Origin: Pseudomonadota bacterium
Lineage (GTDB): Bacteria > Pseudomonadota > Gammaproteobacteria > SURF-13
Length of the DNA: 36,436 nt
Assembly: GCA_027624315.1 (NCBI GenBank)
Contig: JAQBXX010000015.1
Span: forward strand, 1-36,436
Direction of reading: 5' to 3'
Part shown: in pieces, positions 1 to 36,436 of the stretch
Numbering within the stretch: position 1 is the stretch's first letter
Layout of the letters: each line of letters starts with the position of its first letter
Notes under the pieces: model-generated
What the model was told of the DNA's origin: nothing
Seen by the model: only the letters and a program-made list of their open reading frames with translations
The model's database searches: none
Position numbers and translations under genes: made by a program

Positions 1-56
1 CGAACTAAAATAAATAAAGGGTAGCGTCCCCTTTATCTTCCTTTATCTTCCCGGAC

Positions 57-272
57 TTGAATGCCGCCCTTTTCGACCGTCATATTCAGGAAATACGCGA
101 TATCGAGGCGGCGCAACTGCGCATGGCCGGCCTGAGTTACGGCGCGTGCATCGACTGCGGAACCACGATTGGCTACGAGCGGCTCGCGGCGTATCCGACC
201 GCGAAACGCTGCTACGAGTGCCAGACTCAGCGCGAAAAGGCCTATGCCCACGAGGCAACGCCGCGCCTTTAG
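57..272 (+). CDS. Short TraR/DksA-type C4 zinc-finger protein
   Basis: The 71-residue product has the C4 zinc finger of the DksA/TraR family: Cys31-x2-Cys34 and Cys52-x2-Cys55, separated by the typical GYERLAAYPTAKRC stretch. Family members bind in the RNA polymerase secondary channel and modulate transcription initiation with or without ppGpp. Full DksA is about 150 residues with a long coiled coil; this one is the size of plasmid TraR (about 73), with only a short helix (residues 5-24) before the finger. The first in-frame start is TTG at 57; the frame is open upstream only to a TAA at 15-17, so a longer form would need another weak start. A ten-base word, CTTTATCTTC, is directly repeated at 31-40 and 41-50 just before the start. 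No good ribosome binding site is visible. Family call is firm; the start, and whether it is a trimmed remnant, are not. Confidence 0.7.
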   Translation: MNAALFDRHIQEIRDIEAAQLRMAGLSYGACIDCGTTIGYERLAAYPTAKRCYECQTQREKAYAHEATPRL

Positions 273-410
273 CATCGTCGCTCCCCATCACAAAAAACCG
301 CTAAGGCCTACACCTCTGCCACGTGCAGCCGTTTGTGACACACTGTAGCGTACGTTGAGGCAAGCGCCAGTCTTGAATCCGCAGAAGGCCTGTCACTCCG
401 GGAGGTGCGC

Positions 411-1094
411 GTGGATATCGACATGATCCAGAAGGTCTACCGGCGCTATGCGCGCGGCTACGACATCTATTTCGGCGCGCTGTTTCAGCCCGGCCGCGTG
501 GCGGTGATTGAAGCGATGAACTGCCGCCCCGGCGAACATATCCTCGAAGTGGGCGTCGGCACCGGGCTTTCCCTGCCGCTCTACCCGCGCCATGTGCAGA
601 TTACCGGGATTGATGTGTCGCGCGAGATGCTGGAGCGCGCCGCACTGCGCAAGGAGCGCGATGAGTTGCATCATGTGGTGGCGCTGCAGGTGATAAATGC
701 CGAGCAGATGCAGTTTCCGGACAACACCTTCGACAAGGTGGTGGCGATGTATGTCGCCTCCGTGGTGCCCGACCCGGCGCGCCTGGTGGACGAGATGCGC
801 CGCGTGTGCAAACCGGAGGGCGAGCTGATTATCGTCAATCACTTTCTGCACGCCCACCCTGTGGTGAGTGCCGGCGAACGCTTGATCGCGCCCCTGTCCC
901 GGCTGCTGGGGTTTCACCCGGATTTTTCGCTGCCGGGCTTTATCGACGACACCGGCCTTGATGTGGCGGAACAGACGCCGGTCAACCTGCTGGGCTACTG
1001 GACACTGCTGCGCGCGCGCAATAACAAATCCGTGGCGTACGTAGCAACGCCGCTGGCAGAGGTAGTCGCCTACGAGACCGGCTACAGCGGCTGA
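411..1094 (+). CDS. Class I SAM methyltransferase, PmtA-like (phospholipid N-methyltransferase?)
   Basis: A 227-residue soluble SAM-dependent methyltransferase with the N-terminal YRRYARGYDIYFG stretch seen in phosphatidylethanolamine N-methyltransferases of the PmtA/UbiE-like group, SAM motif I LEVGVGTGLSLPL near residues 45-57 and the later acidic GIDVSREML motif. The family methylates phosphatidylethanolamine towards phosphatidylcholine, but related proteins methylate quinones, so the substrate is inferred. I chose GTG at 411 because GGGAGG at 400-405 is spaced five bases before it; GTG at 405 would overlap that site and ATG at 423 is too far. The gene converges on the cyclopropane synthase gene, and their 3' ends overlap by 13 bases (1082-1094). 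Together they suggest a membrane-lipid modification locus. Family confidence is high, substrate confidence moderate. Confidence 0.85.
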   Translation: MDIDMIQKVYRRYARGYDIYFGALFQPGRVAVIEAMNCRPGEHILEVGVGTGLSLPLYPRHVQITGIDVSREMLERAALRKERDELHHVVALQVINAEQMQFPDNTFDKVVAMYVASVVPDPARLVDEMRRVCKPEGELIIVNHFLHAHPVVSAGERLIAPLSRLLGFHPDFSLPGFIDDTGLDVAEQTPVNLLGYWTLLRARNNKSVAYVATPLAEVVAYETGYSG

Positions 1095-2365
1095 TCGGAA
1101 TGTCCGCCGCCCTCAGATTGATAGAGGTGCGCGCGCGACCAGGGCAGCCGGTTATTGGTGCCGCGCGTGAAGACCACCTGAAAAAGCTGTAACGTGCCGC
1201 TGTTGAAGGCCGCGAGCGAGCCGGCGAGATAAAGCCGCCAGGCACGCACAAAATTGCGGTCGAACATCGACTCTACCGCGCTTGTGTGCTGATCGAAGCG
1301 CGCGAGCCAGTGCTCCAGCGTTTTGGCGTAATGCAGGCGCAGATTTTCGACGTCGAGCACGGAAAATTCGCGCGGCTCGAAGATATCCATCATCTCGCGC
1401 AGCGTGGGCGGACGGGCGCCGGGAAAGATGCGCCTTTCGATCCAGGCATTCAGCGGTGCGGACCGGTTGCGGCCTATGGTATGAATCAGGCCGCGCCCTT
1501 CCGGCGTGAGTGCGCGGTGCATGACCTCGCCGAGCCCGCGGTAATGTTCCACGCCCACGTGTTCCAGCATGCCGACCGAGACAAAGGCGTCGTATTGCCC
1601 CGTGATGTTGCGGTAGTCATCCTCGATGTATGCCACGTTGTCCACGCCCTCGCTGCGCGCACGCGCGCGTGCGTAGAGAATCTGTTCGTGCGATATGTTG
1701 TACGAGCGAACGTGCACGCCGTAGCGGCGTGCCATGTGACGTGCAAGCCCGCCCCAGCCGCAGCCCACCTCCACCACGCGCTCGCCGGGGCGCAGTTGCA
1801 GTTTGCGGCAGACCAGATCTATCTTGGCGATCTGCGCGGCTTCCAGCGTCATGGCTGGCGTGGGGAAATAGGCGCAGGTGTATTGCATTTCCCTGTCGAG
1901 CCAGAGCGCGTAAAAGTCGTTGCTGAGGTCGTAGTGATGGTGGATGTTGCCGGAAGAGTCACCCAGGCCATTGCTGCGCGGGCGGGTGAAGATGCGCGAC
2001 TGCCAGTGCCTGACCGCCGCCCCTTCTGTCGACCGGGAGCTGTGATAGACGCTGTCGAGAAGCTCGCCCAGCTCGCCCTCAACCTCGATGCCACCCGTGC
2101 TGTAGAGATCGCCAAAGTGCAGGTCCGGATGCGTGATAAGTCTGTACAGCGCGGCACGCCTGCGCAGGACTATGCGTGCGACGGGCTTGCCCTGTGCGAC
2201 CGCGATCTCCTCGCCGTTCCACAGCACCAGGCTGACCGGAGGCCGCCCGAGCAGGACCAGAATTTGGTGCGCGAGCCAGCGTTCCCAGGCAAAGACCTGT
2301 TGTGATGCGGGGTGATGGGTGCCGATGTTGGGAATATCAAGCGCGACGGCCCTGGTCTTTTTCAT
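1082..2365 (-). CDS. cfa: Cyclopropane-fatty-acyl-phospholipid synthase
   Basis: This 427-residue enzyme transfers a methylene from SAM onto the cis double bond of unsaturated acyl chains in membrane phospholipids. The family marks are present: HHYDLSNDFY (about 143-152), YTCAYF (162-167), SAM motif I VVEVGCGWGG (197-206) and SVGMLEHVG (263-271), which include the residues lining the active site and bicarbonate pocket in characterised CFA synthases. The start at 2365 (MKKTRAV) is preceded by AAGGAGG with a seven-base spacer; the frame is open further upstream to 2485 but that part looks like noncoding sequence. Length matches the roughly 380-430 residues of proteobacterial relatives. It lies tail-to-tail with the methyltransferase gene. 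CFA synthase genes are often stationary-phase genes, but no sigma-S site was identified here. Confidence 0.93.
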   Translation of the reverse strand: MKKTRAVALDIPNIGTHHPASQQVFAWERWLAHQILVLLGRPPVSLVLWNGEEIAVAQGKPVARIVLRRRAALYRLITHPDLHFGDLYSTGGIEVEGELGELLDSVYHSSRSTEGAAVRHWQSRIFTRPRSNGLGDSSGNIHHHYDLSNDFYALWLDREMQYTCAYFPTPAMTLEAAQIAKIDLVCRKLQLRPGERVVEVGCGWGGLARHMARRYGVHVRSYNISHEQILYARARARSEGVDNVAYIEDDYRNITGQYDAFVSVGMLEHVGVEHYRGLGEVMHRALTPEGRGLIHTIGRNRSAPLNAWIERRIFPGARPPTLREMMDIFEPREFSVLDVENLRLHYAKTLEHWLARFDQHTSAVESMFDRNFVRAWRLYLAGSLAAFNSGTLQLFQVVFTRGTNNRLPWSRAHLYQSEGGGHSDQPL

Positions 2366-2499
2366 ATCCTGTCCTCCTTGAACTAATTTGATTTCGCACC
2401 GTGCGGTATAAAACCGCACGGGCGACCAAAGGGGAGAGTAGCACTTCTCCCCTTTGGGAACCCCAAGGCTTTGAGCCCGCAGCAAGCCGCGGGGTATGA

Positions 2500-2660
2500 A
2501 TTAAGGAATCTCTGATTTATTCAGAGATTCCTGCGGCACATGGATGTGCCGCCATTTTTCAAATACGTAAGTATTTGAAAAATGAAGAAAAGCAAAAATC
2601 GCATTTTTGCTTTTCTTGCTCTGATAATTCCTGGATGGAATTATTCAGAGCTTCCTTAAT
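2500..2660. repeat. Structured dispersed repeat, copy A (five consecutive hairpins with terminal inverted repeats)
   Basis: This 161-bp element fills most of the 418-bp gap between cfa and hpf. It is bounded by a 16-bp terminal inverted repeat with one mismatch (ATTAAGGAATCTCTGA at 2500-2515 against 2645-2660). Inside are five back-to-back hairpins: 2504-2532 (12-bp stem), 2533-2552 (9 bp closing on GG), 2554-2583 (13 bp with a GTAA loop), 2585-2617 (14 bp) and 2618-2651 (7+7 bp with one bulge and a TGGAT loop). A second copy lies at 12559-12729; the central 87 bases are closely similar and paired positions change together. No protein is encoded. It may act as a mobile non-autonomous element, an RNA structure in the cfa or hpf leader, or a terminator-like block; the sequence does not decide. 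Confidence 0.85.
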
Positions 2661-2783
2661 AATATCTCACAGATGACATTTGACCTCCACGAAGGAGCAT
2701 GGCAAAGTCCAGATTCAGCAGACGACATATGCCCGGCCATTATTCCCGCCTTGTTTGACACAGACAGTGAAGGAGAAGTCATC

Positions 2784-3143
2784 ATGCAGTTACCGCTCCA
2801 GATTACATTTCGTGACATCCCCCACTCGCCCGCAGTGGAAGACCGTATCCGCAAGAAGGTGGAGAAGCTGGAACTGCTCTATGAGCGGATCATGGGATGC
2901 CGTATGGTGGTGGAGTCGGTGCAGAAGCACCAGCATCAGGGCAAGCTTTTCAATGTGCGCATCGATATCACGGTGCCGGGCGCGGAGCTTGTGGTGAATC
3001 GTCATCCCAATGAAGATGTGTATGTGTCCATGCGCGACGCCTTTGACGCCGCGGGCCGGCAACTGGAAGACTATGCAAGGCAGCAGCGCGGCGACGTCAA
3101 GATGCATGGCAATACCTCGAAGGGTGACACAGAGATAACCTGA
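2784..3143 (+). CDS. hpf: HPF/RaiA-family ribosome hibernation factor
   Basis: A 119-residue protein of the sigma-54 modulation / ribosomal S30AE family. These small proteins bind the decoding centre of the 30S subunit and promote inactive 70S or 100S ribosomes when growth slows. The protein begins MQLPLQITFRDI, has the basic helix DRIRKKVEKLELLYERI (about 20-36), the central strand pair ending FNVRIDITVPGAELVV, and the helix VYVSMRDAFDAAGRQLEDYARQ. It lacks the C-terminal dimerisation domain of long HPF. AAGGAG at 2770-2775 precedes ATG 2784 by eight bases. The frame is open upstream to 2673, but that stretch shows no family similarity. It stands alone rather than beside rpoN, which is a common location for the gene. 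The upstream 120 bases hold no clear promoter. Confidence 0.9.
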   Translation: MQLPLQITFRDIPHSPAVEDRIRKKVEKLELLYERIMGCRMVVESVQKHQHQGKLFNVRIDITVPGAELVVNRHPNEDVYVSMRDAFDAAGRQLEDYARQQRGDVKMHGNTSKGDTEIT

Positions 3144-3175
3144 AGGGATTTTCGGGACTTTTCCGGAAAATTTCC

Positions 3176-3189
3176 TTGATCCAGATCAA
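3176..3189. promoter_or_regulatory. Perfect FNR/Anr-type box
   Basis: TTGATCCAGATCAA matches the consensus TTGAT-N4-ATCAA of FNR-family regulators at every position. It sits between the 3' ends of the convergent genes hpf and nadA, where no promoter for either gene is expected. A regulated transcript from here would run antisense into nadA (plus strand) or hpf (minus strand). Function is unproven; a 10-base match can arise by chance. Confidence 0.45.
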
Positions 3190-3253
3190 ATCTGGCGCCT
3201 GCGGCCTTGCCGCGGGACTTTGGCAAATCTGATTGATTGCTTCCGTTGAGGCG

Positions 3254-4387
3254 TCAGCCCCTCACAGATGCTGGCGCGGCGCTGACGGCAAGCATGCGTT
3301 CCACCGCGCGGCGCGCGGCGTGGGCGATGCCCTCATCCACTTCCACCTGCGGCGACAGCGTTTCCAGCGCGGCGGCTATCTTCGCCAGCGTGATGCGCTG
3401 CATGTGCGGACACAGCACGCACGGGCGCACGAAGTCCACGGTCGGGTTTTCCGCCGCGACGTTGTCCGCCATGGCGCACTCGGTCACCATGACCACCTTG
3501 GCCGCGCCGGAGGTCTGCACGTCACGGATCATGCCGGAGGTAGAGCCGACAAAATCGGCCTCGGCGCAGACTTCGGGCGGGCACTCCGGGTGTGCCAGCA
3601 CACGCACACCGGGGAATTGCGTACGCAAGGCGCGGATCTGACCGGGTGTGAAGCGCTCGTGCACCACACAGGTGCCGTGCCAGGCGATGATCTCGACGGA
3701 AGTTTGTTTGGCCACGTTGGCGGCGAGATAGCGGTCGGGCAGAAAGATCACGCGCGGACTGCCGAATTCACGCGCCGCCGCTTCGACCACGCGCGCAGCG
3801 TTGCTTGAGGTGCAGCAGTAGTCCGATTCCGCCTTCACCTCGGCGGAGGTATTCACGTAGCTCACCACCGGCGCGCCGGGATAATGCTGTTTGAGCAGGC
3901 GCACGTCGGCGCCGGTGATGGATTCGGCGAGCGAGCAGCCCGCCGCAGCGTCGGGGATCAGCACGGTGCGTTCGGGCGCCAGCACCTTCACCGTCTCGGC
4001 CATGAAGTGCACGCCGCACATCACGACGACCGGCGCATCATCCTGGTTGAGCGCGGCGGCGTATTGCGCGAGTTGCAGCGAGTCACCCACCTTGTCCGCC
4101 ACACCGTAGGCGATTTCCGGCAACTGATAGTTGTGCGCGAGGATGAGCGCGCGCTTTGCTTTCTTGAGCTGATGGATGCGGTGGATCAGCGGCGCCTTGA
4201 GCAGCCAGTCCACGTCGCTGATGAGGCCGTGCAGTTGCTCCCACATCGGTTGCGTCGCCTGCGCGACCGCGTCGGTGAACTGCTCGTCGCGGTAGGTCAG
4301 CAGTGGCGCCGCGCCGCGCGCACCGGGCGTCACCCGCGTGGTGATGACATCGCTCATTGCGTGCTGTGAAGTGGCTGTCTGTGCCAT
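3254..4387 (-). CDS. nadA: Quinolinate synthase A
   Basis: NadA condenses iminoaspartate with dihydroxyacetone phosphate to quinolinate, the second step of de novo NAD synthesis, using an oxygen-sensitive [4Fe-4S] cluster. Three cluster cysteines are recognisable in VMCGVHFMAE, in the HPECPPEVC region and in PCVLCPHM. The AHNYQLPEI, PDAAAGCSLA and SGMIRDV stretches are also typical. From ATG 4387 the protein has 377 residues, near the usual 340-375, with an N-terminal extension of about 55 residues before the conserved core. Other possible starts are GTG 4408 and ATG 4357; none has a strong ribosome binding site. aspS follows on the opposite side (its stop is 36 bases upstream of the GTG), so nadA may be read through from the aspS operon. 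nadB is not in the window. Confidence 0.95.
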   Translation of the reverse strand: MAQTATSQHAMSDVITTRVTPGARGAAPLLTYRDEQFTDAVAQATQPMWEQLHGLISDVDWLLKAPLIHRIHQLKKAKRALILAHNYQLPEIAYGVADKVGDSLQLAQYAAALNQDDAPVVVMCGVHFMAETVKVLAPERTVLIPDAAAGCSLAESITGADVRLLKQHYPGAPVVSYVNTSAEVKAESDYCCTSSNAARVVEAAAREFGSPRVIFLPDRYLAANVAKQTSVEIIAWHGTCVVHERFTPGQIRALRTQFPGVRVLAHPECPPEVCAEADFVGSTSGMIRDVQTSGAAKVVMVTECAMADNVAAENPTVDFVRPCVLCPHMQRITLAKIAAALETLSPQVEVDEGIAHAARRAVERMLAVSAAPASVRG

Positions 4388-4444
4388 CGCTTGCGTTCTC
4401 AGAGTCACGATGCTTTGACTCGTAAGATACAGTGTCAGTTCAAG

Positions 4445-6232
<1,788 letters not shown>

Positions 6233-6254
6233 GTGAAATCCTAAAACCTTAGAA

Positions 6255-6348
6255 AAGTAGCAAGTTGCAAGTGACAAGTCACAAGAAAAACATAGGTTTG
6301 GCTTTCATCTTGTAACTTGTTACTTGTCACTTGTCACTTGTCACTTGG
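6255..6348. repeat. AAGTNNC heptad array in two inverted arms
   Basis: The left arm (6255-6285) reads AAGTAGC, AAGTTGC, AAGTGAC, AAGTCAC, AAG. The right arm (6309-6348), on the opposite strand, reads AAGTGAC three times, then AAGTAAC, AAGTTAC, AAG. A 23-base spacer separates them, so the whole can fold into one long hairpin. Every seven-base unit fits AAGTNNC. The array lies between aspS and the DUF502 gene, and the DUF502 stop codon (6334-6336) is inside a unit. The unit length is a heptamer, so expansion changes reading frame. Confidence 0.85.
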
Positions 6349-6960
6349 AACTATATTTTTGCGCCACACCGGTACTACCGCACCCATGGAGATGATCATC
6401 TTGAGGCTCTCGTCCACGCTCATGTCGAGCTCAATGGCGTCACGTTTGGGCACCATGATGAAAAAGCCGGAGGTCGGATTGGGCGTGGTCGGCACATACA
6501 CATTGATGACCTCCTCGACGGTCTTGGTCTGGGCCTCGCCGGCGGTAACGCCGGTCTGGAGCGCCACCGTCCACAATCCTCGGCGCGGGTATTCGATCAA
6601 CAGCACCTTGCGGAACGACTGTCCGCCGGGCGCAAACAGCGTTTCCGAGACCTGCTTCGCGCCGGCGTAAATGGAGCGCACCAGCGGGATGCGCGCGAGC
6701 AGGCGTTCCCACGCCTCCACCAACTGGCGTCCAAAAAAATTGGCCACCACGATACCGGTGGTAAGGACCACGGTGGCGGACAGCACCACGCCGAGACCGG
6801 GGATGTGGATGCCGAGCAGCACATCGGGATGGTAGGCGGTGGGCAGCAGCAGCAGGGTGTTGTCCATGATGTCCACCAGCAGCTTGATGACCAGCACGGT
6901 GACGCCGAGCGGCACCCAGATCAGCAGGCCGGCGATGACATAACGACGCAGGTGTGACAT
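6334..6960 (-). CDS. DUF502 family integral membrane protein
   Basis: A 208-residue member of the DUF502 family, whose biochemical function is unknown. Two hydrophobic segments are clear, about residues 9-32 (VIAGLLIWVPLGVTVLVIKLL) and 53-74 (IPGLGVVLSATVVLTTGIVVA). They are followed by the conserved LLARIPLVRSIYAGAKQVSETL stretch and a soluble C-terminal half with YVPTTPNPTSGFF. The gene sits 25 bases downstream of fmdB and upstream of aspS on the same strand, the usual arrangement in gammaproteobacteria, so co-transcription is likely. The last codons and the stop (SDK, then TGA) come from the AAGTNNC heptad array, so the repeat has reached into the gene's end. Confidence 0.9.
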   Translation of the reverse strand: MSHLRRYVIAGLLIWVPLGVTVLVIKLLVDIMDNTLLLLPTAYHPDVLLGIHIPGLGVVLSATVVLTTGIVVANFFGRQLVEAWERLLARIPLVRSIYAGAKQVSETLFAPGGQSFRKVLLIEYPRRGLWTVALQTGVTAGEAQTKTVEEVINVYVPTTPNPTSGFFIMVPKRDAIELDMSVDESLKMIISMGAVVPVWRKNIVPSDK

Positions 6961-6985
6961 ACGTTGTGCGCTTTAGAGTGGTGGC

Positions 6986-7330
6986 TTAGGCGGCATCGGA
7001 GCCGGTTGCAGCAGCGGGTTTCGGCGGCGTGACGGCAGCGGCAGCGGGTGCAGGGGCAGCGGCGTCTTTGGCGGCCGTCGTGCTCTCGGCGGGTTTGGAT
7101 TCGCCCGTCGCATCCGTCTGCGTGGTCTCGGCGAGCTTGTTCTTGCCGCCTTCCTTGAAGTCGGTCTGGTACCAGCCGCTGCCTTTCAGGTGAAACGACG
7201 GCGCCGAAAGCAGTTTGTGCAGGGCGGATTTGCCGCACGCCGGACATTCTGCGAGCGGCTCGTCGCTGAATTTCTGGATGACCTCCAGACGGTGCCCGCA
7301 GGCAGTGCATTCATATTCGTAAATCGGCAT
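6986..7330 (-). CDS. FmdB-type zinc ribbon protein
   Basis: A 114-residue protein whose first 45 residues are the FmdB/CxxC_CxxC_SSSS zinc ribbon: MPIYEYECTACGHRLEV, then CPACGKSALHKLLSAPSFHLKGSGWY. The paired CxxC motifs (CTAC and CPAC) should bind one zinc ion. The remaining half is a low-complexity tail rich in Ala, Thr and Pro, probably disordered. The family was named as a putative regulator of formamidase, but that role is not established for the short forms found beside aspS. This gene heads the fmdB-DUF502-aspS series; its start at ATG 7330 is supported by the invariant MPIYEY N-terminus. The 136-bp gap to the divergent ABC exporter gene must hold both promoters; none is obvious. Confidence 0.9.
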   Translation of the reverse strand: MPIYEYECTACGHRLEVIQKFSDEPLAECPACGKSALHKLLSAPSFHLKGSGWYQTDFKEGGKNKLAETTQTDATGESKPAESTTAAKDAAAPAPAAAAVTPPKPAAATGSDAA

Positions 7331-7466
7331 CGGAATAAGTCGAAAAGTGTGTGAGCAAAATCGATGGCGTATTATACTCCAAAAGCAGTTCTGTAAGCGA
7401 TCAGCGCAAAACCTGCAACCGCCACGAACCCCCTGCTGTTGCGGCTAGCAAAATACGGGTGCCCCT

Positions 7467-9308
7467 ATGCACGGTCACACTAACATACCGCCCACCCATC
7501 ATCGCTCCGACTGGAAGGCGGTGCGCAGCCTGTTACCCCATTTGTGGGAGTTTCGCGACCGCGTGCTGATTGCCATGGCCTGCCTGGTGCTGGCCAAGCT
7601 CGCCAATGTCGGTGTGCCGTTCATGCTCAAGGAGATTGTGGATCAGCTCGACGCGGCGCAGCACCCGCTGCTGGTGTTACCGCTCGTGTTCGTGCTGGGT
7701 TACGGCCTGCTGCGTCTGTTGACGGCGCTGTTTGGCGAGCTACGCGATGCGGTATTCGCCAAGGTGACGCAGCGCGCCATCCGCCGCATCGCGCTCAAGG
7801 TGTTCCGGCATTTGCATGCGCTGGCGCTGCGCTTTCATCTCGAGCGCCAGACCGGCGGGCTGTCGCGCGACATCGAACGCGGCACGCGTGGCATCAGTTT
7901 TCTGCTTTCCTTTATGTTGTTTAACATCCTGCCGACGCTGCTTGAGATCGCCCTGGTCGCGGCCATACTGCTCAACCAGTATTCGGCCTGGTATGCGTTT
8001 ATCACCTTCATTACGCTGCTGGCGTATGTCGTCTTCACCTTCGCCATCACCGAGTGGCGCATGAATTTCGTGCGCGCCAAGAACGAGATGGACTCCAAGG
8101 CCAACACGCGCGCGATCGACAGCCTGATCAATTACGAAACGGTGAAATACTTCGGCAACGAAGACTACGAAGCGCGGCGTTACGACGACAACCTCACCGT
8201 GCTGGAGCGCGTATCGGTCAAGAACCAGACCTCGCTTGCGGCGCTCAATTTCGGCCAGAGTGCCATCATCGCGATCGGCGTCACGCTGCTCATGTGGCTC
8301 GCAAGCGCGGAGGTGGTGAGCGGCACCCTGACGCTGGGCGATCTCGTGCTCATCAACGCCTTCCTCCTCCAGATGTTCATCCCGCTCAATTTTCTCGGTT
8401 TCGTCTACCGCGAAATCAAGAATTCGCTCGCCGACATGGAACGCATGTTCAGCCTGCTTGCGGTGGAGACCGACGTCAAGGACAAGCCCGGCGCGGAGCC
8501 GCTGGTGGTGGGCGAGGGGCGCGTGCGCTTCGAGCACGTCGATTTCGGCTACGACCCCGAGCGCAAGATTTTATTCGACGTGGATTTCGAGATCGCGCCC
8601 GGCCACAAGGTGGCCGTAGTGGGGCCGAGCGGCGCGGGCAAGTCTACGCTTGCACGCCTGTTGTTCCGCTTCTACGACGTGAGCGGCGGTCGCATCACCA
8701 TCAACGGTCAGGACATCCGGGATGTGGCGCAGACAGGCCTGCGCGCCGCCATCGGCATCGTGCCGCAGGACACCGTGCTGTTCAACGACACCATTTATTA
8801 CAACATCGCCTACGCGAGGCCGGAGGCCGCACGCGAAGACGTGTTGCGCGCGGCGCAGCTGGCGCACATTCACGAGTTCATCGAATCGCTGCCCAAGGGT
8901 TACGACACCATGGTGGGCGAGCGCGGTCTCAAGCTTTCCGGCGGCGAGAAGCAGCGCGTGGCGATTGCGCGCACCGTTTTAAAAGGCCCGAAGATTCTGA
9001 TCTTCGACGAGGCCACCTCAGCGCTCGATTCCAAATCGGAACAGGCGATACTCTCCGCGCTGGCCGAAGTCGCGGCGAACCACACCACGCTCGTGATCGC
9101 ACACCGTTTGTCCACGGTAATCGACGCCGACCAGATACTGGTGCTGGATCATGGCCGCATCGTGGAGCGCGGCACGCACCGCGAACTGCTCGCGCAGGCA
9201 GGGCACTATGCGCATATGTGGGCGCTGCAACAGGAAGAGCGGCGCAAGCAGGATGAGCTGCACAACTCTAGTATAGAGTTTCCCTCCCCCTTGATGGGGG
9301 AGGGTTAG
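7467..9308 (+). CDS. Atm1/HMT1-type ABC half-transporter (exporter)
   Basis: A 613-residue exporter half-molecule that should work as a homodimer in the inner membrane. Residues 1-330 are the six-helix transmembrane domain; the rest is the ATPase, with Walker A GPSGAGKST (about 385-393), signature LSGGEKQR (about 490), Walker B ILIFDEATSALD (about 509) and the switch histidine in IAHRLST. The NYETVKYFGNE and SLAALNFGQ stretches place it in the Atm1/ABCB7/HMT1 branch, which exports glutathione-linked metal, sulfur or persulfide compounds; the substrate here is inferred. ATG 7467 gives a normal N-terminus. The last residues (IEFPSPLMGEG) are encoded by a G/C-rich repeat that begins at 9282, so the natural C-terminus was probably near LHNSS. 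A short-chain dehydrogenase gene follows about 100 bases downstream. Confidence 0.93.
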   Translation: MHGHTNIPPTHHRSDWKAVRSLLPHLWEFRDRVLIAMACLVLAKLANVGVPFMLKEIVDQLDAAQHPLLVLPLVFVLGYGLLRLLTALFGELRDAVFAKVTQRAIRRIALKVFRHLHALALRFHLERQTGGLSRDIERGTRGISFLLSFMLFNILPTLLEIALVAAILLNQYSAWYAFITFITLLAYVVFTFAITEWRMNFVRAKNEMDSKANTRAIDSLINYETVKYFGNEDYEARRYDDNLTVLERVSVKNQTSLAALNFGQSAIIAIGVTLLMWLASAEVVSGTLTLGDLVLINAFLLQMFIPLNFLGFVYREIKNSLADMERMFSLLAVETDVKDKPGAEPLVVGEGRVRFEHVDFGYDPERKILFDVDFEIAPGHKVAVVGPSGAGKSTLARLLFRFYDVSGGRITINGQDIRDVAQTGLRAAIGIVPQDTVLFNDTIYYNIAYARPEAAREDVLRAAQLAHIHEFIESLPKGYDTMVGERGLKLSGGEKQRVAIARTVLKGPKILIFDEATSALDSKSEQAILSALAEVAANHTTLVIAHRLSTVIDADQILVLDHGRIVERGTHRELLAQAGHYAHMWALQQEERRKQDELHNSSIEFPSPLMGEG

Positions 9309-9382
9309 GGTGGGGGTGGTAAAGCAACTTGTGTGCGGACTTTTCACCCCCATCCCAGCCTTCCCCCATCAAGGGGGAAGGA
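9282..9382. repeat. Inverted-arm G/C-rich intergenic repeat
   Basis: Two facing arms of about 37 bases, CCCTCCCCCTTGATGGGGGA onward at 9282-9319 and its imperfect reverse complement at 9346-9382, flank an unrelated 26-base centre. Each arm carries its own hairpin (CCCCCTTGATGGGGG). The left arm overlaps the 3' end of the ABC exporter gene and supplies its TAG stop (9306-9308). Repeats of this look are widespread in intergenic DNA of proteobacteria; the structure would also hinder read-through into the next gene. Confidence 0.8.
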
Positions 9383-9410
9383 GTAATCCGGTGGTGACAT
9401 TTATGTTGCT

Positions 9411-10256
9411 ATGCCTAAAAAAATAATAGTAATTACCGGCTGCTCCAGCGGCATCGGCCTGTGTCTTGCCGAAAATCTGCACGCGCAGGGTCACCGCGTG
9501 TTCGCCACCGCGCGCAAGCCGGAGGATGTCGAACGATTGGCTGCGCGCGGCCTGGAAAGCCTGCGCCTCGATCTGGATGACTCGGCCTCGATACACGCTG
9601 CAGTGGATGAAGTCGTGCGCCGCACACAGGGATGCATCGACGTGCTCATCAACAATGGCGCCTACGGCCAGCCCGGCGCCGTGGAAGACTTGCGGCGCGA
9701 GGTGCTGCGGGCGCAGTTTGAAACCAATCTGTTCGGTACCGCCGAACTCATCAACCGCGTCATTCCGCTCATGCGCGCGCAGCAGCACGGGCGCATCATC
9801 AACATCGGCTCGCTGCTGGGGTTTGTCGCGCTGCCGTATCGCGGCGCGTACAATGCGACCAAATACGCCCTCGAAGGCCTCACCGATACCCTGCGCATGG
9901 AACTGGCGGATACCGGCATCTTCGTTTCCCTGATTGAACCCGGCCCGATCAAGAGTAAATTCCGCGCCAACGGCTTTGCCGCCTACAGGAAAAACATCGA
10001 TGCCGCACACAGCGCGCACCGCGAGCGTTACGCGGCGCTCGAACGGCGTCTCGCCAAGCCAGGCCCGGCGGCGCCGTTCACCCTGCCGCCGGAGGCGGTG
10101 CTGCGCAAGGTGCTGCGGGCGCTGGCAAGCCCACGCCCGCGCGCACGTTACTACGTCACGTTTCCGAGTTATCTGTTTGCCGTGCTGCGCAGGCTGCTGC
10201 CCACGCGCGCACTGGACCGGATTTTGTTGCGCATATCGCGCGGCGAGATGCGCTAA
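9411..10256 (+). CDS. Short-chain dehydrogenase/reductase (NAD(P)-dependent)
   Basis: A 281-residue classical SDR with a Rossmann fold. It shows the cofactor motif TGCSSGIG (residues 9-16), a variant NNGAYG of the NNAG motif (about 81-86), the catalytic serine in NIGSLLG (about 134), and YNATK with catalytic Tyr and Lys (about 147-151). The EPGPIKSKF segment after the active site is also typical. The overall layout, with a C-terminal extension ending LLPTRALDRILLRISRGEMR, resembles SDRs acting on lipid-like or retinol-like substrates, but the substrate cannot be named. ATG 9411 gives the standard MPKKIIVITG start, though no strong ribosome binding site precedes it. A palindromic repeat follows the stop within 25 bases and may terminate the transcript. 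Confidence 0.9.
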   Translation: MPKKIIVITGCSSGIGLCLAENLHAQGHRVFATARKPEDVERLAARGLESLRLDLDDSASIHAAVDEVVRRTQGCIDVLINNGAYGQPGAVEDLRREVLRAQFETNLFGTAELINRVIPLMRAQQHGRIINIGSLLGFVALPYRGAYNATKYALEGLTDTLRMELADTGIFVSLIEPGPIKSKFRANGFAAYRKNIDAAHSAHRERYAALERRLAKPGPAAPFTLPPEAVLRKVLRALASPRPRARYYVTFPSYLFAVLRRLLPTRALDRILLRISRGEMR

Positions 10257-10260
10257 AAAA

Positions 10261-10322
10261 GCACTCCTGCAGGAGGGCGACCCCCTTTGCAAAGGGGGTG
10301 GCCGAAGGCCGGGGGATTTGAG
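10261..10322. repeat. G/C-rich palindromic intergenic repeat
   Basis: The 124-bp gap between the convergent SDR and P460 genes begins with three hairpins: CTCCTGCAGGAG (10264-10275), a perfect 20-base palindrome ACCCCCTTTGCAAAGGGGGT (10280-10299) and GGCCGAAGGCC (10300-10310). They are followed by GGGGGATTTG. The style matches the repeats at 9282, 11530 and 36338 but the sequence is not the same. It could act as a bidirectional terminator for the two convergent genes, though there is no clear T tract. Confidence 0.65.
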
Positions 10323-10380
10323 CCGCACTGTGAAGTTGGACTTTAATAACTCCAAACAGAGTGTCGCATTACGCTAGTGC

Positions 10381-10863
10381 TCAATCGCGCAGCTTGCTGA
10401 AGACATAGGAAGATTTTGCTTCCGGGGCGTGGCAGGCGAAGCACGACTTGCCGTCGTCGCTCACCAGACGTTGGTCGTGACTGTTACCGGCGAAGCCTTC
10501 AAAGCCCCAGCCGCCGGTGTCCTTGAAGCGCTTGGCGTTGCGCTGCATCACGCCGACCAGCTTGCGCTCGCCTTCCTGCAATGCGCTGCCGCCTTCGTTA
10601 TATTTCAACAGATCAAACACCAGCACTGCGCCGTCGGGATATTTGCCGCTCTTTAAACCCTGCACGGCCTTTTTGTTGGCATACACGTGGTGGATGCCGC
10701 CGAACGGATTTTCCAGCGGGTGGCCTGGCTGGATCACCATGCTCTTGACGTGATGCCAGTCACGGTAGCCGCCGGGATAGTCCACTTTGCCATCTGCGGC
10801 CCACGCGGCAGTGCATGAGAGACCTGAAGCCAGTACCAAAGCACCTGCAATACGATGTTTCAT
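10381..10863 (-). CDS. Cytochrome P460-family periplasmic haem protein
   Basis: A 160-residue secreted haem protein. Residues 1-23 (MKHRIAGALVLASG...AWA) are a Sec signal peptide. The mature part has the family's YPGGYRDWHHV opening, the VYANKKA and YPDGAVLVF strands, the GGWGFEGF stretch and a C-terminal haem site CFACH (Cys141, Cys144, His145) before YVF. Cytochromes P460 convert hydroxylamine and nitric oxide to nitrous oxide; close relatives (cytochrome c'-beta) bind NO. Which activity applies depends on a lysine-haem crosslink that cannot be judged here. ATG 10863 has AAAGGAGC eight bases upstream. The gene is divergent from a MarR regulator and its predicted promoter overlaps a 27-bp palindrome, so it is very probably repressed by that regulator. 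Confidence 0.88.
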   Translation of the reverse strand: MKHRIAGALVLASGLSCTAAWAADGKVDYPGGYRDWHHVKSMVIQPGHPLENPFGGIHHVYANKKAVQGLKSGKYPDGAVLVFDLLKYNEGGSALQEGERKLVGVMQRNAKRFKDTGGWGFEGFAGNSHDQRLVSDDGKSCFACHAPEAKSSYVFSKLRD

Positions 10864-10878
10864 ATAATGCGCTCCTTT

Positions 10879-10905
10879 ATTATAGTATCGAGTCGATACC
10901 ATAAT
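10879..10905. promoter_or_regulatory. 27-bp palindromic operator between the P460 and marR genes
   Basis: Two 13-base half-sites, ATTATAGTATCGA and its reverse complement, meet around a central G at 10892 with 12 of 13 pairs matching; the inner GTATCGA-G-TCGATAC is perfect. The site covers the predicted -10 region of the P460 gene and ends 15 bases before the marR -35. Size and symmetry suit a MarR-family dimer. Confidence 0.8.
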
Positions 10906-10926
10906 GCGCGGGCTGCTGTTTGTCAA
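10898..10926 (-). promoter_or_regulatory. Predicted sigma70 promoter of the P460 gene
   Basis: On the minus strand, TTGACA (10926-10921) is a perfect -35, followed after 17 bases by TATGGT (10903-10898) as -10. A better -10 sequence, TATAAT, lies closer to the gene at 10884-10879 but lacks a good -35. Either way the palindromic operator covers the -10. Confidence 0.55.
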
Positions 10927-10948
10927 GATGGTATTGCGGCGCTACTAT
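10920..10948 (+). promoter_or_regulatory. Predicted sigma70 promoter of marR, giving a leaderless mRNA
   Basis: TTGTCA (10920-10925), a 17-base spacer and TACTAT (10943-10948) form a good promoter. Transcription should begin about 10955, which is the A of the marR start codon. The -35 shares its bases with the divergent P460 -35 on the other strand. Confidence 0.6.
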
Positions 10949-10954
10949 AGGGCC

Positions 10955-11527
10955 ATGAGCAAGCAACGTGGCTATGATCTGATTGAGCGTATCGGCAACC
11001 TGCTGCGCGCCGAGGCACGGCAGGCGGGTGCCGGGCACGGCCTGCAGCCGGTGCAACTGCAGGCACTGGCTTATTTTGCGCGCGCCAACCGTTACAGCGA
11101 TACGCCCGCGGCGCTGGCCGAGTACCTGGGCGTGACCAAAGGTACGGCGTCGCAAACCCTGATGGTGCTGGAAGGCCTTGGCCTGGTGAGCAAGCGCGAG
11201 GACAAGGAGGATCGCCGCGTGACCCGCGTGCAGGTGACCGCCAAGGGCCACCATCTGCTGGATAAATTACTGCCGCCTGCGCTCTGGCGCAAAGCGAACG
11301 CTGAACTCGGCGCAGCGGCGGTGCAGCGTATGGAGGATGAACTGGTGAGGCTGCTGCGCGTCCTGCAGCAGGCCAACCGGTCGCGTACCTTCGGCGTGTG
11401 CAACACCTGCGAACACTTTCTGCGCGAGGGCAGCAGGAAATTCCGCTGCGGTCTGACAGCGGAACCACTCAGCATAGAGGAGTCACGCCTGATCTGCCGT
11501 AAGCATGAATCACGCATAAGTCAGTAA
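10955..11527 (+). CDS. MarR-family regulator with a four-cysteine C-terminal tail
   Basis: A 190-residue transcription regulator. Residues 1-140 form a MarR winged helix: recognition region LAEYLGVTKGTASQTLMVLE (about 50-70) and wing KEDRRVTRVQVT. After residue 145 comes a tail absent from ordinary MarR proteins, with Cys149-x2-Cys152-x12-Cys165-x15-Cys181 plus nearby His residues. Such a spacing could hold zinc or an Fe-S cluster, or form disulfides, giving a redox or NO sensing function; this is inference. ATG 10955 is chosen from family alignment; ATG 10928 and 10904 are in frame but would put the promoter inside the gene. No ribosome binding site precedes 10955, in keeping with a leaderless mRNA. 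The divergent P460 gene and shared operator make it the likely target, with autoregulation possible. Confidence 0.88.
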   Translation: MSKQRGYDLIERIGNLLRAEARQAGAGHGLQPVQLQALAYFARANRYSDTPAALAEYLGVTKGTASQTLMVLEGLGLVSKREDKEDRRVTRVQVTAKGHHLLDKLLPPALWRKANAELGAAAVQRMEDELVRLLRVLQQANRSRTFGVCNTCEHFLREGSRKFRCGLTAEPLSIEESRLICRKHESRISQ

Positions 11528-11529
11528 TT

Positions 11530-11664
11530 AAGACTGCACTTCACGCTACGTCCCCGCCCCCTATTGAGGGGGCGGGACAGGGGGGGGGTAGAGTAAGCAG
11601 GATTTTTTACTCAGGAGTCATATCATTAACATTGCAACCTTATTTTCTGACTCCTGAGTAAAAA
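11530..11664. repeat. Dispersed repeat with G/C palindrome and ACTCAGGAGTCA motif, copy 1
   Basis: The 204-bp gap between marR and apaH is mostly this repeat. It opens with the palindrome CCGCCCCCTATTGAGGGGGCGG (11553-11574), then a run of nine G (11580-11588), GAGTAAGCAG, and TTTTTACTCAGGAGTCA (11604-11620). The last 17 bases recur as a perfect reverse complement at 11648-11664, 27 bases further on. A second copy of the first 90 bases is at 36338-36436. No coding sequence is visible. Confidence 0.8.
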
Positions 11665-11731
11665 CCGGAACCTGAAAGCCGTCGAGTAGACAGGCCACTA
11701 CAGCTCAGGTGCGTTAAAAGGGGGGGGCGAC

Positions 11732-12562
11732 ATGGCGGTTTACGCCATTGGTGACGTACAGGGATGTTACGATGAGTTGCTGGCGCTGCTGGAGCGCATC
11801 GCGTTTGAGCCCGCCGCAGACCGGCTCTGGTTCGTTGGCGACCTCGTCAACCGTGGGCCGCAGTCGTTGCAGGTGCTGCGCTTTGTAAAAGGCCTCGGCG
11901 ACGCGGCACTGTGTGTGCTCGGCAATCACGACCTGCACCTGCTGGCGGTGGCCGCGGGCCATGAACGCTACGGGCGCCACGATACGTTTCAGAATGTGCT
12001 CATGGCGCCGGATCGCGACGAATTGCTCGACTGGCTGCGCCGGTTGCCGCTGCTGCATCACGACACTGTGACGGGATTCACCCTGCTCCACGCCGGGTTG
12101 CCGCCGCAGTGGGATCTGGCGCAGGCACGCGCCTGCGCCGCCGAGGTGGAGGCGGTATTGCGCGGATCAGAATATCCCGAATTTTTAAGACAGATGTACG
12201 GTGACGAACCGCGCGTCTGGTCTGACGCGCTGCGCGGCATGCCGCGGCTGCGCTTCATCACCAATTGCCTTACCCGCTTGAGATTTTGCGATGCAGAGGG
12301 ACGCCTCGCACTGCACGAAAAGGGTTCGCCGGGCAGCCAGCCTGCACCCTACCTGCCGTGGTTCGAGGTGCCGGGCAGGAAGAGCCGCGATTTAAACATC
12401 GTCTTCGGCCACTGGTCGGCGCTGCGCGAGTATGCGGCGCAAGGCGTCCATGCGCTGGACACTGGTTGCGTGTGGGGCGGCAGCCTGAGTGCGCTGCGTC
12501 TCGACGGCGAGGAATACACGCAGGCGCACGTCGCTTGCCGGGCGCATTGCTCCCGATTCTAG
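11732..12562 (+). CDS. apaH: Symmetrical bis(5'-nucleosyl)-tetraphosphatase
   Basis: ApaH splits diadenosine tetraphosphate into two ADP and, in E. coli, removes Np4 caps from RNA. The 276-residue protein has the metallophosphoesterase signatures in order: YAIGDVQGC at the N-terminus, FVGDLVNRGP (about 34-43), LGNHDLH (about 69-75), LHAGLPPQW and, near the C-terminus, FGHWSALREY and ALDTGCVWGG. Length equals that of the E. coli enzyme (280). ATG 11732 is the conserved start. Its ribosome binding site is a run of eight G (11720-11727) four bases before ATG, a homopolymer whose length could vary. The usual neighbours ksgA and apaG are absent. The TAG stop (12560-12562) falls inside the terminal inverted repeat of the structured element that follows. 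Confidence 0.95.
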   Translation: MAVYAIGDVQGCYDELLALLERIAFEPAADRLWFVGDLVNRGPQSLQVLRFVKGLGDAALCVLGNHDLHLLAVAAGHERYGRHDTFQNVLMAPDRDELLDWLRRLPLLHHDTVTGFTLLHAGLPPQWDLAQARACAAEVEAVLRGSEYPEFLRQMYGDEPRVWSDALRGMPRLRFITNCLTRLRFCDAEGRLALHEKGSPGSQPAPYLPWFEVPGRKSRDLNIVFGHWSALREYAAQGVHALDTGCVWGGSLSALRLDGEEYTQAHVACRAHCSRF

Positions 12563-12729
12563 CAGTTTGTTGAAAAACTCTGTTTTTCAACAAACTGCGG
12601 TGCGGTACATGGATGTACCGCCATTTTTCAAACAGCCAAGTGTTTGAAAAATGAAGCACAGTAAAAATCACATTTTTTGCTTTGCGTGTTGAAAGAGGCC
12701 ATGGATGGCCTTTTTCAACAAACTGCTAG
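12559..12729. repeat. Structured dispersed repeat, copy B (hairpin series with 19-bp terminal inverted repeats)
   Basis: This 171-bp element exactly fills the gap between two convergent genes. Its ends are a perfect 19-bp inverted repeat, CTAGCAGTTTGTTGAAAAA (12559-12577) against 12711-12729, and both neighbours (apaH and the repeat protein) stop at the TAG inside it. Hairpins follow the same order as in copy A: 12562-12598 (17-bp stem), 12602-12621 (9 bp closing on GG), 12623-12652 (12 bp), a weaker one at about 12654-12686, and 12688-12719 (13 bp plus a G-T pair with a TGGA loop). The core 12601-12689 is closely similar to copy A at 2532-2618, while the ends are unrelated in sequence. It may terminate both genes. 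Confidence 0.88.
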
Positions 12730-14162
12730 GGTTGACTCAACTCCGCCAGTGGTGAGGATTTTGCCTGGCTGTCTGCACGCAGGTCGTGCGCGACGAGGTA
12801 GGCCTTGTCGTCTTTGAACGCGACGTAGCGCAGGCTGTCGTCGCCATCGAATTTGAGCGTATTGAGAATGAGGTCGTACGGCGGACCTTCCACGCCGTCC
12901 ACGACAACGTGCATGGTGGTGCCGGTGCGTGCGCGGTAGACGACGTGCTTTCCGCCCGGACTGAAAACCGGGCTTTCGGTGCCGATGGCGTCGTATGGTT
13001 TTTGCTCCTTGCCGTCCACCACCGCGAACAGCTTGTCAGCGCGCCCCGCCCGGTAGGCGAGGCGTGACCCGTCGGGGCTGAAGGGTTCGACCAGCGGGCC
13101 GATATAATCGTGCGCAGCGTACTCCTTGCCGTCCACCACCAGCACATATTTACCGTTGCCCCGCCCCACATAGGCGCTGTGCTTGCTGTCATTGCTGAAG
13201 ACCGGCGCGACGGGGTTGATATCTTCGAATTTCGTGCCCGCCTTGCCATCCACGACGATATAGCGCTGCTCGTGCAACTCGGCGACGAAGCCGAGGTGCC
13301 GGCTGTCGGGGCTGAAGCGCGGGGCGCTGAGGATTTTGGCGTGGTGCTCGCCCTCCCTGCCGTCCACCACCAGGAATTGCCGCCCCTGCCTTTCGGCGAC
13401 ATAGGCCACGTGCCGGCTGTCCGGGCTGAACACCGGCATGATGGTGCCGATGCCGTCATAACGCTTGCCCTCCTTGCCGCCGACCACCGCCAATTCCTTG
13501 TCGCGGTGAAGCGCACGGTAGGCGATGCGCCGTCCGTCCGGACTGAAGTGGAGCGTGGCTTCGCCGATGCCGTCGTACGGCCTGCCTTCCTTGCCGTCGA
13601 GCACGACAAACTCCACGCTGTGCCCGTCCGGCATGATTTTGCTGGCAACGTAAGCAAAATACCGGCTGTCGGAACTGAAAACGAGCGAGCGCCACTCGAC
13701 TCCATCGTAGGTTCGGCTGACCACGCCGTCCACAACCACGACGGTTTTGCCATTGAGGCTGGCCTTGTAGGCCACGCGCCTGCTGTCAGGGCTGAAGACG
13801 GGATTGATGAGCGCGTCGTAGGGGCCTTCTTCGTTGCCGTCAACCACGGCATACCATTGCTCCCCCTGTTGTGCGATGTAGGCGATGCGACTGCTGTCCG
13901 GGCTAAAGAAGTCGGTGCGCATGCCGATGCCGTCATACGGCTTGCCCTTGACGCCGTCCACCACCACGCGTTGCCGGTCGCCCTCCTGCAGCACATAGGC
14001 GATGTGTTTGCTGTCGGGACTTACCTTAAACGAGTTGTCTTTCCAGGCCAGGGTGTCGATGCTGTCGACGAGGGTTTCCGACGCCGCAAGGGCGATATCC
14101 TGGGCGAAAACAGCGGGCGCGACCGCGGATAAAAATACAAGCAGGGAAATTCTGTTTAACAC
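12726..14162 (-). CDS. Secreted protein of ten tandem FSPDS...VVDG repeats (beta-propeller-like)
   Basis: A 478-residue exported protein of unknown function. A signal peptide ends at VFAQ (about residue 21). From about residue 42 there are ten units of 37-44 residues, each with FSPDS-x3-AY near its start, then VVVDG, then G-x-PYD-x-IG, followed by one degenerate unit. The FSPDS..AY core resembles WD40-like (PD40/TolB-type) propeller blades; the PYDxIG half is unusual. Units keep high mutual similarity, suggesting past tandem duplication. GTG 14162 is chosen because GGAGG lies seven bases upstream and it gives a proper signal peptide; the frame stays open to 14282. A small DUF2892 gene is 56 bases upstream on the same strand, probably co-transcribed. 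The TAG stop comes from the end of repeat copy B. Confidence 0.85.
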   Translation of the reverse strand: MLNRISLLVFLSAVAPAVFAQDIALAASETLVDSIDTLAWKDNSFKVSPDSKHIAYVLQEGDRQRVVVDGVKGKPYDGIGMRTDFFSPDSSRIAYIAQQGEQWYAVVDGNEEGPYDALINPVFSPDSRRVAYKASLNGKTVVVVDGVVSRTYDGVEWRSLVFSSDSRYFAYVASKIMPDGHSVEFVVLDGKEGRPYDGIGEATLHFSPDGRRIAYRALHRDKELAVVGGKEGKRYDGIGTIMPVFSPDSRHVAYVAERQGRQFLVVDGREGEHHAKILSAPRFSPDSRHLGFVAELHEQRYIVVDGKAGTKFEDINPVAPVFSNDSKHSAYVGRGNGKYVLVVDGKEYAAHDYIGPLVEPFSPDGSRLAYRAGRADKLFAVVDGKEQKPYDAIGTESPVFSPGGKHVVYRARTGTTMHVVVDGVEGPPYDLILNTLKFDGDDSLRYVAFKDDKAYLVAHDLRADSQAKSSPLAELSQP

Positions 14163-14218
14163 AGCAAACCCTCCACCGCTGCTCAGGCGGTGCTGAAAAC
14201 GACCCTGGATGAAACGCC

Positions 14219-14425
14219 CTAGTGAGGGCGCTGCTCCGCCGGGCAGGTGTTGATGCCCAACAAGACCCAGAGCGGGCACCATCTGATGGCGGCGGTGCCC
14301 AGCGGGATCAGGCCAACCAACCCCCAGTAACTCGCATTGCCCTCCAGAATAAACAGGAGTGAAAGCAGCGCAAGGCCGATGATGACGCGGATGACTCTTT
14401 CAGTGTCGCCGATATTAGCCTTCAT
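14219..14425 (-). CDS. DUF2892 family small inner-membrane protein
   Basis: A 68-residue protein that begins MKANIGDTERVIRVIIGLALL and has two hydrophobic helices (about 11-28 and 33-50), then the conserved RWCPLWVLLGINTCP with two cysteines. This matches DUF2892, the domain that also forms the membrane anchor of YgaP-type rhodaneses. Stand-alone members have no proven function; a link to sulfur or persulfide handling is only suggested by the YgaP fusion. ATG 14425 has GGGGAGGTG seven to eight bases upstream. The gene precedes the secreted repeat protein on the same strand. Confidence 0.85.
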   Translation of the reverse strand: MKANIGDTERVIRVIIGLALLSLLFILEGNASYWGLVGLIPLGTAAIRWCPLWVLLGINTCPAEQRPH

Positions 14426-14548
14426 GAGACCACCTCCCCGTAATGAGCGTGTAACAGAAGGGTCGCGCCTGACGAGGCACGCCGGAAAACAGTTCAAGCA
14501 TAACCGTAGCCGCCGGGCCGGGCAATGGCAGACTGAGTCCCCGGCGGC

Positions 14549-15031
14549 TTAAACCCGCTCCAGCGTCACAAAGCTGCAGGCGTGCGGATTCTCGGCATCT
14601 GCCTCATGCCTGGTGCGCTCTGTCACCACCCAGGCGCTAGCGTCAAACGCGGGGAAAAAGGCATCACCGTCAAAATCGCTGTGCACGTGGGTGAGGTACA
14701 TGCGCGCCGCGTGCGGCAGAAACTGGGCAAAGATGTCGGCGCCGCCCAGCACCATGATCTCGTCGCTAACGCCCGCGGCGGTGAGCGCCTCGGCGACGGA
14801 GTGAACCACGCGACAGCCGGGCGCGTGGTAGGTGAGGTCATGGGTGATGATGATGTTGGTACGGCCCGCCAGCGGTTTGCCGAGCGACTCGAAGGTCTTG
14901 CGCCCCATCAACACCGGCTTGCCCATGGTGACGCGGCGGAAATGCCGCATGTCGGCGGGCAGCCGCCACGGCAGGGTGTTGTGCTTGCCGATGACGCGAT
15001 TGCGCCCCATGGCGGCGATGAGCGAGATCAT
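14549..15031 (-). CDS. folA: Dihydrofolate reductase
   Basis: This 160-residue enzyme reduces dihydrofolate to tetrahydrofolate with NADPH, restoring the folate oxidised by ThyA. The sequence begins MISLIAAMGRNRVIGKHNTLPW, with the LPWRLPADMRHFRRVTMGKPVLMGRKTFES core and the VLGGADIF NADPH-binding motif; an acidic residue (Asp27 equivalent, in LPADM) is kept. Length matches the E. coli enzyme (159). It lies 6 bases after thyA on the same strand, so the two share an mRNA. Its 3' end is 123 bases from the DUF2892 start, with no obvious terminator. Confidence 0.97.
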   Translation of the reverse strand: MISLIAAMGRNRVIGKHNTLPWRLPADMRHFRRVTMGKPVLMGRKTFESLGKPLAGRTNIIITHDLTYHAPGCRVVHSVAEALTAAGVSDEIMVLGGADIFAQFLPHAARMYLTHVHSDFDGDAFFPAFDASAWVVTERTRHEADAENPHACSFVTLERV

Positions 15032-15037
15032 GCGGCG

Positions 15038-15829
15038 TTAAACCGCCACCGGCGCCTTGATGGACGGGTGCGCCTCGTAGTTCACGATCTCGAAATCTTC
15101 AAACGCGTAATCAAAAATCGACGACGGCTTGCGTTTGATGACGAACTGCGGCAGCGGATAGGGCGTGCGCGTCAGTTGCAGGTCCACCTGTTCGAGATGG
15201 TTGAGGTAGATGTGGCAGTCGCCGCCGCTCCAGACGAAGTCGCCCACGGCGAGATCGCACTGCTGCGCGACCATGTGGGTGAGCAGCGCGTATTCCGCGA
15301 TGTTGAACGGCACGCCGAGAAACGCATCACACGAGCGCTGCGTGAGCTGGCAGGAGAGCTTTCCTGCGGCGACGTAAAACTGGAAAAAGGCGTGACACGG
15401 CGGCAGCGCCATCTTGTTCAGCTCGCCCACATTCCACGCGCTCACAATCAGGCGCCGCGAGTCGGGGTTGGTCTTGATCTGGCACATGAGTTCGCTGATC
15501 TGGTCGATGCTTCCCTCCGCCGTTTGCCACGCGCGCCACTGCGCACCGTACACCGGGCCGAGTTCGCCGCGCGCATCGGCCCATTCGTTCCAGATGCGCA
15601 CGCCGTTGTCGTTGAGATATTTGATGTTCGTGTCGCCGCTCAGGAACCACAGCATTTCATGAATGACGGACTTGAGATGCAGCTTCTTGGTGGTGACGAG
15701 CGGGAAGCCGGCGTCGAGCGGGAAGCGCATCTGATAGCCGAACACGCTGAGCGTGCCGGTGCCGGTGCGATCGTCCTTGCGTACGCCGTGGTTGCGGATG
15801 TGTTGCAGGAATTGCAGATATTGTTGCAT
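15038..15829 (-). CDS. thyA: Thymidylate synthase
   Basis: ThyA methylates dUMP to dTMP using methylene-tetrahydrofolate. The 263-residue protein, one shorter than E. coli ThyA, carries the catalytic cysteine in [13 protein letters not shown] (Cys145), the phosphate-binding [11 protein letters not shown] and [11 protein letters not shown] segments, and the [11 protein letters not shown] region. It is followed after 8 bases by folA and preceded, with only two bases between stop and start, by a YgiT-type antitoxin gene. In many gammaproteobacteria lgt lies directly before thyA, so a toxin-antitoxin pair has entered between them here. Translation of thyA may depend on coupling to the antitoxin gene. 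Confidence 0.97.
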
Positions 15830-15831
15830 GG

Positions 15832-16056
15832 TTAAGCGGCATAACGGAAGATTTCAACTTCCGCACCATTTTTCACTGCTTCTTCTCCCTTCGCGAGCAA
15901 TCGCTCGGTAACGGTATCGGAGAGATAATATTCTCCGCAATTTTCACATACGTCAGCAGGTACGTATTTAATGATTACGGTTGTTTCGCCACGCTGTAGT
16001 GTTACCGTGACACGTCCAGGCCGAGCTTCACCTTGCTTGCACAATAAGCATTTCAT
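15832..16056 (-). CDS. YgiT-type zinc-finger antitoxin
   Basis: A 74-residue protein of the YgiT-type zinc-finger group (the N-terminal domain of MqsA, without its DNA-binding C-terminal domain). Two CxxC pairs, Cys3-Cys6 and Cys37-Cys40, should bind zinc, and the [18 protein letters not shown] stretch is the family signature. Such genes are usually paired with an upstream DUF4258 or RelE-like toxin, exactly as here. ATG 16056 has GAGGA eight bases upstream and lies two bases after the restored toxin stop. The module is visibly AT-richer than lgt and thyA, which suggests it arrived by transfer. The antitoxin frame is intact. Confidence 0.85.
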
Positions 16057-16058
16057 AG

Positions 16059-16338
16059 CTATTTCCTCGTTTCAAAATCCGCGCTCCAGAGCAAAGGATC
16101 CGGAGGGTAGGCAGTTGCGACATAACACGTGTAATTTTCCCGGTCATCCTATGACGACGTGAATGGCCCTGTTGCGTATGAAGCTCAGCATCAGGCAGAT
16201 CGGGAAAGGTGCGTCATCAGGATAACGGGCGATAATCTTACCCGAAGCAATCACGGCGAGTACATCGGTTCGACTGATGCTGCGCTCGAACATGCGCCGC
16301 ACGGCGTGTCCGCTGAAGATGATTTTGTTACACTCCAT
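16059..16338 (-). pseudogene. DUF4258 toxin gene with a single-base frameshift
   Basis: From ATG 16338 the frame encodes a DUF4258-like N-terminus (FSGHAVRRMFERSIS, then VIASGKIIARYPDD and IHVVI) but stops at 16144-16146 after 64 residues. Dropping one of the two C bases at 16148-16149 restores DDRENYTCYVATAYPPDP and LLWSADFETRK, the expected family C-terminus, for 92 residues in total. The restored stop (16059-16061) is two bases before the antitoxin ATG, the spacing expected of an intact pair. The start overlaps the end of lgt by 11 bases. DUF4258 proteins are putative RelE/ribonuclease-like toxins. The cause may be inactivation, an assembly error, or programmed frameshifting; the short repeat at the shift is not a strong slippery site. 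Confidence 0.82.
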
Positions 16339-17134
16339 ATTGTCCGGCCGGTTTACGATAAGCCCACCACATCAGCCCAAAGCCTGCGAAGATCATCGGC
16401 AACGATAACACCTGGCCCATCGTCACCCAGTCGAACGCGAGATAACCGAGCTGCGCGTCGGGCACGCGCACGAATTCCACCATAAAACGGAACAGGCCGT
16501 AAAATACCAAAAACATTCCCGACACCGCCATCGTGGGGCGCGGTTTGGCGGAGTAACTCCACAAGATAATAAATAGCAGCGCGCCCTCCAGCGCCGCCTG
16601 ATACAACTGCGACGGATGGCGTGCCAGCGGCCCGCCGGTGGGGAAGATCATGGCCCACGGCACGTCGCTCACCCTGCCCCACAGCTCACCGTTGATAAAG
16701 TTGCCGATGCGTCCGGCGCCGAGGCCGATGGGCACGAGCGGCGCGAGGAAGTCCGTCATCTCGAAAAAGCGCACGTGCAGCTTGCGCGCATACAGCGCCA
16801 TGGCGAGCAGTACGCCGATCAGCCCGCCGTGAAACGACATGCCGCCCTGCCACAGCTTGAAGATATTGAGCGGTTCGGCAATGTAGGCCGCCAGGTCATA
16901 AAACAGGATGTAACCGATGCGCCCGCCCAGCATCACGCCGAGCGCACCATACACCACCAGATCGCTGACCTGCTCCGGCGTGATGATAGCCCCCGGCCGC
17001 CGCGCACGCCGCACGCCCAGCCACCAGACGGCGGCGAAACCGGCGAGATACATCAGGCCGTACCAGTGAACCTTGAGCGGTCCAAGGTGCAGTGCGACGG
17101 GATCGATGGCGGGATAAGTAATCATTTGTTCCAT
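16328..17134 (-). CDS. lgt: Prolipoprotein diacylglyceryl transferase
   Basis: Lgt attaches diacylglycerol from phosphatidylglycerol to the lipobox cysteine of prolipoproteins in the inner membrane. The 268-residue protein has about seven membrane segments, the [11 protein letters not shown] entry, the SFHGGLIG stretch and the family signature [22 protein letters not shown] 17134 is used; ATG 17125 (MITYPAID) is also possible. The gene leads the series lgt, toxin, antitoxin, thyA, folA, each joined by overlaps or gaps under ten bases, so it likely supplies the promoter for the whole operon. The last codons overlap the toxin start. Confidence 0.97.
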
Positions 17135-17211
17135 TATCGCCTACGCGGGGTGAAGGCAAAAGATTATTTGCAGCAAGGCGGCGAAAGTGCAACCCGGTTT
17201 CGGGTGCAGGG

Positions 17212-18405
17212 CTATTCCATCACCCTGCGCGCAAAAAACGCCTTGAGGTAATCCGTTTCCGGAATCGCGGCATGTACGGGGTGGTCGGGCCCCTGGTGGC
17301 CCTGTGCGATGATTTGCAGGATGTGCTGTTGGGCGCACGCGGCCTGTTGCATCGCGTGCAATAGTTCTGCGCGTGACAGGTGATAGGAGCACGAGGCCGA
17401 AACCAGAATGCCGTCGGGGGCGAGCAGCGCGAGCGCCATCTGGTTCAGGCGGCGGTAGGCTTGCAGCCCCTGGGCGTGATCCTTTTTGCGTTTGATAAAC
17501 GCAGGCGGATCGAGCACGATTACGTCGAAGGCTGCGCCATCGTCATGCAATGCCTTGAGCGCGTCGAAGGCATCGGCCTTCAGCGTGCCTACACGCGACG
17601 TGACCTGGTTCAGCGCGGCGTTGCGGCGTACGAATTCGAGCGCCTGCTCCGAGGCGTCAATGCACAGCACTGCGGATGCACCCGCCACCGCCGCCTGCAC
17701 ACCGAAAGCGCCGAGGTAGCTGAATACATCCAGTACGCGCCCGCCGCGTGCATGGTGCTGGGTGAGGGCGCGATTGATGCGGTGGTCATAGAACCAGCCG
17801 GTCTTCTGGCCATGCAGCAGCGGTGCCTCAAAGCGCACACCGTTTTCTTCCAGCAGCAGACACTCAGCGGCGGTGCCGTGTGCGGTTTCCACATAACTCG
17901 GCAAACCCTCCAGTGCGCGCATGGTGTTGTCGTTGCGCAACAGAATGACATCAGGATTGAGTACGTGGTGCAGCGCGCTCAGGACTTCAGTTTTTGCGCG
18001 CTCCATGCCGGCGGTGGTGATTTGCACCACGATAGTTGCGCCATAGCGGTCGACGACGAGGCCCGGCAGACCGTCGCCCTCGCCGAACACGAGACGGTAG
18101 TAAGGTTTGTCGAACAACTGCGTGCGCAGCGCGAGCGCGTGAGTGAGGCGTTGGGTCAGCAGTGCTGCACCCAGCACGCGCTGCGGCGCACGGCTGATGA
18201 GGCGCGCGCAGATGAGTGAGTGCGGATTGATGTAGCCGCTGCCGATGATTTTGCCGCGGCTGTCCTCAACACTGACTGCATCGCCCGGTTCGAACGCATC
18301 GAGCGGTGTGCGCTCGACATCGACCTCGTTGCTGAATACCCACAGGTGGCCCGCGCGCAGGCGGCGGTCTTCATTTTTTTTCAGGCGCAGAGGCGCAAGC
18401 GGCAT
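17212..18405 (-). CDS. rlmI: 23S rRNA m5C methyltransferase RlmI
   Basis: A 397-residue SAM-dependent methyltransferase of the RlmI/YccW group, which makes m5C1962 in E. coli 23S rRNA. An N-terminal PUA domain (about 1-75, [15 protein letters not shown]) is followed by the EEA-type linking domain and the Rossmann domain with [13 protein letters not shown] (motif I, about 225), [15 protein letters not shown] and the catalytic SASCSYHLS (about 345). Length equals that of E. coli RlmI (396). ATG 18405 gives the standard N-terminus. It is divergent from the DUF255 gene, with a histidine-kinase remnant between, and 77 bases separate it from lgt downstream, so it may start the lgt operon transcript. 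Confidence 0.93.
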
Positions 18406-18433
18406 GATATGTTCCGGAAATCAAAAAAACGGT

Positions 18434-18547
18434 TTAAACGGTGGGTGGTGTCGTGCCGAATGCCAGGTAAACGCAGGTACTCGCCTCCGGCCCACTTGCG
18501 ATGTCGATGCGCCAGCCATAACGTTCGCAGATGTGCTTGACGAGCGG
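18434..18547 (-). pseudogene. C-terminal remnant of a sensor histidine kinase
   Basis: The minus strand here reads [20 protein letters not shown] and then [10 protein letters not shown] before a stop at 18434-18436. This is the last part of a HATPase_c domain (the 'LGLAIVKRICERYGW...S..G.GT...L.F' end of sensor kinases). No ATP-binding N, G1 or G2 boxes are upstream, and the neighbouring 110 bases give no recognisable kinase frame. It is probably what is left after a two-component gene was deleted between rlmI and the DUF255 gene. The 295-bp gap contains nothing else identifiable. Confidence 0.6.
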
Positions 18548-18700
18548 GGGTCTGTGAGGAAATCGTTCACGTTTGCAGTGATGTCGGGGTTGCCTTCTAT
18601 GAAGGGGACGCGCATGTTTAACCCCCAATGGTCTCTGGCGGCTGCAAGACAAACGCCCCAGCCCCAGCGTATAGTTAATTATGCCACCATGGAAAGGTCA

Positions 18701-20773
18701 ATGACTACGGCAGCCCCTCATCCCAACCGGCTGAGCCACGAGACCAGCCCCTACCTGCAACAGCACGCCCATAATCCGGTGGACTGGTATCCGTGGGGGG
18801 CGGAGGCGCTGGAGCGCGCCCGGCGCGAGGACAAGCCGATACTGCTTTCCATCGGCTACTCCGCGTGCCACTGGTGCCACGTCATGGCGCACGAGTCGTT
18901 CGAGGATACGGCCACCGCCGAGGTGATGAACGCGCTGTTCGTGAACATCAAGGTCGACCGCGAAGAGCGCCCCGATCTCGACCGCATTTATCAAACGGCG
19001 CACCACCTGCTCACCCGGCGCAGTGGCGGCTGGCCGCTCACTATGATGCTGGCACCGGACAGCCACGCCCCGTACTTCGGCGGCACCTATTTTCCGCGTG
19101 AGGCACGTTACGGACTGCCGGCGTTCACCGACCTGCTGCAGCGCATCGCCCGCGCCTGGCACGAGCAGCGCAGCGATATCGAAGCGCAAAATCAGACCTT
19201 GGTCGCGGCGCTGGCTTGCGCCCCGCCCACTGGCGCCAAACCCGTACTCAATGCCGTGCCGCTCGCCGCCGCGCGCCATCAACTGGAATCCAGTTTTGAT
19301 GCGCACCACGGTGGCTTTGGCGGTGCGCCAAAATTTCCGCACCCGCCGCATATCGAACGCTTGCTGCGCCACTATGCGCACAGCCTGGCGGGCGAGCCGG
19401 ATGCCGAGGCGCTGCGCATGGCCACCGCCACACTGCGCGCGATGGCGCAAGGTGGCATCTACGACCAGCTCGGCGGCGGCTTCTGCCGCTACGCGGTGGA
19501 CGAGCGCTGGATGATTCCGCATTTTGAAAAAATGCTGTATGACAACGGTCTGCTGCTCGGCCTTTACGCACAGGCGTATGCGCTGGCGCAGGAAGAATTG
19601 TTCAAATCCACCGCGCTCGACACCGCGCGTTGGGTGCTGCGCGAAATGCAGTCACCGGAGGGCGGTTACTACTCCGCACTCGACGCTGACTCGGAAGGCC
19701 ACGAAGGAAAATTTTACGTGTGGTCGCGGGATGAAATCCGCGCCGTGCTCGATGCGCAGGAATACGATGTCGTCGCGCGCCGCTTTGGCCTGATTCAAGC
19801 CGCCAATTTTGAAGACAGCGCATGGCACTTATATGCGGCGGCGGATAGCGCAACCATCGCGCATGAATTGCATTTAACCGAGACACAAGTCGTGGAAATT
19901 ATCGATTCCGCGCGCCGCACATTATTCGCCGCGCGTGAAGCGCGCGTAAGACCCGGCCGCGATGAAAAAATCCTCACCTCGTGGAACGCGCTCATGACCA
20001 AAGGCATGGCGCAGGCCGGGCGCCTGCTGGACGCGCCGGAGTGCACCGCCTCCGCCGAACGTGCGCTCGATTTTATCCATGCCACGCTGTGGGCCAATGG
20101 ACGCTTGCTCGCCACGTATAAAGACGGCAAGGCGCATCTTTCGGCCTATCTCGATGACCATGCATTTCTGCTCGATGCGCTGCTCGAAATGCTGCAAACG
20201 CGCTGGCGCACCAGCGACTTGCAATTCGCCGTTGCAATCGCTGACGTCATGCTCGAACACTTTGAGGATAAACAGAACGGCGGATTCTTCTTTACCGCCG
20301 ACGATCACGAGCAACTCATTCAGCGCCCCAGGCCGCTCTCCGACGACGCCACACCTTCCGGCAACGGCATTGCGGCGCTGGCGCTGGGCAGGCTCGGTCA
20401 CCTGCTGGGTGAGCCGCGCTATCTCGACGCCGCCACGCGCACACTCGAAGCCGCATGGAGCGAAGTGGCGCGCATGCCGTACGCACACGGCACGCTGCTC
20501 GATGCGCTCGAAGAGCAGTTGAATCCGCCGCCCATCATCGTCCTGCGCGGCGATGCCGCAGCACTGCAACCGTGGCGCGATCTGTGTAACAAACATTACG
20601 CCCCGCGCCGCCTCGCGTTCGCCATTCCCGCGAGCGAACAAAATCTCCCCGGCGTGCTCGCGCAGCAGAGCCCGGCAACAGGCGTCACGGCCTATGTGTG
20701 CGAGGGAGTGTCCTGTTCCGCGCCCATCACGGAGCTTGCCGCGCTCGAAGCAAGACTCGCAGCGCGCAAATAA
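18701..20773 (+). CDS. DUF255 thioredoxin-domain protein (YyaL/SPATA20 family)
   Basis: A 690-residue cytoplasmic protein. Residues 1-160 are a DsbH-like thioredoxin fold with the family's N-terminal [18 protein letters not shown] and the CxxC site [24 protein letters not shown] and GGWPLT follow. The rest is an (alpha/alpha)6 toroid like glycosidases and N-acylglucosamine epimerases, with [31 protein letters not shown] and [12 protein letters not shown]. The family is widespread but its reaction is not established. ATG 18701 follows GGAAAGG; ATG 18689 is an alternative. A possible -10, TATAGT, is at 18670-18675. Only 5 bases separate its stop from the convergent PfkB gene. Length fits the usual 660-700 residues. 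Confidence 0.9.
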
Positions 20774-20778
20774 CGCTG

Positions 20779-21711
20779 CTACAGCGCATAACCGAAACTC
20801 TCTTTAAACCGCGCATCAAATTCCGCACGCGTAAAGCTGTGGTTCTGCGTGCCGGCGTGTTCGATCTTGAGCGCGCCCATGAGCGCCGCCATGCGTCCGG
20901 TGGTACCCCAGTCCAGACTGTTCATCAGGCCGTAGAGCAGGCCTGCGCGGTAGGCGTCGCCGCAGCCGGTGGGGTCTGATACCTTATCCACCTTCGCCAC
21001 CGGAATTTCCACGTGCTTGCCGTCGGCATAGATGCTGGAGCCATTGGCGCCGTGCGTGACGATGAGCGCATCGACGAGTTTGGAAAGTTCGTGCAGCGAT
21101 TTTCCGGTGCGCTGCTGCATGAGCTGGAGTTCGTAGTCGTTGAACGCGGCCCAGGTGGCCTGTTTCATGAAGGTCATGAGGTCGTTGCCGTCGTACATCG
21201 GCATGCCCTGGCCGGGATCGAAGATGAAGGGTATGCCGGCGGCGTGAAATTGCGTGGCGTGTTCCACCATGCCGTCACGCCCGTCGGGGGCGATGATGCC
21301 GATGCTCACGCCTTGCGCGTCGCTCACGCGGTTGGCGTGGGCGAAGTTCATCGCGCCCGGATGGAACGCGGTGATCTGGTTGTCGTCGAGATCGGTGGTG
21401 ATGAACGCCTGCGCGGTATAGCTGTGGTCGATGAGTTTGACGTGCGCGCGGTTGATGCCGCAGCGGCTCATCCAGTCTGCGTAAGGCCCGAAGTCGTTGC
21501 CCACCGTGCCCATCGGCAGCGCCTTGCCGCCCAGCAGGTTGAGGTTGTAGGCGATGTTGCCCGCGCAGCCGCCGAATTCGCGGCGCAGGTCGGGCACCAG
21601 AAACGAGACGCTCAGGATGTGCACCTGGCTGGGAATGATGTGATTCTTGAAGCGGTCATGAAACACCATGATGGTGTCGTAGGCGAACGAACCGCAGATC
21701 AGTGCAGACAT
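20779..21711 (-). CDS. PfkB-family carbohydrate/nucleoside kinase
   Basis: A 310-residue member of the ribokinase/PfkB superfamily, which phosphorylates sugars or nucleosides with ATP. The first PfkB signature region is FGGCAGNIAYNLNLLGG (about 46-62), where the GG motif hinges the lid, and the second is DPTGCGDAYRAGLL (about 245-258), whose GCGD holds the catalytic Asp and anion hole. VSFLVPDLRREFGGCAGN is like the adenosine-kinase-type group annotated as 'carbohydrate kinase family' in proteobacteria. Substrate cannot be assigned; adenosine or ribose-like sugars are candidates. ATG 21711 fits the MSALICGSFAYDT start. dgkA lies 15 bases upstream on the same strand, so the two may be co-transcribed. 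Confidence 0.9.
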   Translation of the reverse strand: MSALICGSFAYDTIMVFHDRFKNHIIPSQVHILSVSFLVPDLRREFGGCAGNIAYNLNLLGGKALPMGTVGNDFGPYADWMSRCGINRAHVKLIDHSYTAQAFITTDLDDNQITAFHPGAMNFAHANRVSDAQGVSIGIIAPDGRDGMVEHATQFHAAGIPFIFDPGQGMPMYDGNDLMTFMKQATWAAFNDYELQLMQQRTGKSLHELSKLVDALIVTHGANGSSIYADGKHVEIPVAKVDKVSDPTGCGDAYRAGLLYGLMNSLDWGTTGRMAALMGALKIEHAGTQNHSFTRAEFDARFKESFGYAL

Positions 21712-21726
21712 ATAAACCCCATGTGA

Positions 21727-22107
21727 TTAAAAATAAAATTGATCCAATAATATCAATGCCCAGACCAGCGCTGCGTTGACGAGCGCAAGCAGTACCGCGC
21801 CTGATCCCATATCCTTGGCGCGTCCCGCGAGCGTGTGATGCTCCGTGCCGATGCGGTCTACGGCGGCTTCGATACTGGAGTTGATGACCTCGACGACCAG
21901 CACCAGCAGCAGGCTGCCCAGCAGGAGTGCGCGTTCCACGCCATTACTTCCCAGCCACAGTGCAAGCGGGGCAAAAAGAATGAACAGTGCGACTTCGAGC
22001 CGGAACGCTGCTTCATTTTGAAATGCAGACTTGATGCCCGCCAGCGAGTAACCGAACGCGCGGATAAGCCGCGCGATTTCGCCACCTTTCGATATTTTAT
22101 TTTTCAT
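21727..22107 (-). CDS. dgkA: Diacylglycerol kinase
   Basis: A small 126-residue inner-membrane kinase, trimeric in E. coli, that phosphorylates diacylglycerol released by membrane-derived oligosaccharide synthesis. Three transmembrane helices (about 44-62, 66-86 and 105-124) follow an amphipathic N-terminus. The signature EVINSSIEAAVDRIG with catalytic Glu residues, the FRLEVALF helix and AKDMGSGAV are present. ATG 22107 (MKNKISKGG) gives the usual length; the frame extends upstream to 22146 without similarity. The divergent lpxH-like gene starts 146 bases away. Base composition is AT-richer than neighbours in the N-terminal part. Confidence 0.93.
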   Translation of the reverse strand: MKNKISKGGEIARLIRAFGYSLAGIKSAFQNEAAFRLEVALFILFAPLALWLGSNGVERALLLGSLLLVLVVEVINSSIEAAVDRIGTEHHTLAGRAKDMGSGAVLLALVNAALVWALILLDQFYF

Positions 22108-22252
22108 GGCTGTGTGTTTACACGTTTGACTGGCGCAAATCAACACGCTGCATATCAGGGCGAAATTTTTTATTTCTCACGCCACATTTAAATAAAATTG
22201 TAACACAAGGCATGGATGATGCAGAAAATTAAACGGTTACGGAGGAAAGTTC

Positions 22253-23041
22253 ATGAGACCTCTGCGTTTTCGCTCTATCTGGATATCTGACGTACACCTC
22301 GGCATTCGCGCATGCAAGGCGGAGTTTTTGCTCGATTTTCTGAATCACACCGAGTCCGATTACCTCTATCTCATCGGCGACATGATCGATGTGTGGAGCA
22401 TGAAGGCCCTCTGGTACTGGCCGCAACTGCACAATGAAGTGATTCAAGCCATCATGCGCAAGGCGGCCAATGGCACCAAGGTGATTTACGTGCCGGGCAA
22501 TCACGATGAATTGTTTCGTGATTATGTGGGGCACACGTTCGCGCGCATCAAGATATGCGCGGATGCCATTCATAAAACCGCGGACGGACGCAGGCTGCTG
22601 GTGATACACGGCGACGAGTTCGACAGCATCGTCAAGCACAGCAAGTGGCTCGCTATACTGGGTAGCGGCATGTATGAATTTCTGCTGCTCAGCAACCGTA
22701 GCGTCAATTATTTCCGCCGCAGGCTGGGTTTTCCCTACTGGTCGCTGGCTGCCTATCTCAAGCACAAGGTGAAGAACGCCGTGAACTTCATCAGCAGCTT
22801 CGAGCAGGCCCTGGTACACGAAGCGCGCCGGCGCAAGGTGCACGGGGTGGTGTGCGGCCATATCCACAAGGCCGCCATCGCGGAGTATGACGGCATCCTG
22901 TACTGCAATGATGGCGACTGGGTGGAGAGCTGTACTGCGCTGGTAGAAAACGGCGAAGGCAGGCTGGAGGTGATCCACTGGGCGGAAGAGAGTGTGGTGC
23001 TGCTTAAAGAGGAGGAGTATGAGAATTGCTATAGTCAGTGA
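22253..23041 (+). CDS. LpxH-like UDP-2,3-diacylglucosamine diphosphatase family phosphoesterase
   Basis: A 262-residue calcineurin-like metallophosphoesterase. Metal-binding motifs appear in order: ISDVHLG (about 11-17), LIGDMIDVW, VPGNHDE, VIHGDEFD and CGHIHKA. The arrangement is that of LpxH and its relatives, which cleave UDP-2,3-diacylglucosamine to lipid X in lipid A synthesis. The insert region (YWPQLHNEVIQ; FISSFEQALV) is like the larger 'UDP-2,3-diacylglucosamine diphosphatase' group often paired with a glycosyltransferase rather than canonical 240-residue LpxH, so a role in another glycolipid pathway is possible. ATG 22253 has GGAGGAAAG eight bases upstream. Its last 23 bases overlap the next gene. 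Confidence 0.88.
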   Translation: MRPLRFRSIWISDVHLGIRACKAEFLLDFLNHTESDYLYLIGDMIDVWSMKALWYWPQLHNEVIQAIMRKAANGTKVIYVPGNHDELFRDYVGHTFARIKICADAIHKTADGRRLLVIHGDEFDSIVKHSKWLAILGSGMYEFLLLSNRSVNYFRRRLGFPYWSLAAYLKHKVKNAVNFISSFEQALVHEARRRKVHGVVCGHIHKAAIAEYDGILYCNDGDWVESCTALVENGEGRLEVIHWAEESVVLLKEEEYENCYSQ

Positions 23042-24056
23042 CGCCTGGTTTCCGCAAATTAACGGTGTTGTCACCACTCTTTCCAAGACCATACAGGAAC
23101 TGGAAAAATCCGGTCACGACATCCACACCGTCACTCCGGATAAATTCAAGACCCTTCCATGCCCTACGTATCCGGAGATCAGGCTCGCGCTTGCCCCTCG
23201 ACGCAAGGTGTATAAAATGCTGGCCACACTACAACCCGATGCGGTGCATATTGCCACCGAAGGCCCGCTCGGTCTGGCCGCACGCGCCTGGTGCATAAAA
23301 CGCGGCTTTCCCTTCACCACTTCATTTCACACCCGCTTTCCGGAGTATGTGAATTTTCGCTTTGGCATCCCGTTGTTCCTGACCTATGCCTATCAGCGCT
23401 GGTTTCACAATCGAGCGAAATACACCATGGTAGCGACCGAGGCGCTGAAACAGGAATTGCATGCGAAGGGTTTTACGAATCTGGCCATCTGGTCGCGCGG
23501 CGTGGATACGGAATTGTTCCATCCACGCGACAAGTCCCTGGTCTCTCATGCGCGGCCAGTCTTCGCCTATTTGGGGCGTGTGGCAGTGGAGAAAAATATT
23601 GAAGCCTTTTTGAAGCTTGATCTGCCGGGCACAAAATATGTCATTGGCGACGGTCCCGATAGGGTGAAGATGAAGCAACGTTATCCCGAGGTGCAGTTCG
23701 CCGGCTTTAAAACCGGTGAGGATTTGGCGCGCCATCTCGCGTGCGCGGATGTATTTGTGTTTTCCAGCCGCACCGATACCTTCGGCCTGGTGGTCATCGA
23801 GGCGCTTGCCTGTGGCGTGCCGGTGGCGGCCTATCCGGTGCGCGGGCCGGGCGACATTATCATCAACGGCGAGACGGGCTATCTGGATGAAGACCTGCGG
23901 GAGGCGGCACTCAGGGCGCTATCCTTGAGTGCCGAACGCTGCCGTGCCGGGGCGCTGCTCTATACGTGGCATGAGTGCACACAGCAGTTTGTTACGCACC
24001 TCATTGCTGCCGCCGCGGCGGGAAACGCAGGCGAGGTGGTTACGGCTTCCAGGTAA
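23019..24056 (+). CDS. Glycosyltransferase family 4 (GT-B) protein
   Basis: A 345-residue retaining GT-B enzyme. It opens with [20 protein letters not shown], the acceptor-side motif typical of GT4 lipid glycosyltransferases; [14 protein letters not shown] and [12 protein letters not shown] follow. The C-terminal donor domain has [20 protein letters not shown] and the sugar-nucleotide motif [17 protein letters not shown] with the EX7E-type glutamates. The start ATG 23019 lies within the lpxH-like gene behind GAGGAGGAG, so the two are translationally coupled and likely act on one glycolipid. Relatives include mannosyl- and glucosyl-diacylglycerol synthases; the substrate is not decided here. 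The 3' end overlaps the convergent gcvPB by 17 bases. Confidence 0.88.
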
Positions 24057-25488
24057 GGTTCAGTTCGCGCGCCGCCTTTACGTCATCCAGGCGCCGCACA
24101 GGCGTGGTGTATGGTGCGCCCTTCACCGTCGCGGGAGAGGTGTGTGCCTCGATGAGTATCTTTTGCATCGCGTCGATAAAGCCGTCCAGCTCTTCCTTGC
24201 TCTCGGTCTCGGTCGGCTCGATCAACAGGCACTCCGGCACGAGCAGGGGGAAATAGGTCGTCGGCGCATGGTAGCCATAGTCGAGCAAACGCTTGGCGAC
24301 ATCCATCGCATTCACGCCGGTTTCGTCCTTGAGCTTTTTCAGGGTGAGAATGAATTCATGCGTCGCGCGACGCTTGGGGAAGGCGGCGACGAATCCCACC
24401 TGCGTGAGGCGCGCCATCAGATAGTTGGCATTGAGCGTCGCATAGTGCGCCACGCGCGGCATGCCCTCGCGCCCGAGCAGACGCGCGTAGACGTAGGCGC
24501 GCAGCAGTACGCCCGCATTGCCCATGTGCGCGGACAAACGCCCGATGGATTGCGGGCAATCTTTTTCCGTGAGCCAGCGGTAGCTGCCATCGTTTTCTTT
24601 GCCCACGATGGGGATGGGTAGAAACGGCTTCAGTTTTTCGTTCACACCCACCGGACCCGCGCCGGGGCCGCCGCCGCCGTGCGGCGTGGAGAAGGTCTTG
24701 TGCAGGTTCATGTGGATGACGTCGAAGCCCATGTCGCCCGGTTTGACCAGGCCGAGAATGGCGTTGAGGTTGGCGCCGTCGTAATACAGCAGGCCGCCAG
24801 CGTCATGCACGATCGTGCGTACCTCCAGAATGTCTTTTTCAAACACGCCGAGCGTTGAAGGATTGGTGAGCATCAGGCCAGCGGTGTGCGGCCCCACCGC
24901 GGCGCGCAACAGTTCAAGGTCGATGTCGCCATTGTTATCGGTCGGGATCTCGCGCACCGTGTAGCCGCACATTGCGGCAGTGGCGGGGTTGGTGCCGTGC
25001 GCGGCGTCGGGCACCAGGATTTCAGTGCGCGCACTGTCGCCGCGCGCGTCGTGATAGGCGCGGATCATGGACACGCCAGCAAATTCGCCCTGCGCGCCGG
25101 CCATCGGCGTAAGCGATACCGCCTGCATGCCGGTGACGTCTTTGAGGATTTCCTGCAATTCATACATGCAGCCGAGAAAGCCCTGGCTGAAGCTTTCCGG
25201 GGCCTGCGGATGGCGGCCCGTAAATCCCGGCAGCAGCGCGATCTTGTTGCAGGCGCGCGGGTTGTACTTCATGGTGCAGGAGCCGAGCGGATAGAACTGC
25301 GTGTCGATGGAAAAATTCTTCTGCGACAATCTTGTGTAATGCCGCACCACCTGCATCTCGGACACCTCCGGCAACAAGGCCCGCTGCGCACGCCGAAGAT
25401 GTGATGGAATGCCGCCGGTCTCCGCCCGGTCGAGCGGGGACTGCGAAGGATTGGTACGGCCCGGTTGTGAGTGTTCAAAAATCAACAT
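24040..25488 (-). CDS. gcvPB: Glycine dehydrogenase (decarboxylating) subunit 2
   Basis: The C-terminal half of the glycine cleavage P-protein, here a separate 482-residue polypeptide that pairs with GcvPA. It carries the PLP site: [17 protein letters not shown], with the Schiff-base lysine near residue 264. [14 protein letters not shown] and [11 protein letters not shown] are also typical. With GcvPA it decarboxylates glycine and hands the aminomethyl group to lipoyl-GcvH. ATG 25488 lacks a strong ribosome binding site. It is the last gene of the gcv operon but is separated from gcvPA by tpx and a 128-bp palindromic element, so expression may be lower or from a second promoter. Confidence 0.96.
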
Positions 25489-25532
25489 GTAGCCATGCTC
25501 TCGTCGTGACTCCGTGGAAAATCATCCATCAT

Positions 25533-25660
25533 GTAGGTTGGGTTAGCGGCCCTATCGCGTAACCCAACAAACCCAATCTGCAACACTGAGTATAGGCAGC
25601 ACACATCAACACTGGCTGTTGTTGGGTTACGGCGCAAAAAACGCGCCTAACCCAACCTAC
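25533..25660. repeat. REPIN-like doublet of GGTTGGGTTA hairpins
   Basis: A 14-bp perfect terminal inverted repeat, GTAGGTTGGGTTAG (25533-25546) against 25647-25660, bounds the element. A second, inner inverted repeat CGTAACCCAACAA (25558-25570) matches 25619-25631. Each end therefore forms its own hairpin (GTTGGGTTA...TAACCCAAC), and the two face each other around a 48-base centre. This is the layout of REPINs or small MITEs; the GTTGGGTTA words are known from scattered repeats in many bacteria. It lies in the 175-bp gap between tpx and gcvPB and contains no gene. Confidence 0.85.
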
Positions 25661-25663
25661 TGC

Positions 25664-26164
25664 TTATTTTAGTGCTGCCAGCGCCTTGTCGTAATCGGGC
25701 TCCTGCCCGATTTCGGGCACCAGCTCCGTGTATTTCACCTTGTCGTTCTCATCAATCACGACCACCGCGCGCGCGGTGATGCCGGCGAGCGGGCCGTCTT
25801 CGATCAGCACGCCGTAGTCCTTGGCGAAATGGCGGTCTCGCATCATCGAAAGCGTGATGACGTTTTGGGTGTTCTCCGCAGTGCAGAAGCGGTTCATGGC
25901 GAAGGGCAGATCGGCGGAGATCATCAGCATCACGGTGTCGGCGCTGGTCTTGGCGTGCTCGTTGAATTTTTGCGTACTCAGCGCACACACCGGCGTGTCG
26001 AGGCTGGGCACGATGTTGAGCAGTTTCTTTTTGCCGCGAAAATCGGCCAGCGTCTTGTTGGCGAGATTGGCATCGGCCAGGTTGAAGTCAGGGGCCTTGC
26101 TGCCGATTTTCGGCAGATCGCCGTTGGTGTGTATGGGGTTGCCTTTGAGTGTGATGGTGGCCAT
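25664..26164 (-). CDS. tpx: Thiol peroxidase (atypical 2-Cys peroxiredoxin)
   Basis: Tpx reduces hydroperoxides with thioredoxin. The 166-residue protein shows the peroxidatic Cys60 in PSLDTPVC and the resolving Cys94 in MNRFC, which match Cys61 and Cys95 of E. coli Tpx; MISADLPFA is another family mark. ATG 26164 has a purine-rich AAAAGGAGG six to seven bases upstream. The gene lies 24 bases after gcvPA and before gcvPB on the same strand, splitting two genes whose products form one enzyme. Read from the riboswitch-controlled transcript, it would rise with glycine. A promoter of its own within gcvPA is possible but not visible. Confidence 0.95.
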
Positions 26165-26188
26165 GTGAACCTCCTTTTGCGTTGAGAG

Positions 26189-27544
26189 CTACTGAATCAT
26201 TATACGCCGCAGGCATGCGGCATAGGCATCGAGATCGGCGTCGTTTTTGGTTTCGGTGGCGCACACCAGAATCGCATCGCCCAGCTCCGGATAGTGCGTG
26301 CTCAAATCATAACCGCCCAAGATGCTATCTGCGGCCAGCGCCTTGAGCACGTCGCGCGCCGGTTTATTCACACGCAGCACAACTTCATGAAAGAAAGAGC
26401 CGTTGAATACCTGGGTCACGCCCGGAATGGCACTAAGTTTTTCCACCAGCCGTTGGGTGTTGGCATGGCACGCTGACGCGACACGCTCCAGGCCCTCCGG
26501 CCCCAGCAGCGCCATGTGTATCGTCGCGGCGGTTACCAGCAGGCCCTGATTGGTGCAGATATTGGAGGTGGCCTTGGAGCGGCGGATATGCTGTTCGCGC
26601 GCCTGCAGCGTGAGCGCAAAGCCCGGTTTGCCGTCGAGGTCCACGGTGCGCCCGATGATGCGCCCCGGCATCTGGCGCACGTATTGTTTTTTGCAGCACA
26701 TGAAACCGAAGTACGGCCCGCCGGAAGACAGCGGCGCGCCGAGCGGCTGACCTTCGCCGCAGACGATGTCGGCGCCCGTCTCACCCCATTCCCCCGGCGG
26801 TTTGAGCAGTGCGAGCGAGATCGGGTTCACCACGGCAATCACCAGCAGGCCGTTCGCATGCGCCCAGTCGGTGAGCGCATCGACTTCTTCCAGCACGCCG
26901 AAGAAATTCGGCTGCGGGATGACGAGTGCAGCGAAGTCATCGGACTTGAAATGATGCAGCGATTCAGGAATCGTGTGTCCGTCCCCGGCACAATAAGGAA
27001 TCTCAACCAACTCGATTTTCTGGTGATGCACGATGCTGTGTATCACCGCGCGGTAGAGCGGATGCACCGTGGCGGGGATCAGCACGCGGCGTGATTTGCC
27101 GTGCGTGCGCACCGCCATGAGCACCGCCTCGGCCAGCGCCGAAGCGCCGTCGTAAAGCGAGGCGTTGGAAACCTCCATGCCGGTGAGGTTCGCCATCATG
27201 GTCTGGAATTCATACAGCAATTGCAGCGTACCCTGGCTCGCTTCCGCCTGGTAAGGCGTGTAGGCGGAATAAAATTCGCCGCGCGTGGTGATCTCCCACA
27301 CCGCGGCCGGGATGTGATGTTCATACGCGCCCGCACCGATGAAGCACAGTGGGGTTTTATCTTGCGCCGCACGCTCACTCATCAGGCGCACGGTTTCCAT
27401 CTCGGAGAGATGCGTGGGCACCGTGCTCAATTGCGTCTCACGCAACTGCGGTGGAATCTCTTCGAACAGATCGTCGATGCTCTGCGCGCCGATGACGTCG
27501 AGCATCGCGCTGACATCTTCTTTAGTGTGGGGGATGAACGGCAT
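26189..27544 (-). CDS. gcvPA: Glycine dehydrogenase (decarboxylating) subunit 1
   Basis: The N-terminal half of the P-protein as a separate 451-residue subunit. It has the [15 protein letters not shown] start, [13 protein letters not shown], the [19 protein letters not shown] stretch, and [14 protein letters not shown]; the PLP-binding lysine lies in the other subunit, as expected for this half. It assembles with GcvPB as a heterotetramer. It starts 8 bases after gcvH, so the two are translationally close, and belongs to the gcv operon. Split P-proteins occur across many bacteria, so this is the ancestral-type arrangement rather than a broken gcvP. Confidence 0.96.
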
Positions 27545-27552
27545 GGCGCTAC

Positions 27553-27948
27553 TTAATGTGCTTCGGAGGCGATGAATGATGCGTAAGCGTCGGCGTCCAG
27601 CAGGTTATTCAACTCGGGCGGGTTGGATGGTTTCAGGCGCAGCATCCACGCCGTACCGTAGGCGTCCTTGTTCACCAGTTCCGGCTGATCGGTGAGCGCG
27701 CCGTTCACTGCGGTCACTTTCCCCGCGACGGGGCTGTAGATGTCGGAAGCGGCCTTGACCGACTCCACCACCGCGCATGCCTCGCCCGCCTTCAGCTCGC
27801 GCCCGACCTGCGGCACGTCGATGAACACCACGTCGCCCAGCAAATCCTGCGCATGATCGGTGATGCCGATGGTGACCGTGCCGTCCTTTTGCACCTCCAC
27901 CCACTCGTGGGTTTTGGTGTACTTAAGATGCTTGGGAATATTGCTCAT
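27553..27948 (-). CDS. gcvH: Glycine cleavage system H protein
   Basis: GcvH is the lipoylated carrier that shuttles the aminomethyl intermediate between the P, T and L proteins. The 131-residue protein has the lipoyl lysine in VESVKAASD (Lys65), the [11 protein letters not shown] start region and the [16 protein letters not shown] end. ATG 27948 follows AGAGGA by eight bases; a longer open frame upstream overlaps gcvT in another frame and is not real. It sits 20 bases after gcvT and 8 bases before gcvPA. The lipoate must be attached by LipB/LipA or LplA encoded elsewhere; the L protein (Lpd) is also absent from the window. Confidence 0.97.
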
Positions 27949-27968
27949 GCCATTATCCTCTGAGAATT

Positions 27969-29111
27969 TCAGATTAAAGATTTGTTGTTGCGCACAAACG
28001 GCGGCTTCACGACGCGTGCGGGGTGCAGTGTGCCTCGGATATCTACCGCCACGTGCGCGCCGGTGGCCGCGGGCACACGCGCCAGCGCGATGGCCTTGCC
28101 GAGTGTGGGCGCGAAACTGCCGCTGGTGATTTCGCCAGCACCAATGCCTTCGACGATGACCTTCTGGTGATTGCGTAATACGCCCTTGTCTTCGAGTACC
28201 AGCCCTACCAGTTTGCGCGCGACGCCTTGCGCCTTTTGTTTTTCCAGTGCGTCGCGCCCGATGAATTTGCGCGCGGCGGGCTCCCACGCCACCGTCCACT
28301 CCAGTCCGCATTCCAGCGGCGAAATGGTTTCATCCATGTCCGTGCCGTAGAGATTCATGCCCGCCTCGAGCCGCAGCGTGTCGCGCGCGCCAAGGCCGAT
28401 GGGTTTGACGCCTTGGCCCAGCAGCGCGCGCCACATCGCGGCGGCGTCTTTGCCCGGCAGTAATATCTCGAAGCCGTCTTCGCCGGTGTAGCCGGTGCGG
28501 CCGATGAAGATGCCGCCCGCGTGCGCGGCATAAAAAGGTTTGAGCTGCGCGGCCTGCTCGCGCAGAGAGTCGTTGGTCGCTCCCGGCGTCCTGCCTCCCG
28601 CGACATTAGCACGTCCGTGTGCGTCACTACCGGCCAGCACCTCATACACGCGTTCGCGCGCGTGGGGGCCTTGCACGGCAATCATGGCGAGCTCCGGCCG
28701 CTCGGTCACGGTGACGCTAAAGGCCGCCGCCTGCGTGTTGATCCAGGCCATATCCTTCTCACGCGTGGCAGCGTTCACCACCATGCGGAACCACTCTTCG
28801 TCCATGAAATACACGATGAGATCGTCGATCACACCACCCTCTGCATTCAGCATGCAGGTATAGAGCGCCTGATGTTGCTTCAGCTTGTCGACATTGTTGG
28901 CGATGAGGTGTTGCAGAAACGCGCGCACCTGCAGCCCACGCAGATCCACGATGGTCATGTGCGAGACGTCGAACATGCCGGCATCGCGCCGCACCTGATG
29001 ATGTTCTTCGACCTGCGAGCCGTAATGGATGGGCATGTCCCAGCCGGCGAAATCGACAATCTTCGCGTGCAGCGCCAGGTGTTCGTTATAAAGCGGTGTT
29101 TGGTGGCCCAT
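27969..29111 (-). CDS. gcvT: Glycine cleavage system T protein (aminomethyltransferase)
   Basis: GcvT releases ammonia and moves the methylene group from aminomethyl-lipoyl-GcvH to tetrahydrofolate. The 380-residue protein has the folate-binding fold with [35 protein letters not shown] and [15 protein letters not shown] in the expected order. ATG 29111 gives the normal [21 protein letters not shown] start; its ribosome binding site is weak. It is the first gene after the glycine riboswitch, whose terminator lies 20-70 bases upstream. An internal stretch near residues 165-185 ([18 protein letters not shown]) appears slightly longer than in typical homologues. The operon feeds one-carbon units that also serve ThyA, encoded elsewhere in this window. 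Confidence 0.97.
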
Positions 29112-29130
29112 GATGTTCTCGCATCAAATC

Positions 29131-29180
29131 AAAAAGAAAAAGGGCGAGGGCAGCACGTTCGTCACGCACTGCCCTCGCCC
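29131..29180 (-). terminator. Intrinsic terminator of the glycine riboswitch
   Basis: On the minus strand GGGCGAGGGCAG (29180-29169) pairs perfectly over 12 bp with CTGCCCTCGCCC (29153-29142), and is followed by TTTTTCTTTTT (29141-29131). It lies between the second aptamer and gcvT, so it is the expression platform: glycine binding should prevent its formation. Confidence 0.85.
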
Positions 29181-29352
29181 CTCTGTCCTGTGACCTGAGA
29201 GATTGAACCCCTTCGGTGTCGGCCTGACGTAGGTCGGCCGAGCTCTCCAGAATATATGCTGTCTGCGCGGTCCTTTTGCCTGAGCGTTTCCGGGCGGTTT
29301 GCGCCGTCGGCGTCCGTCACCTGCAGTGGGTGACAAATCTCTCCCGCGAAGA
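29181..29352 (-). ncRNA. Tandem glycine riboswitch (gcvT element)
   Basis: The minus-strand leader of gcvT carries two glycine aptamers. The first begins CGCGGGAGAG (about 29350) and ends with CTCAGGCAAAAGGACCGCG (about 29285-29267). The second begins TCTGGAGAGCTC (about 29257-29246) and ends ACACCGAAGGGG, AATCTCTCAGGTCACAGGAC, AGAGGGG (to about 29181). The GGAGAG openings and the CUCAGG-CAxAGGAC closings are the conserved parts of this class. The two are joined by a short linker. Placement just before an intrinsic terminator and the gcv operon indicates an ON switch that permits glycine degradation when glycine is abundant, as in other bacteria. Confidence 0.93.
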
Positions 29353-29360
29353 TCAACGCT

Positions 29361-29389
29361 ACTATACCGTGCGCGTGCGCCGAATCCAA
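29361..29389 (-). promoter_or_regulatory. Predicted sigma70 promoter of the gcv operon
   Basis: On the minus strand TTGGAT (29389-29384), a 17-base spacer and TATAGT (29366-29361) precede the riboswitch. The predicted start near 29354 is only a few bases before the first aptamer helix, as expected for a riboswitch leader. Confidence 0.65.
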
Positions 29390-29495
29390 GCCAAATTGCT
29401 TAATCCGGCGTGGCAATAAGGCAGTGGCACGCGACAGCGGTTGACAGACGCCGCGCCGCTGTTGAAGATGGAGATAATCTGACCCCGGAGGCTCC

Positions 29496-29896
29496 ATGAA
29501 GGACGTGTCGCAGCAGACCAACCGCGTCGTAATGCGCTCACTGCACCTCATTGAATGGGCGGGGCTGTAGTTGATCACCCTCGCCACCATGGTGGCGGTG
29601 GGGCAGGAAGTCGGGCTGATGGTGCAGCGTGGCGAGGTGTTGCTGCAGGATATCCTGCTGCTGTTTATCTATCTTGAAATCTTCACCATGGTCGGCCTCT
29701 ATTTCAGCAGCGGCAAGCTGCCGGTGCGGTATCCGGTTTATATCGCCATGGTGGCGATAGCGCGCTATATCATTATCGGTCTGAAGGATATCAATAGCTG
29801 GACCATGCTGGCACTCTTTCCGGCGCCATTCTGGTGTTGGCGCTCGCGGTGCTGGTGATACGCTACGGCCACCTGCGTTACCCATATTCGGAATAA
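29496..29896 (+). pseudogene. psiE: psiE-like membrane protein gene, disrupted by an amber codon and a frameshift
   Basis: From ATG 29496 (GGAGG at 29487-29491) the frame reads MKDVSQQTNRVVMRSLHLIE, WAGL, then TAG at 29568-29570, then continues LITLATMVAVGQEVG, EVLLQDILLLFIYLEIFTMV and YPVYIAMVAIARYIIIG, which is the PsiE (phosphate-starvation-inducible) family. After WTMLA, near 29814-29820, the frame is lost; a different frame continues SGAILVLALAVLVIRYGHLR to a TAA at 29894-29896. The span of 401 bases is one short of a whole number of codons. Restored, it would be about 133 residues with four membrane helices, close to E. coli PsiE (136). Two independent lesions argue for a true pseudogene. 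A TTG at 29571 could restart translation, but the C-terminus would still be wrong. Confidence 0.85.
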
Positions 29897-29906
29897 CGTA
29901 GGCGGC

Positions 29907-31574
29907 TCAACTCTTGGTGCGGCTGGGGCGCATCAGCAGCAGCACCGGTATCAGTCCGACGACGATCAGCGCCAGCGCGGGTAGCGCCGCGCGCTGCCAT
30001 TCGCCGTTTGAGGTCATCTCGAAGATGCGCACGGCGAGCGTGTCCCAGCCGAACGGGCGCAGCAGCAGCGTCGCGGGTAGCTCCTTCATCACTTCGACAA
30101 ACACCAGCAGACCAGCGGAGAGCAGACCGGGCCGCAGCATGGGCAGATAGATGCGCCACAGGATTTCCCTTTGCTTCGCTCCCAGGCTGCGCGCGGCCTG
30201 CGTGATCGACGGTGTGATGCGCTCCAGGCCACTCTCCACCGGCCCGTGCGCGACGGCGAGGAAACGCACTAGGTAGGCAAACAGCAAGGCCGTGAGCGAG
30301 CTTGCCAGTGCGAGCCCCGCAGGTGTGCCGAGCCACGTCTCGCTGAAGCTGTTGATCCCCCTGTCCAGCCACGTCAGCACCAGCATGATGCCCACCGCGA
30401 GTACCGTGCCGGGCAGCGCGTAGCCCAGCGTGGCAAGGCGGATGAGGGCGTTGGACAGGTTGCCGCGGGAGCCGCGCCGCGCCGCAGAGAGCAGCAGGGC
30501 CGCGGACACGGTAATGAGCGCGGCGAGCACGCCGAGTGCCAGCGTATGCAGCGTGAATTCGATATAGCGCGCATCCAAACCGCTGAGCGCCGTGTCCGCG
30601 GCCCAGACCAGCAGTTGCGCCAGCGGAACGAGAAAGGCGGCGGACAGCACCACGCCGGCGGCGGCGGTCGCGCCCCATGCACGCGCACCCGTGAGGCGAA
30701 AGCGGCGTTCGTGCGCGAGTTTGCCGCCGCTGTGAAAACGCGCCGCACCTCGAAAGTGGTGTTCCAGATAGAAGGCGAACGCCACGAACAGCAGCAGCAG
30801 TGTGGAGAGCTGTGCCGCCGCGTCGATACTGAACAACCCGAACCAGGCCTTGTAAATCGCGGTGGTGAAGGTGTCGTAGTTGAAAATATACACGGCTCCG
30901 AAATCGGCCAGCGTCTCCATGAGGGCGAGTGCTACGCCTGCCGCGAGCGCCGGGCGCGCGGTGGGTAGCGCCACGCGCAGAAAGGCCTGCCATGGCGTGA
31001 GGCCCAGCATGCGCCCGCACTCCAGCAGGGTGCGCCCCTGCGAGAGGAACGCCGCGCGTGCGAGCATGTAAACGTAAGGATAGAGCGCAAGCACCATCAC
31101 GATGATGATGCCGCCTGTCGAGCGGATGGCCGGCAGCCGCAGGTCCGCGCCGAACATCGTACGCAGCGTCGTTTGCAGCGGGCCGCTGAAGTCGAGCAGG
31201 CCAATGGCGACGAAGGCGAGCACGTAAGTGGGCACGGCAAGCGGCAGCATCAGCGCCCACTCGAATATGCGCCGGCCGGGAAACTCGCACATCGCCGTGA
31301 GCCATGCGAGACCCGCGCCCAGCACCAGCACGCCCACTCCGACGCCCGCCGTCAACACCAGCGTGTTGCGTACCAGTTCGCCCAGCACGGTATGTGCAAG
31401 ATGGCGCCATACCTCGCCCTCCGGGTGTAGCCAGGAGAGGAACGGCACCAGGATGGGAAGCGCGACCAGCGCGGCGATGAGCAGCGTGACTATATGCCAG
31501 CCGCTGTTCATGCGGCGCGCGCGAGCCCCCAGGCGGCCTGGGGCCATGGCGCCGGTGCCGGGGTGTGCGCTCAT
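29907..31574 (-). CDS. fbpB: Fe(III) ABC transporter permease (FbpB/FutB-type)
   Basis: A 555-residue inner-membrane permease made of two fused MetI-like halves, about twelve helices in all, the form found in ferric iron importers. Each half has an EAA-type loop contacting the ATPase: ECGRMLGLTPWQAFLRVALP (about 182-201) and QAARSLGAKQREILWRIYLP (about 475-494). MLPLAVPTYVLAFVAIG and ELPATLLLRPFGWDTLAVRIFE are family marks. It starts 6 bases after fbpA stops; ATG 31511 (MNSGWHIV) is another possible start because the first 21 residues are unusually Arg/Gly-rich. No ATP-binding subunit (fbpC) gene is in the window; the psiE remnant occupies the next position. The ATPase must come from elsewhere. 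Confidence 0.92.
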   Translation of the reverse strand: MSAHPGTGAMAPGRLGARARRMNSGWHIVTLLIAALVALPILVPFLSWLHPEGEVWRHLAHTVLGELVRNTLVLTAGVGVGVLVLGAGLAWLTAMCEFPGRRIFEWALMLPLAVPTYVLAFVAIGLLDFSGPLQTTLRTMFGADLRLPAIRSTGGIIIVMVLALYPYVYMLARAAFLSQGRTLLECGRMLGLTPWQAFLRVALPTARPALAAGVALALMETLADFGAVYIFNYDTFTTAIYKAWFGLFSIDAAAQLSTLLLLFVAFAFYLEHHFRGAARFHSGGKLAHERRFRLTGARAWGATAAAGVVLSAAFLVPLAQLLVWAADTALSGLDARYIEFTLHTLALGVLAALITVSAALLLSAARRGSRGNLSNALIRLATLGYALPGTVLAVGIMLVLTWLDRGINSFSETWLGTPAGLALASSLTALLFAYLVRFLAVAHGPVESGLERITPSITQAARSLGAKQREILWRIYLPMLRPGLLSAGLLVFVEVMKELPATLLLRPFGWDTLAVRIFEMTSNGEWQRAALPALALIVVGLIPVLLLMRPSRTKS

Positions 31575-31580
31575 GCGGGC

Positions 31581-32588
31581 TTATTTATATCCCGCGCGAT
31601 CCATCAGCATCACCGCCCGGGCTTGTAGTTTACCGGCCTCGGCGACGTTGATGGTGTCCTGTTTGAATGCACCCCACGAGGCCACCAGCGGATCGGGTTG
31701 CACCTGCGGGTTGGCGGGAAACTCCAGGTTGGCGTCAGCGAACAGATGTTGCGCCTTGTCGCCGGAGAGCCATTCGAGGAATTTCAGCGCCGCCTGCGCA
31801 TGCTTGGCGTGCTTGGTAATGCCGGCACCGGAGATGTTCACGTGCACGCCACGGTCGTTCTGGTTCGGCCAGTAGAGCGCGAGCGGCAGTTCCGGTTTGC
31901 TCTTCATGAGCCGCCCGTAGTAATAGGTGTTGACGATGCCCGCGTCGCACTGACCGGCGGCGATCGCCTCCATCTCTTGGGTGTCGTCCGAGTGCGGTTC
32001 GGTGGCGAGGTTCGTGACCCAGCCGCGCACGATCTCCTCGGTCTTCTGCTCGCCCAGGCGCGCGATCATCATCGCCACCAGCGACTGGTTGTAGACCTTC
32101 TTCGAGGAACGCAGGCAGAGGCGGCCCTTCCATTGCGCCGCGCCCAGGCCTTCGTAGGTAGAGAGGTCGGCGGGCTTCACCTTTTGGGTGTTGTAGACGA
32201 TGGTGCGCGCGCGGATCGAGAGGCCAAACCACTGTCCGTCCGGATCGCGCAGATGCGCGGGAATATTGTCGTGCAGAGTTTTGGACGCGACCTTGGCCAG
32301 CACGCCCTCCTGTGCCGCCTGCCACAGGTTGCCGGCGTCTACCGTGATCAGAAGATCGGCCGGTGTGTTCTTGCCCTCGGCCTTGAGGCGTGCGAGCAGC
32401 GGGCCCTCCTGGCCGGTGACGAACTGGATATTGACGCCGGTTTCTTTGGTATAGGCATCAAACAAGGGCTTGATCAGTTGTTCGTTGCGTGCGGAGTAAA
32501 CCACAATCTCATCCGCCGCTTGGACAGGCGCAAAGGCGAGGGGCAGCAGGGCAAGCAGCGACAGCAAGGCATAACGTAAGGGTTTCAT
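31581..32588 (-). CDS. fbpA: Periplasmic Fe(III)-binding protein (FbpA/FutA-type)
   Basis: A 335-residue solute-binding protein. Residues 1-24 ([20 protein letters not shown]...) are a signal peptide ending AQA-ADE style before [12 protein letters not shown], the usual mature start of the FbpA/FutA iron-binding family. The adjacent tyrosines that ligate Fe(III) are seen in [10 protein letters not shown] (about residue 219). [17 protein letters not shown] is near the C-terminus, also typical. ATG 32588 has ATGGAGCTTGTG just upstream (GGAG spaced seven bases). A perfect-symmetry Fur box overlaps the predicted promoter, so iron should repress it. fbpB follows after 6 bases. The protein delivers iron to FbpB in the inner membrane. 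Confidence 0.94.
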
Positions 32589-32625
32589 CACAAGCTCCAT
32601 AGAACCGAAGTTAAAGTCTCATCTT

Positions 32626-32655
32626 AATGATAATAGTTATCATTTACTAATGCAA
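32626..32655 (-). promoter_or_regulatory. Fur box overlapping the fbpA promoter
   Basis: AATGATAATAGTTATCATT (32626-32644) is a fully symmetric 19-base site that closely fits the Fur consensus. On the minus strand TTGCAT (32655-32650), a 17-base spacer and TATCAT (32632-32627) form the fbpA promoter, so bound Fur would cover its -10 and spacer. The predicted start is about 32620, leaving a 30-base leader. Confidence 0.85.
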
Positions 32656-32682
32656 GTGTCTGTAGCTGCACCTTGATCGCGT

Positions 32683-33435
32683 TTAGCCAAGGGCGCTGTT
32701 CAGCAGCTTAAAGGCCGCGAACAGCAGCACCAGAGCCAGTAAACGCTGCAAAACCACGGGCGGGAAACGGAAAGCACCCGTGTGAGATCCGAGGCCGCCG
32801 CCGAGGATGACCGCAACGGCGAGCAGGCCGGTCAGTGTCCCGTCGGGCGGCGCTTGCGCAGTCTGCGCCAGCAGGCCGGCACTGGAGTTGACGAAAATAA
32901 AGGCGGCGGAAACGGCGGCGGTTTTTTTGGCGTTCGCCCAGCCCAGCGCCAGCAGCAAGGGGCTCAGGAAGATGCCGCCTCCTATGCCGAGCAGGCCGGC
33001 GAGAAAGCCCAGCAACAAACCGACGGGCAGACCGATCAGATACAAGCGCTGTGGCGTGAGGTGGTCCTTGGCCGTCAGCGGACGGGAAAAGATCAGGAAG
33101 CGCACAGCGGCGGCCAACAGGGTAATGCCCAGCAAAATGGAAAAAGCGTCCGGCGACAGGTGCAGCGTGCCGCCTAGGTAGGCGGCCGGGATGGAAGTAA
33201 TGGCGAACGGTGCAAGCAGGCGCAGATCAAAATGCCCGGCGCGCTGATAGTGGAAAAACGCCAGCCCGCTCACCAGCAGATTCAGCGCCAGCACCGTCGG
33301 CACGATGTCCGCACGCGCAAAGCCGAACAGCGCGAAGAGGGCGAGGTAAGTCGAGGCCCCGCCGTGGCCCACCGAGCTGTACACTAGCGCGGTGACGAAG
33401 AACAGCGGAACCAGCCAAAGCAGGTCAGCATCCAT
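32683..33435 (-). CDS. TauE/SafE family permease
   Basis: A 250-residue integral membrane protein of the TauE/SafE family (sulfite exporter TauE-like), with about eight hydrophobic helices in two halves. The two family repeats are visible: FFVTALVYSSVGHGGASTYLALFALFG at the N-terminus and GFLAGLLGIGGGIFLSPLLLALG (about 141-163) starting the second half, with the GIGGG motif. Members export sulfite, sulfoacetate or other organosulfur anions, but many are uncharacterised; the substrate cannot be named. ATG 33435 has no strong ribosome binding site. It is upstream of the Fur-controlled fbpA on the same strand but has a separate 5' region full of small hairpins. A link to sulfur metabolism is a guess. 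Confidence 0.88.
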   Translation of the reverse strand: MDADLLWLVPLFFVTALVYSSVGHGGASTYLALFALFGFARADIVPTVLALNLLVSGLAFFHYQRAGHFDLRLLAPFAITSIPAAYLGGTLHLSPDAFSILLGITLLAAAVRFLIFSRPLTAKDHLTPQRLYLIGLPVGLLLGFLAGLLGIGGGIFLSPLLLALGWANAKKTAAVSAAFIFVNSSAGLLAQTAQAPPDGTLTGLLAVAVILGGGLGSHTGAFRFPPVVLQRLLALVLLFAAFKLLNSALG

Positions 33436-33460
33436 GTGCGAGATTTACCACGGCGGCAGC

Positions 33461-33559
33461 GTCACTCCTGCGCATCCATGCGACGTGCAGGGATGCACTA
33501 GTGTCACGGGAGGCAGGATGCCGGGAGTGACCGCCCGCGACATTCTCACATCCCTGTGC
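33461..33559. repeat. Cluster of four GGATG-apex hairpins
   Basis: Between the cytochrome c terminator and the TauE gene four short hairpins close over a GGATG apex: CGCATCCATGCG (33471-33482, GGATG on the minus strand), GTGCAGGGATGCAC (33485-33498), GGCAGGATGCC (33512-33522) and CACATCCCTGTG (33548-33559, minus strand). An 8-bp inverted repeat, GTCACTCC (33461-33468) with GGAGTGAC (33524-33531), encloses the first three. The same GGATG apex occurs in the structured repeats at 2500 and 12559. Confidence 0.7.
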
Positions 33560-33563
33560 AGCA

Positions 33564-33594
33564 TAAAAAAAAGCCAGCGGGTTAGGCTGGCTTT
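33564..33594 (-). terminator. Intrinsic terminator of the cytochrome c gene
   Basis: On the minus strand AAAGCCAGC (33594-33586) pairs with GCTGGCTTT (33578-33570) over nine bp around a seven-base loop, followed by a run of eight T. It lies 24 bases after the cytochrome c stop codon. Confidence 0.88.
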
Positions 33595-33617
33595 CAGTAA
33601 GGCAAAGTCGAAAATGA

Positions 33618-33953
33618 TTATTTTTTGAGGGATACGATAAAGTCCACGAGCTGCTCGATGTCGGCATCCGACACGCGCGGCGAGTAGGCAGGCATTACGC
33701 CCATCTGCCAGCGGCCAGTGCCGCCCTTCTTGGTCCACTCCACCAGGATTTTCTTGGCGTCCGCGTTGCCCTTGTACTTGGTGCTCACGTCGTTCCATGC
33801 CGGCCCAACACGCTTCTGCTCAACGTTATGGCAGGCGAAGCAACCGCTCTTCTTGGCCAGAACCGAGCCGGCAGCCATGTCCAGTGCGGCGCTTGCTTGA
33901 CCTGCGAACAGCAGGGTGGCTGCGGTGGAAGCAATTAACCAATGTGACTTCAT
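33618..33953 (-). CDS. Periplasmic class I cytochrome c (c551/c552-like)
   Basis: A 111-residue monohaem electron carrier. Residues 1-22 (MKSHWLIAST...ASA) form a signal peptide. The haem site is CFACH (Cys38, Cys41, His42), followed by KRVGPAWNDVSTKYKG, and the distal methionine is in GVMPAYSPRVSDADIEQLVDFI. This is the c551/c552 pattern of small electron donors to nitrite reductase or cytochrome oxidases; its partner is not in the window. ATG 33953 has AAGGAG seven bases upstream. An intrinsic terminator follows the gene closely, so it is a single-gene transcript. The gap of 188 bases to uvrD has no identifiable feature. Confidence 0.94.
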   Translation of the reverse strand: MKSHWLIASTAATLLFAGQASAALDMAAGSVLAKKSGCFACHNVEQKRVGPAWNDVSTKYKGNADAKKILVEWTKKGGTGRWQMGVMPAYSPRVSDADIEQLVDFIVSLKK

Positions 33954-34141
33954 GAATCTTCTCCTTGAAAATATGTGTGATGAATTAAACCAAAATTTGG
34001 GGTTCTCTTTACAGGACCGAGGCCCTCAGCAAGCACCCGACGCCGTATTATCTCATTCTTTAATGCCGAAATAGCAAGCGGGCATTGAAAAATCCTTCCT
34101 CAAAGCGCGCGTGTCTTCCGGCATACCCCACCCGTGCTGGC

Positions 34142-36313
34142 CTATACCGTTTGCAGGTTGGCGTAGGCCACCATCAACCATTTGCTGCCGGTGCGTATGA
34201 AGTTGACCTGCACACGCGCCTGCTCGCCACGTCCTTCGTAGTTCAGTACGACACCGTCGCCGAAGGTGGCGTGACGCACGTGCTGACCCAGGCGCAGGCC
34301 GGCACGCGTAGTTTCTTTATCGGCTGCTGTGGGCGATTCTTTAGCGAACGAGGTCGGCGTTGGCGCGACAGTGGCGTGCAGGCGTACCTCACGCACCAGC
34401 TCGGCGGGGATTTCGCTGACGAAGCGCGACGGGCTGGGACAGGTATCTTTGCCATGCAGGCGCCGGCGCTCGGCGTGGGTGACGTACAACTGCCGTTTGG
34501 CGCGCGTCACCCCGACGTAGCACAGGCGGCGCTCTTCTTCGAGGCGGCGGTCGTCTTGTGTGGAAAGCCGGTGCGGAAACAAGTCCTCCTCCATGCCGCA
34601 CAGAAACACCAGCGGGAACTCCAGGCCCTTGGCCGAGTGCAGCGTCATGAGCTGCACGCAGTCATCCCACTCGCTGCCCTGGCTTTCGCCCGCCTCCAGC
34701 GCGGCGTGGGAGAGGAATGCCGACAGCGGATCGAGGCCCTCCTCCTGCTCATGGTTGAACTGGCGCGCGGCGCTGGAAAGCTCTTCCAGATTTTCCACCC
34801 GCGCCTGTCCCTTCTCGCCCTTGTCCTTGCGGTGATGGTCGAGCAGGCCGCTGTGCTGCACCACGTGGTCGGTCTGCTCGTGCAGGTCTGAGCCCGCCGT
34901 GTCGCGCGCGAGCGTTTCGATCAGGTTGAGAAAGGCCGCCAGCGCCGAGCTTGCGCGCGGGTTCGGTTTGCCCTCTGCGGTGATAGCCTGCGCGGCGCGC
35001 CACAGCGGCATCTGCTGGCTGCGTGCATGTGCGCGCAGCACCTCCAGCGTGGTGTCGCCGATGCCGCGCGTCGGCGTGTTCACCACGCGCTCGAATGAGG
35101 CGTCGTCGTCGCGGTTGGCGATGAGGCGCAGATAGGCGAGCGCGTCCTTGATCTCGGCGCGCTCGAAGAAGCGCAGGCCGCCATAGACGCGGTACGGCAT
35201 TCCCGCCTGCAGCAGGGCCTCCTCGAAATTGCGCGACTGTGCGTTGGAGCGGTAGAGGATGGCGGCCTCGGCGCGTTGCCCGCCCTGCGCCACCCACTGG
35301 CGGATGCGCTCGACCACGAAGCGCGCCTCGTCCAGATCATTAAACGCCGCGTAGCGCAGGATCGGTTCGCCGTCGGCGCCGCTGGTCCACAGGTTTTTGC
35401 CGAGGCGCCCGCTGTTGTGGGCGATGAGCGCGTTGGCGGCCTTGAGTATGGTGCCGGTAGAGCGGTAATTCTGCTCCAGGCGCAGCGTGCGCGTGCCGGG
35501 AAAGTCGCGCGCGAACTGCTGGATATTTTCGATGCGCGCGCCGCGCCAGCCGTAGATGGACTGGTCGTCGTCGCCCACCGCGAACATCCGGCCATGTGCG
35601 CTTGCCAGCATGCGCAGCCAGGCGTATTGAATCGCGTTGGTGTCCTGGAACTCGTCCACCAGGATGTGCTGGAAGCGGCCCTGATAGTGCGCCAGCACCT
35701 GCGGCTGCTTGAGCCACAGTTCATGCGCGCGCAACAACAGCTCGGCAAAATCGACCAGACCCGAACGCTCGCATAGCGCTTCATAGGCCTGATAGATGCG
35801 GATCATCTGGCGCGCGTGCGGGTCGCCACGGTCGTCAATGTGCTGCGGGCGCACGCCTTCGTCCTTGCGTGCGTTGATGAACCACTGCGCCTGACGCGGC
35901 GGCCACTTCGCTTCGTCGAGGTCGAGCGCCTTCATCACGCGGCGTAACGTGCGGTATTGATCGTCGCTGTCGAGAATCTGAAACGTCTGTGGCAGGCGCG
36001 CCTCTTGCCAGTGTGCGCGCAACAAACGATGCGCCAGTCCGTGAAACGTGCCCACCCACATGCCGCCCGCGGGGCGCTGCAACAATTCCTCAATGCGCCC
36101 GCGCATCTCGGCGGCGGCCTTGTTGGTGAAGGTGACGGCGAGGATGGAAAACGGCGACGCATGCTCGACCTCCATCAGCCACGCAATACGGTGCGTGAGC
36201 ACGCGCGTCTTGCCGCTGCCTGCGCCCGCCAGTATCAGCAGCGGGCCTTGCGGCGCACACACCGCCTCGCGTTGCGCATCGTTCAGGGGGTCAATCAGGC
36301 GGGAGACATCCAT
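34142..36313 (-). CDS. uvrD: DNA helicase II
   Basis: A 723-residue superfamily 1A helicase that unwinds 3'-5' in mismatch and nucleotide excision repair. Helicase motifs are all present in order: GAGSGKT (31-37, Walker A), VTFTNKAAAEMR (Ia), GTFHGLAHRLLR, VDEFQDTN (II), GDDDQSIYGWRGA (III), LEQNYRST (IV), TLHSAKGLEFPLVFL (V) and YVGVTRAK (VI). The C-terminal RLGQHVRHATFGDGVVLNYEGRG and GSKWLMVAYANLQ are diagnostic of UvrD rather than Rep or PcrA of other groups. Length matches E. coli UvrD (720). ATG 36313 is the conserved MDVSRLIDPLNDAQREAV start. A G/C-rich repeat lies 25 bases upstream, where the promoter should be; no LexA box is seen in the 120 bases available. Confidence 0.96.
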   Translation of the reverse strand: MDVSRLIDPLNDAQREAVCAPQGPLLILAGAGSGKTRVLTHRIAWLMEVEHASPFSILAVTFTNKAAAEMRGRIEELLQRPAGGMWVGTFHGLAHRLLRAHWQEARLPQTFQILDSDDQYRTLRRVMKALDLDEAKWPPRQAQWFINARKDEGVRPQHIDDRGDPHARQMIRIYQAYEALCERSGLVDFAELLLRAHELWLKQPQVLAHYQGRFQHILVDEFQDTNAIQYAWLRMLASAHGRMFAVGDDDQSIYGWRGARIENIQQFARDFPGTRTLRLEQNYRSTGTILKAANALIAHNSGRLGKNLWTSGADGEPILRYAAFNDLDEARFVVERIRQWVAQGGQRAEAAILYRSNAQSRNFEEALLQAGMPYRVYGGLRFFERAEIKDALAYLRLIANRDDDASFERVVNTPTRGIGDTTLEVLRAHARSQQMPLWRAAQAITAEGKPNPRASSALAAFLNLIETLARDTAGSDLHEQTDHVVQHSGLLDHHRKDKGEKGQARVENLEELSSAARQFNHEQEEGLDPLSAFLSHAALEAGESQGSEWDDCVQLMTLHSAKGLEFPLVFLCGMEEDLFPHRLSTQDDRRLEEERRLCYVGVTRAKRQLYVTHAERRRLHGKDTCPSPSRFVSEIPAELVREVRLHATVAPTPTSFAKESPTAADKETTRAGLRLGQHVRHATFGDGVVLNYEGRGEQARVQVNFIRTGSKWLMVAYANLQTV

Positions 36314-36337
36314 AACATACTCATTAAGTCACACAGT

Positions 36338-36436
36338 AAGACCACACTTCCCGCCGCGTCCCCGCCCCCTTTTTAGGGGGCGGGGCAGGGGGGGGGGAGA
36401 GTAAACAGGGGTTTTACTCAGGAGTCACGCCATAAA
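36338..36436. repeat. Dispersed repeat with G/C palindrome and ACTCAGGAGTCA motif, copy 2 (cut by window end)
   Basis: This stretch upstream of uvrD matches 11530-11620: an AAGACCACACTTC lead, CGCGTCCCCGCCCCC, a palindrome closing on TTTTTA, a run of ten G (36388-36397), GAGAGTAAACAGG, then TTTTACTCAGGAGTCA. GAGTAAA and TTTACTC can pair. The reverse-complement partner that closes copy 1 would lie beyond the window. Confidence 0.8.

Follow-up and report, generated by a model that had tools for sequence, protein, structure and literature searches.

A 51-nt repeat, here called element B, occurs both within and between genes of gammaproteobacteria. We put the probability at roughly 0.52 that it is, as its sequence suggests, a mobile element presenting two CsrA/RsmA-type hairpin loops, which one CsrA dimer would bridge when a copy is transcribed. 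The element came to light through hairpins in the window, by which we mean the whole 36,436-nt stretch of DNA that was analysed.

GGATG Hairpins Are Parts of Two Repeats

An earlier note had reported hairpins closing over GGATG in three intergenic regions of the window, and this is confirmed. Of the 97 GGATG occurrences (both strands counted), 8 close a hairpin whose stem has 4 or more perfect base pairs, and all 8 are confined to those regions. Four of them, on the plus strand, belong to the two copies of an element A: GCGGCACA-TGGA-TGTGCCGC (2533-2552) and ATAATTCC-TGGAT-GGAATTAT (2624-2644) in copy 1, and GCGGTACA-TGGA-TGTACCGC (12602-12621) and AGGCCA-TGGA-TGGCCT (12696-12711) in copy 2. 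The four found in 33461-33559 have short stems (4-5 bp) and represent both strands. Two are the hairpins of a full copy of element B on the plus strand: hairpin 1, GTGCA-GGGA-TGCAC (33485-33498), and the apex of hairpin 2, GGCA-GGA-TGCC (33512-33522), below which lie an internal loop GGGA/GGGA and a lower stem GTCAC/GTGAC. The others are on the minus strand in partial inverted B-like copies, CGCATGGATGCG (33471-33482) on the left side and CACAGGGATGTG (33547-33558) on the right, the latter within a weak match to the covariance model of element B (33502-33562, 18.6 bits, E 0.014). When the surrounding 161-nt stretch is folded whole, the minimum free energy structure of either strand pairs the pieces with one another and shows no four separate apices; the 51-nt copy folded alone gives two hairpins. 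A terminator-like hairpin followed by a T run adjoins the region (33567-33596, minus strand).

To the window we added 20 stretches of the same genome, giving a sample of 425,189 nt that an in-house gene caller split into 51,764 intergenic and 373,425 coding nucleotides. The intergenic part contained 31, 25, 22 and 20 GGATG hairpins at stems of at least 4, 5, 6 and 7 bp, respectively, compared with means of 1.48, 0.34, 0.08 and 0.06 (maxima 6, 3, 1 and 1) in 50 dinucleotide shuffles, and the coding part contained 20, 5, 0 and 0. At stems of at least 6 bp GGATG ranked first among the 1,024 pentamers in intergenic DNA, the runner-up reaching 11. The excess that the earlier note had proposed to look for is thus present (22 against 0.08 at this stem length). 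It is a product of repeat families and not of independent hairpins: judged by eye, the cases with stems of at least 6 bp are copies or pieces of family A.

Element A

Element A is a multi-hairpin, MITE-like repeat of about 160-170 nt. Copy 1 (2501-2659, plus strand) has the ends TTAAGGAA...TTCCTTAA and five hairpins, and its predicted fold (2495-2665) has an energy of -84.5 kcal/mol (z -14.9) and the same number of hairpins. Copy 2 (12559-12729, plus strand) has the body of copy 1, with a match of 86% over 12601-12683, and different ends (CTAGCAGTTTGTTG...CAACAAACTGCTAG). As read from the sequence, both copies have inverted ends and an apparent duplication of TTAA or CTAG on both sides. One body thus occurs with two types of inverted end (TTAAGGAA.. 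and CTAGCAGTTTGTTG..), as if it were a cargo acquired by two transposon ends.

With copy 1 as the query, element A was found at 29 places in the genome, counting matches with at least 37 aligned bases; the remaining 36 of the 65 matches were short or arms of the same hairpins. Several copies end at or near the ends of contigs (C1, C3, C9 and C11 of this genome), and the repeat probably breaks the assembly, making the copy number an underestimate. The hairpin GYRCANGGATGYRC is common to elements A and B, and their agreement does not therefore count as two independent cases. Element A is probably a MITE of a DNA transposon that includes the same hairpin as element B. In Rfam it gave a sub-threshold match to RsmV (12.7 bits against a gathering score of 100, E 0.097).

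Architecture of Element B

The 51-nt consensus of element B, GAC-GYRC-ANGGAN-GYRC-TAGT-GTCGC-GGGA-GGC-AGGAN-GCC-GGGA-GCGAC-C, comprises two hairpins, the first with a 4-bp stem and a six-base loop and the second with 5+3 bp separated by an internal loop. The full intergenic copy (33482-33532, plus strand) scores 80 bits with a covariance model of the element, R1, and sits between the inverted partial copies; its left flank recurs beside copies in other genomes (e.g., L057, L083 and L120). A second copy in the window (28575-28625, minus strand, 77.4 bits) lies in frame and in sense orientation inside gcvT, the aminomethyltransferase gene (27969-29111, minus strand; GCV_T, E 7e-83, residues 7-273; GCV_T_C, E 2.6e-20). 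A glycine riboswitch lies upstream of this gene (29258-29356, minus strand, 61.9 bits). Of the 39 matches that the model gave across the genome (E<=10), 18 exceed 60 bits, and most copies within the genome are near-identical. The ends of the element are (C)GAC ... GCGAC(C), forming direct CGAC repeats, and TAGT is found only as the middle linker. Most copies begin with GACG, in which the G is the first paired base, and 104 of 116 copies have a preceding C.

Single sense units are predicted to fold moderately better than shuffled sequences (z -1.4 to -2.1), and the complementary strand folds similarly. For a two-unit array, a rearrangement of hairpin 2 is predicted in each unit. For single-stranded DNA, two hairpins were also predicted for one of the two copies folded. 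At gathering score, Rfam reported the glycine riboswitch alone for the window and no Csr/Rsm RNA family, and no Csr/Rsm RNA was among the matches at E<=5 for 33400-33600. Permissive searches of this interval and of element A returned sub-threshold matches to unrelated families, along with that of element A to RsmV, and none to TwoAYGGAY, an Rfam motif. A terminator identity for element B was rejected because the element lies in frame within genes.

Several variants were observed. A second subfamily (GCTGYACANGGAYGTRCGAATGTCGCGGGCGCAGGACGCGCAGGAGCGACC) occupies five near-identical, intergenic-looking places of this genome (positions 1501-1551 of stretches L177-L181), and in a longer variant with about eight copies (L055, L057 minus strand, L071, L080, L085, L088, L102 and L128) a longer arm (..GCACAGGGAAGAGCG..AGCGAAGGGTYCTG..) takes the place of hairpin 1. 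At one contig end of this genome (C24; L175/L187), a copy is interrupted within its second hairpin by an inverted copy, so that element B has inserted into itself.

A Constant Loop on Covarying Stems

Loop statistics were computed from 90 distinct copies of element B (131 were found, and 8 copies of the longer variant were set aside). Hairpin 1 is outside the search pattern bar its last base; its loop begins with A in 86 of the 90 copies and continues with N, G (90/90), G (90/90), A (88/90) and N. In the second loop AGGA (90/90), which was fixed by the pattern and carries no weight, is followed by T (48), C (30), A (10) or G (2). All four stem pairs of hairpin 1 are formed in 82 of the 90 copies, compared with a shuffle mean of 39 (maximum 50 in 1,000 shuffles). 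Among 49 aligned copies, pairs 5/16 and 6/15 of this hairpin have changed on both sides in 21 and 16 copies, respectively; the further pair types in that alignment were not significant (45 of 500 shuffles).

A test free of the search pattern used 41 matches from 39 stretches of other genomes with lower-scoring matches, in an alignment made with the model and biased in its favour. Standard pairs filled 98.1% of the pair cells (84.2% when shuffled), 10 of the 12 pairs changed on both sides (5.3 when shuffled) and the covariation score was 0.441 (0.176 when shuffled); on each of five pairing measures, none of 500 shuffles was as high. The strict loop A(N)GGAN was retained in 37 of the 41 first hairpins and 29 of the 41 second ones. 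By eye, five of the 12 exceptions in the second hairpin have an A(N)GGA hairpin in another register (the second match of L221, and L225-L228), and four, from three genomes outside the class, read ACGAC and have no GGA. Either hairpin may have or lack the N: L185 and L186, both from this genome, have AGGAC in hairpin 1 and AGGGAT or AGGGAC in hairpin 2, the reverse of the usual order.

The earlier note had described a fixed apex, GGATG, on free stems. The apex is indeed constant and the stems vary, but the constant part is A(N)GGA, the T of GGATG being variable. The constraint acts on the nucleic acid, since in the usual reading frame GGA is a glycine codon whose third base is free, yet this A is constant. 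Wobble pairs are consistent with folding of the sense RNA: G-U pairs on the sense strand outnumber A-C pairs, which are G-T on the other strand, by 20 to 8 (P = 0.036), the direction expected if that RNA folds. The earlier note had also proposed that a protein or nuclease recognises the loop. Compensatory stems around a constant loop favour recognition of the loop. The hairpins themselves are parts of two defined repeats, of which element B inserts into coding genes.

Insertion into Genes and Mobility

We placed 14 distinct copies in this genome, those caught by a motif scan out of the 39 model matches, and found 9 in genes and 5 between genes. Seven of the nine intragenic copies are in sense orientation and in one frame (codons GAC GYR CAN GGA ...), adding 17 codons that encode a short, Gly/Ala-rich peptide. 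Their hosts, according to Pfam, are topoisomerase I (topA), tsaD, anmK, queuine tRNA-ribosyltransferase (tgt), a gene of the phosphoglucosamine mutase type (glmM), a Mur ligase and gcvT, and in all seven the domains match across the insert. The two antisense copies lie in an RNA methyltransferase gene and a P-type ATPase gene.

Element B is mobile, as the corresponding sites in relatives are empty: for tgt in 5 of 5 relatives, for gcvT in 4 of 4 relatives with a gcvT match and for glmM in the 3 relatives shown. The glmM comparison leaves out the relative G003, whose gene (L191) falls outside the alignment window. The filled tgt gene has 1164 nt and that of G002, G003 and G004 has 1113 nt, the difference of 51 nt being located at one point. 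This insertion shows no target duplication of at least 3 nt; the net gain is 51 nt and the placement of one base is ambiguous; the neighbours of the gcvT and glmM insertions are too diverged for such a reading.

Across genomes, intragenic copies are more often sense (51) than antisense (19; P = 1.7e-4), and 43 of the 51 sense copies are in one frame. The bias may be driven by the peptide, given that one frame dominates. Between genes, 6 copies share the orientation of both neighbours and 9 are opposed to both (P = 0.61). These counts class 101 of 117 copies, with 13 later units of tandem arrays, 2 copies at edges and 1 with a repeated flank dropped. Gene calls came from two in-house heuristics and some are wrong (e.g., L057 and L084, where two copies lie in one very long ORF); the stricter heuristic gave 36 sense copies in frame 0, 3 in another sense frame and 10 antisense, leaving many copies unassigned. 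We saw no sign that sense copies are maintained at the level of the host, damaged loops being too few for a comparison of sense with antisense. The many antisense copies, together with the intergenic ones that show no orientation bias, suggest selection on the element itself, through its RNA or its mobility, rather than on the regulation of each host gene.

Distribution

An exact scan with one genome per species recovered 99 stretches, nearly all labelled gammaproteobacterial, and the carriers include Rhodanobacter, Nitrosomonas eutropha, Methylomonas lenta and Thiohalophilus thiocyanatoxydans. Among 274 genomes sampled from the class, at least 59 carry element B, and in a sample of the phylum at least 13 of 398 do, both counts being lower bounds owing to stricter filters; 6 of these 13 are outside the class, all from one family. 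Rhodanobacter-type genomes contain tandem arrays with a 51-nt period. In three of their stretches, arrays of 3, 2 and 2 units (L067 340-492, L069 and L106) lie in frame in gcvT, a gene named by eye through its likeness to the protein in the window, at a site other than that of the window copy, so that gcvT has been hit at least twice.

The exact 21-nt pattern of element B was absent from viral contigs, and blastn of one copy matched none of 50,697 phage records and 1 of 72,556 plasmid records. The latter is a Lonsdalea populi plasmid, with the copy lying antisense in a DNA primase gene. With no phage match and a single plasmid match, carriage by phages or plasmids was rejected.

CsrA as a Candidate Recogniser of the Loops

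In PMC7652899, the SELEX consensus of CsrA is RUACARGGAUGU, with mostly four or fewer contiguous pairs and six-base loops in 44 of 55 ligands; RsmE is described as recognising an ANGGAN hexaloop, and one CsrA dimer as bridging sites 10-63 nt apart, best above 18 nt. The sites of CsrB are given as CAGGA(U/A/C)G in PMC5027483. The loops of element B fit the CsrA/RsmA core, A(N)GGA with GGA in a hairpin loop: hairpin 1 has an ANGGAN loop on a 4-bp stem, and hairpin 2 reads CAGGA(T/C/A)G. The GGA triplets occupy positions 10-12 and 35-37 of the 51-nt unit, and the 22 nt between them fall inside the bridging range. This genome has one csrA gene, whose product is near-identical over residues 1-56 to solved CsrA chains (E 3.9e-26), with L4 and R44 present.

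In the class sample, csrA was found in 235 of 274 genomes, comprising 56 of the 59 B-positive and 179 of the 215 B-negative ones (Fisher P = 0.021), an association confounded by lineage. The three B-positive genomes with no csrA match are G104, G127 and G260 (73%, 95% and 89% complete, respectively); G104 has 6 matches to element B, and the loops are intact in both copies read (L234 and L235). Taken together, the match in loop, stem and spacing, the presence and association of csrA and the excess of G-U pairs make CsrA/RsmA, an RNA-binding protein absent from the earlier note, the best candidate for a protein that would recognise the loop.

We propose that element B is a short, non-autonomous mobile palindromic element whose sense RNA would fold into two hairpins with putative CsrA/RsmA loops. 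On a transcribed copy, one CsrA dimer may bind and bridge both loops. Each sense copy would then likely be a putative CsrA site planted in an mRNA, and all transcribed copies together would likely add to a CsrA-titrating pool. Many copies would not show their loops on an mRNA, since 19 of the 70 copies inside genes run antisense, and the one at 33482-33532 does so relative to both of its neighbours.

More tentatively, and as something we would not quite bet on, element B may be built around a bivalent putative CsrA site and seed tandem arrays and the transcripts of core genes, among them topA, glmM, tsaD and tgt, with ready-made hairpins, the selfish repeat and the global regulator shaping each other. 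In B-rich genomes the transcribed copies could then soak up CsrA as a dispersed sponge, supplementing or replacing CsrB-type RNAs.

Alternative Explanations

The loops could instead be the site of a mobilising enzyme acting on single-stranded DNA, either a Y1/HUH enzyme such as a RAYT working in trans or some other, and the likeness to CsrA sites a convergence; we consider this unlikely, albeit a serious contender. The earlier note had suggested a search for a REP-associated tyrosine transposase. Four Y1_Tnp genes are indeed present in this genome, but no GGATG hairpin or copy of element B lies beside them at any of the four loci (about 1.5 kb on each side, 3.3 kb per locus). Each of these genes is flanked by a repeat type of its own (e.g., TAAAGGGGACGCTACCC and GTAGGATGGGTTGAGCG..), unlike A and B. 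A local RAYT/REP origin was rejected given these loci, a trans-acting enzyme being still compatible with them. In the class sample, Y1_Tnp was detected in 54 of the 59 genomes with element B and in 132 of the 215 without it (Fisher P = 3.3e-6), an association stronger than that with csrA (P = 0.021) that may nevertheless track genome size and lineage. It is also broken in five of the 59 B-positive genomes, which have no Y1 match, one of them (G242, 99% complete) with 15 matches to element B.

Insertion of the IS200/IS605 type is not known to leave a target duplication, and the absence at tgt of a visible duplication of 3 nt or more is in line with it, as are the DNA strands of one of the two folded copies, which are also predicted to form two hairpins, and the unbiased orientation between genes. 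Against an enzyme acting on DNA, the free bases of the loop (ANGGAN, with an optional N) fit a known RNA-protein rule, and G-U pairs exceed A-C pairs by 20:8.

That the loops are kept for structure, or by an RNA-binding protein or nuclease other than CsrA, with element B neutral or mildly selfish like the Rickettsia palindromic elements, strikes us as improbable. Similar in-frame palindromic repeats with no known role are described in PMC3733652 and PMC10969869, the peptide encoded by in-frame copies is short and consists largely of Gly and Ala, and 3 of the 59 B-positive genomes have no csrA match; yet the loop fits the CsrA consensus in its A, its optional N, its GGA and the free base that follows, and the stem and the loop length fit as well. 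Ordinary copying of a repeat, in which likeness would come from recent copies and recognition would be unneeded, agrees with the near-identity of most copies in this genome and with a hairpin common to A and B, which need not be independent, but is highly improbable in view of the 41 distant copies, where A(N)GGA is constant amid diverged stems, linkers and internal loops and compensatory change.

Significance

Palindromic elements lying in frame within bacterial genes have a history that goes back to those of Rickettsia, and we know of no molecular partner for them. If the loops of element B prove to be sites for CsrA, such elements would at once have a partner and a role open to testing. The binding of CsrA deep inside coding regions, reported in PMC7652899, would then also gain a possible mobile source in these lineages. 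Because its stems are compensatory, its two loop forms are interchangeable and its empty sites are clean, element B also offers a convenient natural experiment for asking what is retained in a repeat, and for what reason. Should the partner be something other than CsrA, element B, for which our searches of the open-access literature gave no earlier record, still matters for annotation, being present in at least 59 of 274 gammaproteobacterial genomes. The earlier note knew of no function assigned to such hairpins, and in open-access publications we found no description of element B or of its pairing with CsrA.

Comparison with Known Systems

Element A resembles the MITEs of IS5-like transposons in its inverted ends and in the apparent TTAA/CTAG duplication at both window copies, YTAR duplications being linked to IS5; it differs in that unlike ends flank the same body in the two copies. 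Element B does not resemble MITEs, having direct CGAC ends in place of terminal inverted repeats and, at tgt, no duplication that reaches 3 nt.

Like GTAG-type REPs, element B consists of dispersed palindromes with variable, covarying stems, and Y1_Tnp genes are present in this genome; it lacks the GTAG tag at the foot of the hairpin and, in contrast to GTAG REPs moved by RAYTs, has no copies beside the four Y1 genes. The Rickettsia palindromic elements share with it the in-frame insertion into ORFs of conserved proteins (seven sense hosts here, three with empty sites). They and the CGTC-tagged REPs are short palindromes with many copies inside ORFs and in frame (Di Nocera et al. 2013, PMC3733652). 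The GAC(G) end of element B is (C)GTC on the other strand, recalling the CGTC tag, and the same paper states that no dedicated transposase is known for CGTC REPs. It gives these REPs a single 8-9 bp stem, the first two pairs of which are A-T, and a loop of 4-5 bases, whereas the two hairpins of element B have A(N)GGA loops and stems of 4 and 5+3 bp. The body text of PMC3733652 mentions neither GGATG nor CsrA.

The CsrA/RsmA hairpins of CsrB, RsmY/RsmZ and hcnA resemble element B in being short hairpins with the loop GGA, A(N)GGA or CAGGA(U/A/C)G and in having several sites per RNA at bridging distance. They differ in being host sRNAs or mRNA leaders, whereas element B is a dispersed repeat found mostly inside coding genes; by Rfam (the window and 33400-33600), it is no member of the described Csr/Rsm sRNA families. 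We therefore file element B, by its in-frame insertion, with mobile palindromes of the Rickettsia/CGTC-REP type, although it is neither a CGTC REP, to judge by stem and loop, nor a GTAG REP, to judge by the tag. The new reading that we propose is a gene-invading repeat paired with a CsrA-type loop.
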